Assembly: GCF_014803405.1 (NCBI RefSeq)
Contig: NZ_JACYFG010000006.1
Coordinates: 7,501-71,500, forward strand
Direction: 5' to 3'
Origin: Pelagicoccus enzymogenes
Lineage (GTDB): Bacteria > Verrucomicrobiota > Verrucomicrobiia > Opitutales > Opitutaceae
DNA: 64,000 nt
Positions within the stretch are counted from its first letter, which is position 1; each line of letters opens with the position of its first letter. A program made the translations under genes and the position numbers. A model generated the notes under the pieces. It saw nothing but the letters and a program-made list of their open reading frames with translations. It did no database searches and was not told the origin of the DNA. Below are positions 1 to 64,000 of the stretch, piece after piece.

Positions 1-618
1 TCCGAGAAGCTCCGCAAGGAGATGGGCGACGCGGCAGTGCGGGCCACCAAGGCCGCCAACTACGAAGGAGCTGGCACCATCGAATTCCTAGTCGACGACA
101 AGGGCGGTTACTACTTCCTCGAGATGAATACCCGCATCCAGGTGGAGCACCCGGTCACCGAGGAAGTAACCGGTATCGACTTGATAAAGCAGCAGCTGCT
201 GGTCGCCCAGGGCGAAAAGCTTTCCTTCAAGCAAGAGGATATCGTCATCAGCAAACACGCCATCGAGTGTCGCATCAACGCGGAAGACCCGGCCCGAGGC
301 TTCATGCCAAGTCCCGGTTGCATTGATCTCTACTACGCGCCTGGCGGACACGGAGTCCGCGTGGACTCGCATGCCTACGGAGGCTACATCATCCCTCCGT
401 ACTACGACAGCATGATCGGCAAGCTCATCACATATGGCGCGAACCGTGAAGTCGCGATCCAACGCATGTACCGAGCGCTCAACGAATACCTCATCCGCGG
501 CATCAAAACCACGATACCTTTGCAAAAAGCCATCATCAGCGATCCCGATTTCAGAGCCGGAAAAGCCACCACCAAGTTCATGGAGGACTTCATGGCCCGC
601 AATCCCAAGTTCGATTAA
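1..618 (+). CDS. accC: Biotin carboxylase subunit of acetyl-CoA carboxylase (C-terminal part)
   Basis: The reading frame is open from the first base, so the N-terminus lies outside the window; 205 residues are present. Biotin carboxylase carboxylates biotin on the carrier protein AccB with ATP and bicarbonate, the first step of fatty acid synthesis, in the cytoplasm. The visible part holds the end of the ATP-grasp domain, with the catalytic segment [14 protein letters not shown], and the C-terminal biotin carboxylase domain (ECRINAEDP). It ends in a normal place for AccC. The Asp23-like gene follows after 133 bases. Family assignment is firm; it could in principle belong to a related carboxylase, but the length after the catalytic motif fits stand-alone AccC. 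Confidence 0.95.
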
Positions 619-751
619 GCTGCCTCAGCTAGCCAGACACCAAGGCTGGCATTTACAAATCACCGCCAAAAGCCTAGGAACAATAGCAGGCAAGTCGCTA
701 CAAAACGCAGCATACCGCTGAGAAACAAATCACACTCTAACACCTCAAACC

Positions 752-1192
752 ATGGACCAACAAGAACCCAGCATCGAGATCGGAGAAGATCAGGATGGAA
801 CACTCGGCCAAATCAAGGTCAACCACACCGTGGTCGCTACCATCGTCAAGATGGCGGCTACTAGCGTGAAAGGCGTCGTCGGCGTCGGCGGCAGCTTCAT
901 CGAAAACGTGTCAGCCCTCTTTTCGAGCAAGGACTACGACAAGGGCGTTCGCGTTTCCGAGGACGAAGGCGGAAATTACCTCATCGAGCTTCGCGTCCAC
1001 ATGGAATACGGAGTTGCCCTCGCTCAGACCGCAGAAAACCTCCAGCTCACCGTCGGCAAGCAAGTCACCAACATGACTGGCAAGACAGTGGCAGCCGTAG
1101 ACGTTATCATCGAAGGCGTGAAAATGCCCGAGGAAGTTGCGGCATCTCGCAAAGCAGCCGAGGAAGAATCGAAAAACTCCCTCGCTGACTAG
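752..1192 (+). CDS. Asp23/Gls24 family envelope stress protein
   Basis: A 146-residue protein without signal peptide or membrane segment. The central region (about residues 22-125, with KVNHTVVATIVKMAA and VKGVVGVGG) is typical of the Asp23/Gls24 family. The C-terminal tail is charged. In Gram-positive bacteria Asp23 is a cytoplasmic protein held at the membrane by AmaP and linked to envelope stress. The next gene starts 30 bases downstream and looks AmaP-like, so the pair probably forms such a membrane-anchored complex here too. The role in this Gram-negative lineage is not established. The start is an ATG. Confidence 0.88.
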   Translation: MDQQEPSIEIGEDQDGTLGQIKVNHTVVATIVKMAATSVKGVVGVGGSFIENVSALFSSKDYDKGVRVSEDEGGNYLIELRVHMEYGVALAQTAENLQLTVGKQVTNMTGKTVAAVDVIIEGVKMPEEVAASRKAAEEESKNSLAD

Positions 1193-1221
1193 CGCGCCCA
1201 AAGTCCACTCCTCTCCAAAGC

Positions 1222-1752
1222 GTGGAAACCTTCCAAGAACTGATGACCCAACTGACGCCGCTCCAAATTGGAGTGGCCGCGGTTGCCTTTATCTTTCTCC
1301 TGATCGGACTGCGCTTGGTTTTCAAAAAGCCGCCTGCCCACCTCACCGCGTTCAGTGGCGATGCGGGCAGCGTTCTCGTATCACGCAAAGCGCTTCAGGA
1401 GCTCATCCGCTCCGCATGCCTACTCGACGAATGGGTTGAGGCAGCACGGCCCACCATTCGCCTGCGCAACAACAAAGTCACCGCCCGCGTCGAGCTTCGC
1501 CTCGCCCGGCCCGAGGACCTGAAAGCCATTTGCGAACGCGTCCAGGAGCATATCACCGCCCTGCTGCAAAAGTCGCTCAGCTTCGAGCAAATCGGGGAGA
1601 TCGAAATTGTCGTGAAGAGCTTCGGGAAAGAAGCGGCCGAAACCGAACGCCTCCCGCAAAAGAGCCTTCCGCCAGCCGCCCAAAACGTATCCCCAGAGGT
1701 CGAAGAACGCGATTCCCCGGCGAAAGAGGCGAGCCCAGGGAAAAAGGACTAA
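1222..1752 (+). CDS. AmaP-like membrane anchor of the Asp23 protein
   Basis: A 176-residue protein with one clear membrane helix at about residues 15-34 (GVAAVAFIFLLIGLRLVF). A soluble domain of about 100 residues follows, whose pattern (ITALLQKSLSFEQIG, EIEIVV) resembles the Asp23-interacting part of alkaline-shock membrane anchor proteins. The last 40 residues are charged and low in complexity. The chosen start is GTG at 1222; an in-frame ATG seven codons later is possible. Its stop codon overlaps the stop of the converging glycosyltransferase gene by four bases. Function is inferred mainly from its place next to the Asp23-like gene. Confidence 0.7.
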   Translation: METFQELMTQLTPLQIGVAAVAFIFLLIGLRLVFKKPPAHLTAFSGDAGSVLVSRKALQELIRSACLLDEWVEAARPTIRLRNNKVTARVELRLARPEDLKAICERVQEHITALLQKSLSFEQIGEIEIVVKSFGKEAAETERLPQKSLPPAAQNVSPEVEERDSPAKEASPGKKD

Positions 1753-3296
1753 CGGAGCCGATAGGCGCTCACCCGCTCCGCCACAGGCCCGAGCAACTCC
1801 CAGCGATCGGCGTACCGCCTCAGGATCGAATCCTCTCGCTTAACTTCGAAGTCGTGCAGCACCGCTACAACTGGCACCCCCTCTACAAGAGCGGCATCGC
1901 GTAGGAGCTCCCAGTCAGCATCCCAATCGGCGAGGTCCCAGCGGAAAACGGGAAATTCGGTGTAATAATAAAAAGCGCCGCTCGACTGCATGCACACTAC
2001 GATAGTATCCGCTGCGAGGTTTTCGACAGCCCACTGGCACTCGATCTCGTAGCGTCGCTCGAACGCCTGCTCCCCAAACACGTTGAGCTTGTCCACCCAA
2101 TAACAACCCACAGCAACCGAAGCCCCCGCTAAGCCCAAAGCCAGCCACGCTTCCCCTCGAGACGACTTCGCCGCACGAGTCGCTACGCCTTCCAGCCAAT
2201 TCGCCGACAACAAGGCAAGTCCCGGGAAGGCAAGCAAAACGAAGCGCAGGAACCACCAAGTTTGGCTGGTAAAAACGTAAAAGGCGTAGAACCCAAAAAA
2301 CGGAAGGATCCAAGCCCACAGGAAAAGAACCTTCGGACACCTAAGATTCAAGGAGCCCAGAAACGCAGCCGGCAGCACGAGGCCAAACATGGCGAACAAC
2401 ATCGTCTCGCCATAGTGAAATACCGTTGGAACCAAGTAATCCCAAGAAAAGAAGGCCCAAAGATCCCCATAGCCGCTGCCGAACGCATCGCCATAGAAAG
2501 TCCAGTTTCCCCAAAGAAAAGCGACAAAAGCTGGCATTCCTCCAAGAGTCCCCCAGGCCCACCGACGCCAGCCGGCCTTGGCTTGCAGCAAAGCGACCAC
2601 CAAGGGCACGAAGAGCAGGACGCTCGACGGGCGGGTCAGCACGGCCCATCCGACCAGAAAACCGCAAACACAAGCCCAGCCGCTGGAACGCTTCGCCTGC
2701 AATGCCAGCAGCAACACCCAAATCGCCTGGCAACTCGCCAAGGCGTCCGACATCGGAATCAGGGAGCTCCACAGAAAAAGAGGGGAACTCGCGAAAATAG
2801 CCACTGCGTAAAACCGCCAAGGCGGAGCCAATCCCAACTCCTTCCCCAATAGCCAAAGGCCCAAGCAAGCCAACAAGGCCACAAGAGCGTAAACCATGCG
2901 CATCCCAAACTCCGATTCGCACACACCACCAACCGACAGCAGCAGCGGCAGCCCCATCGGGTAGGTCGGCGATAAGCGACCATCGCTTTCTCGAAAGGTA
3001 AAGCCAAGCGGCTGGAAATACCCCTTGGGCAAGGCCCTAAACGCATCCCCCTCAGGCAACCTTAGATTTTCCGTCACGGATCCCTCACTCAACAACCGAG
3101 CGAAGTTCATATATCCGCTGGCATCTGCACCGCCCGCGACCGGGACCATCTTCCAGAATATCAAAACCGCCAAAAGAGCCGACAGCAGGACGGAGGCCCC
3201 AAACCAATTCCTTTCACGGGAACTCGCTCCTTGCGAACCGATCGCCAGCTGCCTACTTCGAACTTCCGCAATTCGAGATTTTGACAATTCAAACAC
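1749..3296 (-). CDS. Multi-spanning membrane glycosyltransferase-like protein (ArnT/PMT superfamily)
   Basis: A 515-residue protein with about ten predicted membrane helices. The first follows residue 30, then comes a loop with an Asp-containing segment (GGADASGYMNFARLL), where GT-C enzymes of the ArnT/PMT type place catalytic acidic residues. The C-terminus is a soluble domain of about 100 residues (WAVENLAADTIVVC). Such proteins transfer sugars from polyprenyl-phosphate donors on the outer face of the inner membrane; the substrate here cannot be told. Translation probably starts at GTG 3296, because the next Met is inside the first helix. It is divergent from thiE with about 65 bases between. 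Confidence 0.72.
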   Translation of the reverse strand: MFELSKSRIAEVRSRQLAIGSQGASSRERNWFGASVLLSALLAVLIFWKMVPVAGGADASGYMNFARLLSEGSVTENLRLPEGDAFRALPKGYFQPLGFTFRESDGRLSPTYPMGLPLLLSVGGVCESEFGMRMVYALVALLACLGLWLLGKELGLAPPWRFYAVAIFASSPLFLWSSLIPMSDALASCQAIWVLLLALQAKRSSGWACVCGFLVGWAVLTRPSSVLLFVPLVVALLQAKAGWRRWAWGTLGGMPAFVAFLWGNWTFYGDAFGSGYGDLWAFFSWDYLVPTVFHYGETMLFAMFGLVLPAAFLGSLNLRCPKVLFLWAWILPFFGFYAFYVFTSQTWWFLRFVLLAFPGLALLSANWLEGVATRAAKSSRGEAWLALGLAGASVAVGCYWVDKLNVFGEQAFERRYEIECQWAVENLAADTIVVCMQSSGAFYYYTEFPVFRWDLADWDADWELLRDAALVEGVPVVAVLHDFEVKREDSILRRYADRWELLGPVAERVSAYRLR

Positions 3297-3361
3297 GGAC
3301 TGATCCCTTAGCCGCGAAACCCTTGCGAGAAAAGCAGAATGATCTGCTTCCAGCGCTGCTC

Positions 3362-4012
3362 ATGAACCTTTCCCTTCACCAATCAACTTTCTACGGGATC
3401 CTAGACACTGGATACGTCAGCCCAGAGAACTGGGTCGCCAAGTACGAAGCCCTCGTATCTGGCGGCGCTAGCATCGTACAAATCCGTGCTAAGGACTCCA
3501 ACCAGTCCGAACGCTATCAGCTTACTGAACAAATCGTTCGGTACCGAGCTCAAAGCGCCGCGCCCCAGCCACACCTTGTCATCAACGATGACTTGGAACT
3601 TGCCCTAGAGCACCCTGACCTCGGGCTTCACGTCGGCCAGGAAGACCTTCCAGCCGTCGAGGCGAGAAAGCGACTCGGCCCCAATCGCCTGCTTGGGCTC
3701 TCGACCCATTCCCCCGAACAAGCCCGCGCTGCCATGGCACTACCCGCTGGGACCCTCAACTACTTTGCCGTCGGTCCCGTGTTCGCCACCCAAACCAAAC
3801 CCACATACACCCCGGTGGGCCTGGAACTGGTCGAATACGTGGCCAAACAAAGGCCGGAGCTGCCGTTCTTCTGCATTGGCGGCATCAATCGACGCAATAT
3901 CGAACAAGTAATCGCAGCAGGCGCCTCCCGCATCGTTACCGTTTCGGACGTCCTTTGCTCAGCCGACACCGCTGCAGCAGTGCGAGAAAGCATCTCGATT
4001 GCCCGGAAGTAG
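3362..4012 (+). CDS. thiE: Thiamine phosphate synthase
   Basis: A 216-residue cytoplasmic enzyme that joins the pyrimidine and thiazole moieties to thiamine phosphate. The TIM-barrel motifs are present: GGASIVQIRAKD near the start, then HLVINDD, LGLHVGQEDLP, GLSTHSPEQA, NYFAVGPVF and the phosphate-binding FCIGGINRRNI. The frame is open 27 codons further upstream from a TTG, but the conserved region begins just after ATG 3362, so this start was chosen. No other thiamine genes lie beside it, and no TPP riboswitch could be recognised in the short space before it. TenI-type proteins resemble ThiE, but TenI usually lacks the intact QIR/K and GPVF segments seen here. Confidence 0.88.
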   Translation: MNLSLHQSTFYGILDTGYVSPENWVAKYEALVSGGASIVQIRAKDSNQSERYQLTEQIVRYRAQSAAPQPHLVINDDLELALEHPDLGLHVGQEDLPAVEARKRLGPNRLLGLSTHSPEQARAAMALPAGTLNYFAVGPVFATQTKPTYTPVGLELVEYVAKQRPELPFFCIGGINRRNIEQVIAAGASRIVTVSDVLCSADTAAAVRESISIARK

Positions 4013-4050
4013 AGCGAGAAACCCTCAGGAAACACCCTCAGCCCAGTGTT

Positions 4051-4065
4051 TTTGATTGCATCAAA
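4051..4065. promoter_or_regulatory. Palindrome upstream of the LacI-type gene, possible operator
   Basis: A perfect inverted repeat TTTGAT-TGC-ATCAAA lies about 90 bases before the LacI-family start. It overlaps a direct repeat of ATTGCATC (4055-4062 and 4065-4072, one helical turn apart). LacI-type proteins bind such short palindromes and often control their own gene, so self-regulation is a reasonable inference. Binding is not shown, and no second perfect copy was found in the neighbouring sugar genes. Confidence 0.35.
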
Positions 4066-4151
4066 TTGCATCTAAACAACACTTAAGCAGCTCCTTATCC
4101 TATGGAGTGATCCAAGCTCCTGCAAGCGCCAAACGCACGACCCTGAACCAT

Positions 4152-5207
4152 ATGGCCAAACTTAACCAAAAGTACATCGCCGATAAGCTAAACCTTTCCC
4201 GCACCACCGTCTCGCGTTGCTTCACCAATCACCCAAAAATCAACCCGGAGACAAGAGCTAAGGTTTTCAGGCTAGCCGCCGAAATGGGGTACTCCTACTC
4301 CGCCCAGCGGGGAGGCAACAACATCAAGCTGCAGGGCCGCAAGAAGCTCGCCGTCATCGTGGGCATCAGCGAGGATCAACGCTCGAAGAACGACACCAAG
4401 ACTGCAGAGGAACTCCTCACCGGAATCACGGAAAAAGCAGCGATCGAGAAACTCGAAGTGGAAGTGTTCTACGTCGATCCCAAAGAATTCCTCCCCCAAT
4501 CCCGGGCACGCCAAATCATCAGGGGCATCAGCTGTCTCGATTGGAAAGGCACCATCATCATCTACCCCCTCAAAGAGGAAGCGGTAGGAAACATAATGGC
4601 CAAGTTCCCCACCGTCTCCGTTCTCGAGGACTACGACGACTGCGACGTCGACTGCATCCACCCGGACCAGATACGCGGCATTTCGCGAGTCATGCAACAC
4701 CTCGTCCAGCTAGGTCACAAGCGCATCGGCTTCCTCAGCTGGAAATACGCCGTCAACACCCCTTGGGTGGAACGTCGCCTCGGCGCCTACGTGGAGAACC
4801 TTTACCGCTTCGGCCTGGAGCTCGATCCAGACATCATTCTCAACCTGCGCCCAGAGGAACAACTCCCCCTCGACGAGCTTGATCGCCTCGCAGCCGAATA
4901 CACACGCAGCAAAGGCGTCACCGCCTGGGTCTGCGCCGCAGACCACCAAGCCTACCACCTCATGGATTCCTTCGAGAAACTCGGAGTCGCCGTACCGGAG
5001 CAATGCTCCATCACCGGATTCGACGGCCTGACTCCCCCCGACGGAAAAAAGCAGCTTACCTCCGTGCGCATCCCCTTCCGTGACATTGGAATCTCCGCCG
5101 TAAGCTCGCTAATTCGCAAAATCGATCACCCCAACACCAGCCGCAGAAACGTGCAGGTATCCGGGGAATTCGTTCTCGGCCAGACCTCAGCTCCTCCCCC
5201 CCTCTAG
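4152..5207 (+). CDS. LacI-family transcription regulator
   Basis: A 351-residue regulator. The N-terminal helix-turn-helix (residues about 5-30, YIADKLNLSRTTVSRCF) and hinge (PETRAKVFRLAAEMGY) are typical of LacI/GalR proteins. A periplasmic-binding-like ligand domain fills the rest, with FPTVSVLEDYDD, HLVQLGHKRIGFLS and SITGFDGL. ATG 4152 was chosen because the helix-turn-helix begins there; the frame is open 32 codons upstream. It probably senses a sugar and controls the hydrolase, symporter, receptor and GH16 genes of the block at 5.4-16 kb. The gene converges with the glycoside hydrolase, with a terminator between them. Confidence 0.9.
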   Translation: MAKLNQKYIADKLNLSRTTVSRCFTNHPKINPETRAKVFRLAAEMGYSYSAQRGGNNIKLQGRKKLAVIVGISEDQRSKNDTKTAEELLTGITEKAAIEKLEVEVFYVDPKEFLPQSRARQIIRGISCLDWKGTIIIYPLKEEAVGNIMAKFPTVSVLEDYDDCDVDCIHPDQIRGISRVMQHLVQLGHKRIGFLSWKYAVNTPWVERRLGAYVENLYRFGLELDPDIILNLRPEEQLPLDELDRLAAEYTRSKGVTAWVCAADHQAYHLMDSFEKLGVAVPEQCSITGFDGLTPPDGKKQLTSVRIPFRDIGISAVSSLIRKIDHPNTSRRNVQVSGEFVLGQTSAPPPL

Positions 5208-5304
5208 AGGCGGAGCATCCAGGCTCCAATTTCGCCTCCCCCCTCCTGTTACTGGAAAGAAGGCATCGACTTGCGTCCGCCCCGAACCCCGCGCCCGCTT
5301 CACG

Positions 5305-5338
5305 AAAAAAGGACTCCCGCTTCAAGCAGGCCGTCCTC
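5305..5338 (-). terminator. Intrinsic terminator of the symporter-hydrolase operon
   Basis: On the minus strand AGGAC...GTCCT closes a hairpin whose inner arms CCTGCTT/AAGCGGG also pair (one wobble), followed directly by a run of T. It lies about 30 bases after the stop of the minus-strand hydrolase gene. Confidence 0.75.
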
Positions 5339-5369
5339 TCGTTTAGGTAGTCATCCAGTGGGCGCAGCG

Positions 5370-6608
5370 CTAGCGGCTGTCGACCCTGAAGGGAATATTG
5401 GCGGTAGCGACCCAGCGATCGCCGTAGCGGAGCTCCACAAACAAGCGATAGTTGCCTAAAACCAAGGGAGCAGAAAAACATACGCGACCTTCTCCTAGCG
5501 GCTCGAAACGCGTATCCAATACCTCCGACATCTCCTCCCTGTCGCCTCCGACTTTCTTGTCCTCGCTTTCGCGAGCAACCGACCAGATCGCATCAGCGAG
5601 CGAATCCTTCCCCCGAGAGGCCTCGCATGCAGCCTCTACCCAGTCTCCGGGTTTCAAAGTCACATCCGCTGAAGCATCTTTCGAGTCGAGCAACAGTCGG
5701 GATATCTGCGGGCAAGCGCCCTCTTCACCCTTCACTGACCAAAGGGATGAAATCGCATCCACCGATTCCGTGGCCCGGCCATGCTTGTCGAAAAGGCCAT
5801 ACCATGTCGGCGTCCTTTCTTGCTTGTTTCCCCAAAGAAAAACGTAGCTTCCCAAGCACTGCCCATGCGAACCATCTAGCTTTTGATAACGACGCCGCAC
5901 CTGGGCAGCCTTTTCCGTAGAAGACGGTTCGATCTCCGCTCCCCAGGACGTTTGACGCACTTCCCAATGCCCGTTGGCGCCCCACTCCGTTACCAGGTAC
6001 GGACGAGTCCAACCGATGCGGTCCAACTTGCACTGAACCAACTCCAAATCACCGTAGGAATTGAAGCTCACAAAATCGATCGATGGACAATAGGCCTCGA
6101 TGCACTGAAGCGCCGCTTCGTCCACTGACGCCAGAACAGTCATCACAGGGTGCAGCGAATCCTCCTGCTTGATGAAGGCAGCGACCGCTTCCACTGCCTT
6201 CCAGACCTCCGGATCCAACTCCGTTACTCCCAGCTCCAATTCGTTGCCCACTCCCCAAACGAGCAAGGATGGCTCCGCGGCCAAAGCGCGCACCTGTTCC
6301 TTCAACGCCTCGAACTGAGACTCGCGCAAAGGCGCATCCGAGTAGTCGAAGCCCTGCCGCGGCGGCACCATCCAAAGCCCCGCGCACAGCGATAGTCCGT
6401 AACGACGCACCTCCGGCAACGCTTTTTCCGTTTGGTCCATACCCCAGGTACGAAGCGAGTTTCCTCCCGCATCCGCCAGCTCCCTTATATGCTCGTATCC
6501 AGCGGCACCCTTAACGAAAAAAGGTTTCCCGTCTCTAAAAAGTGAATACCCGTTTTCCGTGCCACGTACCTCCACGCGAACCGGACGATTGTTTTCAATC
6601 AATGACAT
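5370..6608 (-). CDS. Cytoplasmic clan-A (TIM-barrel) glycoside hydrolase, GH2/GH5-like
   Basis: A 412-residue protein without signal peptide. A TIM barrel covers about residues 25-300. It has the clan-A pair of catalytic glutamates: acid/base E123 in VWGVGNELE and nucleophile E208 in YLVTEWGANG. The opening FFVKGAAGYEHI and NSLRTWGM are typical of GH2/GH5-like catalytic domains. A beta-rich domain of about 100 residues follows. ATG 6608 was chosen because GGAAGGG stands before it; it then begins 13 bases after the symporter stop. Its location after the importer suggests that it cleaves oligosaccharides inside the cell, beta-glucan fragments being the best guess from the GH16 neighbour. The exact family and bond are not determined. 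Confidence 0.75.
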   Translation of the reverse strand: MSLIENNRPVRVEVRGTENGYSLFRDGKPFFVKGAAGYEHIRELADAGGNSLRTWGMDQTEKALPEVRRYGLSLCAGLWMVPPRQGFDYSDAPLRESQFEALKEQVRALAAEPSLLVWGVGNELELGVTELDPEVWKAVEAVAAFIKQEDSLHPVMTVLASVDEAALQCIEAYCPSIDFVSFNSYGDLELVQCKLDRIGWTRPYLVTEWGANGHWEVRQTSWGAEIEPSSTEKAAQVRRRYQKLDGSHGQCLGSYVFLWGNKQERTPTWYGLFDKHGRATESVDAISSLWSVKGEEGACPQISRLLLDSKDASADVTLKPGDWVEAACEASRGKDSLADAIWSVARESEDKKVGGDREEMSEVLDTRFEPLGEGRVCFSAPLVLGNYRLFVELRYGDRWVATANIPFRVDSR

Positions 6609-6621
6609 TTCAAATCCCTTC

Positions 6622-8052
6622 CTATTCGACAGCGCCTCTACGAGCGCCAAGCTCCCTCTCGATTTGCGTCAAAGTCGCCGTCCTCAGAGGGTAAAATACC
6701 AACGCAACGATCGCCGCAGCAGCTAAGCCCGCGGGAAAGAGCGAAAACAAAACGCGAATGCCCATCATCGCAGCTGGCCCTTGCTCCACGCCGGCTTCAA
6801 AGCCGACTAGCCCAAGATACCAGCCTGCCATAGCTCCTCCGATAGCCAGTCCCATCTTTTGGGCGAACAGAGCTGCGGAGAAAACCAAACCAGTCGACCT
6901 GCGCCCCCAACGCCACTCCCCATAGTCCGCAACGTCAGCGTACATCGACCAAACTAGCGGCACGGTCGGTCCCGCGAGGAAGCCGCCCATCACGCTAAGG
7001 CCAAGCATCAGCCAAAACTGATCAGGCGGAGTGACGAAGAACAGCGCCATGGAAGCTGCATTGGCCAGAGAGAACCAGATCATTATCGAACGCTTCTCGA
7101 AGCGAGCCGCCAAAGGCTTAGACAACCACACGCCCGCAATCAACCCAAGCATACCGGAGGTCATTACTATACTGGTCTGGTCGAATATGAGAAACATCGG
7201 CGCATCCGATGCTCCCACGTAGTACTTGAAGTAGTACACTGTTGCCGCCCCGCGGGCCGCCACGTTCGCCAAAGTGAATACAGCGACGAAAAACAGGATC
7301 AACCAAGGCCGGTTCTTGACCAATGCGCGCAAGTCTTCTCCAAGGTTATTTTTCTGGCTAGCCGGAGGCTGTACCCGCTCCCTCGTTCCCTTGAAGGTGA
7401 TGAAGAACATCACCACGGAAACCGCGGCGAAGATCGCCATCGTCACTTGAAATCCAAACGCCTCGTTGTCCTCTCCCCCTATCGCATAAACCAAAGGGCG
7501 TACGAACATCGAGATGAGAAGACCACCCGCAAAGGCTCCAAAAAAGCGATAGCTGGAGACCAGTGTCCGTTCCGTAGAGGATGGCGATATTACGCCAAGC
7601 AAAGCCGAGTACGGGATATTGATAGCCGTGTAGGCCAGCATCATCGCGATGTAGGTGGCATACGCATAGGCGAGCTTTCCCTGTTCGCTGATATCGGGCA
7701 CCACAAACATCAAGTATCCAATCATCCCATACGGAATGGCCATCCACAACAGGTACGGCCGAAACTTCCCCCAACGGCTGTTGGTGCGATCCGAGATGAC
7801 GCCCATAATCGGATCGCTGAACATGTCGACCACCCGAGCCGCCAAAAATATACTCCCCGCCGCTGCGGGACCAATACCGAAAACGTCGGTGTAGTAGTAC
7901 AGCAAGAACAGGTTAAAGGTCTGAAAGAAGAAGTTCGACGCGGTATCTCCCAAGCCGTAACTCAGCTTTTCAGAAACGCTAAGTCGTTCGCCATCTTTCG
8001 AGCCGGAATTTAGTAGTTCCGATTTCGATACACCTTTTGTGGCAGTCGTCAT
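6622..8052 (-). CDS. GPH-family sugar:cation symporter (MFS)
   Basis: A 476-residue inner-membrane protein with twelve predicted helices. The N-terminus (LSYGLGDTASNFFFQTFNLFLLYYYTDVFG) and the segments DPIMGVISDRTNSRWGKFRP and YADVADYGEWRWGRRSTGL are diagnostic of the glycoside-pentoside-hexuronide:cation symporters (MelB/XynP-like). These bring in oligosaccharides or glycosides with a proton or sodium ion. ATG 8052 was chosen; the frame is open 20 codons upstream without any conserved sequence. The gene forms an operon with the hydrolase downstream and is cut off from the TonB receptor upstream by a strong terminator, so it needs its own promoter in 8053-8150. Confidence 0.9.
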   Translation of the reverse strand: MTTATKGVSKSELLNSGSKDGERLSVSEKLSYGLGDTASNFFFQTFNLFLLYYYTDVFGIGPAAAGSIFLAARVVDMFSDPIMGVISDRTNSRWGKFRPYLLWMAIPYGMIGYLMFVVPDISEQGKLAYAYATYIAMMLAYTAINIPYSALLGVISPSSTERTLVSSYRFFGAFAGGLLISMFVRPLVYAIGGEDNEAFGFQVTMAIFAAVSVVMFFITFKGTRERVQPPASQKNNLGEDLRALVKNRPWLILFFVAVFTLANVAARGAATVYYFKYYVGASDAPMFLIFDQTSIVMTSGMLGLIAGVWLSKPLAARFEKRSIMIWFSLANAASMALFFVTPPDQFWLMLGLSVMGGFLAGPTVPLVWSMYADVADYGEWRWGRRSTGLVFSAALFAQKMGLAIGGAMAGWYLGLVGFEAGVEQGPAAMMGIRVLFSLFPAGLAAAAIVALVFYPLRTATLTQIERELGARRGAVE

Positions 8053-8152
8053 ATGAAGGAAAAAACGGGAGCAGCGAGCAGAGCTGGCTACTACTACAAG
8101 GACGTAATTCAACAGAACGAGACCACTTCAGGCCTCGTAGGAAACAGTTTTC

Positions 8153-8200
8153 AAAAAAAAGAGCGGCGCCGGATCGCAGTTGACTACGCCAGCGCCGCCC
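8153..8200 (-). terminator. Intrinsic terminator after the TonB receptor gene
   Basis: On the minus strand a 12-pair GC-rich stem (GGGCGGCGCTGG with CCGGCGCCGCTC, two wobbles) is followed by eight T. It begins 14 bases after the receptor stop. Confidence 0.85.
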
Positions 8201-8214
8201 ACACTACCATTCGT

Positions 8215-11103
8215 TTAAAGGTCCATGCCAAACTGGAGGCGGTACTCGGTCGGCTTAGCGTAGATGTATCCGTAGGCAGCTTGATCGTTCATTACGTTGT
8301 AAACGTTGAGCTGCACATGAGCATTACGCTCGCCTAGCTTGAAGTCGTACTTCGCCATGGCATCGATGTTGATGCGAGTATCTGTTTCCAATACTACGCG
8401 TTGTCCGTTGGTGTCGGTCACGAGCTGCCCCGAACCATCAGTGATTCCAGAGAAGTACTCGCGCTCGCTCTCGTACTGGAAGCCGAGGCCGAAGGAGAAG
8501 CCAGCAAGGGCGCCATCGTCGATACGGAAGTTACTCCAACCACTAAGCGAGTGACGTGGCGTGTCGTCCTGCTTTTCGCCCGCTCCATAACCGCGGCCCT
8601 GCCAAGTCGAAGTATCGCTTGGATCGAGGAACTGGTCGTCGAGCGAGTATCCAGAAAGTCCCCACGCTCCATCGGGGAAGTACCATACAGCCCACTTATC
8701 CACGCCACCGGCTCCCCAAGGATACTCGGGGAAGGCGCCAGCGTTCACCACGGAGCGCTTGGTCTGGGCGTAATTCAGCACGAACTGCATGTTATCGTTC
8801 GGCGCGTAGTTGAACTGAGCTTCCCAACCCGAGGACTCTTGGTCGCCGCTGAGGTAGGCATCGTAGCCACCGGCTTCGGCAGACGCGAAGTCGAGAGTCG
8901 CGTTGTTCGTGTTGTCATCCTGGATGTACAACCAACCTGGCCAACCTGGGTTCGTGGTCTTGGAGGCGTTGAAGACTGTGTCCATGTAGGCCACCCCTTC
9001 CGGTGCAGTCGCATTGAGGTACCATGCGCCGTCAAGCTGGTAAGCTGCTCCCGCGTCGACCGCCGCATCCCACTGTGGCTTGGCAACCGTGAAGGAACCA
9101 TTGCGCCATTCCGCTTCCACGGTCGGATTGAAGTCTGAAACGTTATAGATGATATCCGCGTCTGGATCGAAGCGACCCTTCGCTGGCGAAGGTGCCCACC
9201 AGTAAAAGATCGGCGTACCCGTTTGCTTGATACGGTACGCACTGATGGTACCGCTGAGCTTGCCGTCCAACATGTCGAACTTGACGCCTGCTTCCTCGCT
9301 TTCCGCCGTTACAGCATCCATAGCGTTGCCGTAGACGTCGCGGTTACCGTCGAAGTTTGGCATGATGCCTTCTGCCTTGAGGGCATAAACTGAAAGGTTC
9401 TTGGTCAACTTGTAAGTGATGCCTGCCTGAGACGTATCCTTCTCCTTGGCGCCTGGATCGTTGCGAGTGACGGTGTCCTGACGGAAGTCTTCAACGCGGC
9501 CTCGGAAGTCGTTTCGGTCGCGACGTATGCCTGCCACTGCCGTCAAACGCTCGTTAAGCCAGCTGCCTTGGTAGACAAGGTAGGTACCTTGGTTCCAAGA
9601 GAGGTCGTTGACCTGCGCGGCCCTCTCCATTCCAGGAGCTGCCGTACCGTCGCCGTTAACGCCAAAGCGCATGTAGGAAGAATCGGTCGGGTCCCAGTAG
9701 AAGTATTGATTCTGGATGGTACCGCGAGTGGAGACCGACTTCTCGGAACTCTCTTCGGAGCGACCGAGCAAGAAGCTGTTCTGCAGTCCGAACAGCTCGC
9801 TGTTCTGGAACAGGTCAAAGTTGTAGTTCACTTCCGCGCGGATCTGATCGCGATCGATGACTTCGTTCTTGTCCGACCAGGAGCCTTGGAAGATCGCATC
9901 GGTCACTTCGCCAAATATGAACTCCGCATCCCCGTTTTCCACGCTCGCGGGAATCACCGTTATGGTGCTGCGCAGGTTTTCTGGACCTACGTTGTTGGTG
10001 ATACCACCCGAGACGTCGCGGGAGTCAAACTCGACCTTGGAAGTGTTGTATCCAAGAAGCACATTCAAGTTGTCCGTGAAGCTGTGCGTCGCCTGCAGAC
10101 GGATGTTGTGGGACTCGGTATTGAGGAAGGTGTCTGGACCGCTCCATCGCATGGTGCGAATTTCCTTGTCGGGGAACTGCAAGAAGCCCGCTCGTTCGAG
10201 GCGGTCTTGCTGGTTCGCCACATTCTCGCTGGAAAGGTCGCCACGGGCGCGGACGCTCTGGAAACCGACCGCGTTCTTGTCCTCCTTGCCATATTCCATG
10301 TCGATGGTGACTTCCGTCTTGTCCGTCGGGCGGAAAGTGAAGATCGGCGAAATGAACTGGCGGTTGTTTTCAGCGAGCTCGGTGTAGCTGCCGTTTTGCT
10401 CGTGCACTGCCGTGACGTAATAACCGAAGTTGATTTCGTTGTCCAAAGTGTTACCGGCCTCGTAAACGGCGCGATAGTGCTTCTGGTTACCGACACTGAG
10501 CGTGATGTGCTGCATTTCGTCAGCAGTTGGAAGCTTCGGCAGGTAATTGACGATGCCTCCGAAGTTACCGATCCCGTAGAGCAACGCCGCTGGACCGCGT
10601 ATAACTTCCACACGGCCGATATTGGCAGCATCGGTAGCGAATTGGCGGCGATAACCGTCCCGTAGCGTCGCGTCGGTGATGAAGCCGCGCACCTTGTAAG
10701 AGGTTTGCGTCTTGTTGCTGGTCGCGCCCTCCGGGTTGTGGACGCCGCCGATCGTGCCAAAGCTGTTTCCCTTGCCGGCGTCATTCTGAGAGGACATGAT
10801 CATCCCCGCGCTGTAGGCCAAGGACTGGCGCAAGTCGGTCGACCCGGTGTCCTTGATAAACGCGTCGGTGATCACCTCGATCGGCATTGGAATGTCCTTG
10901 ATGGCGGCATTCAAGCGCGTACCGGAAATGGTGTTGGTGGCGCGGTAGCCACTGTCCTCAGAAGCGTCGACCTGAAAAGGCGACAGCTCGAAAACTTCCT
11001 CTTCTTCAGCGGAATCCGTTTGGGCGTTCAATGACGCCGCTAAGCCAATCGTGACGAAGCCGAAACGCTTCCACGAAGACCATAGCTTAGATTTATGACT
11101 CAT
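8215..11103 (-). CDS. TonB-dependent outer-membrane receptor
   Basis: A 962-residue protein with a signal peptide (to about residue 27, ending LNAQ). A TonB-contact-like segment FELSPFQVDAS follows, then a plug domain with SGTRLNAAIKDIPMPIEVIT and VEVIRGPAALLYGIGNFGGIVNY. A long beta-barrel ends in YRLQFGMDL. Such receptors take up large or scarce ligands (siderophores, oligosaccharides) with energy from TonB. Its place between the symporter/hydrolase operon and the divergent GH16 gene suggests import of a glucan fragment; the plug type also occurs in siderophore receptors, so the ligand remains open. ATG 11103 was chosen over a start five codons upstream. Confidence 0.9.
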   Translation of the reverse strand: MSHKSKLWSSWKRFGFVTIGLAASLNAQTDSAEEEEVFELSPFQVDASEDSGYRATNTISGTRLNAAIKDIPMPIEVITDAFIKDTGSTDLRQSLAYSAGMIMSSQNDAGKGNSFGTIGGVHNPEGATSNKTQTSYKVRGFITDATLRDGYRRQFATDAANIGRVEVIRGPAALLYGIGNFGGIVNYLPKLPTADEMQHITLSVGNQKHYRAVYEAGNTLDNEINFGYYVTAVHEQNGSYTELAENNRQFISPIFTFRPTDKTEVTIDMEYGKEDKNAVGFQSVRARGDLSSENVANQQDRLERAGFLQFPDKEIRTMRWSGPDTFLNTESHNIRLQATHSFTDNLNVLLGYNTSKVEFDSRDVSGGITNNVGPENLRSTITVIPASVENGDAEFIFGEVTDAIFQGSWSDKNEVIDRDQIRAEVNYNFDLFQNSELFGLQNSFLLGRSEESSEKSVSTRGTIQNQYFYWDPTDSSYMRFGVNGDGTAAPGMERAAQVNDLSWNQGTYLVYQGSWLNERLTAVAGIRRDRNDFRGRVEDFRQDTVTRNDPGAKEKDTSQAGITYKLTKNLSVYALKAEGIMPNFDGNRDVYGNAMDAVTAESEEAGVKFDMLDGKLSGTISAYRIKQTGTPIFYWWAPSPAKGRFDPDADIIYNVSDFNPTVEAEWRNGSFTVAKPQWDAAVDAGAAYQLDGAWYLNATAPEGVAYMDTVFNASKTTNPGWPGWLYIQDDNTNNATLDFASAEAGGYDAYLSGDQESSGWEAQFNYAPNDNMQFVLNYAQTKRSVVNAGAFPEYPWGAGGVDKWAVWYFPDGAWGLSGYSLDDQFLDPSDTSTWQGRGYGAGEKQDDTPRHSLSGWSNFRIDDGALAGFSFGLGFQYESEREYFSGITDGSGQLVTDTNGQRVVLETDTRINIDAMAKYDFKLGERNAHVQLNVYNVMNDQAAYGYIYAKPTEYRLQFGMDL

Positions 11104-11265
11104 TCGTTCGATATCCATTAGTCTAGTCTGGTTTGGGGTGGTAGGTAAAGTTCGGAGCCTAGTGAGAATTCCTCAATCGCTCCACTGTCGGGTCAAAAAA
11201 AGGGCAGGAATCCATCGTGCACGTCGGCCGGACAATCGCAGCGGGGTAAAAGCCCTTGGGGGTTA

Positions 11266-11330
11266 TAAGGTGCACTTCAGTACAATTTGTTGCGTTCGTC
11301 AATTTATTATTTGCATTATTTTGCACCTTA
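11266..11330. promoter_or_regulatory. Spaced inverted repeat in the divergent promoter region
   Basis: TAAGGTGCA (11266-11274) and its exact complement TGCACCTTA (11322-11330) flank 47 AT-rich bases between the divergent TonB-receptor and GH16 genes. Two half-sites at this distance could bind a regulator by looping, or be separate sites for two promoters. The site lies 22 bases before the GH16 start. Nothing recognisable fills the rest of 11104-11352. Confidence 0.35.
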
Positions 11331-11352
11331 AAAAATCTTCAAGCTAGCCCCC

Positions 11353-13164
11353 ATGAAATTGTCAAAACAGCTCCTTCGCGCGCTCGCCCCCTGCGGGGCA
11401 GCTCTCTTAAGCCTCAGTTTCCCCTCTTCCGCCAGAGCCTCGGAGGGATGGCAACTCGTCTGGTCTGACGAATTCGAAGGCGACGGTTCGCCCAATCTTC
11501 AATGGTGGGACTTCGAGGAAGGCTACTTGCGCAACAACGAGCTACAGTACTATACGAAAAAGCGGCTCGAAAATTGCCGCAAGGAGAACGGCATGCTCGT
11601 AATCGAAGCCCGCCGCGACCATTTCGATGGGCACGCCGTCACTTCCGCCAGCCTCACCAGCCGACGCTCGGCCAGCTGGACCTACGGACGGTTCGAGGTA
11701 CGGGCCCAACTGGCAGCCGGTCGCGGCACTTGGCCCGCCATTTGGATGCTCGGCGACAATATCGGCGAAGTCGGTTGGCCGCACTGCGGCGAAATCGATA
11801 TCATGGAATTCGTAGGCTACGACCCGGACACCGTTCACGGCACCGTTCACACGACTGCCTACAACCACATTCAGAACACAGCTCGCGGCGGATCCACCGT
11901 TCGCGACGACCTCACCCAATCCATGCACGTATACGCCGTGGAGTGGGAACCTCATGAAATCCGCTTCTACGTCGACGACGAACTCTACTACACTTTTGAA
12001 AACGACCAGCTCGGCAACGATTCCACCTGGCCCTTTCACCGTCCCCAGCACCTGAAGCTAAATCTCGCGATTGGCGGCGACTGGGGCGGCTCGCAAGGCG
12101 TCGACCCAGCGATCTACCCCACTCAATTCCTCATCGACTACGTTCGCGTTTACCAACGCCATGAACAAGGTCCCTACACTCTAAAGATCGACAGCACAGG
12201 GCCAGGAACGGTCCGCATCGAGCCCGAGAAGGAATCATACGCGCCTGGCGAGACCGTCACCCTGATCGCAGATCCCGACATCGGCATGCGACTCGGCAAA
12301 TGGAAAAACGTCCAAGTCGACCGTTCATTGAAAACCGAGCTACGGCTCGATCGATCCCTCGAGATTCATGCCGACTTCCTTGATCCCAGCTCCATGCTCC
12401 AAAACACAGATTTCAGCAACGGCACGAGCAATTGGTATAGCTATGTAGACGCAAACGCTGCAGCTGACATAGCCGTCAACGCAGAAAAACAAGCAACCGT
12501 CACCGTCAGCAACGCTGGATCGGCGGCCTGGCACGTCCAGCTGGGCCAGGGAGGCTTCGCCCTCGAAAACGGCCATCGGTACCGCCTCACTTTTCAGGCA
12601 AAATCGGTCAGCGGCTCCCCCAAGCTCGTCGCCGCCATCGCTCAAAACGCTTCTCCCTACGCAACGTATCAATCCTCCTCCATCGACCTTTCCCCCACGC
12701 TTCAAGAGCACGCCTTCTCCTTCACCCACACCCAAAGCAGCGAGTCCAACGCTCGCGTAGAATTCCGGCTTGGCAGCAGCGCGGGCCAAGTCGCGATCAA
12801 CCAGGTTCGTCTCGTCAACCTAGACGAATCTCCCCTCACAGCCTACGAGCAGTGGAAGCAGCAACACGGCATCCGCCCCCTCGCCGACGATCGAGATCCC
12901 GACCAGGACCTTCGCCCCAATTTGCTGGAGTATCTCCTAAACACCTCCCCTCACTCCCCTAACCCATTCCAACCGGTAGCGCTCGTATCCAAAATTAACG
13001 GACAGTTGATTCTCGCCCCAAACTTTGACGCCAACTCCAAAGACGAATCCATCTCGGTCGCATTGCAACGGAGCGCCAACCTCGTCGACTGGGAAGACGG
13101 TGCCTCCTCGACGCTCCCCTTCAGTCGCTTGAAAATTATGGCTCCCCCGCCAATCCAAGACTGA
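11353..13164 (+). CDS. Secreted GH16 beta-glucanase (laminarinase-like) with binding modules
   Basis: A 603-residue secreted enzyme. After a signal peptide (about 1-29) comes a GH16 domain (about 32-270). It has the motif GEIDIMEF, with nucleophile E147, D149 and acid/base E152, and the substrate-cleft segments GRFEVRAQL and WPAIWMLG. GH16 laminarinases cut beta-1,3-glucans; the subfamily cannot be fixed here. A short beta-repeat rich in Gly and Glu follows (about 275-340), then a CBM4/9-like jelly roll (about 345-490, beginning MLQNTDFSNGTSNWY). The C-terminal tail (RDPDQDLRPNLLEYLL) is often seen in secreted Verrucomicrobia proteins. It is divergent from one TonB receptor and followed by another. 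Confidence 0.9.
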   Translation: MKLSKQLLRALAPCGAALLSLSFPSSARASEGWQLVWSDEFEGDGSPNLQWWDFEEGYLRNNELQYYTKKRLENCRKENGMLVIEARRDHFDGHAVTSASLTSRRSASWTYGRFEVRAQLAAGRGTWPAIWMLGDNIGEVGWPHCGEIDIMEFVGYDPDTVHGTVHTTAYNHIQNTARGGSTVRDDLTQSMHVYAVEWEPHEIRFYVDDELYYTFENDQLGNDSTWPFHRPQHLKLNLAIGGDWGGSQGVDPAIYPTQFLIDYVRVYQRHEQGPYTLKIDSTGPGTVRIEPEKESYAPGETVTLIADPDIGMRLGKWKNVQVDRSLKTELRLDRSLEIHADFLDPSSMLQNTDFSNGTSNWYSYVDANAAADIAVNAEKQATVTVSNAGSAAWHVQLGQGGFALENGHRYRLTFQAKSVSGSPKLVAAIAQNASPYATYQSSSIDLSPTLQEHAFSFTHTQSSESNARVEFRLGSSAGQVAINQVRLVNLDESPLTAYEQWKQQHGIRPLADDRDPDQDLRPNLLEYLLNTSPHSPNPFQPVALVSKINGQLILAPNFDANSKDESISVALQRSANLVDWEDGASSTLPFSRLKIMAPPPIQD

Positions 13165-13301
13165 AAGTTTGCGCCACCCGCGAAACGAAAGCGCCGTTCA
13201 CGGAGCGCAAGTTACGTTTTCCCGAAGGCTTTGTTAAGTATGGGTGAAGGCAATCCCCGCTAGTTGACCAGCGATTCGATTCGGGCAAAGACTCGAACTA
13301 T

Positions 13302-13322
13302 CGTATCAGCAATTCCGATACG
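13302..13322. promoter_or_regulatory. Inverted repeat before the second TonB receptor gene
   Basis: CGTATC and GATACG are separated by nine bases, 66 bases upstream of the receptor start. This may be an operator, but it does not match the palindrome near the LacI-type gene. The rest of 13165-13387 shows no gene. Confidence 0.25.
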
Positions 13323-13387
13323 TGTCATCACGAACAGAGACGCGTTCCTCGGCTTTGCTGCACGCTAATAGTCAAACTAGAAAACGC

Positions 13388-15940
13388 ATGAAACCTGCAT
13401 CCTACCTGCCAAAGCTTTCAGTGGCTCTGATCGCCGCTGGATCCGGCTCCCTCTTCGCCCAAAGCGTTGACGAGCCGACGACCGATAGAGTCTACGACCT
13501 CGAAGGCTTTACCGTAACCCCGCTCGAGCAATTCGCCAACCAAGCGATCTACGGTGAAACTCCGATATCCTTCTCGGAGGTCGGAAAAGAGGATCTAGAC
13601 AAATACCTAGCGTCCCAGGACATCCCAATGGCGCTCAATTTCACGCCTTCCGTCTACGCAACTAACCAAGGTGGCGGAGCCGGCGATGCCCGTATCAACA
13701 TCCGCGGCTTCGACCAGCGCAACGTCGCTGTCATGATCAACGGCGTTCCCGTCAACGACATGGAAAACGGCTGGGTCTACTGGTCCAACTGGGACGGCGT
13801 CGGCGACATCGCCTCCTCGGTGCAAGTCCAGCGCGGCATTTCCAATCTAGACCTCGCCGTGCCTTCCATCGGCGGTACGCTGAACATCATGACCAGCCCT
13901 GCCGGCCAAAACCGAGGCGGCATGCTGAAACAAGAGTTCGGATCAGACGGATTCTCCAAGACCACCCTCATCGGACACACCGGGCTCATCAACGACAAGT
14001 TTGCCGCCTCCGCCGCCATCGCTCGCAAAATGGGTGGCAGCTACATCGACGGAGTCTGGACCGACGCATGGAGCTGGTACATGGGAGCATCGCTACAATT
14101 AAACGATGCCAACACCATCGAGTTCTATGGGTTCGGCGCCCCTCAGAAACACGGGCAGAATCTCTACCAACGCAACATCGCCACCTATAGCGAAAGCACC
14201 GCTCGCAGCTTCGCGAACTTCGACGAGGAAGCCATCGACACCTTCTACGAGCGCGGCTTCGCCTACAACGAGACTTGGAACTACGTAGACGCGTCCTACA
14301 CGGCCCCGCAAGCCGACCACCACGGCATCGGCCCTCGCCGCTTCGAAGGTTACATCAACGAACGCGAGAACTTCTACGACAAGCCGCAAGTCAGCGCCAA
14401 CTGGTACTTCCGTCCAGAAGACAGCCAGTGGTCTTGGGACAACGTGCTCTACTACTCCGGCGGCGAAGGCGGCGGCACCGGCACCTACGGATCCGTTTCG
14501 CGAGTGTCCGACTTTGGTGGATACTTCCACCGCAACCGCGACTGGGACGCGGAGATCGCCCAGAACCAAGCCAACCTCGACAGCGCCGGACGCGCTGAAT
14601 CGACCGGCATCCTGCGCAACTCTCGCAATAACCAGTACACCATTGGCTTGATTTCCAAGGCAACCTACGAAGCCTCTGAAAACTGGACCACGTCCTTCGG
14701 CCTCGACTGGCGCACCGCCGAAATCCAGCACTTCCGCGAAGTGCGCGACCTGCTTGGCGGCGACTACTACCTAGAGAACGAGCAGCAGAAAACGCTCGGC
14801 GGCATCATCGACTACAACAACACCAACACGGTCGACTGGCTCGGCGGATACTGGCAAGCCGCTTACGAAAAAGACGATTTCTCCGGCTTCGGCATGATCG
14901 GGCTATCACAGATCTCCTACAGCTTCCAGGACGACTACAACTGGGTGAACGGAGCGCCTCTCATAGTCGATTCCGACACCTTCGACGGGATGCAGCTCAA
15001 GCTCGGCGGACGCTACAACCTAAACGAATCCACAAGCGTGTACGCAAATTTAGGATACGTTGAAAAGGTACCAATTTTCGACAACGTCATCGACGACGGC
15101 TCAGGCGAAAAGTACCTCAACCCTCCTGACGAAATATTCGTCAACTACGAGATCGGCGTCAACTACACCGGGGCCGAAGGCAAGCTAACGCTCGGAGCCA
15201 ACTACTATCGCACCAACTGGGACGACCGCGCCTTCTCGCGTCGTCTCGAACTTCGCCAAGGCGAGCAAATCGTATTCGACGAGTACGTGAACATCAGCGG
15301 CGTCAACCAGCGCCACCAAGGGCTCGAGTTCGAGGGCAGCTACCGTTTCAATAACCAGTTCAGCCTCAACGCCGCCGTTTCGCTCAATGACTGGGAATAC
15401 ACCAACGACGTAACCGCTCGCGTCCCCGGCCTCGACTCGGACTTGCAACAACTCATCCCTAGCCAGTTCGACCTCTACATCGCCAAGCTGAAGGTGGGCG
15501 ACGCGCCGCAGACGCAGTTCTCCAGCAGCCTCACTTACACACCGCAAAGCGGCATGTACTTCACGGGCGCGATGCGATACAACGCTGACAACTACTCCAG
15601 CTTCGACCCGCTCAGCCGTACCAACGAAGACGACCGCATTCAAAGCTGGAAAGCGCCAGACTTCACAGTGTTCGACTTCCATGCCGGCTGGAAACTCCCC
15701 ACCGATACCGACATCGAATACGAAATCTTCGCAAGCATCCTCAACGTCTTTGACGAAGAGTACATCCAAGACGCAACCGACTCCGACAGCTTCAGCGGAT
15801 ACCACACCGACTACTACGGCGACGAAGACCTAGGGATCGTAGGAAGCGGAGACTACCGCGACCTGCACGACGCCGACAGCGCCGCCGTCCACTTCGGAGC
15901 GCCTCGCCGCTTCAACGCCGGCATCAAGATGAGCTTCTAG
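13388..15940 (+). CDS. TonB-dependent outer-membrane receptor
   Basis: An 850-residue receptor with a signal peptide (about 1-26, ending LFAQ). A short linker precedes the plug (LNFTPSVYATNQGGGAGDARINIRG, divided here as LNFTPSVYATNQ then GDARINIRGFDQRNVAVMING), and a barrel ends in a terminal Phe (NAGIKMSF), the usual outer-membrane insertion signal. Its plug resembles the receptors used for iron chelates or carbohydrates in Bacteroidota and Verrucomicrobiota. It lies 224 bases after the GH16 gene on the same strand, so it may take up the GH16 products. ATG 13388 was chosen because the hydrophobic signal starts there; the frame is open 22 codons upstream. Confidence 0.88.
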   Translation: MKPASYLPKLSVALIAAGSGSLFAQSVDEPTTDRVYDLEGFTVTPLEQFANQAIYGETPISFSEVGKEDLDKYLASQDIPMALNFTPSVYATNQGGGAGDARINIRGFDQRNVAVMINGVPVNDMENGWVYWSNWDGVGDIASSVQVQRGISNLDLAVPSIGGTLNIMTSPAGQNRGGMLKQEFGSDGFSKTTLIGHTGLINDKFAASAAIARKMGGSYIDGVWTDAWSWYMGASLQLNDANTIEFYGFGAPQKHGQNLYQRNIATYSESTARSFANFDEEAIDTFYERGFAYNETWNYVDASYTAPQADHHGIGPRRFEGYINERENFYDKPQVSANWYFRPEDSQWSWDNVLYYSGGEGGGTGTYGSVSRVSDFGGYFHRNRDWDAEIAQNQANLDSAGRAESTGILRNSRNNQYTIGLISKATYEASENWTTSFGLDWRTAEIQHFREVRDLLGGDYYLENEQQKTLGGIIDYNNTNTVDWLGGYWQAAYEKDDFSGFGMIGLSQISYSFQDDYNWVNGAPLIVDSDTFDGMQLKLGGRYNLNESTSVYANLGYVEKVPIFDNVIDDGSGEKYLNPPDEIFVNYEIGVNYTGAEGKLTLGANYYRTNWDDRAFSRRLELRQGEQIVFDEYVNISGVNQRHQGLEFEGSYRFNNQFSLNAAVSLNDWEYTNDVTARVPGLDSDLQQLIPSQFDLYIAKLKVGDAPQTQFSSSLTYTPQSGMYFTGAMRYNADNYSSFDPLSRTNEDDRIQSWKAPDFTVFDFHAGWKLPTDTDIEYEIFASILNVFDEEYIQDATDSDSFSGYHTDYYGDEDLGIVGSGDYRDLHDADSAAVHFGAPRRFNAGIKMSF

Positions 15941-15979
15941 GACACCGAAAACTCACCGTTCTGAGTTCAACCCAAAACA

Positions 15980-16008
15980 AGAGGCTACGCCGAAACGGCG
16001 TAGCCTCT
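15980..16008. terminator. Bidirectional terminator hairpin
   Basis: A perfect 13-pair stem AGAGGCTACGCCG/CGGCGTAGCCTCT with an AAA loop lies between the converging TonB-receptor and YbaK-like genes. On the minus strand CTTGTTTT follows; on the plus strand the tail is only weakly T-rich. Confidence 0.8.
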
Positions 16009-16051
16009 CTTGCATTGGAGGCGACTATTCGCCCCCTCGTTTGGGGTTGGT

Positions 16052-16519
16052 TTAGCTCAATACAGCGAATGGCAACATTTCTGGCTCAACCAGCCATTCG
16101 AAATCATCGTAAGCCATCCGTATCAATTCCGTGTGCGTGCCCGCAGAAAAGAAGATATAGTCATCTTCCGCCAACTCCGGAGCAACGTAGACCTTCAGTC
16201 CGTAGAGATTTCCAAAAGGCGGGATCGCGCCTAAGTCACAACCGGGAAACCGATCCACGAAGTCTTCTTCATGGGCTAAGCTCACCCTTTTGGAACCAAC
16301 GATTTCAGCCAAAAAGCCCAGATCGATTTGCTCCGATGCCGGCAGGACCGCCATCACCAGCTCATCGTCCAGCTTGACTACAACAGTCTTCGCCAAATCC
16401 CACCCAGAGACGTGGGCTCGCGCCGCCACCTCTTGGGCAGTGTACGCAGGCGAATGACTGATTCTCTGGTACTTGATCCGATGCAGATCCAAGTACTCGG
16501 TTATTCGAGCGATAGGCAT
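16052..16519 (-). CDS. YbaK/EbsC-type aminoacyl-tRNA deacylase
   Basis: A 155-residue cytoplasmic protein of the YbaK/ProX superfamily. These domains hydrolyse wrongly charged tRNA in trans. Family features include SPAYTAQEVAARAHV, LAKTVVVKLDDELVMAVLP with its conserved Lys, and the glycine loop GAIPPFGN. The start ATG 16519 is supported by AGGAGG eight bases before it. It is a single gene with a strong hairpin downstream. Whether it prefers Cys-tRNA(Pro), Ala-tRNA(Pro) or another substrate cannot be judged from sequence alone. Confidence 0.85.
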   Translation of the reverse strand: MPIARITEYLDLHRIKYQRISHSPAYTAQEVAARAHVSGWDLAKTVVVKLDDELVMAVLPASEQIDLGFLAEIVGSKRVSLAHEEDFVDRFPGCDLGAIPPFGNLYGLKVYVAPELAEDDYIFFSAGTHTELIRMAYDDFEWLVEPEMLPFAVLS

Positions 16520-16844
16520 AACGCTCACCTCCTATAGTTTCTAGTTCAAGGCCCTCGCCTCCAGCGAATGGCCGGCGACAAGAACCACGCCCTTAAGAGC
16601 GCACGTGCGGGGTATCTGTTGTCCGATTGTTGCTTGGAAAACGTCGGCGTCTCGACCGGGGGCCAGACCGTCGGCGGCAATGTATCCACTCTAGGAGTTC
16701 AAACGCAAAAGTCGAGCCCGCACAATTTGCAGCCTCCGATGAATTCCATAAGGCGCACAACCATAGTAGCTTCGCTACTGCAAAAAGCTTCAGGGTGTAT
16801 CGAGCCCGCCCCCACCAACCGCTGCACGGAAGCTGAAGCTCAAG
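16520..16844. other. Intergenic region without recognised gene
   Basis: About 325 bases between the end of the kinase gene and the start of the YbaK-like gene. A small perfect hairpin AGTAGC-TTC-GCTACT lies at 16765-16779, but it lacks a T-run in either direction. I see no RNA gene or conserved frame here; it must hold the promoter of the YbaK-like gene. Confidence 0.5.
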
Positions 16845-18278
16845 CTAGAGGCCCTCTTCGAGAGGCTTTTCCCTTAGGCAAAAGGCGAGTTCGAATACCG
16901 CTCCACTATAATCCGTATCCACATACCTGAGACTGCCCCCGATGTGTCTCGCCAGTTGAGAACTTATCGCCAAACCGATTCCCGCGCCCCCACTCTTTCC
17001 GCTGTTCATGGGCGCGAAGAGACGATCTCGCAAGCTAGGCTGAACTCCCTTCCCGGAGTCGCTTACGATCAGGCTGGCACTCTCTCCGTCGCTCGCCAAT
17101 TCCACGAGCACCCAGCCTCCATCGGGCGTCGCTTCCAACGCGTTTTTCACCAGATTCGAAACCACGAGGCTTACGATGCTGCTGACCGAATTATCCATAG
17201 CCAAATCGCCCGGGCCCGTTACGGTAAAAGCGATCGATCTCGCCGCAGCCTTGGCCGCGAATCGCGATTCCAAGGCATCGAACAGGTCGCTAGCATGCGT
17301 TTCGTAGGACAAACCGCTGCTGGCGTCCTGCAGCACGGCAACGACTTCCTCGACCATGCGCTGCATCCGTTCCGCTGCCTCGCTCGCTCCCCTCCACTCC
17401 TCTTCGTCCAGCGTGGTATCGCCCGCCCTGCGAGCGCTCACCACCTGTCGCAAGCCAGCCAACGGGTTCTTGATCCCGTGAATCAAATGGGCCGTAACCG
17501 ACCCCACTGCCGACGTACGAGCGAGCATCGCCAGCTCCGCGTTTGCCCGCTTCAAGCGAGCGGCATGCCGCAGCACACGAGCATTCGCCTCGCTCAACCT
17601 TCGCCAAGCCAGCCAAAACAACACGAAGATGGCCAGACCGCCCAGGCCCACGGCCACCGCAGCCTGACGCATCAGGCGTTGGTCCAGCACCGCGAACTGT
17701 CGTGCCAGCGAACTTCCATCCATCAAGTAGCGCGCCGTGCCCAAGGATACCGCTCCATCGGAACTGCGTAGCGGAAGATAGATGTCGGATACCGCCACCA
17801 AACGGTCCGCCGCAAAATCTACGTCAACAAAGTCCGACAACCAAACGTCCGGAGAAAATTGGGAACTCAATTCCCCCTCGGCGAGCTCCGCCAAAACCTG
17901 TTCAGGAAGGTTACGCTCAATCAAAGAGCCAGAGGAACTCTGCGAAAGCTCGCCATTCGCATCAAACAGCTGCACCGCAAAAACGCCCTCCACGGAAGCC
18001 GTTTCCAGCAAGGCTCCCCACAGTTCGATTTCCCCAATCGCCTCAAACTCGAAAACCAAGTTCGCGTCCCTTTCGACTTGGGCAATTTCGTTGCGTACCA
18101 ACAAATTCAATACATGCGAGTCAACGTCCCGCAGCTGGGATCGAATATCGTCCCTCACCGAAAAGGTAACCAAAGTTACCACCGTCGCAAACACGATGAG
18201 GAGCCCGAACAAGACACCAAGACCCAAAGTCATGGGGCGTCCAGATTCACCTAAGCTCTCGTCGTCGTTCCTGCGCAT
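16845..18278 (-). CDS. Membrane sensor histidine kinase
   Basis: A 477-residue kinase. Membrane helices at about 17-40 and 206-226 enclose a periplasmic sensor of about 160 residues (LLRN...RYLMDGSS, dCache-like in pattern). A short linker precedes the dimerisation domain, with phosphoacceptor H267 in HGIKNPLAG. The ATP-binding domain has the N-box NLVKNALEATPDG, G1 SDSGKGV and G2 GAGIGLAIS. No response regulator lies next to it. The nearest orphan regulator is the NtrC-type protein at 28323-29735, and pairing with it is possible but unproved. The exported coiled-coil gene lies upstream on the same strand, 173 bases away. Confidence 0.9.
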   Translation of the reverse strand: MRRNDDESLGESGRPMTLGLGVLFGLLIVFATVVTLVTFSVRDDIRSQLRDVDSHVLNLLVRNEIAQVERDANLVFEFEAIGEIELWGALLETASVEGVFAVQLFDANGELSQSSSGSLIERNLPEQVLAELAEGELSSQFSPDVWLSDFVDVDFAADRLVAVSDIYLPLRSSDGAVSLGTARYLMDGSSLARQFAVLDQRLMRQAAVAVGLGGLAIFVLFWLAWRRLSEANARVLRHAARLKRANAELAMLARTSAVGSVTAHLIHGIKNPLAGLRQVVSARRAGDTTLDEEEWRGASEAAERMQRMVEEVVAVLQDASSGLSYETHASDLFDALESRFAAKAAARSIAFTVTGPGDLAMDNSVSSIVSLVVSNLVKNALEATPDGGWVLVELASDGESASLIVSDSGKGVQPSLRDRLFAPMNSGKSGGAGIGLAISSQLARHIGGSLRYVDTDYSGAVFELAFCLREKPLEEGL

Positions 18279-18451
18279 TACCTAGCTAAGTCCAACGGCA
18301 TCAGCCGTTAAAATCAAGACTCCGCATTGCCCCGTCCCGAGCAGGCATGAGCCCCCTCGACTCAAGCCCAAAGCAAGGACGCGGCCGAACCCACTCCGAC
18401 CGCGCCCACTCCTATGTGTGACGGCTTCTGATTGAAGCAAAACGTACCCCA

Positions 18452-19336
18452 TTAATTCCTCGATCGACGCGGCTCCGGCTGCCCGGCCCGCATGTCCTCC
18501 ATGACCTGACGTCGGCGCTGCTTGATCTCGTCGTGCAACTGTCTCAACTCTTCCAGCAACGCTTGACGGTAGGCCTCACGCTCTTCGGCGCTGAGGTTCT
18601 GCATTTCCTCGCGGGCCTGGCGCTGTCGAGCTCTCACTTGATCCCGCAGAGACGCCATGTCGCTCCTGAGATCGTCGAGCTCCAACGGCAATTCGTCGCG
18701 AGAAGCCATGCGATCGTCGCGACCTTCCCGCATCAAATCCCTTACCTGCTTCGCGAGTCGCTTCTGCTTGGCAATCACGTCCGCGTTGGCGCGATTAAAC
18801 TGCTCGCGAGCGGCTTTCAACTCCTCTCGCGTTGGATTCTGCCCCAGAGCCGCGCGGGCTTCCTTCCAAGCGGCTCCCAGAGCGACCTGAGACTGCGTGT
18901 ACTCGGCGTAGATGGCCCGCGCCTGTTCTCCCCAGACCGCGTCTTCGATCGCGCCTCGCACCCCCGAGCGAAGGTCGCGAATCAAGGCAGAACGCAATTC
19001 CCGCGAGGCTCTGATTTCTTCAGCGTATTCCTTTTGGAATGCCTCTCGGGCCACTCGAATCTCTTCTGCCGTGGCATCATCTCCCGGCCGGTAATGCTCG
19101 ATCCAAGCGTTTCGAACCGCCGCCTGAGAGCGACGCAAAGCCAGCACTCGCTCACGAATCGATTCAGGAGCTTCGTCCGGATTCTTGAGCCACTGCGCGA
19201 TCAGGTGTTCGTCCCGCTGAAAACGGTGCTTGGGCATTTCTCGCTCTTCTCCTCCGCTCGTTTGCGCCTGCGAGACTGCAACGAGCGAAAGCAAAGCGGC
19301 GCCGAGCAAAGCTAATATTTTTCCACCACGTTTCAT
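18452..19336 (-). CDS. Exported coiled-coil protein of unknown function
   Basis: A 294-residue protein. The signal peptide is clear (about 1-24, KILALLGAALLSLVAVSQAQ), so ATG 19336 was chosen although the frame is open 70 codons upstream. The mature part is nearly all charged helix, rich in Arg, Glu, Ala and Gln (REELKAAREQFN, QRRRQVMEDM), and probably forms a coiled coil in the periplasm. This resembles Spy/CpxP-like helical proteins only in a general way; no LTXXQ signature is evident. It lies upstream of a sensor kinase on the same strand, which suggests, but does not show, a role in signal sensing. Confidence 0.75.
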   Translation of the reverse strand: MKRGGKILALLGAALLSLVAVSQAQTSGGEEREMPKHRFQRDEHLIAQWLKNPDEAPESIRERVLALRRSQAAVRNAWIEHYRPGDDATAEEIRVAREAFQKEYAEEIRASRELRSALIRDLRSGVRGAIEDAVWGEQARAIYAEYTQSQVALGAAWKEARAALGQNPTREELKAAREQFNRANADVIAKQKRLAKQVRDLMREGRDDRMASRDELPLELDDLRSDMASLRDQVRARQRQAREEMQNLSAEEREAYRQALLEELRQLHDEIKQRRRQVMEDMRAGQPEPRRSRN

Positions 19337-19823
19337 TACCTTTATTCCTAACAAAGTCACCGATGCGACCGAGCTCAAGTCTGCATAGCATGCGCCAAAG
19401 CGACCTTGTCTCCTTTTGCCTTTGCCTATCTGTGACTTACGAACTCCCTCGGCGCGAAGTGAAGCCCCTTGCCCCTGGCTACTGGGAAATAGCTCCCAGC
19501 GTAAAAGCAAGCCCGAGCGCTTCCGACGGGTAATAATCACCGACAAAGCATACCATCAACAGCCGGCAAATCCCTACTCACAGGGGACCTAGAGGCTGCT
19601 ACATGGGAATTCCCTCGACTCGACCAATCGCCCGTAGGCGATCAGGCCTAGCTCCCTTACAGAGTTTAAATTTAAATTACTCAGTCACGGTCGCGGGGGT
19701 TGAGACGGCTAAAAATTCACCGATTGCCGGATTCGGTCCCGCCTGCGTCGCTAGCGCCAACTCTCGATCGCAGGTGGAACCGCAACAAAAAGACCTAACC
19801 ACCAACTTACACCGCGAACCCTT
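19337..19823. other. Divergent intergenic region
   Basis: 487 bases between the exported coiled-coil gene (minus) and the giant PA14-DUF1800 gene (plus). It should contain both promoters. An AT-rich palindrome TTTAAATTTAAA lies near 19668-19679. I searched by eye for a sigma-54 -24/-12 element and found none. No small gene or RNA was recognised. Confidence 0.5.
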
Positions 19824-22800
19824 ATGAGAGTTACCCGACTTTTTAGTAGCCGCATCATTCGTTCCGCCTGCACGTCATTGCTATTCGGATACATATCCAG
19901 CCAATCATTCGCCCAAGAGAAGGGGGTGCTGCGCGAAGTTTGGGCTAACCTCGAAGGCTCAGGAATCGAACACCTCATCAACTCGCCCAACTATCCGCAG
20001 GCTCCTACCCTGCGAGACATTCAAGCCAGCTTTTCCGCTCCAGCGAACTTCGGCTCCCACTACGGGACTCGCATGAGGGCTTACCTCACCCCAGTCGCAA
20101 CAGGTGAATACACATTTTGGATACAGGGCGACGACAATTGCGTCCTGTACTTTGGCAACGACGGCTCTGCAAGCTCAGCTCGGCTCATCGCCTCCGTCCC
20201 CGGCTATACGAATTCTAGCGAGTGGGAGAAGTACCCCGAACAACGATCTGCATCGATCACGCTGGTTGCTGGCCAAAGCTACTACTTGGAGGCCCTTCAC
20301 AAGGAAGGCGGAGGCAGCGATTTCGTTAACGTTTACTGGGATCTTGCCGGCAGCTTCGATCGAAGCCCCATTCCTACGGAACGTCTCACGCCATTTGAAA
20401 ACGCGCCCGCCTACGATCCGGAAATCGATCTCTACGTGGAGGCGGGAGCTCAACAAGACATCTTCCTTCCCGCCAATTCCTACCAGCTTTCCGCCAGCGT
20501 CTTCGCAAGGAACGTATCCAACGAAACCCTCGCGATCGCGTGGAACCAAACCTCGGGAAGCGCTGCCCAAATAACGGGAGCCGACACGCTCACGCCAAAC
20601 GTCGTCGCTTCGTCTGCAGGAGATCGCACGTTCCAAGTATCCATTTCCACACCATCCGAGACAAAAACCGACGAAGTAACAGTCAGGACTCACCGCCCCT
20701 TAGTCGAAGGAACGGGACGCTTTATCCAAGAGCTCTGGCTGGGCGTGGATGGCTCTACGATCGAAGGCCTTCTCGCCCATCCGGACTTTCCAAGCAGACC
20801 TCACACTCTTCGCGAAACAAACAAGCTAGAGGGACCCCGCAATTGGGCAGATAGGTACGGAGCGCGTACCCGCGGAACCATTACACCTCCTGCCACTGGC
20901 CACTACACGTTCTACGTCATGGGAGACGACGACACTGCCCTGTTTCTCAGTAGCGACGAATCTCCCGAGAACAAGGATCTCATCGCCTTCACTCCAGAAA
21001 ACACCGGAGAGAAAGACTGGACAAAATTTCCCGAGCAAATCTCCGAACCCGTTTTCCTGGAAAAAGGCAAAAACTACTACCTCGAACTGCTCTTCGCGGC
21101 CCGCTACGGCAGCGACTTCCACGGCGCTGCATGGAGCATAGAGGGAGGACCGATAAAAACCATCGGCGGCGAATTTTTCGTCGCTCAAACTCCCGCCAAC
21201 CATGCGCCTGATTTCGACACGTTCTCCACTTTCGCCGTGGAAGCAGGTCCAAATCGTACTCTCTACAGTCCCGACAATACGACCGCCCTCTCCGGCAAAA
21301 CCTTGAAGATCCAAGAATCCTACACAGTAGAGTCCGTCGCTTGGACCCAGATTTCAGGTCCAGCGACCGCAACGATTTCATCCGCAACTGAACTTTCCAC
21401 TCCAGTCACGCTTCCCCAAGAAGGCGAGTACCTGTTCGATCTATCCGTTATAGCTAACGGTATTGAAGCATCGGATACAGTTGAGGTAACTAGAAACCCT
21501 CGCCTCAGTTCAGACACTGGCGGATTTACACGAGAAGTTTGGCTTGGCATCAAGGGCGAGTCCGTCGAGGACCTGAGTTCCCTGCCCGACTTCCCCGAAA
21601 ACCCACACATCGTCGACCAGCTCAGCTCCCTTTCCGGCCCCGAAAACTGGGACTACAACTACGGCTCCCGCGCCTCGGGTTACTTGATCCCCACTCGCAC
21701 CGGACCGCACACTTTCTATATCACAGCAGATGATGCCGCCGTTTTGAATCTGTCCAGCGACAGCTCTCCAGCTGGACTCCAAGAGATCGCACGATCCGGA
21801 AGACGCTCCAAAGGCGACTTCCGCGATCCCGAGCAAATTTCCGCTCCGATCGAACTCGTCGCCGGAACCCGATACTTCATGGAAGTGCTGCACAAGCAGT
21901 ACTACGGGAACGATCATTTCCAAGTGTCATGGAGTTTTGGTGACGAACGTTCTCCAGTCCCAATCGGTGGCGGCAATTTGGAACCCAGCAATCCTGACGC
22001 GATCCCGCTCGACTCCAACCTGCCAGAGTACGCATTTGCCGGCCCGGACCGCCACTACTACGCTCCCACCCGAGCCTTCGACCTGACGGGAGAAATTCTC
22101 GAAGTCGGACAGGAAGACAACTTTCGTAAAGTCGCTTGGTCCCACCTGGGCAAAGCGGAAGGTGTTCGTATAGATGATCCATTTTCGCTCTCTGCAAGAG
22201 CATCCGTCCCGGGCGAAGGAACTTACACCTTCCGACTGAGCTTGGAAAGCTCAGGCAAGAGTCACTACGATGACGTATCCATTCGCATACTACCTCCGCT
22301 ATCCCCTGATACTGGCGGAGCGAATCGCGCGGTCTGGCTAAACGTGGAGGGTTCGCCCATCGAAAGCTTGCTCTCGATCGACCCGCTTCTCCGCTCTCCC
22401 ACTTTCGACGACCTAATCCCAAGCCTGGAGACTCCGAGCAATTGGACCGACAACTACGGAACGCACATCATCGGGTACGTCCATCCACCCGCCACAGGGA
22501 ACTTTCAGTTCTGGCTCGCTGGCAATGATGCAGCTGAACTCTATCTGTCACCGGACGAAGCTCCAGAGAACAGCGTTCTCATCGCGTCCATGGAACGCGC
22601 AGTGGGACCGCGCGATTGGGATCGCTACCAAGGCCAGCAATCGGCTGCAGTTCCATTGCAGGCGGGCAAACGATACTTCCTCGAAATCTTGCACAAGGAA
22701 GGCAGCCGATCGGACAACCTAGCTGTCGCTTGGAGCGGCCCCGGACTGAATCCCCGCGAAGTGATTTCTGCCGGATACCTTTCGCCGGTCTATCCCGCGC

Positions 22801-25800
22801 CGAGCGCTCCTCAAGAAATTCTCGTCTTGGCCGGAGCTGACCAAAATATTCGGTGGCCGCTCGATACCGTAGATCTCTTTGCTCGCGTGTACGACCAACA
22901 GGACGGCCCGGAGAGCCTTGAATACCAATGGTCCGCCTCGCACCCTGACGTATCCTTCAATCGCCCGGCGGCGGTCTCCACGCAAGCAAGCCTTCCCGGC
23001 CCTGGAACCTACCCAATAAGCCTCACCGCATCCGACGGCGAACACTTCGCGACTGATACTTTGACAGTTATCGTAGCTCCCGCTTTCAGCGATTCAGTGG
23101 GATCCATCACCCGCGAGGTATGGCTAGATCTTCCTGGCTACCGCTTGGAAGACCTCTTGAATAACGAACGCTTCCCCAGAAGCCCTGACATTGTGGATAC
23201 GATCGACTCCTTCGATCTTCCCCGTCACTGGGCGGACTACTACGGTACCCGCGTTCGCGGCTACCTGATTCCTCCAACAACTGGAGACTACCAATTCTAC
23301 ATTTCCGCAGATGACTACGCTCGAGTATCCATAAACACAGACAGCCAGTCTTTTGAAGGCCTAAAAGAAATCATCGATAGCCAAGGCTACTCTGAGTACC
23401 TCCGCTGGGATCGCCGCGAGGACCAATCATCAGCAATGATTCGACTAAATGCCGGGCATGCTTACCCGATCGAATTGCTACACCGCGAGAAAAACGGGGG
23501 AGATCACGCCGTACTTGCTTGGAGAAAGCCGGGCTCTAGCGAAATTGAAGTAATCTCCGGCCACTACCTAGCTCCTGCAGTGGAAGCGGAGCCCGCTTCT
23601 AAAAACCTCATCGTTTTCGCCCCAGAAGACATCATCCAACGCTGGCCTCAAAATACATTCGACCTGAGCGGTCGGGCCATCGATCTGGCCTACGGTCCAG
23701 AGTCGCTCAAAACCCGCTGGGTGCAGACCTCAGGCCCAGGACAACTCACCCTGAGCTCAACGATCGACCTCGAAACCAACGCCCACGTGTCGGAGCCGGG
23801 TGAATACACTCTTCGCCTCTACGCCTCGGACGGTAGCGAGGAAGTCTACGACGAGATGAAAGTCGTCGTCGAGGAGGCCCTGTCATCGTCCACAGGAGCG
23901 GCCACCCGATCGAAGTTTCTCGAGATATCTGGCGATCGGGTCGTCAATCTCGTCGCCAACCAAAAGTTCCCGAACGCTCCAGACAGCCAAGTACCCCTTT
24001 CGCGATTGGACACCCAAAGCAACAGCGATGGAGACCAGTATGGAACCTTGGTAACAGGATTCATACACCCGCCCGAAAGCGGCAAATACCGTTTCAGCGT
24101 CACAGGAGACGATTGGGTAGAGTTGTGGCTCAGCGTAGACTCGAGCCCCGATAATAAAGCGCTCATCTGCTTCACCCCAGCCGCAACGAATCAAAACGAA
24201 TGGGACAAGTATCCAGAATACCAGACATCGGTTGAGATAGAGCTTCGAGCAGGACAGAAATATTACCTCGAGATCCGCCACAAGGAACACTCATGGCGCG
24301 ACCACTTCGCAGTCGCATGGCTCCGTCCAGATGCGAGTGAAATGTCCATCATTCAAGGAGCGTACCTGTCGCCCCTTGATAAGGACTCCGTAATCGACAC
24401 TCCAGAGATCAAAGTTCTAGGTACGCCTAGCGTCACTCTCGAGGTAGGAGAGACCTTCGTTGATCCTGGATTCATAGCCACCAACAGCGCTGGCCAAAAC
24501 ATTGACGACCAAGTTGTAGTGACCAACCACGTCAACACTGAGGTAGCAGGCACCTATTCGGTACGCTACCAAGTAGTCAACCCGAGCACTGGCTTCGCCG
24601 AAACTGTAGTACGGACCGTAAACGTCGTACCTGCCCAAAGTCATCCAGCCAACTACCCGGACCCCTCGTGTCGTCCGCCCTTGATGGTTGAATGGGAGGA
24701 GCCAGTGCCCGGACAAATCTCCGCCTCTGAAGCGTCACGCTTCCTCGCCCAAGCAACCTTCGGCCCCACCAAACAGGATATCGTACGCGTACAAGAAATT
24801 GGATACGAAGCATGGATCGACGAGCAAATGGCTTTGCCGCCGACCCTCCACATGGAGCAGATGCTGGCATTGCGCCCGGCACTCGATGAACTGGACTTTC
24901 GCGCCTACTCCGACGAGCGTCTCGTCACTTGGTGGACCACTGCCATCACCGCACCCGACCAACTCCGACAACGAGTGGCCTTCGCTCTTAGCGAAATCCT
25001 TGTCCTGTCCGACAAAAACACCTTCGGACGACTCGGCCTGGCAACTGCCAACTACTACGATATTCTCGTCCGAAACGGCCTAGGCAGCTACGAGCAGATC
25101 CTGCAAGAGGTCACAGTCAATCCCCTGATGGGCGAATATCTCACCCTATTGCGTAGCGACAAGGCGTCTCCAGACGAAAACTACGCACGCGAAATCATGC
25201 AACTGTTCTCTATCGGCCTCATTATGCTGAATCCCGATGGTACGCCCCTCTGCGACGTCAATGGACACGAAATTCCAACTTACGACAACGAGCTAATCAT
25301 AGAACTGGCGCGAGCTTTCACAGGGTGGACCTATGCCGGCTCCGAGAATTTCAACTACACGCCTTACGGAGGTACCGACTACTTCTCGCCAATGGTTCCC
25401 TTCGACGAACACCATGACTTTGGAAAGAAGACGCTCACAGGAGGCTACACGCTTCCGCAAGGCCTCTCCCCCACCGAAGACCTGAAACGCTCCGTCAAGC
25501 ATTTCGCTGACCATCCAAACGTCGGCCCCTTCATCGGGTATCGATTGATACAACGTCTCACGACTTCGAATCCAAGTCCCGGATACATCTACCGCGTCGC
25601 TAAAACATACGACAACGACGGCAACGGGGTCCGGGGCAACCTCGCCGCTGTCGTGAAGGCTATCCTTCTGGACCCCGAGGCCCGCGATCCGGAAACATAC
25701 GGTCGCGGTCGGTTCGGAAAACTTCGCGAACCCATCCTACGGCTCACTCACCTGCTGCGCAGCTTCGAGGCCGAGTCCTCAAGCAACCCACCCGTTTTTG

Positions 25801-26246
25801 GACGCTATCCCGTCAGCAACACGACCGACGCATTCGCCCAATCCCCCCTGCAAGCTCCAAGCGTATTCAACTTTTTCTTACCAAACTATGCTCCTCCTGG
25901 ACCATTGATGGACCGCGGTCTCGTGGCGCCAGAATTCGAGACGACCACCGAGATCACGACTGTGGACACCGCTAATTTCTTGCACGAAACCATCGGCTCA
26001 GACGTGCCGATCTGGTGGCGCTACTCCACCTCGATCCGACCAAACCTGTCAGAACTCAACCGTATCGCAGCCGACTCGAACGCTATTCTGGACGAACTAA
26101 ACGTACTGCTCATGTCCGGCGGCCTCTCAACGGAAACCCGAAACATAGTGAAGCGGGTGCTAGACGAAATCGACCAGCCGGAGGAGCGAGCGCGCACAGC
26201 ACTAAAGCTCCTCATCACCAGTCCCGAGTTCTCCATCCAAAAATAG
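19824..26246 (+). CDS. Giant secreted protein: six PA14 repeats, Ig-like domain, C-terminal DUF1800
   Basis: 2140 residues. A signal peptide (about 1-31, ending SFAQ) is followed by six units of about 265 residues, starting near 34, 298, 566, 831, 1093 and 1358. Each has a PA14-like core (REVWLGIKG, YGTRVRGYLIPP, GDYQFYISADD, YYLEILHKEGS) followed by a PKD/Ig-like linker (AGPDRHYYAP, WTQISGP). PA14 domains are beta-barrels that bind glycans. A DUF5011-like Ig domain follows (about 1525-1605, LGTPSVTLEVGETFVDPGF), then DUF1800 (about 1630-2135, ASRFLAQATFGPT, DENYAREIMQLFSIGL). DUF1800 proteins are usually coded beside DUF1501 proteins, as here. The biochemical role is unknown; surface glycan binding or adhesion is the likeliest reading. 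Confidence 0.9.
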   Translation: MRVTRLFSSRIIRSACTSLLFGYISSQSFAQEKGVLREVWANLEGSGIEHLINSPNYPQAPTLRDIQASFSAPANFGSHYGTRMRAYLTPVATGEYTFWIQGDDNCVLYFGNDGSASSARLIASVPGYTNSSEWEKYPEQRSASITLVAGQSYYLEALHKEGGGSDFVNVYWDLAGSFDRSPIPTERLTPFENAPAYDPEIDLYVEAGAQQDIFLPANSYQLSASVFARNVSNETLAIAWNQTSGSAAQITGADTLTPNVVASSAGDRTFQVSISTPSETKTDEVTVRTHRPLVEGTGRFIQELWLGVDGSTIEGLLAHPDFPSRPHTLRETNKLEGPRNWADRYGARTRGTITPPATGHYTFYVMGDDDTALFLSSDESPENKDLIAFTPENTGEKDWTKFPEQISEPVFLEKGKNYYLELLFAARYGSDFHGAAWSIEGGPIKTIGGEFFVAQTPANHAPDFDTFSTFAVEAGPNRTLYSPDNTTALSGKTLKIQESYTVESVAWTQISGPATATISSATELSTPVTLPQEGEYLFDLSVIANGIEASDTVEVTRNPRLSSDTGGFTREVWLGIKGESVEDLSSLPDFPENPHIVDQLSSLSGPENWDYNYGSRASGYLIPTRTGPHTFYITADDAAVLNLSSDSSPAGLQEIARSGRRSKGDFRDPEQISAPIELVAGTRYFMEVLHKQYYGNDHFQVSWSFGDERSPVPIGGGNLEPSNPDAIPLDSNLPEYAFAGPDRHYYAPTRAFDLTGEILEVGQEDNFRKVAWSHLGKAEGVRIDDPFSLSARASVPGEGTYTFRLSLESSGKSHYDDVSIRILPPLSPDTGGANRAVWLNVEGSPIESLLSIDPLLRSPTFDDLIPSLETPSNWTDNYGTHIIGYVHPPATGNFQFWLAGNDAAELYLSPDEAPENSVLIASMERAVGPRDWDRYQGQQSAAVPLQAGKRYFLEILHKEGSRSDNLAVAWSGPGLNPREVISAGYLSPVYPAPSAPQEILVLAGADQNIRWPLDTVDLFARVYDQQDGPESLEYQWSASHPDVSFNRPAAVSTQASLPGPGTYPISLTASDGEHFATDTLTVIVAPAFSDSVGSITREVWLDLPGYRLEDLLNNERFPRSPDIVDTIDSFDLPRHWADYYGTRVRGYLIPPTTGDYQFYISADDYARVSINTDSQSFEGLKEIIDSQGYSEYLRWDRREDQSSAMIRLNAGHAYPIELLHREKNGGDHAVLAWRKPGSSEIEVISGHYLAPAVEAEPASKNLIVFAPEDIIQRWPQNTFDLSGRAIDLAYGPESLKTRWVQTSGPGQLTLSSTIDLETNAHVSEPGEYTLRLYASDGSEEVYDEMKVVVEEALSSSTGAATRSKFLEISGDRVVNLVANQKFPNAPDSQVPLSRLDTQSNSDGDQYGTLVTGFIHPPESGKYRFSVTGDDWVELWLSVDSSPDNKALICFTPAATNQNEWDKYPEYQTSVEIELRAGQKYYLEIRHKEHSWRDHFAVAWLRPDASEMSIIQGAYLSPLDKDSVIDTPEIKVLGTPSVTLEVGETFVDPGFIATNSAGQNIDDQVVVTNHVNTEVAGTYSVRYQVVNPSTGFAETVVRTVNVVPAQSHPANYPDPSCRPPLMVEWEEPVPGQISASEASRFLAQATFGPTKQDIVRVQEIGYEAWIDEQMALPPTLHMEQMLALRPALDELDFRAYSDERLVTWWTTAITAPDQLRQRVAFALSEILVLSDKNTFGRLGLATANYYDILVRNGLGSYEQILQEVTVNPLMGEYLTLLRSDKASPDENYAREIMQLFSIGLIMLNPDGTPLCDVNGHEIPTYDNELIIELARAFTGWTYAGSENFNYTPYGGTDYFSPMVPFDEHHDFGKKTLTGGYTLPQGLSPTEDLKRSVKHFADHPNVGPFIGYRLIQRLTTSNPSPGYIYRVAKTYDNDGNGVRGNLAAVVKAILLDPEARDPETYGRGRFGKLREPILRLTHLLRSFEAESSSNPPVFGRYPVSNTTDAFAQSPLQAPSVFNFFLPNYAPPGPLMDRGLVAPEFETTTEITTVDTANFLHETIGSDVPIWWRYSTSIRPNLSELNRIAADSNAILDELNVLLMSGGLSTETRNIVKRVLDEIDQPEERARTALKLLITSPEFSIQK

Positions 26247-26305
26247 GACCGCACACGGCTAGGAATCAGCCGCCTTACTCATAATCCAACTTCAGAGCAA
26301 TCTCC

Positions 26306-27703
26306 ATGAATTCAGATATCGATCTCAAAACTGTCAATCGCCGCAGCTTCCTTCGCCTCTCCGCCTGCGCAGCGGTCGGTACGTCCAGCTTGTTTTCAAC
26401 CCTCTTCAATCTTCGCCAACTCAACGCGGCTGCAGCCAACACCACCTCTGGCAGCGACGACGACTACAAGGCGATCGTTTGCATTTTTCTCTACGGCGGG
26501 AACGATTCAAACAACCTCCTAATCCCCAGCGACGCAGCCACATACGCCACCTACGCCGCAGGACGCGAGCAGCTCGCTATCCCTCGCGACCAGCTCCTCG
26601 CTCTCAATTCCCTCAACTCGGACGGACGCTCCTTCGGTATCCATCCCTCAATGACAGGCTGTCATGAGTTGTTCAACAGCGGCGACCTAGCCCTCGTCGC
26701 CAACGTCGGTACTCTCCTCGCTCCCGCAACCCTCTCCGACTACCGGAATCGTACCGCAGCGATTCCCGACCACCTTTTCTCCCACAGCGACCAGCAAGTT
26801 CTCTGGCAAACTTCCGTCAACGAGAACGCTTCCGTAGATCCCACTGGTTGGGGCGGACGCATTGCCGACTTGATCCACTCCACCCACAACAACTCCAGCA
26901 TCTCGATGCTCGTTTCCCTTTCCGGATCGAATTTCTTCCAGGTCGGACGTACCCTCCTTCCCTTTCGTACCAACTCAAACGGTTCATCCACCTACGACAT
27001 CCTCAACGGCTGGGACAGTCACGCCACCACTCGGGCCGAAGGATTCCGGCAATTGCTAGACAAGGACTACGCCAACCTCATGGAGCAAGCGTTCGCCGAT
27101 ATCTCCAATTCCGCGATCAAGAATGCGGATACCTTCAACGCCGCCATCGCTGCGGCCGACGAATTCGAAATGCTCCCGGACACTAGCCTTGGACGCCAGC
27201 TCCGCATGGTCGCCAAGATGATCCAGTCACGCCAAGAGCTCGGGCAGCGGCGACAGGTGTTCTTCGTAGCCACCGGCGGATTCGATACCCACGGCCCGCA
27301 GCTTGACTCCCACGCCGGTCTTCTGGGCGGCCTCGACGCCGCGATCAAAGGCTTCCACGAAGCCCTCGGTTCCATCCAGGCCCAAGACTGCGTCACTTCC
27401 TTTACCGCCTCCGACTTCGGTCGCACCTTCGACACCAACGGGCGTGGCTCGGACCACGGCTGGGGCGGGCACCACATCGTGATGGGAGGAGCCGTCAACG
27501 GACAGCGAATCTACGGCGATTTCCCGGACATCAATTTCGGAAGCGCTCACGACACCGGCCGAGGACGTTGGCTGCCCACGACCTCCGTCGACCAATACGG
27601 AGCCACCTTGGCTCGCTGGTTCGGCATCCCAGATTCCGAACTCCCAACTGTTTTCCCCAACATCTCAAACTTCGCCACCTCGAACCTAGGCTTTATGAGC
27701 TAA
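26306..27703 (+). CDS. Tat-exported DUF1501 protein
   Basis: A 465-residue protein. The N-terminus carries a twin-arginine signal (NRRSFLRLSACAAVG) with cleavage expected near residue 44. The rest is a DUF1501 domain, related to the alkaline phosphatase/sulfatase fold, with FLYGGNDSNNLLIP, GVATVATGGFDTHGPQ-like segment (FFVATGGFDTHGPQ) and the His/Asp-rich GRGSDHGWGGHHIVMGG, likely metal-binding. It follows the DUF1800 gene by 59 bases. The pair is widespread in Planctomycetota and Verrucomicrobiota. No enzyme activity has been assigned with confidence, so function stays open. Confidence 0.9.
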   Translation: MNSDIDLKTVNRRSFLRLSACAAVGTSSLFSTLFNLRQLNAAAANTTSGSDDDYKAIVCIFLYGGNDSNNLLIPSDAATYATYAAGREQLAIPRDQLLALNSLNSDGRSFGIHPSMTGCHELFNSGDLALVANVGTLLAPATLSDYRNRTAAIPDHLFSHSDQQVLWQTSVNENASVDPTGWGGRIADLIHSTHNNSSISMLVSLSGSNFFQVGRTLLPFRTNSNGSSTYDILNGWDSHATTRAEGFRQLLDKDYANLMEQAFADISNSAIKNADTFNAAIAAADEFEMLPDTSLGRQLRMVAKMIQSRQELGQRRQVFFVATGGFDTHGPQLDSHAGLLGGLDAAIKGFHEALGSIQAQDCVTSFTASDFGRTFDTNGRGSDHGWGGHHIVMGGAVNGQRIYGDFPDINFGSAHDTGRGRWLPTTSVDQYGATLARWFGIPDSELPTVFPNISNFATSNLGFMS

Positions 27704-27741
27704 AGAGAACGCAGGAGCACGCTTGCCACGAAAACTCTAAG

Positions 27742-28308
27742 ATGCATCCAAAATTCAACTACGCCATCATCGGAAGCAGCCTCCTCGCTTTCGGCATCTA
27801 CCTCGGGACAAAATTAAGTCACCGGCCCGAAGAAATAGAACCGTTCTCCAAAAATCCCTCAAAGAGCGCCCAAGAGATCGAGCGCATTCGATCCATCCCC
27901 AAGCCCCAAGCTCCGGATCCTTCCGTTCCCGTTCAAACCAAGCCCCCTGCCGTTCGAATCAACGCATTGGCTCAACTGAACGACCCGAGTCACGAGCCGC
28001 AGACGGACATCCGCATCATCGAACACCTTTTCGGCCAAGTGCGCACCGTCTTTCACGAGCTCCCCAGCGGCGACCATCAGGAGATCGTAGCGTTCCTAAG
28101 AGGGAAAAATCCCCGAGCGATCGAATACCTGCCAGCTGACGATCCCAACCTAAACGACGAGGGAGAAATCGTGGACCGCTGGGGAACGCCCTTCTTCTTT
28201 CACGCCCTGAGCCGGCACCGCATCGAAGTGCGCTCCGCAGGCCCCGACCAAATCCACTGGAGCGGCGACGATATCGTATCCGAATCCCAAGACGCACCAG
28301 CGACCTAA
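27742..28308 (+). CDS. Membrane-anchored protein with pseudopilin-like C-terminus
   Basis: 188 residues. One N-terminal membrane segment (FNYAIIGSSLLAFGIYLGT) lacks the G/F-T-L-x-E prepilin cleavage motif. A Pro/Lys/Ser-rich linker of about 70 residues follows. The C-terminal 40 residues (DRWGTPFFFHAL, IEVRSAGPD, GDDIV) copy the calcium-binding end of GspG-type major pseudopilins. ATG 27742 was chosen because the membrane segment begins there. It lies 38 bases after the DUF1501 gene and probably belongs to the same operon. It may be a calcium-dependent assembly or export partner for the giant protein; that is an inference. Confidence 0.65.
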   Translation: MHPKFNYAIIGSSLLAFGIYLGTKLSHRPEEIEPFSKNPSKSAQEIERIRSIPKPQAPDPSVPVQTKPPAVRINALAQLNDPSHEPQTDIRIIEHLFGQVRTVFHELPSGDHQEIVAFLRGKNPRAIEYLPADDPNLNDEGEIVDRWGTPFFFHALSRHRIEVRSAGPDQIHWSGDDIVSESQDAPAT

Positions 28309-28322
28309 GCCGCTCCCGGAGA

Positions 28323-29735
28323 TCACTTACCCTTTTTCGTCTTCCTATAGCGGATGTAATCTCTAGCGACGCCAATGCGGCGGGCTGCCTTGGATACGTT
28401 TCCCCCGCACTCGTCGATGGCGAGGTCGATCAATCGATCGATTGCCGCTTCCAAAGAGAAGCCTTGCTCCGGCAGAGACCAGGCCGGATTGAGCCAATCT
28501 CCCGCAGCGCCAAGCGGCACATTCGGACTTTCCGCAGTTTCGACAGCGTTAGGCATCCCCAGAAATTCCAAGCTCTCCGCATCTCCAAGCACTAAGGCTC
28601 GTTCGATTTCGTGCTCGAGCTCACGCACGTTGCCAGGCCATTCGTAATTGCAAATCCACCTGCGGCAGCGTTCCGAAAAAGCCGCCTTCTTGTATCCATA
28701 TTTGCGCGCAAGCCCCTTCAAGAGGTGCTCCGCCATACGCAGAGCATCCTCTCCTCGCTCCCGGAGCGGAGGGATCGTGAAGCTCAACAAATTCAGCCGG
28801 TGGTAAAGGTCCTCGCGAAACTCGCCTCGGGCAGACAGGTCTTTTAACGACCGATTCGAGGCCGCGATCAAACGCAGGTTGATGTCGACTTGCTTGCTGC
28901 TGCCCACCCTGCGGATCCGGCCTTCTTCGATGGCGGTCAGCACCTTGGCCTGCAGGCTCGGACTCAAACTCGCGATCTCGTCGAGAAAAAGCGTTCCCCC
29001 ATCCGCTGCTTCGAACAAGCCAATGCGGGCCTGCTTCGCGTCCGTGAACGCTCCCTTTTCATGACCAAACAACTCCGACTCTGCCAACTGCTCCGGCAAG
29101 GCCGCGCAATTCACAACCACCAGCTCCTTGTCGCTGCGCGAACCATTCGCATGCAACCAACGCGCTACGCTCGACTTTCCAGTCCCCGTTTCGCCTTCAA
29201 TCAATACCGGCGGAAGCTTGTCGCTCAACCTCCGGTCCGCTTCGATCACCTTGCTCAATTGCCCGCGAAAGACTTCCAAGGAATCGCCAAAAAACAAGCC
29301 CTCGTCCGCAGTCTCCCCGCGACCGCTTTGGTTGCGATGGCGCTTCAAGCGAGACTCGCGCCGCCCGCTTTGGGCTCTCCCCAAAACCAGCGGGATCTCC
29401 TGCGGATCAAAGGGCTTCGCCAAATAGTCGCTGGCCCCGCGACGGATAGCATCTACGGCGGCCGCCACGCCGCCATCAGCCGTCATGATGACGATCGGGA
29501 TCTCACCCTGATCTTGAGCCACCTCTATCAAGTCCAAACCCAAACCATCCGGCAAATTCACGTCCGCCAAGACATAGTCCAAAGGCAGGTTCTCCAGCGC
29601 ATTGCGTCCCTCCGCCAAGGTTCCCACCGCAGTACAGGCCGCGCCCTGACTCTCCAAGTAGGCCGCCAAGCGCTTTCTCAGCAAAACTTCATCTTCAACA
29701 ATCAAGATTTCACGTCCACCCAGCAATGCGCTCAT
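28323..29735 (-). CDS. NtrC-family sigma-54-dependent response regulator
   Basis: 470 residues. The receiver domain (about 9-120) has phosphoacceptor D58 in YVLADVNLPDG. The AAA+ domain (about 165-395) has Walker A EGETGTGKSS, the sigma-54 contact loop in the form GAFTDA rather than the classical GAFTGA, Walker B GGTLFLDEI and the arginine-finger segment FREDLYHRLN. A Fis-type helix-turn-helix (GNVSKAARRIGVARDYIRYR) closes the protein. It should activate sigma-54 promoters when phosphorylated. No kinase gene adjoins it. It converges with the pseudopilin-like gene (14 bases) and is divergent from the DUF350 gene. ATG 29735 begins just before the receiver. Confidence 0.93.
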   Translation of the reverse strand: MSALLGGREILIVEDEVLLRKRLAAYLESQGAACTAVGTLAEGRNALENLPLDYVLADVNLPDGLGLDLIEVAQDQGEIPIVIMTADGGVAAAVDAIRRGASDYLAKPFDPQEIPLVLGRAQSGRRESRLKRHRNQSGRGETADEGLFFGDSLEVFRGQLSKVIEADRRLSDKLPPVLIEGETGTGKSSVARWLHANGSRSDKELVVVNCAALPEQLAESELFGHEKGAFTDAKQARIGLFEAADGGTLFLDEIASLSPSLQAKVLTAIEEGRIRRVGSSKQVDINLRLIAASNRSLKDLSARGEFREDLYHRLNLLSFTIPPLRERGEDALRMAEHLLKGLARKYGYKKAAFSERCRRWICNYEWPGNVRELEHEIERALVLGDAESLEFLGMPNAVETAESPNVPLGAAGDWLNPAWSLPEQGFSLEAAIDRLIDLAIDECGGNVSKAARRIGVARDYIRYRKTKKGK

Positions 29736-29832
29736 GTATCCAACAAGTCCCGACTTGCCCAAAGAATCAAGCCCAACCTCACGATCGCATTTCACGCTTT
29801 CCTAGCGAGACGATTCGCTGCAATCTTCCGGT

Positions 29833-30063
29833 ATGGATATGCAATTCCTCCTCGCCTCGTTCGCCAACTTACTCCTGAGCGTTACCTACACCATAATCTC
29901 CCTCTTCTGCGGCGTATACGCGATCAAGATGATCGACCGATTCCTCCTCAAGAAGATCGATATCGAGGAAGAGCTCGGCAAGAACAACATCTCCGTCGCC
30001 ATTTTCGCCGCCAGCCTCCTCCTTTTCGTCGCCATTATCATTTCCTTCGGCCTGCGAGCCTAG
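29833..30063 (+). CDS. Small DUF350-like membrane protein
   Basis: 76 residues with two hydrophobic segments (about 7-31 and 49-75) joined by a charged loop (DRFLLKKIDIEEELGKNN). The pattern, with NISVAIFAASLLL in the second helix, fits DUF350 proteins, whose function is unknown. Its stop codon TAG overlaps by one base the GTG start of the transglutaminase-like gene, so the two are translationally coupled and probably act together in the inner membrane. Confidence 0.75.
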   Translation: MDMQFLLASFANLLLSVTYTIISLFCGVYAIKMIDRFLLKKIDIEEELGKNNISVAIFAASLLLFVAIIISFGLRA

Positions 30064-30938
30064 TGAAGCGGACCTCCCCAAAGTTCCTTTGGATATTCCT
30101 AACCGTCATTCTCTGGACGGTCGCCACGCTCACCCAAGAGCGGCTGAGCGAACGAGGGTACCAACCACCGCCCGAGCCATTTCGTATCATAGAACCGGAT
30201 ACAATACCGCCGGACGAATTAGAGCTTAGTCTAGCAGCCTACGACTCCGGGGAGATTGAGGACCGTCCATTCCTATTGCCCGCAGACGCCCTCGCCGTCT
30301 CCCTCTCTTCCCGCACCCGCATCCGCGAACGCCAAATCAAGAACCGCCCCGCCGACTCGGCGGAGATCAAACACGATAAAGGCTACCTCTTCGTCGATTC
30401 GAACAAGCAAACCTTTGCCGCCTCCAAGCTCGGTCTCGACTTCAAGCATCACTTCAAGAACAGCTTCCTCGTCGGGTACAAGCCTTTCGACGTAAGCGAA
30501 ATCTGGATGCCGCATGAAGTCCTAACCATGCGCCTCAAGTATCAGCTGGATAAGGACAACTTCGCCGGATTCCAGGAGATTTGGCTCAACTCCTACGAAG
30601 CTTTCAAGCGCGGTCGCGGAGATTGCGAGGACCATGCCATCGCCCTCGCCGACTGGCTCATAGAAATGGGCGAAGACGCCCGCGTCGTGACCGGCACCCA
30701 CAACGGCGGCGGACATGCTTGGGTCGTCGTCTTGCGTGAGGCGGGAACCTTCCTGCTGGAATCCACCAGCAAGAAACGGCGACGCCTCTTCAGCTCCTAC
30801 CCTCTAGCCAAGCTCGCCACCGGCTACGCTCCAGAAGCCATGTTCAATCGTGAGTACTACTGGATAAACAAAGAGCCTGACGAAACAAGCAGCTACACAG
30901 GCAAGCATTGGTTCAAGAACGGCCGGATAACCCGTTAG
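30063..30938 (+). CDS. Membrane-anchored transglutaminase-like cysteine peptidase
   Basis: 291 residues beginning with GTG in the overlap TAGTG; the frame is open far upstream over the antisense of the regulator gene, which I take as chance. An N-terminal anchor (about 8-22, FLWIFLTVILWTVAT) is followed by a linker. The transglutaminase-like domain covers about 140-270, with C188 in GRGDCEDHAIALADWL and H218 in GGGHAWVVV; a Glu in FLLEST may complete the triad. Members of this superfamily cut or crosslink proteins or act on peptide bonds in the envelope. The substrate is not known. Coupling to the DUF350 gene is the main clue. Confidence 0.8.
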   Translation: MKRTSPKFLWIFLTVILWTVATLTQERLSERGYQPPPEPFRIIEPDTIPPDELELSLAAYDSGEIEDRPFLLPADALAVSLSSRTRIRERQIKNRPADSAEIKHDKGYLFVDSNKQTFAASKLGLDFKHHFKNSFLVGYKPFDVSEIWMPHEVLTMRLKYQLDKDNFAGFQEIWLNSYEAFKRGRGDCEDHAIALADWLIEMGEDARVVTGTHNGGGHAWVVVLREAGTFLLESTSKKRRRLFSSYPLAKLATGYAPEAMFNREYYWINKEPDETSSYTGKHWFKNGRITR

Positions 30939-31026
30939 CCATAAAATTTTGCCGCTCCCTCTGGCCAAACCGCCTGAATGCTGATTGAACTTAGCTTTCC
31001 CCCAAAAAAATCCCCCCAAAAAAACT

Positions 31027-32820
31027 ATGATGCTACGCATGAAGCGCCTCCTGCTCCTCGTCCTGGCAACGTTCGCATGCCGAGCCTTCGCCGACGACCG
31101 CCCCAACATCGTCTGGATCTCCGCCGAGGACCACGGTCCGCACCTCGGCTGTTATGGCGACAGCTATGCAACGACTCCTCATCTGGACGCCTTTGCCGCA
31201 AACAGCCTTATCTACACCAAAGCGAGTTCCAACGCCCCCGTTTGCGCGCCCGCCCGCACCACCATCATTTCGGGCATTTATCCACCGAGCCTCGGGGCCC
31301 ACAACATGCGCAGCCGCGTCCCCTCGCCCAGCTACCTGAAGTTCTTTCCGGTCTACCTGCGCGACGCCGGCTACTACACCACCAACCAGAGCAAAGAGGA
31401 CTACAACCTCGAAACCGACGACAAAGGCTGGCACGAATCCTCCCGAACGGCCCACTGGAAAAATCGCCCCGATCCACAGCAACCCTTTTTCGCAGTCTTC
31501 AACTTCACCGGCACCCACGAGAGCCAGATCCGCAACGACAACGAATCCCCGCATCACGATCCCGCTCTCGCCCCCATTCCTCCATATCACCCCGACACTC
31601 CCGAAACACGCAAGGACTGGGCCCAGTACTACGATCGCTTGAGCAAACTCGACGCCTACTTCCAAAAACGTCTCGACGAAATCGAAGCCGCAGGACTGGC
31701 CGACGACACCATCGTGATATTCTGGTCCGACCACGGGTCCGGAATGCCGCGCGGCAAACGCTACCCTGGCTGGTCCGGACTCAATGTCGCCATGATCGCC
31801 CACGTACCAGAGAAATACCAACACCTCGCCCCCAGTGACTATATGCCCGGCGGAAAAAGCGATCGTCTCGTCAGCTTCGTGGACCTCGCACCCACGACCC
31901 TTGCCCTCGCCGGCATAAAAATTCCCGACTACTATCACGGCCAAGCCTTCCTCGGCCCAAACCTCGCCCCCGCTCCCCGATACTCCTTCGGCTTCAAAGG
32001 CCGCATGGACGAGCGCATCGACGAATGCCGCACCGTTACCGACGGACGCTACGTCTACATCCGCAACTACTATCCGCACCTGCCACACGGCCAATACCTT
32101 TGGTACCAGCAGCAAACGCCTACTACCAGCAAGTGGTATCAACTTTTCAAGGACGGCAAGCTAAACGCCGTGCAATCCGCCTTCTGGCAAGCCCATCCCG
32201 CCGAAGAGCTCTTCGACCTCGCCAACGACCCGCATGAAACCGTTAATCTGGCCAAGAACCCAGCCCACCAGCAGACGCTCACGAAACTGAGAGCCGAAAT
32301 GGCCGCCCATCAAAACCGCACCCGCGACCTCTCCTTCATTCCTGAACCCATGCTTCGCAAACCCACCCTCGCCGGAGTTTCGCCTGCTGAATTTTTCAGC
32401 AACTACTTCGAGCCCAATTCCAACCGTTTGGAGCTAGGCAACGACTCCGTATCCAAATACTGGAGATTCGCGAACCTCCTCTCCGCAGCGCCAGAGGCAG
32501 TGAAAGCCGCCCTTCCGGAAGCGATCGACGCGACCAACGACGACGAAGCCTGCGTAGCAGTCGTCGCTTCCGAACTGGTCGCACTCCACGCCCGCGATGC
32601 GGAGATTCGCAAGCAAGCCCTCGAAACGCTCGTCTCCTACGCCCGCTACCCCGAAAACGAGCTCATCCTCAGCCTGCAGGCCGGCGTCGCCCTCGACCAC
32701 GCCCACCAAGCCGGAATCGAGCTACCGGAGTCCGCCAAACAACTCGTGGCCGACCACGAGAGCATTCCCGGCTGGGCGAAGTCCTATCGCCCCCGTTTGC
32801 TGGAGCGCTTTCAGGAGTAG
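31027..32820 (+). CDS. Secreted sulfatase with C-terminal helical extension
   Basis: 597 residues with a signal peptide (about 1-22, ending AFA). The alkaline-phosphatase-like sulfatase domain (about 24-430) has the metal-binding opening DRPNIVWISAEDHG and the formylglycine site C73-A-P-A-R in NAPVCAPART. C73 must be oxidised by a maturase not seen in this window. IFWSDHGSG is the second metal motif. The last 130 residues are Ala/Glu-rich helix resembling HEAT repeats. Sulfatases of this type remove sulfate from marine polysaccharides. ATG 31027 was chosen, with ATG 31039 as an alternative. No partner glycosidase is adjacent, so the substrate is not evident. Confidence 0.9.
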   Translation: MMLRMKRLLLLVLATFACRAFADDRPNIVWISAEDHGPHLGCYGDSYATTPHLDAFAANSLIYTKASSNAPVCAPARTTIISGIYPPSLGAHNMRSRVPSPSYLKFFPVYLRDAGYYTTNQSKEDYNLETDDKGWHESSRTAHWKNRPDPQQPFFAVFNFTGTHESQIRNDNESPHHDPALAPIPPYHPDTPETRKDWAQYYDRLSKLDAYFQKRLDEIEAAGLADDTIVIFWSDHGSGMPRGKRYPGWSGLNVAMIAHVPEKYQHLAPSDYMPGGKSDRLVSFVDLAPTTLALAGIKIPDYYHGQAFLGPNLAPAPRYSFGFKGRMDERIDECRTVTDGRYVYIRNYYPHLPHGQYLWYQQQTPTTSKWYQLFKDGKLNAVQSAFWQAHPAEELFDLANDPHETVNLAKNPAHQQTLTKLRAEMAAHQNRTRDLSFIPEPMLRKPTLAGVSPAEFFSNYFEPNSNRLELGNDSVSKYWRFANLLSAAPEAVKAALPEAIDATNDDEACVAVVASELVALHARDAEIRKQALETLVSYARYPENELILSLQAGVALDHAHQAGIELPESAKQLVADHESIPGWAKSYRPRLLERFQE

Positions 32821-32850
32821 TACGTCGCGCACCCAACTCGCATAAAATTT

Positions 32851-32910
32851 GGTAGGGTCGGCGCTTGCGCCGCACCGCAGTGCAAGATCTCGACGACGCG
32901 GCAGCCCTAC
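32851..32910. repeat. Palindromic REP-like element
   Basis: The element starts with GGTAGGGTCGGC and ends with GCAGCCCTAC, so its ends form an inverted repeat GTAGGG/CCCTAC. An internal hairpin CGGCGC-TT-GCGCCG lies in the left arm. It sits between the converging sulfatase and prmA genes, where it may also end transcription. A related element lies at 42216-42284. Confidence 0.55.
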
Positions 32911-32921
32911 AGACGTTTCAC

Positions 32922-33788
32922 CTAGGCCAAGAGCGTTACGCTAGACCATTCGCCAAGTTCGTGGATTTGGATGTCCTTCCAGCCGCGCAGGGGAGCGAAG
33001 GCTGCCTTCACCTTTTCCGCTTCGTGCGTCAGAATTCCGCTGAGGATCAGCGTTCCCCCGTCCGCCACCACCGGAGCGATGGTTTCGCAAAACTCGATCA
33101 ACACGACCGCCAAGATATTGGCTAAAACCAGATCATAAGGCTGCTTGGAAAAGCCGCTCAACAGATCGTCCACCGAAAAGGGAAGGTCCGGCGTCTCGTT
33201 GAGCTCGCCATTTTCGATGGCGATTCGTACCGCATCCGGATCATTGTCGAATCCCGTGACGTCACCAAAGCCAAGACGCTTGGCCGAGATGGCGAGGATT
33301 CCCGAGCCACAACCGGCGTCGACCACTTTCAAGCTGCTGATCTTGTCTGTACCAATGCGTTCTCTCGCCTCGATCAAACGCTCCACGCAGAGACGAGTCG
33401 TGCCGTGATTGCCAGTGCCGAATGCCATACCCGGGTCCAGCCAAACTGCCTCGTGACCGTCTGGTAGCTCGTATTCACCTTTCAACCACACCGGCACCCA
33501 ATGCAGCGGCCCGATAGACCATGGCTTGAAGTGTTCCTTGTAGCTGTCCTTCCAGTCTGAATCCTGGATCTCACGTACCTTGGCATCGCCTGATACGTTG
33601 GCGATGCCGGAGAGTTCCGTCCAGGCGGCGATGGCTTCCTGTTCCGTATCGTAGATGCCTTGCACGCGGTAACCCTTGGCCTCGAAATCCTCGAAGAGGT
33701 TCCAGCGGGTCGCGTCCTCGACTTCGAAAACGGCTTCTTCTAAAACAGCAAACTCCTCTTGGGAGACGAATACAGTAATTTCGTACAT
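32922..33788 (-). CDS. prmA: Ribosomal protein L11 methyltransferase
   Basis: 288 residues. The N-terminal substrate-recognition domain is followed by a Rossmann-type SAM domain (about 110-285). It has DPGMAFGTGNHGTTRLC before the fold, motif I VVDAGCGSGILAI, and NDPDAV for the ribose-binding acidic loop. LVLANILAVVLIEF is the PrmA-specific N-I-L substrate motif, where family members place catalytic contacts. The enzyme trimethylates ribosomal protein L11 in the cytoplasm. The next gene upstream on the same strand, for a small membrane protein, ends 17 bases before it. Confidence 0.93.
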   Translation of the reverse strand: MYEITVFVSQEEFAVLEEAVFEVEDATRWNLFEDFEAKGYRVQGIYDTEQEAIAAWTELSGIANVSGDAKVREIQDSDWKDSYKEHFKPWSIGPLHWVPVWLKGEYELPDGHEAVWLDPGMAFGTGNHGTTRLCVERLIEARERIGTDKISSLKVVDAGCGSGILAISAKRLGFGDVTGFDNDPDAVRIAIENGELNETPDLPFSVDDLLSGFSKQPYDLVLANILAVVLIEFCETIAPVVADGGTLILSGILTHEAEKVKAAFAPLRGWKDIQIHELGEWSSVTLLA

Positions 33789-33805
33789 GGCTAAAAATGG
33801 AATTG

Positions 33806-34327
33806 TTACTGAGCCTTGGGGCCGCGCTTGAATACGCTAGCTCCGATGATGCCGCCCAGAGCTCCTTGGATGAGGGAAAGAGCGGAACCTGCAGCCAACA
33901 TGACCCCTACGACGAGCGGACGTACCTGCTCCAAGGTTAAGTTTTCCGCAAATTCTGCCGCCTCGGGCTGTCCGTCTTCATAGAACTTGCGCAAGATCTC
34001 TTCGCGAGCCGTTTCGAAATCTGCCTCGGTGAATCCATTGAAGAACACGATCGCGAACACGCCGAAGGCCACCAACATTCCCAAGAAGGACGATACCGCG
34101 CCCAGCTTCGCTCCAGTCCCAGCAGAAATGGTGATACTGTGCCGCTTGGCAAAACTTCCGGCCGCCGCGAAACCGCCGATGATGTAGTGGATGCAGAGAA
34201 AGATGTAGCTGTAGCCGACAAACCCAAGCACCGCCACGATGGCCGCCGCGATCAGGATCGACTTCTTCTTGGAGCAGGTGTCGAGGTCGACGATCTCGCC
34301 CTCTTCGTGTTCGTTCATGTCACTCAT
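33806..34327 (-). CDS. Small membrane protein of unknown function
   Basis: 173 residues with an acidic cytoplasmic N-terminus (NEHEEGEIVDLDTCSKKK). Four hydrophobic segments lie at about 24-43, 45-60, 70-95 and 133-160, with an acidic amphipathic stretch between the third and fourth (EADFETAREEILRKFYEDGQ). I do not recognise a family. It lies between miaA and prmA on the same strand, with short gaps on both sides (49 and 17 bases), and is probably transcribed with them. ATG 34327 was taken; an ATG three codons later is equally possible. Confidence 0.7.
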   Translation of the reverse strand: MSDMNEHEEGEIVDLDTCSKKKSILIAAAIVAVLGFVGYSYIFLCIHYIIGGFAAAGSFAKRHSITISAGTGAKLGAVSSFLGMLVAFGVFAIVFFNGFTEADFETAREEILRKFYEDGQPEAAEFAENLTLEQVRPLVVGVMLAAGSALSLIQGALGGIIGASVFKRGPKAQ

Positions 34328-34376
34328 GATTCAGGCAGCATTGTCGCCTCGCTTCCAAGGTGGCGAGGCAAAATTC

Positions 34377-35345
34377 CTAGGCGTGGCCGGTAAAAACCTC
34401 CTCGACCTCCGGCTGCCGACCGCCCGTCAGGTCCAGTCGCTTGCCAACATCCGGAAGCTGCCCCCGGAACCACGTTCGCTGCTTCTTGGCAAGGCGACGC
34501 GTGTTAGTCGCAATCTTTTCGGCCAAGGTGGCCAGATCGTATTCGCCTCGCAGATACGAGATAGTTTCGCGGTAGCCAATCGCATTACAGGCGCTCGGAT
34601 TGCGCTCGATCCCCTCTCGCAATAGCGACTCGACCTCCGAGACCAGCCCCGCTTCGAGCATCAAATCGACGCGCTGGGCGATACGCCGGTTCAGCTCCTC
34701 CTTGTCTCGTTCGAGAATGCAAAGCGACTTGGGAGCTTCCACCAGGGCATTGGTCTGGCGGGCGAAGTCAGCCTTAAGTTCCTGCAAGGTTCGCCCCGAT
34801 TCGATACAGCGCTCCAAGGCCTTGGCAACGCGACGGGGATTGTCCACGTCCAATCCATCCAATCCCTGAGGATTGCGCTGCCTCAACGCTTCGACTGCAG
34901 ACGACAGACCTCCCTCCATCAGTTCCGCCGCCAGAGCTGCGGTTTCTGGCGAAACGCTTACCGCATCCACTACAGGATGGAAGAACGCTTTCAGGTAGAA
35001 TCCGCTTCCCCCCGTAACCAACACCTTTTTATTGCGGGCTTGGATGCGACGTATCGTCGCGATCGCCATTTCCACATATCGGCCAATATCCATCTGCTGC
35101 GACGGCTCCAGGAAGTCGATGAGATGATGCGGCACGCGAGCCATTTCCGCCGCGCTCGGCTTGGCCGTCCCCACGTCCATTCCGCGGTAGAAAAGCAGCG
35201 AATCGCAGTTCACGATCTCGGCGCCATTCTCTTCCGCCCAACGTAGTGCGAGCTCCGTCTTCCCCACTGCGGTACAGCCGGTCAGACAATAAATCCGCTG
35301 CAATGGCCCCGATTCGACCTCGTTGTTCTGTTTGTTCCCCTGCAT
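34377..35345 (-). CDS. miaA: tRNA dimethylallyltransferase
   Basis: 322 residues. MiaA adds an isopentenyl group to A37 of tRNAs that read codons beginning with U. The P-loop (CLTGCTAVGKTELA), the DSLLFYRGMDVGTAKP segment with its catalytic Asp, the HHLIDFLEP motif, VTGGSGFYLKAF and the tRNA-binding NAIGYRE are all present. The length is normal. ATG 35345 was chosen. The frame is open seven codons further upstream, without conservation. It heads a likely minus-strand operon with the small membrane protein and prmA. Confidence 0.95.
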   Translation of the reverse strand: MQGNKQNNEVESGPLQRIYCLTGCTAVGKTELALRWAEENGAEIVNCDSLLFYRGMDVGTAKPSAAEMARVPHHLIDFLEPSQQMDIGRYVEMAIATIRRIQARNKKVLVTGGSGFYLKAFFHPVVDAVSVSPETAALAAELMEGGLSSAVEALRQRNPQGLDGLDVDNPRRVAKALERCIESGRTLQELKADFARQTNALVEAPKSLCILERDKEELNRRIAQRVDLMLEAGLVSEVESLLREGIERNPSACNAIGYRETISYLRGEYDLATLAEKIATNTRRLAKKQRTWFRGQLPDVGKRLDLTGGRQPEVEEVFTGHA

Positions 35346-35485
35346 TTGTGACTCTTGAGCTACCAAGCAGTTACGAGCGCGTTACATGTCGACGTAGCGA
35401 AAACAATTGACTCGCGCCACCCTGATCGAGCGTCATTAACCATAGAGCGTAACCGTACCGAACCTCCTCGGTCAGCTCGCAACTC

Positions 35486-36328
35486 ATGAAGAAGCCTCCG
35501 CTCAGATTCAAGACGATCTTCATCTCGGACGTCCATCTCGGCACCTTGAACTGCAAAGCGAAGGAGTGCCTGCACTTCCTGAAAAACACCCGCTGCGACC
35601 GACTCGTCCTCAACGGCGACATCATCGACGGCTGGCAACTCGGTCGTGGCAGCAAGTGGGGCAAGATGGACACTAAATTTGTCCGCTACGTCCTAAAGCG
35701 AGTGGAAAAGCATCAGCAGGAGGTCATCTACCTGAGAGGCAACCACGACGACATCCTCAGCCGCTTCCTCCCCATGGAGTTCTCGACCGTCAAGATCGTG
35801 GAGGACTACATTCACGAGAATCCCAACGGCCGCTACCTTGTCCTGCACGGGGACGTCTTCGACACCATCACCAAGAATTTCACCTTCCTCGCCCACCTCG
35901 GCGACTGGGGCTACAAAATGCTGATGAGCCTCAACCGCTGGTACAACAAGTACCGTTCCTGGCGGGGCAAGGAGTACTACTCCCTCTCCAAGGCTATCAA
36001 AGCGAAGGTCAAGAAAGCGGTCAGCTTCATCTCCGACTTCGAGGAAAAGCTGGCCAAGCTTGCCGCCTCCCGCGGCTGTAGCGGAGTGATCTGCGGGCAT
36101 ATCCACACCCCGGCCGACAAGCACTTCGAAAACCTGCACTACTTGAATTCCGGCGATTGGGTCGAGTCACTTTCCGCCATCGTCGAACACCAGGACGGCC
36201 GTTTCGAGCTGGTCCACTTCAAGGACTTCGTGCTGGAGTACCCAATGAAGGAAGAGGGAACCCTAGCAGAGGCGGAGGAAGAGCTGGAGTCCGCGCTGTC
36301 GCCGAAACTCTTCGCAGAGGGGTTTTAG
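35486..36328 (+). CDS. LpxH-like UDP-2,3-diacylglucosamine diphosphatase-type phosphoesterase
   Basis: 280 residues of the calcineurin-like metallophosphoesterase fold. All metal motifs are intact: SDVHLG, LNGDIIDGW, LRGNHDD, VLHGD and CGHIHTP. The overall pattern (long helical insert with a KYRSWRGKEYYSLS segment) resembles the LpxH-like hydrolases that work in lipid A synthesis, acting on UDP-2,3-diacylglucosamine at the inner face of the membrane. The protein is longer than E. coli LpxH by some 40 residues, chiefly an acidic tail. It is a single gene, divergent from miaA. A different phosphoesterase substrate cannot be excluded. Confidence 0.78.
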   Translation: MKKPPLRFKTIFISDVHLGTLNCKAKECLHFLKNTRCDRLVLNGDIIDGWQLGRGSKWGKMDTKFVRYVLKRVEKHQQEVIYLRGNHDDILSRFLPMEFSTVKIVEDYIHENPNGRYLVLHGDVFDTITKNFTFLAHLGDWGYKMLMSLNRWYNKYRSWRGKEYYSLSKAIKAKVKKAVSFISDFEEKLAKLAASRGCSGVICGHIHTPADKHFENLHYLNSGDWVESLSAIVEHQDGRFELVHFKDFVLEYPMKEEGTLAEAEEELESALSPKLFAEGF

Positions 36329-36508
36329 GGCGAAAACGCCGCGACACGAAAGTTTCGTAAGAAATTTGTGACTTTAGAGGTCATGGCATAGTCTAATGCC
36401 TCGATTCCAGCTAGCTAAATGGCTCACTACCAACAAAAAAAGTTGGATAGCCGTTTGCGTTAGCATATTTCTTACATTTCCTCTCACCTCCAACCACATC
36501 TAGCATAT

Positions 36509-37399
36509 ATGGCACAAGAAAATACCGAAGCAGCCACTAGCGCCGCTAAATCAGCAGAGTCTTCAAACGAAGGCCTCATGGCCTTCTTCACCGAAGAGCG
36601 AGTAAACAGCATCGTGGAATGGGCCGCCGCAAACGGACTCAAGATCCTCGCGGCTATCCTCATCTTCGTCATCGGCAAGTGGGTCGTCGGCAAGATCCGC
36701 AACGGCGTGAAAAAAACCATGGAAAAGAAGCAGGTCGATCCCGCTCTCGTTTCCTTCGGAACCAGCATCCTCTACTACATGCTGATGATCGCTGTGATCC
36801 TCGCAGCTATCCAGCAAGTGGGCTTCCAGACCACTTCCCTAGTGGCCATTCTTGGTGCTGCAGGCTTGGCGGTGGGCCTGGCATTGCAGGGCTCCCTCTC
36901 CAACTTCGCATCCGGAGTCCTCATCATCATGTTCCGCCCCTTCCGCATCGGCGACGTTATCGATGCAGGAGGACACATCGGCAAGGTGGTGGAAATCGGC
37001 GTGCTCGTCACCATCATGCACAGCCCGGACAACAAGAAGATCATCGTACCGAACTCTTCCATCATGTCCGGCAGCATCACCAATATCACCGCTAACGACA
37101 CCCGTCGCGTCGACATGTCAGTGGGAGTTAGCTACTCGGACGATTTGGATAAGGTGACCAACATCATCAACGACGTGCTCAACGCCGACGAACGCGTGCT
37201 CAAGGATCCAGCGCCTCAGGTGGTGGTATCGGCCCTGGCCGACAGCAGCGTCAACTTCCACGTCCGTCCCTGGACCAAGAAGGAAGACTACTGGAACGTT
37301 TTCTTCGATTTCCAGAAGACCATCAAACAACGTCTCGACAGCGAAGGCGTCAGCATCCCGTTCCCACAGCGCGACGTTTGGATGCGCAAAGCCGACTAA
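36509..37399 (+). CDS. mscS: Small-conductance mechanosensitive channel (MscS family)
   Basis: 296 residues. Three membrane helices (about 45-68, 88-110 and 117-150) are followed by a cytoplasmic beta domain and an alpha/beta tail, as in E. coli MscS. The pore helix AGLAVGLALQGSLSNFASG and the exit sequence MFRPFRIGDVID are diagnostic. A hydrophilic N-terminal stretch rich in Glu, Ala and Ser comes first. The channel opens under membrane tension and protects the cell from osmotic downshock, as suits a marine bacterium. It stands alone and is followed by a clear terminator. Confidence 0.95.
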   Translation: MAQENTEAATSAAKSAESSNEGLMAFFTEERVNSIVEWAAANGLKILAAILIFVIGKWVVGKIRNGVKKTMEKKQVDPALVSFGTSILYYMLMIAVILAAIQQVGFQTTSLVAILGAAGLAVGLALQGSLSNFASGVLIIMFRPFRIGDVIDAGGHIGKVVEIGVLVTIMHSPDNKKIIVPNSSIMSGSITNITANDTRRVDMSVGVSYSDDLDKVTNIINDVLNADERVLKDPAPQVVVSALADSSVNFHVRPWTKKEDYWNVFFDFQKTIKQRLDSEGVSIPFPQRDVWMRKAD

Positions 37400-37427
37400 A
37401 AGTCCGCTCGAAAGCCTTTCAAGAACG

Positions 37428-37457
37428 AGCCGCAGACCTCCGGGTTGCGGCTTTTTT
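37428..37457 (+). terminator. Intrinsic terminator after mscS
   Basis: AGCCGCA/TGCGGCT stem followed by a run of six T, 29 bases after the mscS stop. Confidence 0.85.
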
Positions 37458-37565
37458 GCGACCGCATTCCTGTTGGGAAAGACCTTTTGATTCGATTTTC
37501 AACTCCCCAAACCACGGCACAAGGCAGCCGCCCGAAAAGAGCTCCACTTTCGCAGACCTCGAGCA

Positions 37566-37601
37566 AACAAAAGGCCACCACTCCCAAACGGAAGGGTGGC
37601 C
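37566..37601 (-). terminator. Terminator at the end of the NfeD-FloA operon
   Basis: On the minus strand GGCCACC and GGTGGCC pair, and TTTTGTTT follows. It lies 22 bases after the last gene of the operon. Confidence 0.75.
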
Positions 37602-37623
37602 CGAAAAGCTGAAAGGCTGCCAT

Positions 37624-38217
37624 TCAACGCATGCTCACAGGCACGTCCAAAACTTCGCGCAGCACAATTGCTGTCTTAAGCGAATCGCGATCGCTCAAGC
37701 TTTTCTTCAGACGCTGACGTATTTGCCCTTCGGATACGGAGGAAACGCTCAAGGGGACCAACGGCTTCCCTTTAGCCATAGATCCGGCTTTTTCCTTCGC
37801 CATGCGATGGGCCTTCTTCGCCTCCTCAAGCTTCGCCTCGATCTCGCGGCGACGCTCTTCGAAAGGATCGACGCGGCCATGCGAAACCTCTGCCACCTCC
37901 TCTACAACCGGTTCAGGCTTTCGAGGCGGCCTCGCTGGACGTCGAACGATTTCCTCTTCCTCGGGCTCTTCCGCTGGCGGCTGAGGTTCGTCAAAGATCA
38001 AAGTTCCCGGACGCTGCCCGGTAGGTTCTGCGCTTTCACGTTGGCGCTCGAGAATCTTGCGGCGTATCTCCTCTTGTATCTTACGAGCTCGCTCAGCTGC
38101 AGCCGGATCATTCTCTTCCTCCTCCTCCGGTCCCTTCCCCTTGAGGGAAGAGATCATGTAGAGCAGGAAGATTACGACCGGGGCAAACTTCCCGAGATTG
38201 TCAAAAAGCCAGTCCAT
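37624..38217 (-). CDS. Membrane-anchored charged protein coded with floA
   Basis: 197 residues. One N-terminal membrane segment (about 10-25, FAPVVIFLLYMISSL) is followed by a long, strongly charged, probably coiled-coil region (EEEEENDPAAAERARKIQEE, REIEAKLEEAKKAH) with a Pro-rich break. A short conserved-looking tail closes it (DSLKTAIVLREVLDVPVSM). No family was recognised. It begins six bases after the floA stop, so it is part of the NfeD-FloA operon and may be a partner of the flotillin-like scaffold at the inner membrane. That role is inferred from position only. Confidence 0.75.
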   Translation of the reverse strand: MDWLFDNLGKFAPVVIFLLYMISSLKGKGPEEEEENDPAAAERARKIQEEIRRKILERQRESAEPTGQRPGTLIFDEPQPPAEEPEEEEIVRRPARPPRKPEPVVEEVAEVSHGRVDPFEERRREIEAKLEEAKKAHRMAKEKAGSMAKGKPLVPLSVSSVSEGQIRQRLKKSLSDRDSLKTAIVLREVLDVPVSMR

Positions 38218-38223
38218 GGCAGA

Positions 38224-39243
38224 CTAACGGGCTTCCTTCTCGCTGTCTCCCTTTCCGGAAATCGAATCGCGCATGTTAGTGTCGGACTCTACATTCTTCA
38301 TTTTGTAGTAATCCATGATCCCGAGGTTGCCATTGCGGAAGGCTTCCGCCATCGCCAGAGGCACTTGGGCTTCTGCCTCGACAACCTTAGCTCGCATTTC
38401 CTGCACCTTGGCCTGCATTTCCTGCTCGAGGGCAACCGCCGCCGCGCGACGAATTTCCGCCTGCGCTTGAGCCATATTCTTGTTGGCTTCCGCCTGAGCT
38501 TCCTGGAGCAAGGCACCCACGTTTTGCCCCACATCGACATCGGCGATGTCGATCGAAAGAATTTCAAAGGCGGTGCCCACATCCAAGCCGCGCTGCAGCA
38601 CGACCTTGGAAATGCTGTCCGGGCTTTCCAAAACCTTCTTGTAGCTGTCGGCCGAACCGATAGTCGTGACAATACCTTCACCCACACGAGCGATGATGGT
38701 CTCTTCCTTGGCCCCCCCTACGAAGCGGTCCAAATTGGTACGCACGGTCACTCGAGCTTTTGCTTTCACTTGTATCCCATCTTTGGCGACGCCATCGATC
38801 GACTTCTTGGGACCGTCTTGGCTGGGACAATCGATCACCTTCGGGTCAACCGAAGTGCGAACCGCCTCGACCACCGACTTGCCCGATCCCTTGGTGGCAA
38901 GGTCGATGGCGCACGCCTGCACCCACTCCAACTTGATGCCCGCCTTTTTGGCTGCGATGATAGCCTGCACCGTAGGAATCAAGTTACCGCCTGCCAAGTA
39001 GTGAGCTTCCAAAGGCCCTTCCTGCAAATCGATCCCAGCTTTGATCGCTGTGATCTTGGCATCGACCACCGTGCTGTAAGGCACGCTACGCAAGCGCATG
39101 GCGACCAAGGTGGTGAAGCCCACGCCCGCTCCAGAGAGGATCGCCTTGAGCCAAGTTTGGAAGAAGGACAGCAGGTAAAGAAAAATTACCAGTCCGATGA
39201 TGCCCGCGACGACGAGGGCAATTGTGATCATTGTGCTATTCAT
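38224..39243 (-). CDS. floA: Flotillin-like protein FloA
   Basis: 339 residues of the UPF0365/FloA family. An N-terminal membrane hairpin (about 5-35) precedes the conserved region [19 protein letters not shown] and [19 protein letters not shown], followed by an SPFH-like domain and an Ala/Glu/Gln-rich coiled coil ([18 protein letters not shown]). FloA proteins organise ordered membrane patches and protein complexes. The start codon overlaps the stop of the preceding short NfeD gene in TAATG, so the two are translationally coupled. This NfeD-FloA arrangement is known from Bacillus and many other bacteria. Confidence 0.93.
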
Positions 39244-39707
39244 TATACTTTGGATACAGTTACTTTAAATTGATCGAAAGAGTCGACTCTCACCAACTCT
39301 CCCTTGTCCAGAAATCCGCTACGCGAGTACGCCTCGAACTTGCGCCCTTCGACGATAACGTAACCCGTTGGCGAAAGCGCCGTAGCCGTGGTGCCCTGCT
39401 TTCCCACCCAATCGCTTTCGCAAACGTCCGACTGGCTTTTGCCGGTCACCTGGTCTTGCAAGAAAAACTTCTTTCCCGCAGCAGTCTTGGGCAGAACCTT
39501 GAACTCGAACCAGAGGCACGCCACCACCCCAACCAGGCCCACGCCAAATACAATAATAGCCCCTTCCATGGAATAGCTCTCGTAGGCGAATCCTACAGCC
39601 GCCAACAAGCTGATGCCGCCAAAGATTCCCACGATACCGCCGGGAATGAAAATTTCCAAGGCGATGAGGGCGAAACCCAAAATCAAAAGTCCGATGATTA
39701 CGCTCAT
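39243..39707 (-). CDS. Short NfeD-type membrane protein
   Basis: 154 residues. Two or three N-terminal membrane helices ([26 protein letters not shown]) are followed by an OB-fold domain (about 90-150, [36 protein letters not shown]), the signature of NfeD. Such proteins partner with flotillin/stomatin-type proteins. The start ATG overlaps the stop of the long NfeD gene in ATGA, and its end overlaps floA, so the three proteins are made in step. Confidence 0.9.
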
Positions 39708-41176
39708 GAGTCGGCGATCTCCACAATGTATCCAAAATCCGACTTCGACACAACCCGCACCTGCGTACCCCTGTCGGCGGACCCGAAATTGAGCTTGGCG
39801 TCGTAACGCCGTCCGTCGATTTCGATTTCGCCGCTTGGCATGAGGTCCGACACGGCAACTGCCACGGCCCCGACAAGGCTCGATTCCGCCGAGGAAGCGC
39901 TTACTCCCTCCACGTCACCACCGAGTCCCGCGACCGACTCCTTCAACACCAAGCGGTCCCAGAGAAAGGTTTTCGGCAAAAAGCGAGCAAGGACCAAGAC
40001 CCCGACCACTCCCATAAGAACGCCTCCCACCAAGTTCTGGACTGGCTTCTCGAACATCTCCCAACTCCAAGTGAAATCCGGAGTTTCCGAGGGCCAAATG
40101 TCGGCCATGGCCCAGACCAAACTGACTAGCATCATGATGAATCCGGGAATTGCGAAGAACAGGGTTCCGGGAGCCACGAAAACTTCCAGGAAGAGCAGTG
40201 CGACACCTATGATAAATAACAGCAGCGGCTCATGCCCAGACAGACCCGCCACATTGTGGCCAAAGATCGCGATCAAGAAAAAGACTACTCCGACGATGCC
40301 AAACACCCCGAAGCCCGGCGTTTGGAATTCCACGTAAACGCTGATCACCGCAACCGCTAGGAGAAACGGCGCCAAGCCAACGATGAATTCCGCCAAACTC
40401 AAGGACCAGGTCGCCTCGAATCGAGTGATCACTGGATCCGTATCCACTGCCAAGCTACTAATCAACTTGTCGAGATCGTCAACGATGCCCGATCCAAGCA
40501 AGGGCATCGGCGGATCCCCGTACACCTCGTGAGCCCGCTTAGCAGTCAGGTTCAGCAGCTCGCCTTTGGGAGAAATGACCTCTTCACCGATCTTGAACTC
40601 GAACTCTGGATCCATCATCGCTCGGATCACCTCGCTGCGGAAGGCGTACTGGTCCGTATAAGCTTCCATCTTCGCGTTCAGATAGGACATCAGTTTTCGT
40701 TTCATCGACTCGTTGATGTCCTCTCCCTGCCCCGTAACTGGCTCCGCGCTGCCGATGACCGCCTTGGAGGTGAAGTAAATCTCGTTCGTCACCGCTGCGA
40801 TAATCGCTCCCGCCGAAATAGCTTCGTCGTTCACATAGGTGATCGTTTTACCGGGAAAACGGTCGAGAACCTCCATGATCTCCAAAGTAGAATCGAGACG
40901 CCCTCCCGGAGTGTTCATATCCAGCACCACGGTGCCGTAGCCTTCCGCAATCGCTGTCTTCACGCTCCCGCGAATGGCATACAAGGTCGTCGGCCCGATC
41001 GGCCCCTCGACTGGAACCACATAAAATTTGGCCGACTCCTCTCCCCCATCCTTCGCCGGGGCATTGGCAGACTCGACAGCCTCCGGTTCCTCGACTGCCA
41101 CTTGAGCCGAGACGATCGAATTCGTGATTGATGCCCACAAACCGAGGCAAATCAGGGTACAGCAACGAATTATCAT
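39704..41176 (-). CDS. Long NfeD: ClpP-class serine protease with membrane and OB domains
   Basis: 490 residues. A signal peptide (about 1-25) leads to a ClpP/SppA-like protease domain (about 45-230). Its opening (FYVVPVEGPIGPTTL) and LDMNTPGGRLDS are typical. The catalytic Ser is expected in DEAISAGAIIAA, with a Lys in KAVIGSAEP. Five or so membrane helices follow (about 270-400), and a C-terminal OB domain (MPSGEIEIDGRRYDA). This is the long NfeD form, which may cleave stomatin/flotillin-type proteins. ATG 41176 was chosen by the signal peptide. It is the first gene of the operon with short NfeD, floA and the charged protein. Confidence 0.88.
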   Translation of the reverse strand: MIIRCCTLICLGLWASITNSIVSAQVAVEEPEAVESANAPAKDGGEESAKFYVVPVEGPIGPTTLYAIRGSVKTAIAEGYGTVVLDMNTPGGRLDSTLEIMEVLDRFPGKTITYVNDEAISAGAIIAAVTNEIYFTSKAVIGSAEPVTGQGEDINESMKRKLMSYLNAKMEAYTDQYAFRSEVIRAMMDPEFEFKIGEEVISPKGELLNLTAKRAHEVYGDPPMPLLGSGIVDDLDKLISSLAVDTDPVITRFEATWSLSLAEFIVGLAPFLLAVAVISVYVEFQTPGFGVFGIVGVVFFLIAIFGHNVAGLSGHEPLLLFIIGVALLFLEVFVAPGTLFFAIPGFIMMLVSLVWAMADIWPSETPDFTWSWEMFEKPVQNLVGGVLMGVVGVLVLARFLPKTFLWDRLVLKESVAGLGGDVEGVSASSAESSLVGAVAVAVSDLMPSGEIEIDGRRYDAKLNFGSADRGTQVRVVSKSDFGYIVEIADS

Positions 41177-41296
41177 GGGTAGGGAAATAGTGTCGCCTAG
41201 AAATACGAAATGCAAGACCCAGCCGTTGCAGTTCTCTTTCCTAAACTTTTGATTTCCAAAATACAGCAAAACGCACTTTGATTCCACAGCACTAAC

Positions 41297-42217
41297 ATGG
41301 AGGAAATAGAGTACCTAGGAGAAACGATCTATCGCTGGGCTGTCGGAGCCTCGACCTACCTGGCCGCTCCCCGAAGAGGAGCTCGCCTGATGAATTGGAA
41401 CCTCAGTTACGCCGACGGTACCTTCCGCGACATCATTCACTGGCCAGACATCGACTCCATCGACAAACTGGTAAAAGCGCGCGGCGGCAACCCCATCCTC
41501 TTCCCCTTTTCGGCCCGAACCTATTCAAAAGGTGAAATCCAGAAGTGGGTAGCTCCATCCGGCAAGACGCTGCCGATGCCCATGCATGGTTTCGCCCGCC
41601 AAAACGCCTTCGAAATCACTCGCGTCGACAAGACCGGATTCGCCGCAAAACTCGTACAGGACAAGGTAGCGAAAGAGGCCTACCCGTTCGACTACGACTT
41701 CGAGGTCATCTACCGCTTCCAGGAAAAAGAATTCAGCGTGGAGCTCCGCCTTTCCAACCATGGCAAAGAAAGCATTCCTTGGTCCGCTGGGCACCATTTT
41801 TACTTCACAATACCCTGGCTCGACGGCACGACACGCGACGACTACAGCTTGCGCATACCAGCCAAAAAAGCAGTTCGCCACGCCCCCAACGGCAGCCTCG
41901 ATCCCGTGAAAGGCCACAAGAAAACGGAATCGATCGCAAATCCATCGATCGTGGACCGTATCCATTACCAGCTTACAGACTCGCTTGTGGAATGCATCTG
42001 CAAGCAGGACGACTCGCGCCTCAAAATCGAGATCGGAACGCAAGCGACTCCAAATCCAGGATACGCGCTGGTGACTTGGACCGAATCCGACAAGTCCCCC
42101 TTCTTCTGCATCGAACCCTGGATGGGACCCCCCAACGCTCCAGAAAACGAAATCGGCCTTCACCAAGTCGGCCCAGGCGAGACGCAAGCCTTCTCGGTGA
42201 CGGTGTCGGTAGAGTGA
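41297..42217 (+). CDS. Aldose 1-epimerase-family protein
   Basis: 306 residues with the galactose-mutarotase beta-sandwich pattern. Family segments include PRRGARLMNWNL, GGNPILFPFSART, MPMHGFARQNAFE with the substrate-binding His, SAGHHFYFTIPW with its second His, and FFCIEPWMGPPNA, where the catalytic Glu stands. Aldose 1-epimerases interconvert alpha and beta anomers of sugars; this subgroup includes GalM-like and YeaD-like proteins, so hexose-6-phosphate is a possible substrate. It is divergent from the NfeD operon and followed by a palindromic repeat and a bidirectional terminator. Confidence 0.82.
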   Translation: MEEIEYLGETIYRWAVGASTYLAAPRRGARLMNWNLSYADGTFRDIIHWPDIDSIDKLVKARGGNPILFPFSARTYSKGEIQKWVAPSGKTLPMPMHGFARQNAFEITRVDKTGFAAKLVQDKVAKEAYPFDYDFEVIYRFQEKEFSVELRLSNHGKESIPWSAGHHFYFTIPWLDGTTRDDYSLRIPAKKAVRHAPNGSLDPVKGHKKTESIANPSIVDRIHYQLTDSLVECICKQDDSRLKIEIGTQATPNPGYALVTWTESDKSPFFCIEPWMGPPNAPENEIGLHQVGPGETQAFSVTVSVE

Positions 42218-42284
42218 GGTAGCGTCCGCTGTCCCAGCGGGCATTCCTATGCCATCGACCCACTGGGACAGTGGGCCCTACCTC
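42216..42284. repeat. Nested palindrome, REPIN-like element
   Basis: The outer arms GAGGTAG and CTACCTC pair, and each arm holds its own small palindrome (CCGCTG-TCC-CAGCGG on the left; CCACTG-GGA-CAGTGG on the right). The element begins at the end of the epimerase gene. Its GTAG(G/C)G ends match those of the element at 32851-32910. Confidence 0.65.
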
Positions 42285-42296
42285 TCAAAAACACAA

Positions 42297-42326
42297 AAAA
42301 CCGCCCTGCTCGCACAGGACGGTTTT
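42297..42326. terminator. Bidirectional terminator between the epimerase gene and ndk
   Basis: AAAACCGCCCTG and CAGGACGGTTTT pair with one mismatch around CTCGCA. T-runs stand at both ends, so it can serve both converging genes. Confidence 0.85.
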
Positions 42327-42353
42327 CTAAATTACAGCTAAAATCGGATTCGC

Positions 42354-42770
42354 TTAGGCGTAGATCTCGCCCTCGGCAAAGAAGCGCTTGAGCTCCGCAG
42401 CAGCGGTCTCAGGGCCGTCGGATGCGTGAACGACGTTGCGCATCATATCGGTGCCGAAGTCTCCACGGATCGTACCAGCTGGAGCCTTGGTCGAATCCGT
42501 TGGGCCAAGCAGCTCGCGCACCCGTGCGATCACGTTCTCGCCCTGCAAAGCGACGAAGATCACGGGACGGGAGCTCATGAAAGCTTCGATTTCCGGGAAG
42601 AAGGGCTTGTCCGCCACATGGGCGTAGTGCTCGCGCAAGATCTCAGAGCCAAGCTTGGACATCTTGCTCGCTACGATCGCAAAACCTTCTTTTTCGAAAC
42701 GGGAGAGCACTTGGCCAGCGAGGCCCTTTTCCATGCAGTCCGGCTTCAGGATGATGAATGTTTTTTCCAT
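42354..42770 (-). CDS. ndk: Nucleoside-diphosphate kinase
   Basis: 138 residues, normal length. The enzyme moves the gamma-phosphate from ATP to nucleoside diphosphates through a phosphohistidine. The active-site H115 lies in RNVVHASDGPE, and the segments TFIILKPD and PAGTIRGDFG bind nucleotide. It ends the fatty acid cluster fabG-acpP-fabF-ndk on the minus strand, 45 bases after fabF, and is followed by a bidirectional terminator. Confidence 0.97.
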   Translation of the reverse strand: MEKTFIILKPDCMEKGLAGQVLSRFEKEGFAIVASKMSKLGSEILREHYAHVADKPFFPEIEAFMSSRPVIFVALQGENVIARVRELLGPTDSTKAPAGTIRGDFGTDMMRNVVHASDGPETAAAELKRFFAEGEIYA

Positions 42771-42815
42771 TTTGTATTCAGTTAAAGGGAGGAGGGAAAC
42801 GTATCTAAGGCTCCA

Positions 42816-44066
42816 CTACACGGAGCGGAAGATAAGGGAGGCGTTTTGCCCGCCGAAGCCCAAGCTGTTGCTCATGGTGATGCTTAGCTTCGCTTCGCGA
42901 GCTTCGTTCGGCACGTAGTCGAGATCGCAATCCGGATCCGGCGTCTGCAAGTTCATAGTCGGAGCGACCTTGCCCTCTTGCAGCATCTTCGCGCAAGCCA
43001 CGGACTCGATTCCCCCTGCCGCGCCGAGCAGGTGCCCAGTCATGGACTTGGTGGAGCTGATCATAAGCTTGTCCGCATGAGCGCCGAAAAGACCGCGAAC
43101 CGCCGCCGTTTCGAACTTGTCGTTGTAAGGAGTCGAGGTGCCGTGAGCGTTGATGTACTCGACTTGCTCCGCGTTGAGGTTGGCGGACTTGAGAGCCCGC
43201 TTCATGGCCGAAATGAGGCCCTTTCCTTCCGGATGCGGGGCAGTGATGTGGTTAGCGTCACAAGATGCACCGTAGCCGGCAACCTCGCATATGATATTCG
43301 CGCCCCGCTTCTTGGCGTGCTCCAGAGATTCGATAACGATGATTCCAGCGCCCTCGCCCATTACGAATCCATCACGTCCAGAATCGAACGGACGGCTGGC
43401 ATGCTCTGGGTCGTCGTTATTGGTCGACATGGCCTTCATCGAGCAGAAGCCCGCGAAGGATAGCGGAGTGATCGTCGCCTCGCTTCCGCCACAGATCATA
43501 ACGTCCGCTTCGCCAAGTCGGATGGTCTTGAGAGCCTCGCCGATGGCGTGGGCTCCGGTGGCGCAAGCGCTGACGATGGAGAAGTTAGGTCCCATGGCTC
43601 CGTACTCGATAGCGAGCACGCCAGATGCCATGTTGGAAATAAGGGCGGGGATCAGGAAAGGCGAAACCTTGCGCGGTCCGCTCTCGAGGAGCTTTTTCGC
43701 GTTTTGCTCCATAGTATCCATTCCTCCGATACCGGAACCGACGAATACACCGATACGCTCGGGGTCCTCCTTGTCGAACTCGAGTCCCGATTGGGCGACC
43801 GCTTCTTTCGCCGCCGCGAAGGCGAACTGCACGAAGCGGTCGTTGCGACGCGCTTCCTTGGGATCCATAGCGGCAGCGGGATCGAAGTCGCGCACTTGCC
43901 CGCCGATCTTGCAGGTAAACTTCTCCGTGTCGAAGGCGTCGACGCGGCTGATACCGTTCTTGCCCGCGATCAGGCCATTGAAGAAGCTATCGACATCCAA
44001 GCCGATAGGGGTGATGGCGCCCAGGCCAGTCACTACCACTCTTTGATTATCCGGCAATTCGCTCAT
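42816..44066 (-). CDS. fabF: 3-oxoacyl-ACP synthase II
   Basis: 416 residues. The KAS II enzyme condenses malonyl-ACP with the growing acyl-ACP. The catalytic triad is present: Cys in SIVSACATGAHAIGEA, His in EYINAHGTSTPYND, and the second His in STKSMTGHLLGAAG. The N-terminus VVVTGLGAITPIG supports ATG 44066; the frame is open 17 codons upstream without conserved sequence. It lies downstream of acpP and upstream of ndk in one cluster. Confidence 0.96.
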   Translation of the reverse strand: MSELPDNQRVVVTGLGAITPIGLDVDSFFNGLIAGKNGISRVDAFDTEKFTCKIGGQVRDFDPAAAMDPKEARRNDRFVQFAFAAAKEAVAQSGLEFDKEDPERIGVFVGSGIGGMDTMEQNAKKLLESGPRKVSPFLIPALISNMASGVLAIEYGAMGPNFSIVSACATGAHAIGEALKTIRLGEADVMICGGSEATITPLSFAGFCSMKAMSTNNDDPEHASRPFDSGRDGFVMGEGAGIIVIESLEHAKKRGANIICEVAGYGASCDANHITAPHPEGKGLISAMKRALKSANLNAEQVEYINAHGTSTPYNDKFETAAVRGLFGAHADKLMISSTKSMTGHLLGAAGGIESVACAKMLQEGKVAPTMNLQTPDPDCDLDYVPNEAREAKLSITMSNSLGFGGQNASLIFRSV

Positions 44067-44155
44067 AGAATGCTGTGGTTTTTGTACGAAAAAGTCGCTT
44101 GAAGCAAAGACTTCCAAGCGACCCTTGTCGAAAATTGAATTTTAAGCTCGGTCGC

Positions 44156-44416
44156 TTACGCGCCAGCCTTGCCGTTGATGTAGCTGATTACATCGCCAAC
44201 AGTCTGCAGCTTTTCAGCGTCGGACTCAGGAATCTCACCGTCGATCTCGTCCTTGAACTCTTCTTCGAAGGCCATGATCAGCTCGACTGTATCGAGAGAG
44301 TCAGCGCCCAAGTCGTCGAGGAAAGATGCACCCGGAGTGATCTGCTCTTCATTCACGTTGAGCTGGTTTACGATGATCTCGGAGACCCGTTGTTCGATTG
44401 TTTTTTCGTCAGCCAT
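44156..44416 (-). CDS. acpP: Acyl carrier protein
   Basis: 86 residues, acidic. The phosphopantetheine attachment Ser stands in [19 protein letters not shown], the classical DSL motif with its acidic recognition helix. It lies between fabG and fabF, as in most bacteria, with 89 bases to fabF and 37 bases from fabG. Typical of the primary fatty-acid ACP and not of polyketide carriers. Confidence 0.97.
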
Positions 44417-44453
44417 TTTCGGTCAAAAAATAAGTTATAAAATCCACGAGGGA

Positions 44454-45200
44454 TCACATCGCCATGCCGCCGTCAACGGTAAAAACTTGGCCCGTGATAT
44501 AATTAGCTTCTTCCGACGCTAAGTACGTGACCATGTTGGCGATATCCGACGCTTCCCCCATGCGCTTGAGAGGAATTTGAGGGAGGATCATGTCCAAGGC
44601 GGAGTCCGCCAGCTTGGAAGTCATGTCCGTCTTGATGAAGCCGGGAGCCACCGCGTTCACCGTGATGCTGCGGGACGCCAGCTCGCGCGCAAGGCTCTTG
44701 GTGAAACCGATCATGCCCGCCTTGGCAGCGGAATAGTTGGTTTGCCCCGCGTTGCCCATGATTCCGGAAACGGAGGTGATGTTGATCACGCGACCGAAAC
44801 GCTTGCGCGTCATCGGGCGAGCGAGGCCCTTAACCCAGTAGAAAACACTGTTCAGATTGGTGGAAACCACGTCTTCCCAGTCTTCTTCGCTCATGCGGAA
44901 AAGCAGGTTGTCGCGGGTGATGCCCGCGTTGTTCACGAGGATGTCGATGTTGCCGTACTCCTCGAGCAATTCCTCGCAGGCCTTGGCCACCGCAACCTTG
45001 TCGCCCACGTCTACAGCCTTCGCGACCGCCTTGCCTCCGGCCGCATTGATCGCTTCCGCAGCAGCTCCGCAGGAGGACTCGGATTGGGAAACGCAAATCA
45101 CTGTTACGCCCTCTTTCGCAAGGGATTCGGCGATCGCGCGACCGATACCGCGGCCAGCTCCGGTTACGAGGGCAACTTTGTTGTCAAAAGTGAGGTTCAT
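44454..45200 (-). CDS. fabG: 3-oxoacyl-ACP reductase
   Basis: 248 residues, short-chain dehydrogenase. The cofactor loop VTGAGRGIGRAIA, the NNAGITRDN motif, and the catalytic Ser (INITSVSG) with Tyr and Lys (NYSAAKAG) are intact. ATG 45200 was chosen, as the Rossmann fold begins six residues later. It reduces 3-oxoacyl-ACP with NADPH. It leads the cluster fabG-acpP-fabF-ndk and is divergent from the pseudouridine synthase gene, with about 175 bases of shared promoter region. Confidence 0.95.
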   Translation of the reverse strand: MNLTFDNKVALVTGAGRGIGRAIAESLAKEGVTVICVSQSESSCGAAAEAINAAGGKAVAKAVDVGDKVAVAKACEELLEEYGNIDILVNNAGITRDNLLFRMSEEDWEDVVSTNLNSVFYWVKGLARPMTRKRFGRVINITSVSGIMGNAGQTNYSAAKAGMIGFTKSLARELASRSITVNAVAPGFIKTDMTSKLADSALDMILPQIPLKRMGEASDIANMVTYLASEEANYITGQVFTVDGGMAM

Positions 45201-45374
45201 AGAATGGGAAAGGTTGCGGTTTTCGAGCTCGACCGCCACGGTCTGGCTACCAAAGGACAAAAAGCACTACGCCTCGCCGGGCACTTGGCAACGATAGTTT
45301 TAGGTAAAGCAATTCTCCCGCATAAGAAACATTGCCACGGCGGGTTTCCCCTGCACGATCTGCCGTTTTTTCCG

Positions 45375-46127
45375 ATGGACTCGCCACAACCGATACGAAC
45401 GCAAAAATTCCTCGCCGACGCCGGCCTTTGCTCGCGGCGCGTAGCCGAGGAGTACATCAAGAACGGGGAAGTCACCATCAACGGCAAAACCGCTGAACTC
45501 GGCTCCAAGGTCATGCCCGGCTCGGACGACGTCCGACTCAATGGACGCCGCGTCAAGGCGAGCCAAAGCAAGAAGCAGCTGGTCATCGCTCTCAACAAGC
45601 CCAAGGGCTTCATCTGCAGCAACGACGATCCTCACAACGAACGCACCGTATTCGACTTGCTGCCAAAAGAATTTGCCGGAGAACGCCTCTTTTGCGCCGG
45701 CCGACTCGACAAGGATTCCGAGGGGTTGCTCATACTCACCAACGACGGCGACCTCGCCAACCGCCTCATGCATCCCTCGAACTTGATCACGAAGCGCTAC
45801 CACGTTTCGCTGAAGCAAGCCTACCCTCGAGCCAAGCTGTTCCGCCTGATGCGGGGTGTAACCGTGGAAGGCGAGAAACTAAAGGTCGAAAAAGCGGTCT
45901 TTGCGGGAGATAAGAACAAAGACGAATCAACGGAGCTGGATCTCGCCATGCACCACGGAAAGAAGCGGGAAATTCGCCGCCTCTTCCAAGCGCTGCATTT
46001 TGACGTGAAAAAGTTAAAGCGGTATCAGATCGGCCGATACAGCATCAAAGGAATGCCCAAAGGCGCCGGCATCGCTCTGACCTCCCGCGAGATCAGCCTG
46101 CTCTTCAAGGCCGACACCGACTTGTAA
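45375..46127 (+). CDS. RsuA/RluB-type rRNA pseudouridine synthase
   Basis: 250 residues. An S4 RNA-binding domain (about 7-55, RTQKFLADAGLCSRRVAEEYI) is followed by the synthase domain with the catalytic Asp in CAGRLDKDSEGLLILTND. HHGKKREIRRLF is the RsuA/RluB/E/F signature near the end. It isomerises a uridine in rRNA; choice among RsuA, RluB and RluF is not possible here. ATG 45375 was chosen since the S4 domain starts directly after it; the frame upstream runs antisense to fabG. Confidence 0.9.
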   Translation: MDSPQPIRTQKFLADAGLCSRRVAEEYIKNGEVTINGKTAELGSKVMPGSDDVRLNGRRVKASQSKKQLVIALNKPKGFICSNDDPHNERTVFDLLPKEFAGERLFCAGRLDKDSEGLLILTNDGDLANRLMHPSNLITKRYHVSLKQAYPRAKLFRLMRGVTVEGEKLKVEKAVFAGDKNKDESTELDLAMHHGKKREIRRLFQALHFDVKKLKRYQIGRYSIKGMPKGAGIALTSREISLLFKADTDL

Positions 46128-46151
46128 ACCTTTCAATCCCAGTTAACGACC

Positions 46152-46880
46152 ATGAAGCTAATAATCGCATCCCTGGCCCTTGCCCTCGCCTCTATCGCTT
46201 CCGCCGCAGACGGCATCCCCGTCTACCTCGATCCCGCGGAAGACTCGCTGCAGGTTGGCGAACTCGAAGCGATCTCCCTCGCCGTCCCCGCCAACTGGCC
46301 CCGCGACGTCGCCGCGATCGAAGGCTGGCAACCCATCTACTACCGCGACGTCTTCGAGGTCTACCTCGACAACAACGACATCGCCAAGGACTTGTCCGCA
46401 AAACCCGGAAGGCCCTACTTGACCGCTCCGTCCAACGAAGCGCCTACCCTCGCCATCGCCACCGACAAGGACAAGATGGACATCATCAGCGTCGACACCT
46501 GGTTCTGCAAAGTGCAGCTCGAAACCATCATCGTAGGCTACATCCCGAGCTCCTCCATCGAGGCGAGCGACATCGTCAACAGCTTGGCCTCCGCCCCCGC
46601 TCCCCAAATGTCCGACCTTCCCGAGGCGGCAGCGGTAACCGAATTGGTGGGACGCTTCGAAAAAACCGGCATGATCGGCAAGAACCGCACCGGAGTCGCC
46701 TACAAGCTTACCGGCTTGGACGGCAAGACGCTCGCATTCGTGGACACCTCGGAAGTCCCCGAGCGGATACACGTCGAGGACTTCATCAAGCGAGAAGTGC
46801 GCGTATCCGGAATCTTGAAACAAACGGAGGAAACCGAAGACGTTATCCTGACTGCCAAATCCATAAAGAATGCGTTCTGA
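46152..46880 (+). CDS. Exported protein of unknown function
   Basis: 242 residues. A clear signal peptide (about 1-19, [13 protein letters not shown]) points to the periplasm. The first half (about 20-135) could be SH3-like beta structure ([28 protein letters not shown]). The last 90 residues ([35 protein letters not shown]) look like an OB-fold domain. No family was identified. It lies 24 bases after the pseudouridine synthase and 52 before folD, probably in one transcript. Confidence 0.72.
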
Positions 46881-46932
46881 TACGCCTTCCCATGTCGCCC
46901 TCAATCGTCCTCCTGCAACAAAACTCCTCTTC

Positions 46933-47808
46933 ATGAAACTCATAGACGGAAAAAAGATCTCCCAAGATATCGTATCCGAATTGACCGACTCGGTCGCGAA
47001 AATCGAGGGCGCCAAGCCCTGTATCGCCTTCATTCGCGTCGGCGAAGACCCCGCCTCCGTTTCTTACGTTCGCCAAAAGAACCGCACCGCCGAGGCGATT
47101 GGCATCAAGCCTCTCCTCTTCGAGCTTCCCGAAACCATCACCCAAGAGGAGCTTTTCGCCAAGGTCGACGAGCTCAACGCGGACAGCTCCGTGCACGGCA
47201 TCTTGATCCAGTCCCCGCTTCCCAAGGGACTCGACGAGCAAGCAGCCTTCAACCGTATCGATCCCAACAAGGACGTAGACGGCTTCCATGTGCAAAACGC
47301 CGGCCGCGTAGTCCAAGAGGATCCTGCCGGTTTCGCCTCCTGTACGCCTGCAGGGATCATCGAGATCTGCCAGCGCGAGGGCATTTCACTCGAGGGCAAG
47401 CACGTCGTGGTCATCGGCCGCAGTTTGATCGTGGGCAAGACCTTCGCCCTGCTCGCCATGCAAAAAGGTCCCCACGCCAATGCCACGGTGACCGTTTGCC
47501 ACTCCCGCACCAAAAACCTCCCCGAGGTGGTGCGTGCCGGAGACGTCGTCGTCGCCGCCATCGGCCGTCCCAACTTCGTCACCGCCGACATGGTGAAGGA
47601 GGGGGCAGTCGTGATCGACGTAGGCATCAACCGAGTGGAGGACCCTTCCAAGAAGTCTGGATACAGGCTGGTTGGCGACGTCGATTTCGCAGCCGTCGAA
47701 CCCAAGGCTTCCCGCATCACTCCCGTGCCAGGAGGCGTAGGTCCCATGACAGTGGCGATGCTGATGAAAAACACTTTCAAAGCCCACCAACTTCAGTCAG
47801 GTTCATAG
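46933..47808 (+). CDS. folD: Bifunctional methylenetetrahydrofolate dehydrogenase/cyclohydrolase
   Basis: 291 residues. FolD makes 10-formyl-THF from 5,10-methylene-THF in the cytoplasm. The catalytic Tyr45 and Lys49 stand in [14 protein letters not shown]; the folate loop [12 protein letters not shown] and the NADP region [16 protein letters not shown] and [13 protein letters not shown] follow. The usual GRSNIVGKP appears here as GRSLIVGKT, so the Asn and Pro are changed. All residues for chemistry look intact. ATG 46933 was chosen, as the conserved [10 protein letters not shown] starts there. A receiver-kinase gene follows 34 bases later. Confidence 0.94.
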
Positions 47809-47842
47809 CAATCCATCTCTTAAACGCCTTACCGCTTCCTGA

Positions 47843-48979
47843 ATGAGCGAACTTTCTCCTACTCAAGACCTTCCTAAAACCAAGAGCACAGTCCTCGTAG
47901 TCGACGACGAGCCCATCAACATCCAATTGCTGCAACGCAAACTGGAGTGGGACGGAATCACGGTGCTCACTGCGACAAATGGGGAGGCCTGCTTGGAGGT
48001 CGCAAAGGAGGAAAGGCCCGATCTCATCCTTCTCGATGTCATGATGCCGGGCATGGATGGATTCGCAGTCTGCGCTAAGCTGCGCGAAGACAAGCGTACC
48101 AAGGCCATCCCCGTCATTTTCGTAACCGCCCACAATTCCAAAAAGGGCAAGCTCGAGGGACTGGAAGCAGGAGCTGTCGACTACATCACCAAGCCCATCG
48201 ACTTGGACGAGACGATCGCCCGTGTTCGCACGCAGTTGAGCTATCTCGCGATCAACAAGGCAAACGTGGAGCTGACGCGTCGTCTCGGCGAATCCCGTCG
48301 CTCCGCCGCCATCGGCGCCCTCACCCAAGGTATCGCCCACAACTTGAATAACTTGCTCGGCGTGGTAATGGGCTACCTCGAGCTAGCGAAGGTCAACTAC
48401 AAGGACCCGGACAAGGTCCTCAAGAATATCGCTCGCGTCGAATCCGCCTCCAACCGCATCGTCGGTATCATCAAGCAGCTCAGCACCGTCGCCTTCACTA
48501 CGCGGCTTCCCTTGCACGAGATGGGACTCGAGCGCCTCATATCCGGCAGCCTCCGTCGCGCCCAGGAAGACAGCAACCGCGATTACGACGTCGAAGTGCA
48601 AAACCAAGTAGGCGAGGTCTTCATCAAGACCAATATCGAAGCCTTCGAAGACGCCCTGTCGAAACTCGTCATCAACGCTTGGGAAAGCTACGGCCCGGAC
48701 TTCACCGGCGAGCGCCCTATCAACTTAGTCGTCACCCAAGACGAACAAGAAATCGAATTCTCCATCATCGACCAAGGAAGAGGCATCGACCCAGAGGTCG
48801 AGGAGAACATGTTCGAGCCTTTCATCAGCACCAAGAACACAGTGGGTGTAGGCATGGGCCTCACCGTGGCCCGCCACGCAATCCGTACCCTCGGCGGCGA
48901 GATTAGCATCTTGCCAAACGACGACGGACAAGGCGTAACTGCAAAGTTCACCCACCCTATAAACCGAGAAGAGAGCTAG
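47843..48979 (+). CDS. Receiver-histidine kinase hybrid (soluble)
   Basis: 378 residues without membrane segments. An N-terminal receiver domain (about 15-135) has D65 in LILLDVMMPGMDG and K117 in YITKPIDLDE. A dimerisation domain follows with H166 in GIAHNLNNLLGVVMGYL, then an ATP-binding domain with VINAWESYG, DQGRGIDPEVEE and GVGMGLTVARHA. This order, receiver first and kinase second, suits a phosphorelay in which the receiver is the input of the kinase. The partner regulator is not in the neighbourhood. It is placed after folD and before proC. Confidence 0.9.
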   Translation: MSELSPTQDLPKTKSTVLVVDDEPINIQLLQRKLEWDGITVLTATNGEACLEVAKEERPDLILLDVMMPGMDGFAVCAKLREDKRTKAIPVIFVTAHNSKKGKLEGLEAGAVDYITKPIDLDETIARVRTQLSYLAINKANVELTRRLGESRRSAAIGALTQGIAHNLNNLLGVVMGYLELAKVNYKDPDKVLKNIARVESASNRIVGIIKQLSTVAFTTRLPLHEMGLERLISGSLRRAQEDSNRDYDVEVQNQVGEVFIKTNIEAFEDALSKLVINAWESYGPDFTGERPINLVVTQDEQEIEFSIIDQGRGIDPEVEENMFEPFISTKNTVGVGMGLTVARHAIRTLGGEISILPNDDGQGVTAKFTHPINREES

Positions 48980-49030
48980 CCCTATCGTTTGGCCAGCTCC
49001 CTTCCCTGACCTCCCAAGGAGGACCCAACT

Positions 49031-49834
49031 ATGAAAATCGGATTCATCGGAGCCGGCAACATGGGCCGTGCCATCGCTAACGGATTGGTCGCAAAGGGAG
49101 TCTGCAAAGCAGACGCCCTCCAGTGCATCAGCGCCTCAGGAAAAGGCTCTGCCATCATGGCCGAGCAAACCGGAGCGCGGATTGCCGCCAGCAAGAAGGA
49201 GCTTATCGAGCAGTCAGACGTCGTCGTGCTCGCATTCAAGCCCCAGCATCTGGAGACCATTACCGACGAGGAAGCAAAAGCCGCCACCGGGAAGCTTGTG
49301 GTATCCGTCCTGGCAGGACGCACGCTCGCCTCCATGAAGGCTGTTTTCCCAGAGGCCTCCAACCTCGTGCGCGTCATGCCAAATACGCCGTCCCAGATCG
49401 GCAAGGGCGTATCGACCTATTGCTTCGAGCAAACGCCCAGCGATTCACAGCAAGCGGAGGTCAACGAACTTCTCGCATCTCTCGGGACTGCCTATGAAGT
49501 AGCCGAAGACCAATTACACGTCGCGACCGTTATCAACGGCTGCGGCCCAGCTTTCTACTTCCGCATCGGCCAACTCATCAGTGAAGCGGCTGACGCTCGC
49601 GGGCTCGACAAAGACCTTGCCCTCAAGCTAGCCGCCGAAACCGGAATCGGCTCCCTCGAGCTTATGAAAGCCAGCAAACGCGACCCCAAGGACCTGATCG
49701 ACGAAGTGGTTTCGCCAAATGGCGTCACCCACGCCTTGCTCACCAGCTTGGACCGCCAAGGATTTCCCAAGATCATCGACCAATCGATGCAAGATGCGGT
49801 GGACCGCTCCATCGAACTCTCCCAGAGCAAGTAA
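49031..49834 (+). CDS. proC: Pyrroline-5-carboxylate reductase
   Basis: 267 residues. ProC performs the last step of proline synthesis with NADPH. The N-terminal Rossmann motif GFIGAGNMGRAIANGL, VVLAFKPQ, RVMPNTPSQIGKG, the substrate-loop GCGPAFYF and the C-terminal SPNGVTHALL are diagnostic. A good AAGGAGGA ribosome-binding site stands in front of ATG 49031. A bidirectional terminator follows. Confidence 0.95.
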   Translation: MKIGFIGAGNMGRAIANGLVAKGVCKADALQCISASGKGSAIMAEQTGARIAASKKELIEQSDVVVLAFKPQHLETITDEEAKAATGKLVVSVLAGRTLASMKAVFPEASNLVRVMPNTPSQIGKGVSTYCFEQTPSDSQQAEVNELLASLGTAYEVAEDQLHVATVINGCGPAFYFRIGQLISEAADARGLDKDLALKLAAETGIGSLELMKASKRDPKDLIDEVVSPNGVTHALLTSLDRQGFPKIIDQSMQDAVDRSIELSQSK

Positions 49835-49890
49835 ACGAATAGTGCAAACGCTTCGGCAGTCTCGCAAAACGAGCGCGGCTGCCAGCAAAG

Positions 49891-49924
49891 AAAAAGGCCG
49901 CCCATGCTTCATGGACGGCCTTAA
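49891..49924. terminator. Bidirectional terminator between proC and the respiratory operon
   Basis: AAGGCCGCCCATG and CATGGACGGCCTT pair with one mismatch around CTT. T-rich stretches stand at both ends, so it can end both proC and the last cytochrome gene. Confidence 0.85.
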
Positions 49925-49945
49925 AAGTTTCTAAGCTGCGATCGT

Positions 49946-50602
49946 TTAGAAGTACTCAGCCAGCTCGGCGGCTGTCCATGCGCCCCTCGAACCGATATCA
50001 GCACGGATCGTAGCGACCTGCTCTTCGGTGACTTCGCCCGCGCCATTGTCCCAAGATCCGCGGATATGAGAGATGACGGCTGCGATTTCAGCATCGTTGA
50101 GCACTGCCCCAAACGCTGGCATCGCCCCGTTGTAGGTGTTGCCCTTGACTTGGATCTCTCCGCCTAGGCCATGGAGCAAAACCTTGATCGAGATCTCCGG
50201 AGCTCCGGTAACCCACTCCGAGCCGGCAAGCGGCGGGAAAGCTCCTGGCAAGCCTTGGCCCTGACCTTGGTGGCACGCCACGCATTGCTGGGCGTAAATC
50301 TTGGAACCGTCGTAGACGATCGGACCTTCTGGCTCCTTGGGGCGGTTTTTGTAAGCCTCCATCGCGGCGATGTGCTGGCGATCTGCAAGTACGCTCGTTG
50401 AGTCGTACTCCGCGAAGTAGCGGCGTTGATAGAACCAAGCGAAAACGAAAACGATGATCAGGGCAGCGGCTGTAAAAAAGGCAACCGGCGACCCTTCGAT
50501 TCGCTTGCGACGAAGCTGGGCATGCACCCGCAAAACGCTCTCGTCGCTCGCCTTGCTAGCGTCGACTCCTGGCAAATGTGGTTGTTCTTGATCGTCTTGC
50601 AT
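49946..50602 (-). CDS. Membrane-anchored monoheme cytochrome c, last gene of the complex III operon
   Basis: 218 residues. A hydrophilic N-terminus, one membrane helix (about 40-60, AFFTAAALIIVFVFAWFY) and a periplasmic class-I cytochrome domain with CVACHQGQGQG and the Met ligand candidate in GAMPAFG. It matches the cytochrome domain of caa3/CcoP-like subunits but has only one haem. ATG 50602 overlaps the preceding stop in TGATG; GTG 50605 is an alternative start. It should accept electrons from the CcoO-like protein or complex III and hand them to an oxidase; this is inferred from position. Confidence 0.85.
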   Translation of the reverse strand: MQDDQEQPHLPGVDASKASDESVLRVHAQLRRKRIEGSPVAFFTAAALIIVFVFAWFYQRRYFAEYDSTSVLADRQHIAAMEAYKNRPKEPEGPIVYDGSKIYAQQCVACHQGQGQGLPGAFPPLAGSEWVTGAPEISIKVLLHGLGGEIQVKGNTYNGAMPAFGAVLNDAEIAAVISHIRGSWDNGAGEVTEEQVATIRADIGSRGAWTAAELAEYF

Positions 50603-51228
50603 CACTTGTAGGCGAGCTTTTCAGGCGTGGGCGCCTCTTCAATTTCGTAGGCTTGGCTGAGCGCAAGCATGTAGGCCACCAGCGCGTCGGCATCGGCCGA
50701 GGGCACGATTTCGTAACCTTCCTCCACGCGGAACCCTTCTGGAAGATCGAGAGCTCGGTTGGAAGCTTCTCCAACTATCTTTCGCTTCTCGAAGAGGAAC
50801 GCGAAAGGCGGCATGTTGCTTCCTGGAGATGTGATTTCCGGATTGTAGAAATGAAGGTAGTGCCAACCTGCCTCCGTGCGACGGGTTCCGACGTTTGCGA
50901 GGTCAGGGCCAACGCGATTGTAGCCAGTGAATACGGGGCTTTGGTCGATGTAGTCGAGAGGCATGGATTGGCGATCGCCCCAACCTCTTTCGATGTCCGT
51001 ACCCGTTACTGCGATTGTTTGCTGTGTATGACAGTTCACGCATCCCTGTTCTTGGTAGACCTCGCGTCCGCGCAAAGCCAACCCCTCGACCAAAGTAGGC
51101 ACGCGATCCGCGCCCTTGCCGATTGGAGATAGATTGCCGCCCTCTTGAATAGGCTTAACCAGCGTCACCGCCCAAGAGAGCGAGACAATGATCAGCACAC
51201 CAATGAAAATGAAAGGACCTCTGTTCAT
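50602..51228 (-). CDS. CcoO-like membrane-anchored monoheme cytochrome c
   Basis: 208 residues. An N-terminal anchor (about 6-25) is followed by a cytochrome c domain that follows the cbb3 subunit II plan: GREVYQEQGCVNCHTQQT (haem site), GPDLANVGTRRTEAGWHYLH, and the Met ligand in SPGSNMPPFAFLF. The haem site is intact, unlike the metal sites of its CcoN-like partner. The start overlaps the CcoN-like stop in ATGA. In cbb3 oxidases this subunit feeds electrons to subunit I; here it may instead relay electrons between complex III and the last cytochrome c. Confidence 0.88.
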   Translation of the reverse strand: MNRGPFIFIGVLIIVSLSWAVTLVKPIQEGGNLSPIGKGADRVPTLVEGLALRGREVYQEQGCVNCHTQQTIAVTGTDIERGWGDRQSMPLDYIDQSPVFTGYNRVGPDLANVGTRRTEAGWHYLHFYNPEITSPGSNMPPFAFLFEKRKIVGEASNRALDLPEGFRVEEGYEIVPSADADALVAYMLALSQAYEIEEAPTPEKLAYK

Positions 51229-52706
51229 GAGTGAGTGTACTCGAGTTCAGGAGCTGGCTCGATCAAGTCAGCTGATTGCTCCTTTTCAGTACGAGGAGAG
51301 AGAAGTATCCAAACGAAAGATACAGCGTAAGCGAAGTTGCCAATGGCAAACATCACTGAACCGATCGTCGTGAGGAAGAGGTAAGTGTCGGTGCTCTTGA
51401 GAATTGCGATCGTATCCGCGTCGCTTCCGTTGAGCAGCGCTCCATGGGCCCAACCTCCGTAAACGAGGCTGACCGTAACCAGGAAGATACCGAGGCCCTG
51501 AACCCAAAATTGAAGGTCCGCCAAAGACGGGTTCGGCAGTTCCTTGTTCAGAAGGCGCGGGAGTATGTAGTAAACCATACCCGTGAAGGCCATGCCCGCA
51601 AAACCAACCAAGAACAAGTAGCGAACCCCATCGTTGTATTGGCTGAACTGCGTCATTTCCTGAACTTCACGCAAAGCTCCCAAGATAGTGAGAACCGTTG
51701 CGACGATGAAGGCCACGACCGCGTAGAAAACGTAACGTACCGAAAGCGTGTCCCATATTTTCGAGAAACTGGAGAACAAGCTCGAGAGGAACTGCATGGT
51801 GAAGACCGAGAGCGGAAGGAACAACCCGAAGCTTGCCACCACCCCAACGGAGGCAATCCACGCTGGGAACGGTCCGTTCACCAGAGAAGCAAGACCTGCG
51901 GCACTGGAAAACAGAATCCAGCTCCAAAATGCGATACCCGACTGACGATAGCCTACGATGTGCTGACCGAGAGCCTTCGGGATGAGGTAATAGATCGTCG
52001 CGAAGGCGAAAGGCGCGACAACCAAACCGAGGAGGTTGCCACCGAACCAAGCAGCAATGACGCTTTGGAAAACGCCTTGGGCAGGCATGCAAAAGATCAT
52101 CACCTGGGCGACGGTGTAAATCCAAACGAAGCAGAACACCCCCGCCAAGGCATACCATTGGGAAGCGAAGGATGAACGGTAGGCGCGAGCCTTGAACGCC
52201 AACAAAATCCAAATGCCTAGTCCGATGAATGCAGCGAAAAGAAACGGCGCCGCGTAAGTCGGAAATTCCAGCATGCGGTAAGGATTTTGGTCTCCCTTGA
52301 AAATTCCGAATAGGCCGATGATAACCGCGAGGTTCCAAGCGCCCGTCGAGATGGCCAGCACCGCGCTGTTGCCGCTGGGACGGCCGCCCAAACGAGCGAT
52401 GATCCATGCGACGCAAGCGAGGCCTGCGTTGAAAAGCCACCCATATACCAAGGCGTTCCAAAACGCGGGGTAAGCCTTGCCGTAGGTCAGCCAGCCGTAT
52501 TCCGCCAAGTAAGTCGGAGAGTGCAGCTTGACCGAGACGATCAGTCCGAGCAAGGACGCGACGAGCAGCCAGAAAACTGAGCCCTTGATCAATCCCAGCA
52601 CCGCGAAGCGCATGGAGGAGTCGATCGTCTGTTCCCTTTCGCGCTGCGATCCATCGCCTTCCAGACTTGGAAAGATCGATGAAAAGAGGTTGCAGATCAA
52701 ATTCAT
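51225..52706 (-). CDS. CcoN-like haem-copper oxidase subunit I homologue lacking all metal ligands
   Basis: 493 residues, about twelve membrane helices, and clear similarity in register to cbb3 subunit I. The six histidines expected there are absent. Low-spin haem b helix: PAFWNALVYG has F82 for His. CuB: AWFGGNLLG has G223; the His pair of the GPHHLHY segment is A273-S274 in AAGLASLVN. The pair GHVH that binds haem b3 and haem b is G360-V361-R362-Y363. Only four His occur in the whole protein (62, 249, 421, 492), none at these places. It should therefore bind no haem b or copper and not reduce oxygen. It probably serves as membrane scaffold for the CcoO-like subunit; any proton role is unknown. 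Confidence 0.88.
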   Translation of the reverse strand: MNLICNLFSSIFPSLEGDGSQREREQTIDSSMRFAVLGLIKGSVFWLLVASLLGLIVSVKLHSPTYLAEYGWLTYGKAYPAFWNALVYGWLFNAGLACVAWIIARLGGRPSGNSAVLAISTGAWNLAVIIGLFGIFKGDQNPYRMLEFPTYAAPFLFAAFIGLGIWILLAFKARAYRSSFASQWYALAGVFCFVWIYTVAQVMIFCMPAQGVFQSVIAAWFGGNLLGLVVAPFAFATIYYLIPKALGQHIVGYRQSGIAFWSWILFSSAAGLASLVNGPFPAWIASVGVVASFGLFLPLSVFTMQFLSSLFSSFSKIWDTLSVRYVFYAVVAFIVATVLTILGALREVQEMTQFSQYNDGVRYLFLVGFAGMAFTGMVYYILPRLLNKELPNPSLADLQFWVQGLGIFLVTVSLVYGGWAHGALLNGSDADTIAILKSTDTYLFLTTIGSVMFAIGNFAYAVSFVWILLSPRTEKEQSADLIEPAPELEYTHS

Positions 52707-52749
52707 AGCTAAGTTCGGGATTGCGAAAACACCCTCTTGCGAGCGTCGC

Positions 52750-53034
52750 CTACTTGGCGTTTTCGGCGATCACGAGTTCCTTTGCTCGTTCGATGGAGAG
52801 GCGAACCTTCCCGCTTGTCGGGTCGGTTACCTTTGTCGTTGAAAGAAGGGACTCAGCCGCTCCGTTGTGCTCTGCGAGCGTGGTGTCTGGCACGGTGAAC
52901 TTCGAAACTTCCGGCGTCTCGGTCGAGTCGACATAAACCTTGCTGGTGAGGAACCAGAAAAGCAGGAACAAGCCGATGATGGCGACGACGACCGGGAACG
53001 AGCTACGCGATGGTGTGTGCGCTTGAGCAGTCAT
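52750..53034 (-). CDS. Small single-helix membrane protein between actF and the CcoN-like gene
   Basis: 94 residues. One membrane helix (about 12-31, FPVVVAIIGLFLLFWFLTSK) is followed by a periplasmic Thr/Ser/Glu-rich part, with a short tail KVRLSIERAKELVIAENA that may pack on a partner. I recognise no family. Many complex III operons carry small extra membrane subunits at this place, so it may be an accessory subunit. ATG 53034 was chosen; a TTG two codons earlier is less likely. It starts ten bases after the actF stop. Confidence 0.75.
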   Translation of the reverse strand: MTAQAHTPSRSSFPVVVAIIGLFLLFWFLTSKVYVDSTETPEVSKFTVPDTTLAEHNGAAESLLSTTKVTDPTSGKVRLSIERAKELVIAENAK

Positions 53035-53044
53035 TTGCAAAAAA

Positions 53045-54277
53045 CTAGTGGTTGTGGTTCAGGCACTCCCCAATGCGAGGGTCGCGGATTGGGATGATCT
53101 TAACCTTGTGGAAGCTGGTCCAGAAAGCCCAAAGCAGGACCCCGGCACCTCCCAGCAGAGCAGCCGCCAACCACAGGAGTCCCAGTGGATGGTGGATGAA
53201 GTCTACCGGATGGTGATGATCCTTGAGAGCTGGGAGAACGTTGAAGATAACGTCGAAAAGCTGCATGAAGAGAATCCAGCACGCCATGAATACCATCGCC
53301 GGAAATTTCGTCTTCAGCGGGAATTGCAGCATGAACAGGAACGGGAAGAGGAAATGACCGAAGATCAGGAACATGGATACGCCGTACCACATGCCCTCCT
53401 CGCGGAAGTTGTACCAAAACGTTTCTTCCGGAATGTTACCGTTCCAGATCAGGAAGTACTGGGAGAAACTGATGTAAGCCCAGAAAACGGTGAACGCGAA
53501 GCAGAGAGTGCTCAAGTCGTGCAAGTGCTTCGTGTTAAAGATCCCCTTGAGGGGGCCCTTCGCGACGAGGAAAGCAGCGACCAAGACAAGCACCGCGAGG
53601 GCTGCTCGCATGGAATTGGCGAAGAACCAAACGCCGAACATGGTGGAGAACCAGTGGTATTCAAGCGACATGATCCAGTCGAAACCGGCCATCGACCACG
53701 TCAGAGCGACCACGACCAAACCTCCCGCTGCATGCTTACGGCTGGAGAAGGTGTGCTCTGCAGAGCCGTCGCTGTCCTGGGAGAAGGAATTGCGACGGAA
53801 GGTGCGGGCGAAGTAGATCCAGGCGCCAAAGGAAATGATGGTACGCGCCCAGAAGCCAAACGGCCCGAACTCGTTCAACCACCAGGTCTTCTTCTGGTAG
53901 AGCACATCCTCGGCAACCTTGTGGCCGTGAACGACAGCGTCCTCGTTCATCCAGATCCAGATGGTGCCCTGGTCCTTGAGGTAGGTGATTGCGAAGAGCG
54001 GGATGAAGAGCACCGCCATCCAAGGAAGGGCGGCGAGGAAGTTCTCAGCCTGGCGACGGATCACCGTAGACCAGTAGGCGTCGAAAATATGGTGAATCAT
54101 CACCAAGAAAAGCATTCCGATGGTGATCGACGTCGTGAAGATCATACCGATCAGGTAGCAGAAGGAGGCCATCCGCGTGTCGACAAACATGCCGATCAGC
54201 GAGACGATCAGGCCCACGGCCCCGATCATTAGCCACTTAGTTGGGTTCGGAAGCGAAGCGTCGCGTTCTGCACTCAT
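53045..54277 (-). CDS. actF: Alternative complex III membrane subunit ActF
   Basis: 410 residues with about ten membrane helices, an NrfD-like protein that resembles ActC but is shorter. Typical family segments include FLAALPWMAVLFIPLF, WSMAGFDWIMSLEYHWFSTMFGVWFFANSM and FWAYISFSQYFLIWNGNIPEE. In ACIII structures ActF sits beside ActC and is thought to help with proton conduction. The start overlaps the actE stop in ATGA. Confidence 0.93.
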   Translation of the reverse strand: MSAERDASLPNPTKWLMIGAVGLIVSLIGMFVDTRMASFCYLIGMIFTTSITIGMLFLVMIHHIFDAYWSTVIRRQAENFLAALPWMAVLFIPLFAITYLKDQGTIWIWMNEDAVVHGHKVAEDVLYQKKTWWLNEFGPFGFWARTIISFGAWIYFARTFRRNSFSQDSDGSAEHTFSSRKHAAGGLVVVALTWSMAGFDWIMSLEYHWFSTMFGVWFFANSMRAALAVLVLVAAFLVAKGPLKGIFNTKHLHDLSTLCFAFTVFWAYISFSQYFLIWNGNIPEETFWYNFREEGMWYGVSMFLIFGHFLFPFLFMLQFPLKTKFPAMVFMACWILFMQLFDVIFNVLPALKDHHHPVDFIHHPLGLLWLAAALLGGAGVLLWAFWTSFHKVKIIPIRDPRIGECLNHNH

Positions 54278-54888
54278 AGTCCTAGTTCCTCCTTGCTAGC
54301 AGGAGTTAAATCTTTGGCGGAGCCGTTCGCGGCGCGCTGCAGGGCGCGGACGTAGAGAACGACGTTCCAACGGTCTTCGACCGAAAGCTTTTCCTTGTAT
54401 CCGTACATGCGACCGCTGCGGCTTCCATGACCGATGTAATGGAAGATCTCGCCGTCGGCCATGTCCGTGTAGGGAGCGGCCGTCAAATTCGCGATCGCCG
54501 TCATGCCGAAAGCCGCCGTGCGGCCATTGCCGTCACCTGCAGCCCCATGACAAGGGGTGCAGTAGATTTGGTAGCGTTCCTCGCCGCGCTCCATGGCGGC
54601 TTGGTTCACCTCGATCGGAAAACCATTGCCGTAAGCCTCACCCTTTTTGCCAGTCGCCTTGTAGGCATCTGGCTCGAAAGTGCCGCGAGCAACCGTACCA
54701 GGAACCGGCAAACGGTCAGTACGGCCATCCGCGAAGAAAGCGCTTTCCGCCTGCGGATGGTACTTCGGCATGTGATCCATGTCGTCGAAGATCTCGAGCG
54801 GACGCTTTGTTGTCGTTGTGCCTCGGAAACCGAGCACGCTAATCGCCGCGATCACGACGAATGCAAATATCAGGTATACGTAGCGCAT
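54274..54888 (-). CDS. actE: Alternative complex III monoheme cytochrome ActE
   Basis: 204 residues. An N-terminal hydrophobic segment (about 1-22) and a cytochrome c domain with YQIYCTPCHGAAGDGNG. The lead sequence FDDMDHMPKYHPQAES and FPIEVNQAAMERGEERY are typical of ActE. It receives electrons from the pentaheme ActA and passes them to an oxidase or soluble carrier. ATG 54888 was chosen because the membrane segment starts directly after it; the frame upstream overlaps actD and is not conserved. Confidence 0.93.
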   Translation of the reverse strand: MRYVYLIFAFVVIAAISVLGFRGTTTTKRPLEIFDDMDHMPKYHPQAESAFFADGRTDRLPVPGTVARGTFEPDAYKATGKKGEAYGNGFPIEVNQAAMERGEERYQIYCTPCHGAAGDGNGRTAAFGMTAIANLTAAPYTDMADGEIFHYIGHGSRSGRMYGYKEKLSVEDRWNVVLYVRALQRAANGSAKDLTPASKEELGL

Positions 54889-54892
54889 CTCG

Positions 54893-55423
54893 TTATTTCT
54901 CCATGTCGGATACTTCGACCGGATGCAGACCTTCGATGAAGGTGCGCGTCTTGGCGTCGTCGAACTGTGGATCTTCGGACTCGATGTAGAGGAAGAACTT
55001 GTCGTCGGACATTTCCGCCACCTTGTCGGCCTTGAGCGCCGAATGGTAATGCATCGGCAGCTTGTTGAGGATGAACATGCCAATGATCGAAGCAAAGGCT
55101 GAGAAGAGAATGGTAAGCTCGTAGGACACCGGGAAGGCGAAGAACGGGCTGAAGAGCGGCTTGCCGCCGATCAAGATCTTGTAGTCAAACGCGTTGGTAT
55201 AGAAGATCATGCTCATACCGGTGATGAAACCGGTGGTGCCGCCCACGATCGTAAAGCGTGGTACCCATGAGCGCTTGAGGCCCATGGCTCCATCCATGCC
55301 GTGGATCGGGAACGGAGTGATCACGTCCCAACGCTTGAAGCCTGCGTCCCTCACCTTTTCCGCTGCATGCATGATGTCAGCCGGGGTGTCGAACTTAGCG
55401 AGTATTCCAAATTTGTCCGCCAT
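54893..55423 (-). CDS. actD: Alternative complex III subunit ActD (DUF3341)
   Basis: 176 residues of the DUF3341 family. A cytoplasmic N-terminal part (GILAKFDTPADIMHAAEKVRDAG) is followed by two membrane helices (about 58-80, 100-122) around FSPFFAFPVSYELTIL. It ends in a short acidic segment. ActD is a small membrane subunit with no cofactor. The actC gene ends 25 bases upstream and actE starts 4 bases downstream. Confidence 0.93.
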   Translation of the reverse strand: MADKFGILAKFDTPADIMHAAEKVRDAGFKRWDVITPFPIHGMDGAMGLKRSWVPRFTIVGGTTGFITGMSMIFYTNAFDYKILIGGKPLFSPFFAFPVSYELTILFSAFASIIGMFILNKLPMHYHSALKADKVAEMSDDKFFLYIESEDPQFDDAKTRTFIEGLHPVEVSDMEK

Positions 55424-55448
55424 TTTTAGAGGAGTCGACGTTTAGAGA

Positions 55449-56863
<1,415 letters not shown>

Positions 56864-56864
<1 letters not shown>

Positions 56865-59800
56865 TAGTGGTGTCCTCCTTCGCTGTCAGAATGGGAGTCA
56901 TGGGAATCGTGTGAAACACTCGCCTTCGGCGCCTTCGCCTTGTACTCCTTCTTGGAGAGAGGCATGTCGTGGTAATCCGGCATCTCTGGATTCGGATTGC
57001 GGATGCGAGCCATGAACGTGGTGCGTGGTCGCGTGTTCAAGTAACCGAGGAGCGAATACGTACGCTCGTTTTCGCGCAGTTGCGAAACGCGGCTGTTCGC
57101 GTCCTTCAAGTCACCAAATACGATGGCATCAGTCGGACAAGCTTGCTCGCAGGCAACCTTGATGGCACCGTCGCGAACGCGGACGTCATCGCTGTCGCCA
57201 GCCTTGGCCTGTTGGGCGATCTTAGCTTGGTTGATACGCTGTACGCAGAAAGTACACTTTTCCATCACGCCGCGCATGCGCACGGATACGTCTGGATTCT
57301 GCGCCATCTGCACAAGCTCGGGCATTCCCTTAGGAGCGAGCGGCCCCAGGTAAAGCTTGTCCAGCTCGCGCTGCTGGTAATCGAAGAAGTTGAAGCGGCG
57401 AACCTTGTAAGGACAGTTGTTCGCGCAGTAGCGGGTACCGATACAGCGGTTGTACGCCATGGCGTTGAGACCTTCTTCGTCGTGAACCGTCGCATTAACT
57501 GGGCAAACCGTCTCACAAGGAGCAGTCTCACACTGCATACAGGCGATTGGCTGGAGAGAAACCTGCGGATCCTCTGGGATCTCGGTATTGTCCTTGGCTC
57601 CAGAGGAGAAGTAACGGTCGAGGCGGATCCAGTGCATTTCGCGTCCGCGACGCACTTGGTCGCGACCTACGATAGGAATGTTGTTTTCGCTCTGACACGC
57701 AATTACGCAGGAGTTACAGCCTGTGCACACGTTCAGATCGATGCTCATCCCCCACTGGTGAATACCGGTGAGATCTGGATGCTCGTACATCGAACCACCG
57801 CGAGGAGTGTCGGTGATCTTCTCCTGCGTCGACATATCCTCCGCCCCTGCGTAAATCGCTGGAGAATGGGATTCCATGCCCATCTTGGATACGAAGTTCT
57901 TGTCCGCTGCGTAGTCGTCGAGATTGGACTCGCGAACGATCGCGCGGCCTTCCATCGACCAGTGCTCCTGCGTTTCCGCGAGCTGGTACTCTGCACCGGT
58001 AAGAGCGAGCGTGGCGTTGGAAACGAAAGCGGCAGCGGAACGGATGGCGTAAGCGCTGAACCCGGAGCCTGTTCCCACGCGGCCGGTCTTTGTACGGCCG
58101 TATCCAAGCGGCAATACAACGGTGTAGTTGTCGAGGCCTGGCTGAATGTGAATGGCTCCCGTGATCTCGCGGCCGTCGACCGAGATGGTGGCGACCGAAG
58201 CGAACTGGCGACCGTCGCGAACCTTGTTCGGATTCTTGCGAGCGACCTGATTCATGGAATCCGGGGCGATGATGTCGAGATCCTTGGCCAACTTCGGGCT
58301 AACGATGATAGCGTTGTCCCAAGTAAGCTTGGTCATGGGGTCTGGACATTCCTGCAACCAACCATTGTTGGCGAAACGACCGTCGTCCACCGAAGCGTCG
58401 TTGAGGAAACGGACTTCGAGGCTGTTCTTGTCCTTGGGAGCCTCAGGAGCCGTGAAGCCCTTGAGCAGGTCGGCGAGCTCCAGTCCTGAAACGTTACTGT
58501 TAGCAGTTTTGTAACCGCCAGACTTGAACCCTTCATTGAGGAAGGCTTCGAATGCACGCTTGCCAGGGGTCCCGTTAGCGGACTGGAAGGTAGCGTAAAC
58601 GAGACTGTAGCCGTCGGCATTCGCCTCGCCTACGAGGCGAGCCAGTACTTCGATTTCGGATACACCATCGAAGAGCGGAAGAATCATCGGCTGCTGAGCC
58701 ACCACGTCGCCGCCGTATGTGCGACCATCGCCCCAAGCTTCTAGGAAATGAGCTTGAGTGATGTGGTAAGTGGACGCTTCGGACGTTTCGTCGGCATAGT
58801 AACCGAGGCGAACGACCTCCTCTACCTTGCCCAACAACCCGGCGAAATCGATACCGGCTGGAGCATTGTAGACAGGGTTGCCACCGAGGATAACGAGCGA
58901 GTTGACAGAACCGGCTTCGATGCTGGAAGCGAGATCCTGAATGGTAGCGGTCTTGCCGTTATCGACGGAGACCAAAGAAACGGTCTTCTTCAGGTTGCCG
59001 AGCTTCTCATTGACCAAAAGTCCCAGAGCGTGAGCTTCCGGAGAGAGGTGCTGCCCAACGAAGACGAGGCTTTCGCCCTTGTGGTTCTTGAGGTCTGCCG
59101 CGCACTTGACCGCCCATTCCTTGGTCCCAGCCTCGAGCTTGTCTGCGAGCGGAGAGAGAACGGACTTGAGAGCGTTGCCCTCGACGCCGAGGTCGAGTTC
59201 AAGAGCGATCGCCGCAAGGAAAGAAACCATCTGGCTCGACGCAAGTCGCTTGCGGTGGTCGGCCATGGCGCCGGTGAGCGAGAAGTTGCTCTCCACCGAG
59301 TAAAGACGATTCATCTCGTCCTTGCTGGAGCGAACGCGACGTCCGTCGGCGAACTGCTTGGAGAACTGCACCGCCCCCTGCTCTTCGTCTAGGAAGTCGG
59401 CGTCAACCGCGAGGATGCGGGAAGCCTTGGACAGGTCATACTTTGGCTGAAGAGAGGCGTTGCCGGTGACCTTGGCGGCCGCGATGCCCGCGTTGGTCGC
59501 GTCGATCGCGTCGTATTCAGCCCAAGTCGCTTGCGGGAAGGCCTTGAGGAAGGCTTGCTTCAGGCGAAGGCGGGTGGGAGAGGAAGAGCTTTCAGCGAGA
59601 ACCGCGACACCCTTGCCGTTGGACGATGCGTACTTCTTGTTGAGGGAAGCGAGCAAGTCATTGACGTCCGCGTTGCTGATTTTGGCAGAACCCTTGGTGT
59701 GGGCCGTGGCGCGATCAGGATCGTAGAGATCGAGGATGGCTGCTTGAGCCTTGCGAGTCGTGCCTCCCTTGTAGCCGGGATGGTCGTCGTTGCCTTCAAC

Positions 59801-60166
59801 CTTAGTCGGACGGCCGGTGTGCGTCTCGATGAGAAGCGGAAGCGTTTCGCCACGCAGCGGGAAACCGGTCGCATAGTAGAGAGCCTGACCAGGAATCTGG
59901 TGCTCGGGCATCTTCGAATGCGGGAGGATGTGCGACTCAGGGCGGCGACAGCCGGCAAAGCCGAGACCGCCGATTGCGAAGGACGCCGCCATGATCTTGA
60001 AGAAGTGGCGACGGTCCACCTCGTTCATTTCCGAGGCTTCGGGACCGAACTCGCGCTCGACTTGAGCGAGGAATTCGGGAGATTGCGACAGGTCGTCGAG
60101 GCTGCGCCAGTAGCGCGGGCCAGACAATTCCGCTGTTTCAGGATGTGTATAAGGTGCGCGTTTCAT
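56864..60166 (-). CDS. actB: Alternative complex III iron-sulfur subunit ActB
   Basis: 1100 residues, a fusion. The N-terminus has the Tat-like motif [17 protein letters not shown] followed by a possible lipobox Cys. A molybdopterin-oxidoreductase-like domain without cofactor follows (about 90-720). The ferredoxin-like domain (about 790-1040) has Cys clusters [41 protein letters not shown] and CEQACP, enough for three 4Fe-4S and one 3Fe-4S cluster. It carries electrons from ActC to ActA on the periplasmic side. The start overlaps the actA stop in ATGA. Confidence 0.94.
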
Positions 60167-60819
60167 CGATGGCAGCCTGTGCAGCTTTGAGGAGGAGTGA
60201 TGTTGCGTTCTTCAACAAACTTGAGGCCGTCCTTGATCTGGCCCTGCTTGCCGCCGGGATGTACCCAGTCGAGGTTGAATACTTCGTCGACCGGACGGAG
60301 GACTTCTTCCGGATTGCGGTGGCAGTCGAGACACCAGCCCATGCTCATTGGCTCGGCATGCGAAACGACTTCCATCTCGTTGACCTGCCCATGACATTCC
60401 ACGCAGGAAACGCCGCGCGTCACGTGAGCTTGGTGGCTGAAGTAGACATAATCGGGAACCTGATGAACCCGCTTCCAAGCTACCGGCTCGCCCGTGGCAT
60501 AGCTTTCCCGGATCGGGGCGAGCAACTCGCTGTCCGTCTTGATCATGCTGTGACACTTCATGCAAGTGTCCGCAGCAGGGATGTTGGCAACGTCGGACTT
60601 GTCGACCCCATCGTGACAGTAACGGCAGTCGAGACCGAGCTCGCCTACGTGGAAACTGTGGTCGTAAGGGACCGGCTGAGTTGGCTCGTAGCCGACCCGA
60701 ACGTATTTCGGCGTCACATAATAGGTGATGCCGGCGAGGAGCGTAGTCACGAAGACGAAGACGAAAACAACGATCTTCAGTGGCAACGCGTTCGACCACT
60801 TTGGAAACACTTTAGACAT
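60163..60819 (-). CDS. actA: Alternative complex III pentaheme cytochrome ActA
   Basis: 218 residues. One N-terminal membrane helix (about 14-36) and a periplasmic domain with five haem motifs: CRYCH, CMKCH, CVECH, CLDCH and CTGCH. The five-haem count is the hallmark of ActA. It receives electrons from ActB and gives them to ActE. It is the first recognisable structural gene of the operon; a short gene of unknown function precedes it by 40 bases. Confidence 0.95.
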   Translation of the reverse strand: MSKVFPKWSNALPLKIVVFVFVFVTTLLAGITYYVTPKYVRVGYEPTQPVPYDHSFHVGELGLDCRYCHDGVDKSDVANIPAADTCMKCHSMIKTDSELLAPIRESYATGEPVAWKRVHQVPDYVYFSHQAHVTRGVSCVECHGQVNEMEVVSHAEPMSMGWCLDCHRNPEEVLRPVDEVFNLDWVHPGGKQGQIKDGLKFVEERNITPPQSCTGCHR

Positions 60820-60859
60820 AGCGGTAAAAGGTTAGCCGTTCCTGTCAGGGAAGGAGCAG

Positions 60860-61042
60860 TTAGGCGAATCGCGAATCCTCTCGATTCACCGATCGAGGAT
60901 CCTGACGCAGCTTGATGGCAGAGGCATTCGAAGGATTACCCTTCTCCTTGCTACGAGCTAGCAGCTTAGGCAATGCGACGACGCCAGCCACGACGGCAGC
61001 GATCGCAAGTAGAAACGATTTGCGGGAATTTTCGGAACTCAC
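60860..61042 (-). CDS. Short single-helix protein at the head of the complex III operon
   Basis: 60 residues, GTG start. Lys/Arg residues before one hydrophobic helix (about 10-28, FLLAIAAVVAGVVALPKLLA) suggest a membrane anchor; the rest is short and basic, then Arg/Asp-rich. No family recognised. It lies 40 bases before actA in the same direction. The reading frame could be fortuitous, but position and helix speak for a real small subunit or leader. Confidence 0.5.
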   Translation of the reverse strand: MSSENSRKSFLLAIAAVVAGVVALPKLLARSKEKGNPSNASAIKLRQDPRSVNREDSRFA

Positions 61043-61136
61043 TGAGCAGAAGGTTAGGCTTTAGAGGAAACGGCAGTGAAAGAGCCGCGAATTGAAAGGC
61101 AAATAAAATGTTGGCGACGTTAGAGGCGGTGCAAGG

Positions 61137-61163
61137 GGTTATTAGCTGACGTATAGGTTATTA
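61137..61163. promoter_or_regulatory. Direct repeat GGTTATTA in the complex III promoter region
   Basis: GGTTATTA occurs at 61137-61144 and 61156-61163, 19 bases apart, within the 159-base non-coding space between the ABC transporter genes and the complex III operon. On the minus strand this is a pair of TAATAACC, about 100 bases before the first gene. It could be a regulator site; nothing else is recognised there. Confidence 0.3.
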
Positions 61164-61201
61164 ATCGTACTTCTAATAGCCATGAGCCCCACACATGCAA
61201 A

Positions 61202-61900
61202 TCAATCGACGAAAAGCCCGTCCTCCATGCGCAAAATGCGGTCGCAGCGGGCGGCAAGCTCCGGATTGTGGGTCACGATAAGCACCGCCTGCTGATACTC
61301 CCTGGCCAGACGGGTCAACAGATCGAAGACCATCATCGAATTTTTCAGGTCCAAGTTGCCCGTCGGCTCGTCGGCGAGCAACACACTGGGCCGATTTGCA
61401 AGCGCCCGGGCAATAGCTACCCGCTGCTGCTCGCCTCCCGAAAGCTGCGACGGACGACGCTGCGTTTTACCCCCCAAGCCGACCTGTTCGAGCAGGCTTC
61501 TGGCCTGCGCCCGCATGTCGTCTTCGTTCAGGCGGGCGAGCTTGCGCATCGGCATCATCACGTTTTCCAGCGCGGAAAACTCGGGCAAGAGAAAGTGAAA
61601 CTGGAAAACGAAGCCAATATGCTCGCAACGGAGTCGGGTATGCGCCCCGTCCCGATCAAGGGGAACATTCTCCCCACAAACTGAAATCTGTCCCTGGTCC
61701 TGGCGGTCCAGCAAACCAAGCAGGTATAAGAGAGTGCTCTTGCCGCATCCCGAAGGTCCCACCACCGCAGCGATCTCGCCTCGACGCAGCTCCAAGTCGA
61801 CCCCCCTCAAGACGTGAACCCGCGTTTCCCCTTCCCCAAGATGCTTGTGCAAGCCCTGGCAGGACATCGCCACTTGGGCATCGATCACACTGGCGCTCAT
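61202..61900 (-). CDS. lolD: LolD/MacB-type ABC transporter ATP-binding protein
   Basis: 232 residues. All ATPase motifs are present: Walker [15 protein letters not shown]-loop QFHFLLPEF, signature [15 protein letters not shown], Walker [13 protein letters not shown] and the His-loop VTHNPELA. It is most like LolD, which drives release of lipoproteins from the inner membrane to LolA, though MacB- or FtsE-type transport cannot be excluded. The start overlaps the stop of the permease gene in ATGA. Confidence 0.85.
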
Positions 61901-63150
61901 GAAGCAGTCCCCCGAATGACGTCGCCAGGCACCAGTCGGGCCGCTCGCCGCGCCGGAGCCAAACTAGCAAAGAGCACGATGACCACCGCGGTCAACGCAG
62001 CCCAGAAATAATGCATCCCCGACCATTCCACCACATAGCTGTCGGTCGAGAAGATCCCCCGTACCCTCAGCGGCAAATGGGACACCCCAAAAGTTACGCC
62101 TGCCCCTAGCGCAAAGCCGAGCAGGACCCCAAAAAACAAAACGATGCCTCCCTGCCACAGGAAGATGGCCGAGATGTCGGTGCGGCTGTAGCCCATGGAT
62201 CGCAAGATCGCGATTTCCCGCGTCTTTTCCATCACGATCATCACCAGAGTGTTAAACATTCCGAGGCCGGAGATGAGAATGATGGTCGACACCGTAATCA
62301 CTGCCGAGACCTGCAAGGCCTTGAAAACGTCGAGCCACACCTTTTCGCGGTCCTGCCACGGAGCCGCGGAATGCTGGACCAAGCTCTCAATCACCATCGC
62401 GTCGTATTCAGCGCGATCCCGATCGAAAACGCTGACCTGGATAAATGACACGCCGTGCGGTCGACGCAACAAGGAGCGGGCTTGATCCAGATGCATGAAC
62501 ACCCGCACCCGGTCGATGTCGGAGACACCGGTCTCGTACACCCCACTCACCCGGTAGCGACTCTGCTCTCCACGGGACTCTATTATAATAGAGTCTCCTA
62601 CTCTCGCCTGCAGACGATCCGACAACTTGCGTCCGATCAAGATTCCCGTCGGCGAACTGCGAAAGCTCTCGATGTCGCCAAAAACAATCTGATCCTCCAA
62701 GTCGGATACTGCCAGATGGTCGTTCAGCTCGATCCCGTAGACTTGGGCCGACTCCATGCGCAACGGACTTTGCACTTCGACGCGGCCCTTCAAGACCGAA
62801 GAGGTGGCCGCGACGTTCGGAATCGTGCGCAGCGCGTCGACTATCTTTTCCGGATACTCGACGCCCTCGACGTAGCGACGGTTTCCGCGATCCGCCACGA
62901 AAAACTTCGAGTCCGCCCGATTGCTGGAGGCCGCCTCCATCTGAGCCAGCGTCGCCTGAAACTTGTCCTCCACGCGGATAGCCCCGTCCGTGCCCAAAAT
63001 CGTGCGAATGAAAAACTCCTCGAAACCGCTCAGCTGAGCCTGCGTCACAATGAAGAAGCCAACCCCGAAAGCGATGCCGCAAAGGCTCATCAGCATAGAA
63101 CGCTTCTTGGCCAACAGAAAACGGGTCGCGATTTGAATATTGGGACTCAT
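61897..63150 (-). CDS. LolC/LolE-type ABC transporter permease
   Basis: 417 residues with the FtsX/MacB layout: one N-terminal helix (about 18-40), a large periplasmic domain (about 45-265) and three C-terminal helices (about 280-410) around the FtsX motif MEKTREIAILRSMGYSRTDI and SLAPARRAARLVPGDVI. It pairs with the ATPase to form a lipoprotein or export transporter. A single permease suggests a homodimer (LolF-like) instead of LolC plus LolE. The gspF gene ends 79 bases upstream of its start. Confidence 0.85.
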   Translation of the reverse strand: MSPNIQIATRFLLAKKRSMLMSLCGIAFGVGFFIVTQAQLSGFEEFFIRTILGTDGAIRVEDKFQATLAQMEAASSNRADSKFFVADRGNRRYVEGVEYPEKIVDALRTIPNVAATSSVLKGRVEVQSPLRMESAQVYGIELNDHLAVSDLEDQIVFGDIESFRSSPTGILIGRKLSDRLQARVGDSIIIESRGEQSRYRVSGVYETGVSDIDRVRVFMHLDQARSLLRRPHGVSFIQVSVFDRDRAEYDAMVIESLVQHSAAPWQDREKVWLDVFKALQVSAVITVSTIILISGLGMFNTLVMIVMEKTREIAILRSMGYSRTDISAIFLWQGGIVLFFGVLLGFALGAGVTFGVSHLPLRVRGIFSTDSYVVEWSGMHYFWAALTAVVIVLFASLAPARRAARLVPGDVIRGTAS

Positions 63151-63229
63151 CTGGGAAAAAGCCCAGCAAGGCGACTTTATCCCCTGCCTTCAACTACAAC
63201 TTTGAGCCGAAAAACGCTTTGGCAAAAAG

Positions 63230-64000
63230 CTACCCCGACAAGCTTCCACTCAATTGGAAAACCGCCGAAATGATGCCCAAAGCCACCAGCCCCACGAAGA
63301 GAAAGACAAAGATCAAAACGCCGATCGAAACCACGCCAATAAATGACTTTACCGCCTGGTCCACCCGCTCGCCATACTGACGCGAGAGCTGCTTGAGCCC
63401 CGGGACCACATTGCCGGTGTTCTCCCCCACCGTGAATATATCCAGAGCCATGCCGTCAAGATAGCCTGTCCCCTTGAAAGCGCCGGAGAGCGACGAACCT
63501 TCGGTTACCTTGCCACGAGCCTCCACGAACCGCTTTCTCATGGCGTGGTTCGTGAGCGAGCGCTCCGACATCTGCAGCGACTGCACCATAGTGATTCCGT
63601 TTTCCAACAAGAGCGAGAGCACCTGCACCATGCGCAATATTTGCACATCCCTCAAGAAACGTCCAAGCACCGGCAACCCGAGAATAAACTCGTCGAAACG
63701 CAGCCTTCCCGCCTTGGTCTTTCGCCAAGACAATACAGCCGCTACGCCGAATATCACGGCAATCACCACCAGCCACCCATAGCCGAGAGCAAAGTCCGCC
63801 ATCCCGATGAGCACCTTGGTCGACAAGGGCAAATCGCCGCCCAGCGAAGCCAGCAAGCCCTCGATTTGCGGGAGCAGAACGAACAGGAACAACAGCACCA
63901 AGCCGCAGGCCACACACATCAGGAGCGAGGGATAAGCCATCGCCGCGCTCAACTTGCTCTTTATCGCCTTGGTCTCTTCCAGGTTCGCTACGAGGCGCCC
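63230..64000 (-). CDS. gspF: Type II secretion/type IV pilus inner-membrane protein GspF (N-terminus outside window)
   Basis: 256 residues up to the window edge; the frame stays open, so the start is beyond base 64000. Two T2SSF domains are seen: the end of the first, with KSKLSAAMAYPSLLMCVACGLVLLFLFVLLPQ, written here in parts SKLSAAMAYPSLL and LVLLFLFVLLPQ, and the whole of the second (LPVLGRFLRDVQILRMVQVLSLLLENG, given as FLRDVQILRMVQVLSLLL). GspF/PilC is the platform protein of the pseudopilus motor. Three membrane helices are visible. It is the third component here, with the pseudopilin-like gene at 27742, that points to type II secretion. Confidence 0.9.
   Translation of the reverse strand, partial: GRLVANLEETKAIKSKLSAAMAYPSLLMCVACGLVLLFLFVLLPQIEGLLASLGGDLPLSTKVLIGMADFALGYGWLVVIAVIFGVAAVLSWRKTKAGRLRFDEFILGLPVLGRFLRDVQILRMVQVLSLLLENGITMVQSLQMSERSLTNHAMRKRFVEARGKVTEGSSLSGAFKGTGYLDGMALDIFTVGENTGNVVPGLKQLSRQYGERVDQAVKSFIGVVSIGVLIFVFLFVGLVALGIISAVFQLSGSLSG

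Follow-up and report, generated by a model that had tools for sequence, protein, structure and literature searches.

Why should an operon for a complex III keep a gene for subunit I of a cbb3-type oxidase in which all haem and copper ligands have been replaced? This question is raised by the ccoN gene of Pelagicoccus enzymogenes (host genome 6.2 Mb), which lies in the 64,000-nucleotide stretch of DNA analysed here, called the window, at 51225..52706 of the minus strand, as are all features named below; its frame occupies exactly these positions, running from an ATG through 493 codons to a TGA and encoding a protein of 493 amino acids. The gene belongs to a row with the order actA-actB-actC-actD-actE-actF-sm96-ccoN-ccoO-ccoP, extending from 60819 down to 49946. 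It begins with ActA (60163..60819), in the translation of which five CxxCH motifs are found, followed by ActB (56864..60166) with molybdopterin-type and iron-sulphur domains recognised by the domain profiles of Pfam and NCBIfam, the NrfD-like ActC (55449..56864; Pfam NrfD, E 4e-20), ActD (54893..55423; Pfam ActD PF11821, E 4.1e-63), an ActE-like mono-haem cytochrome c (54274..54888; Pfam Cytochrome_CBB3, E 7.1e-11), the start of which we placed at an internal ATG of the longer open reading frame 54274-55095, and an ActF-like integral membrane subunit (53045..54277), which has zero Pfam or NCBIfam matches and is assigned by its operon position and conserved neighbourhood only. The row from ActA, with its five haems c, to ActF in this order marks out an alternative complex III (ACIII) operon, so that an earlier note made on this DNA was right in placing the gene with complex III, the kind being the alternative one and not bc1. 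Between ActF and ccoN lies sm96 (52750..53040), encoding a small membrane protein with zero Pfam or NCBIfam matches, which is found at the same place in most relatives read.

Downstream, ccoN is accompanied by ccoO (50602..51228), encoding a CcoO-like mono-haem cytochrome c with its CxxCH present (Pfam FixO, E 3.2e-22, and translation), and by ccoP (49946..50605), encoding a CcoP-like membrane-anchored cytochrome c (Pfam Cytochrome_CBB3, E 3.1e-12, and translation). Gene order and haem c motifs of CcoO and CcoP are those of cbb3 systems, except for the window's CcoP having a single CxxCH instead of the two of cbb3 CcoP. The gene had been described as overlapping its neighbours, which holds for the four bases shared with ccoO but not for the upstream side, where a gap of 43 bases separates it from sm96. 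The closest named relatives of the CcoN protein are those of three Pelagicoccus genomes (87-93% identity) and of Verrucomicrobiae bacterium DG1235 (85%).

By its family profile, the protein belongs to the haem-copper oxidase superfamily, matching Pfam COX1 (PF00115) with an E-value of 1.4e-35 and 123.5 bits against a cut-off of 34.8, and it matches the sequences of five cbb3 chains of the PDB (E 1.6e-16 to 2.1e-12). It stays far below the cut-off of the NCBIfam equivalog ccoN TIGR00780 (94.3 bits vs 583.15), a score that covers the window CcoN alone and not the ACIII-linked copies with six histidines described below. An AlphaFold2 model, calculated from an alignment (A1) of 94 sequences comprising the window and the surveyed loci, from which L077 with a stop in the matched frame was excluded, reached a mean pLDDT of 92.8 and a pTM of 0.92. 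The model predicts 12 long helices (282-312 taken as one), as expected of the subunit I fold, and superimposes on the cbb3 CcoN structures 3mk7, 8smr, 6xkw, 9g83 and 9g6b with Z 48.5-50.4 over 445-451 residues, suggesting that the fold is the same; the best match is 3mk7_D (Z 50.4, rmsd 1.8 Å, 445 residues, 18% identity).

Alignment to CcoN of known structure, the check proposed in the earlier note, places all six ligand histidines of 3mk7_A opposite residues other than histidine. F82 (52461..52463) lies opposite H60, G223 (52038..52040) opposite H207, A273 and S274 (51885..51890) opposite H257 and H258, and V361 and Y363 (first and last codon of 51618..51626) opposite H345 and H347, exactly as the note had listed them. 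We take H60 to be a low-spin haem b ligand, H345 to be the haem b3 ligand and H347 a further haem b ligand. Opposite R57, W203, Y251 and H337 of 3mk7_A, presumably active-site residues with Y251 being the cross-linked tyrosine, the window protein shows Y79, A219, S267 and Q353, the place of the active-site tyrosine being taken by a serine. H207, H257 and H258 are named as CuB ligands in passages of PMC3578206, which also report that in Nitrospina the surroundings of CuB are unusual at position 203 and next to His207, with the ligands not lost. The window protein contains only four histidines (62, 249, 421 and 492), likewise as noted before, and none of the six ligand sites is occupied by one (0/6). 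The in-register alignment with cbb3 subunit I was borne out by flanking motifs matching both six-histidine relatives and the five PDB sequences, which rules out a misalignment, and a sequencing error or frameshift is ruled out since the six sites are occupied by residues other than histidine in all eight genomes of the genus, i.e. also in the seven others. The gene product is a CcoN homologue without ligands for haem b, haem b3 or CuB.

To see how far this extends, we collected homologues within the window's phylum, Verrucomicrobiota, and one scan of close relatives extended beyond it. Among 57 relatives searched, 50 had a match at E-values up to 0.001, a threshold that admits other oxidase genes too; an order-wide draw gave a match in 256 of 372 genomes at E 1e-40 and a phylum draw in 61 of 288 at E 1e-30. 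We read 116 distinct CcoN copies, 111 of which share their stretch with an ActF-like gene; these copies are a non-random sample, as best matches were turned into loci and regions were picked for spread. In one of the copies, L002, a gap at site 82 appears in the alignment of the 116-copy survey, while other alignments show six histidines. Among the 111 ACIII-linked copies, all six histidines are present in 30 and zero to three in 81, and none has four or five. The 81 depleted copies comprise 35 with no ligand histidine, 36 with one, seven with two and three with three, and the total of histidines in the aligned core is 15-21 in six-histidine rows vs 1-12 in depleted rows. The combination of a ligand-depleted CcoN with ACIII genes, for which a homologue search had been suggested, was recovered in 81 of the 111 copies. 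The loss in the phylum is broad and graded, with six-histidine sister copies in the same operon, and judged from these sequences it was probably repeated. This breadth across the phylum is absent from the earlier note.

What replaces the ligands varies strongly, 59 distinct residue sets being found at the six sites of the 81 depleted rows (e.g. FEAKVQ, ANSRRW, QQRHQQ and HSQKFI). One CuB histidine site (274) carries Arg or Lys in 31 of 73 depleted rows, and this residue may supply a positive charge in place of that lost with the metal. In L144 and L145, two copies at class level with the residue set H N Q R Y H, the low-spin haem b histidines are both retained and the b3/CuB site is gone. Further active-site residues were lost along with the ligands, those opposite R57, W203 and H337 being retained in 8%, 7% and 4% of depleted copies and the tyrosine opposite Y251 in 1% of 73 depleted rows. 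Many Gly, Pro and aromatic positions are retained to more than 90%, and the loss of constraint within seven residues of the ligands, counted along the chain, is not significantly stronger than elsewhere (p 0.15). Within the order, the closest relatives seen with a full ligand set, e.g. L119, L122 and L124, have the same operon and neighbours and share 31-38% identity with the window protein, and unlike it they keep all six histidines.

The trees, all of them quick searches, differ in how many losses they call for. With five ACIII proteins (95 rows and 2381 columns under LG+G4), the tree needs 13 changes of the label six-histidine or depleted, at least 10 of which are forced by starred branches, and for the ACIII genes of a 48-row set a single depleted clade is rejected with a p-AU of 3e-67. 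The CcoO tree needs seven changes, at least two of them forced. In contrast, a CcoN tree of 92 rows puts the depleted copies on one side of a branch with an SH-aLRT of 93, resulting in one change; in a 48-row CcoN tree with more of the class there are three changes, forced by starred branches, with a single depleted clade not being rejected (p-AU 0.067) and a grouping of L110 with its genus-mate L122 being rejected (p-AU 0.0039). The CcoN trees would fit a history of one or few losses after which the depleted gene moved between ACIII operons by exchange, an alternative to many repeated losses which concerns the history and not the function of the protein and which we regard as a real possibility, yet as the less probable of the two. 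Besides the changes demanded by the ACIII genes and the three forced ones in the 48-row CcoN tree itself, the pair from one genus speaks against exchange: L110 (AHAFMY) and L122 (HHHHHH) are 83% identical in ACIII and 41% in CcoN, and L110 CcoN reaches at most 42-43% identity to other depleted rows, so that no donor is visible among the depleted rows compared, leaning to repeated loss. Long branches, moreover, can draw depleted rows together. The sequences would fit either many repeated losses with long branches misleading the CcoN tree or few losses combined with exchange between operons, and we lean to repeated loss.

The covalent haem c sites of the neighbouring proteins persist where the ligands of CcoN are gone. 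CxxCH is present in CcoO of all 81 depleted operons, in all 80 CcoP proteins found among these 81 and, as five motifs, in all 41 ActA proteins found among 62 rows classed as depleted, one of which, L068, proved to be a six-histidine copy. A conserved Met of CcoP is found in 98% of 80 depleted rows. CcoO has loosened, as a conserved Met is present in 100% of 29 six-histidine rows but in 73% of 81 depleted ones, and in the same sets a His column drops from 100% to 51% and a second Met column from 90% to 6%. CcoO of the window genome has the first Met and an Asn at the last of these columns. A cruder motif, CxxCH followed by MP, is found in 58 of 81 depleted vs 26 of 29 six-histidine CcoO proteins and in 48 of 80 vs 22 of 27 CcoP proteins. 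The loosening in CcoO perhaps affects the side facing the haem b site, and the eroded columns suggest that some lineages may have a changed electron transfer via CcoO or none at all.

If CcoN no longer reduces oxygen, another oxidase should be encoded elsewhere. At least two COX1 matches were found in 34 of 34 relatives with a depleted copy (ligands read) vs 12 of 14 with a six-histidine copy, a difference not significant alone (Fisher about 0.08), with 9 of the 57 genomes being unclassable. Each of three genomes of genus g40 from the order-wide draw (97-99% complete) has just one COX1 match, of six-histidine strength, suggesting that the six-histidine form can be the only haem-copper oxidase; the ligands were read only in G046, where the six-histidine ACIII-linked CcoN is the sole haem-copper gene found in the genome. 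Eight draft genomes (50-93% complete) contain one COX1 match each of depleted strength, one of these being a contig-edge fragment, and G382 contains two, both of depleted strength; such drafts could have missing contigs or no other oxidase. The window genome encodes an A-type-like oxidase (L001), a fused CcoNO cbb3 oxidase with six histidines (L002) and a bd oxidase, as well as a third haem-copper gene, L003, close to which a cytochrome b match lies. No cytochrome b (PF00033) match was found in 23 of the 34 genomes with a depleted copy and in six of the eight genomes of the window's genus, where quinol and cytochrome c may be connected by ACIII alone; the window genome is one of the two with such a match, so that it may have a complex III besides ACIII.

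These data support a model, which we hold to be probable, according to which the window protein has become a pseudo-oxidase subunit: with fold and partners retained, it carries no haem b, haem b3 or CuB, does not reduce oxygen and serves as a haem-free anchor for c-type cytochromes in a quinol:cytochrome c reductase; the absence of haem, the physical assembly with ACIII, and the direction and acceptor of the electrons are what we infer. The ancestor would have been the catalytic subunit of a cbb3-like oxidase co-encoded with ACIII as a quinol-to-oxygen module. Relatives still carry genes for a module of this ancestral type, with all six histidines. Once oxygen reduction had passed to another oxidase, CcoN would have lost its metal sites and stayed as a membrane anchor holding CcoO and CcoP beside ActA and ActE. 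In other phyla, as described in PMC5928083 and PMC8552683, electrons taken from quinol travel in ACIII via ActB/ActA to ActE, from where they reach soluble carriers or go straight to an oxidase. PMC8552683 reports ActE to be dispensable for aa3 and proposes a split of the electron path at ActA/ActE, and ActE has been proposed as a branch point to other acceptors. In the window's operon, electrons would run from quinol via ActB/ActA and ActE to the haems c of CcoO and CcoP, which would extend the haem c wire of ACIII, and further to a soluble cytochrome c or to an oxidase with genes at another locus, which would make the ACIII-CcoNOP complex a quinol:cytochrome c reductase. Among the three uses suggested in the earlier note, scaffold and electron-transfer platform fit best, since the ligands of b, b3 and CuB are lost whereas the neighbouring proteins retain their c-type haem motifs. 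The retention of both haem b histidines in L144 and L145 means that the term haem-free need not hold for all lineages.

The same two copies make a haem-b-only stage plausible there and, together with the strong purifying selection acting on the gene, would fit a protein which binds a non-classical cofactor, i.e. a quinone, a lipid or a haem held by different side chains, and retains a role in catalysis. We consider this unlikely, since histidines are few in depleted proteins (four in the window protein, one in L020 of the window's own depleted clade and two in L009) and the multitude of residue sets in the depleted rows is unlike a conserved new binding site. A conversion of CcoN to a proton or ion route coupled to ACIII, corresponding to the proton route proposed before, is less probable still. 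The predicted model retains the long helices, and N125, Q183, Y239, Y240, K244, Y379 and R384 are conserved in both sets, but the polar residues Y267, T231, S256, Y333, S337 and S341, constant in at least 95% of 22 six-histidine rows, survive in 1-26% of 73 depleted rows, and among positions with a changed majority in the depleted set (at least 60%) only Q353 (85%), Y75 (63%) and S371 (63%) are polar.

The dN/dS ratios (Nei-Gojobori) of CcoN between the window and L005, L006, L007, L008 and L065 are 0.045, 0.050, 0.079, 0.065 and 0.036, lying below those of ActF (0.111, 0.077, 0.056, 0.071 and 0.051) in four of the five congener pairs, with ActC at 0.025-0.036; all five CcoN dS values exceed 1, so that the ratios are rough, yet clearly against neutral drift. 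Eight other pairs, all depleted, gave CcoN ratios of 0.06-0.26. An intact, full-length ligandless ccoN is present in all eight genomes of the genus (window and seven congeners), in agreement with the previous statement that the gene with its 493-codon open frame is not decayed, and a pseudogene is ruled out for this genus by the dN/dS ratios, rough as they are. Pairs of six-histidine CcoN track ACIII identity (CcoN medians 59-77%), whereas depleted-to-six-histidine pairs have CcoN medians of 35-39% at ACIII identities of 55-85%; this pattern reads as CcoN having changed in a burst when the ligands were lost or later, and having come under constraint again thereafter. A decaying gene kept just by its place in an essential operon through translational coupling, with which the overlap with ccoO, the medians independent of ACIII identity and the single in-frame stops inside the matched frames of two depleted copies (G033 and G044) would agree, is very improbable and for the genus already largely refuted by the low ratios, the full-length frames, the complete high-confidence predicted fold and eight positions invariant across the 94 six-histidine and depleted sequences of alignment A1.

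A respiratory oxidase subunit kept after the loss of haem ligands has a parallel in another superfamily, as one copy of the archaeal CydAA', a relative of cytochrome bd, is without haem ligands. A ligand-free CcoN adjoining ACIII is reported in none of the matches listed from the open-access full-text literature. Oxidases associated with ACIII are known from the ACIII-caa3 and ACIII-aa3 supercomplexes of Rhodothermus marinus and Flavobacterium johnsoniae, in which haem c domains bridge both complexes; these oxidase partners are A-type and none without metal sites is described in the relevant parts of PMC5928083 and PMC8552683. In the window and its relatives, the link of CcoNOP with ACIII is one of gene neighbourhood.

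Since subunit I of haem-copper oxidases takes its definition from the metal ligands, a large lineage retaining it under selection without them would demonstrate a function of the scaffold as such. The natural series of copies with six histidines, with the two haem b histidines only, with one and with none could serve to separate structural from catalytic constraint, and it offers a way to learn how ACIII passes electrons on. As the window protein and the depleted copies listed among the 57 relatives pass the Pfam COX1 cut-off, annotation by profile would place them among the oxidases, and any oxygen respiration predicted from depleted copies would be wrong. We consider the chances evenly balanced that Verrucomicrobiota repeatedly made a dedicated quinol:cytochrome c reductase out of an ACIII-cbb3 quinol-oxidase module, with the CcoN emptied of its metals as a conserved, haem-free docking subunit for c-type cytochromes. 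If true, this would constitute a widespread, recurrent class of pseudo-oxidases inside the haem-copper superfamily.

Outside the six ligand sites, residue 353 of CcoN (codon at 51648-51650 of the window) is a His in all 22 aligned copies retaining the six ligand His, versus a Gln in 85% of the 73 depleted rows (zero to three ligand His), this His-to-Gln exchange being the most uniform replacement seen in depleted CcoN. Two congeners, G007 and G006, each carry a depleted copy linked to alternative complex III (ACIII) and, in addition, a second ccoNOP encoding a six-His CcoN (L095 and L093, respectively). No Act genes were found in the stretch examined around L095, and L093 lies at a contig start with its neighbourhood readable on the downstream side only. 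The window's genome encodes a third haem-copper subunit I (L003; G000:C12:144828-146174), which together with a cytochrome b match approximately 1.5 kb away perhaps forms a separate cytochrome b/oxidase cluster.

Between actF and ccoN, most copies read, though not all, contain a gene for a small membrane protein (52750-53040 in the window), which has no family match in Pfam or NCBIfam and is perhaps an ActG-like or CcoQ/CcoH-like linker. Three loci of genus g124 (L148, L153 and L154) show an actE-actF-ccoNOP arrangement with no actABCD recognised upstream within the stretch examined (approximately 10.8 kb in L148 and L153); the ACIII genes are split in these genomes, since actD is found on a different contig.

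With the ligand-site residues HNQRYH (at 82, 223, 273, 274, 361 and 363), the ACIII-linked CcoN proteins of L144 (13486-14922) and L145 (1270-2706) have lost the b3/CuB ligands while keeping both low-spin haem b His, suggesting them as possible haem-b-only intermediates.
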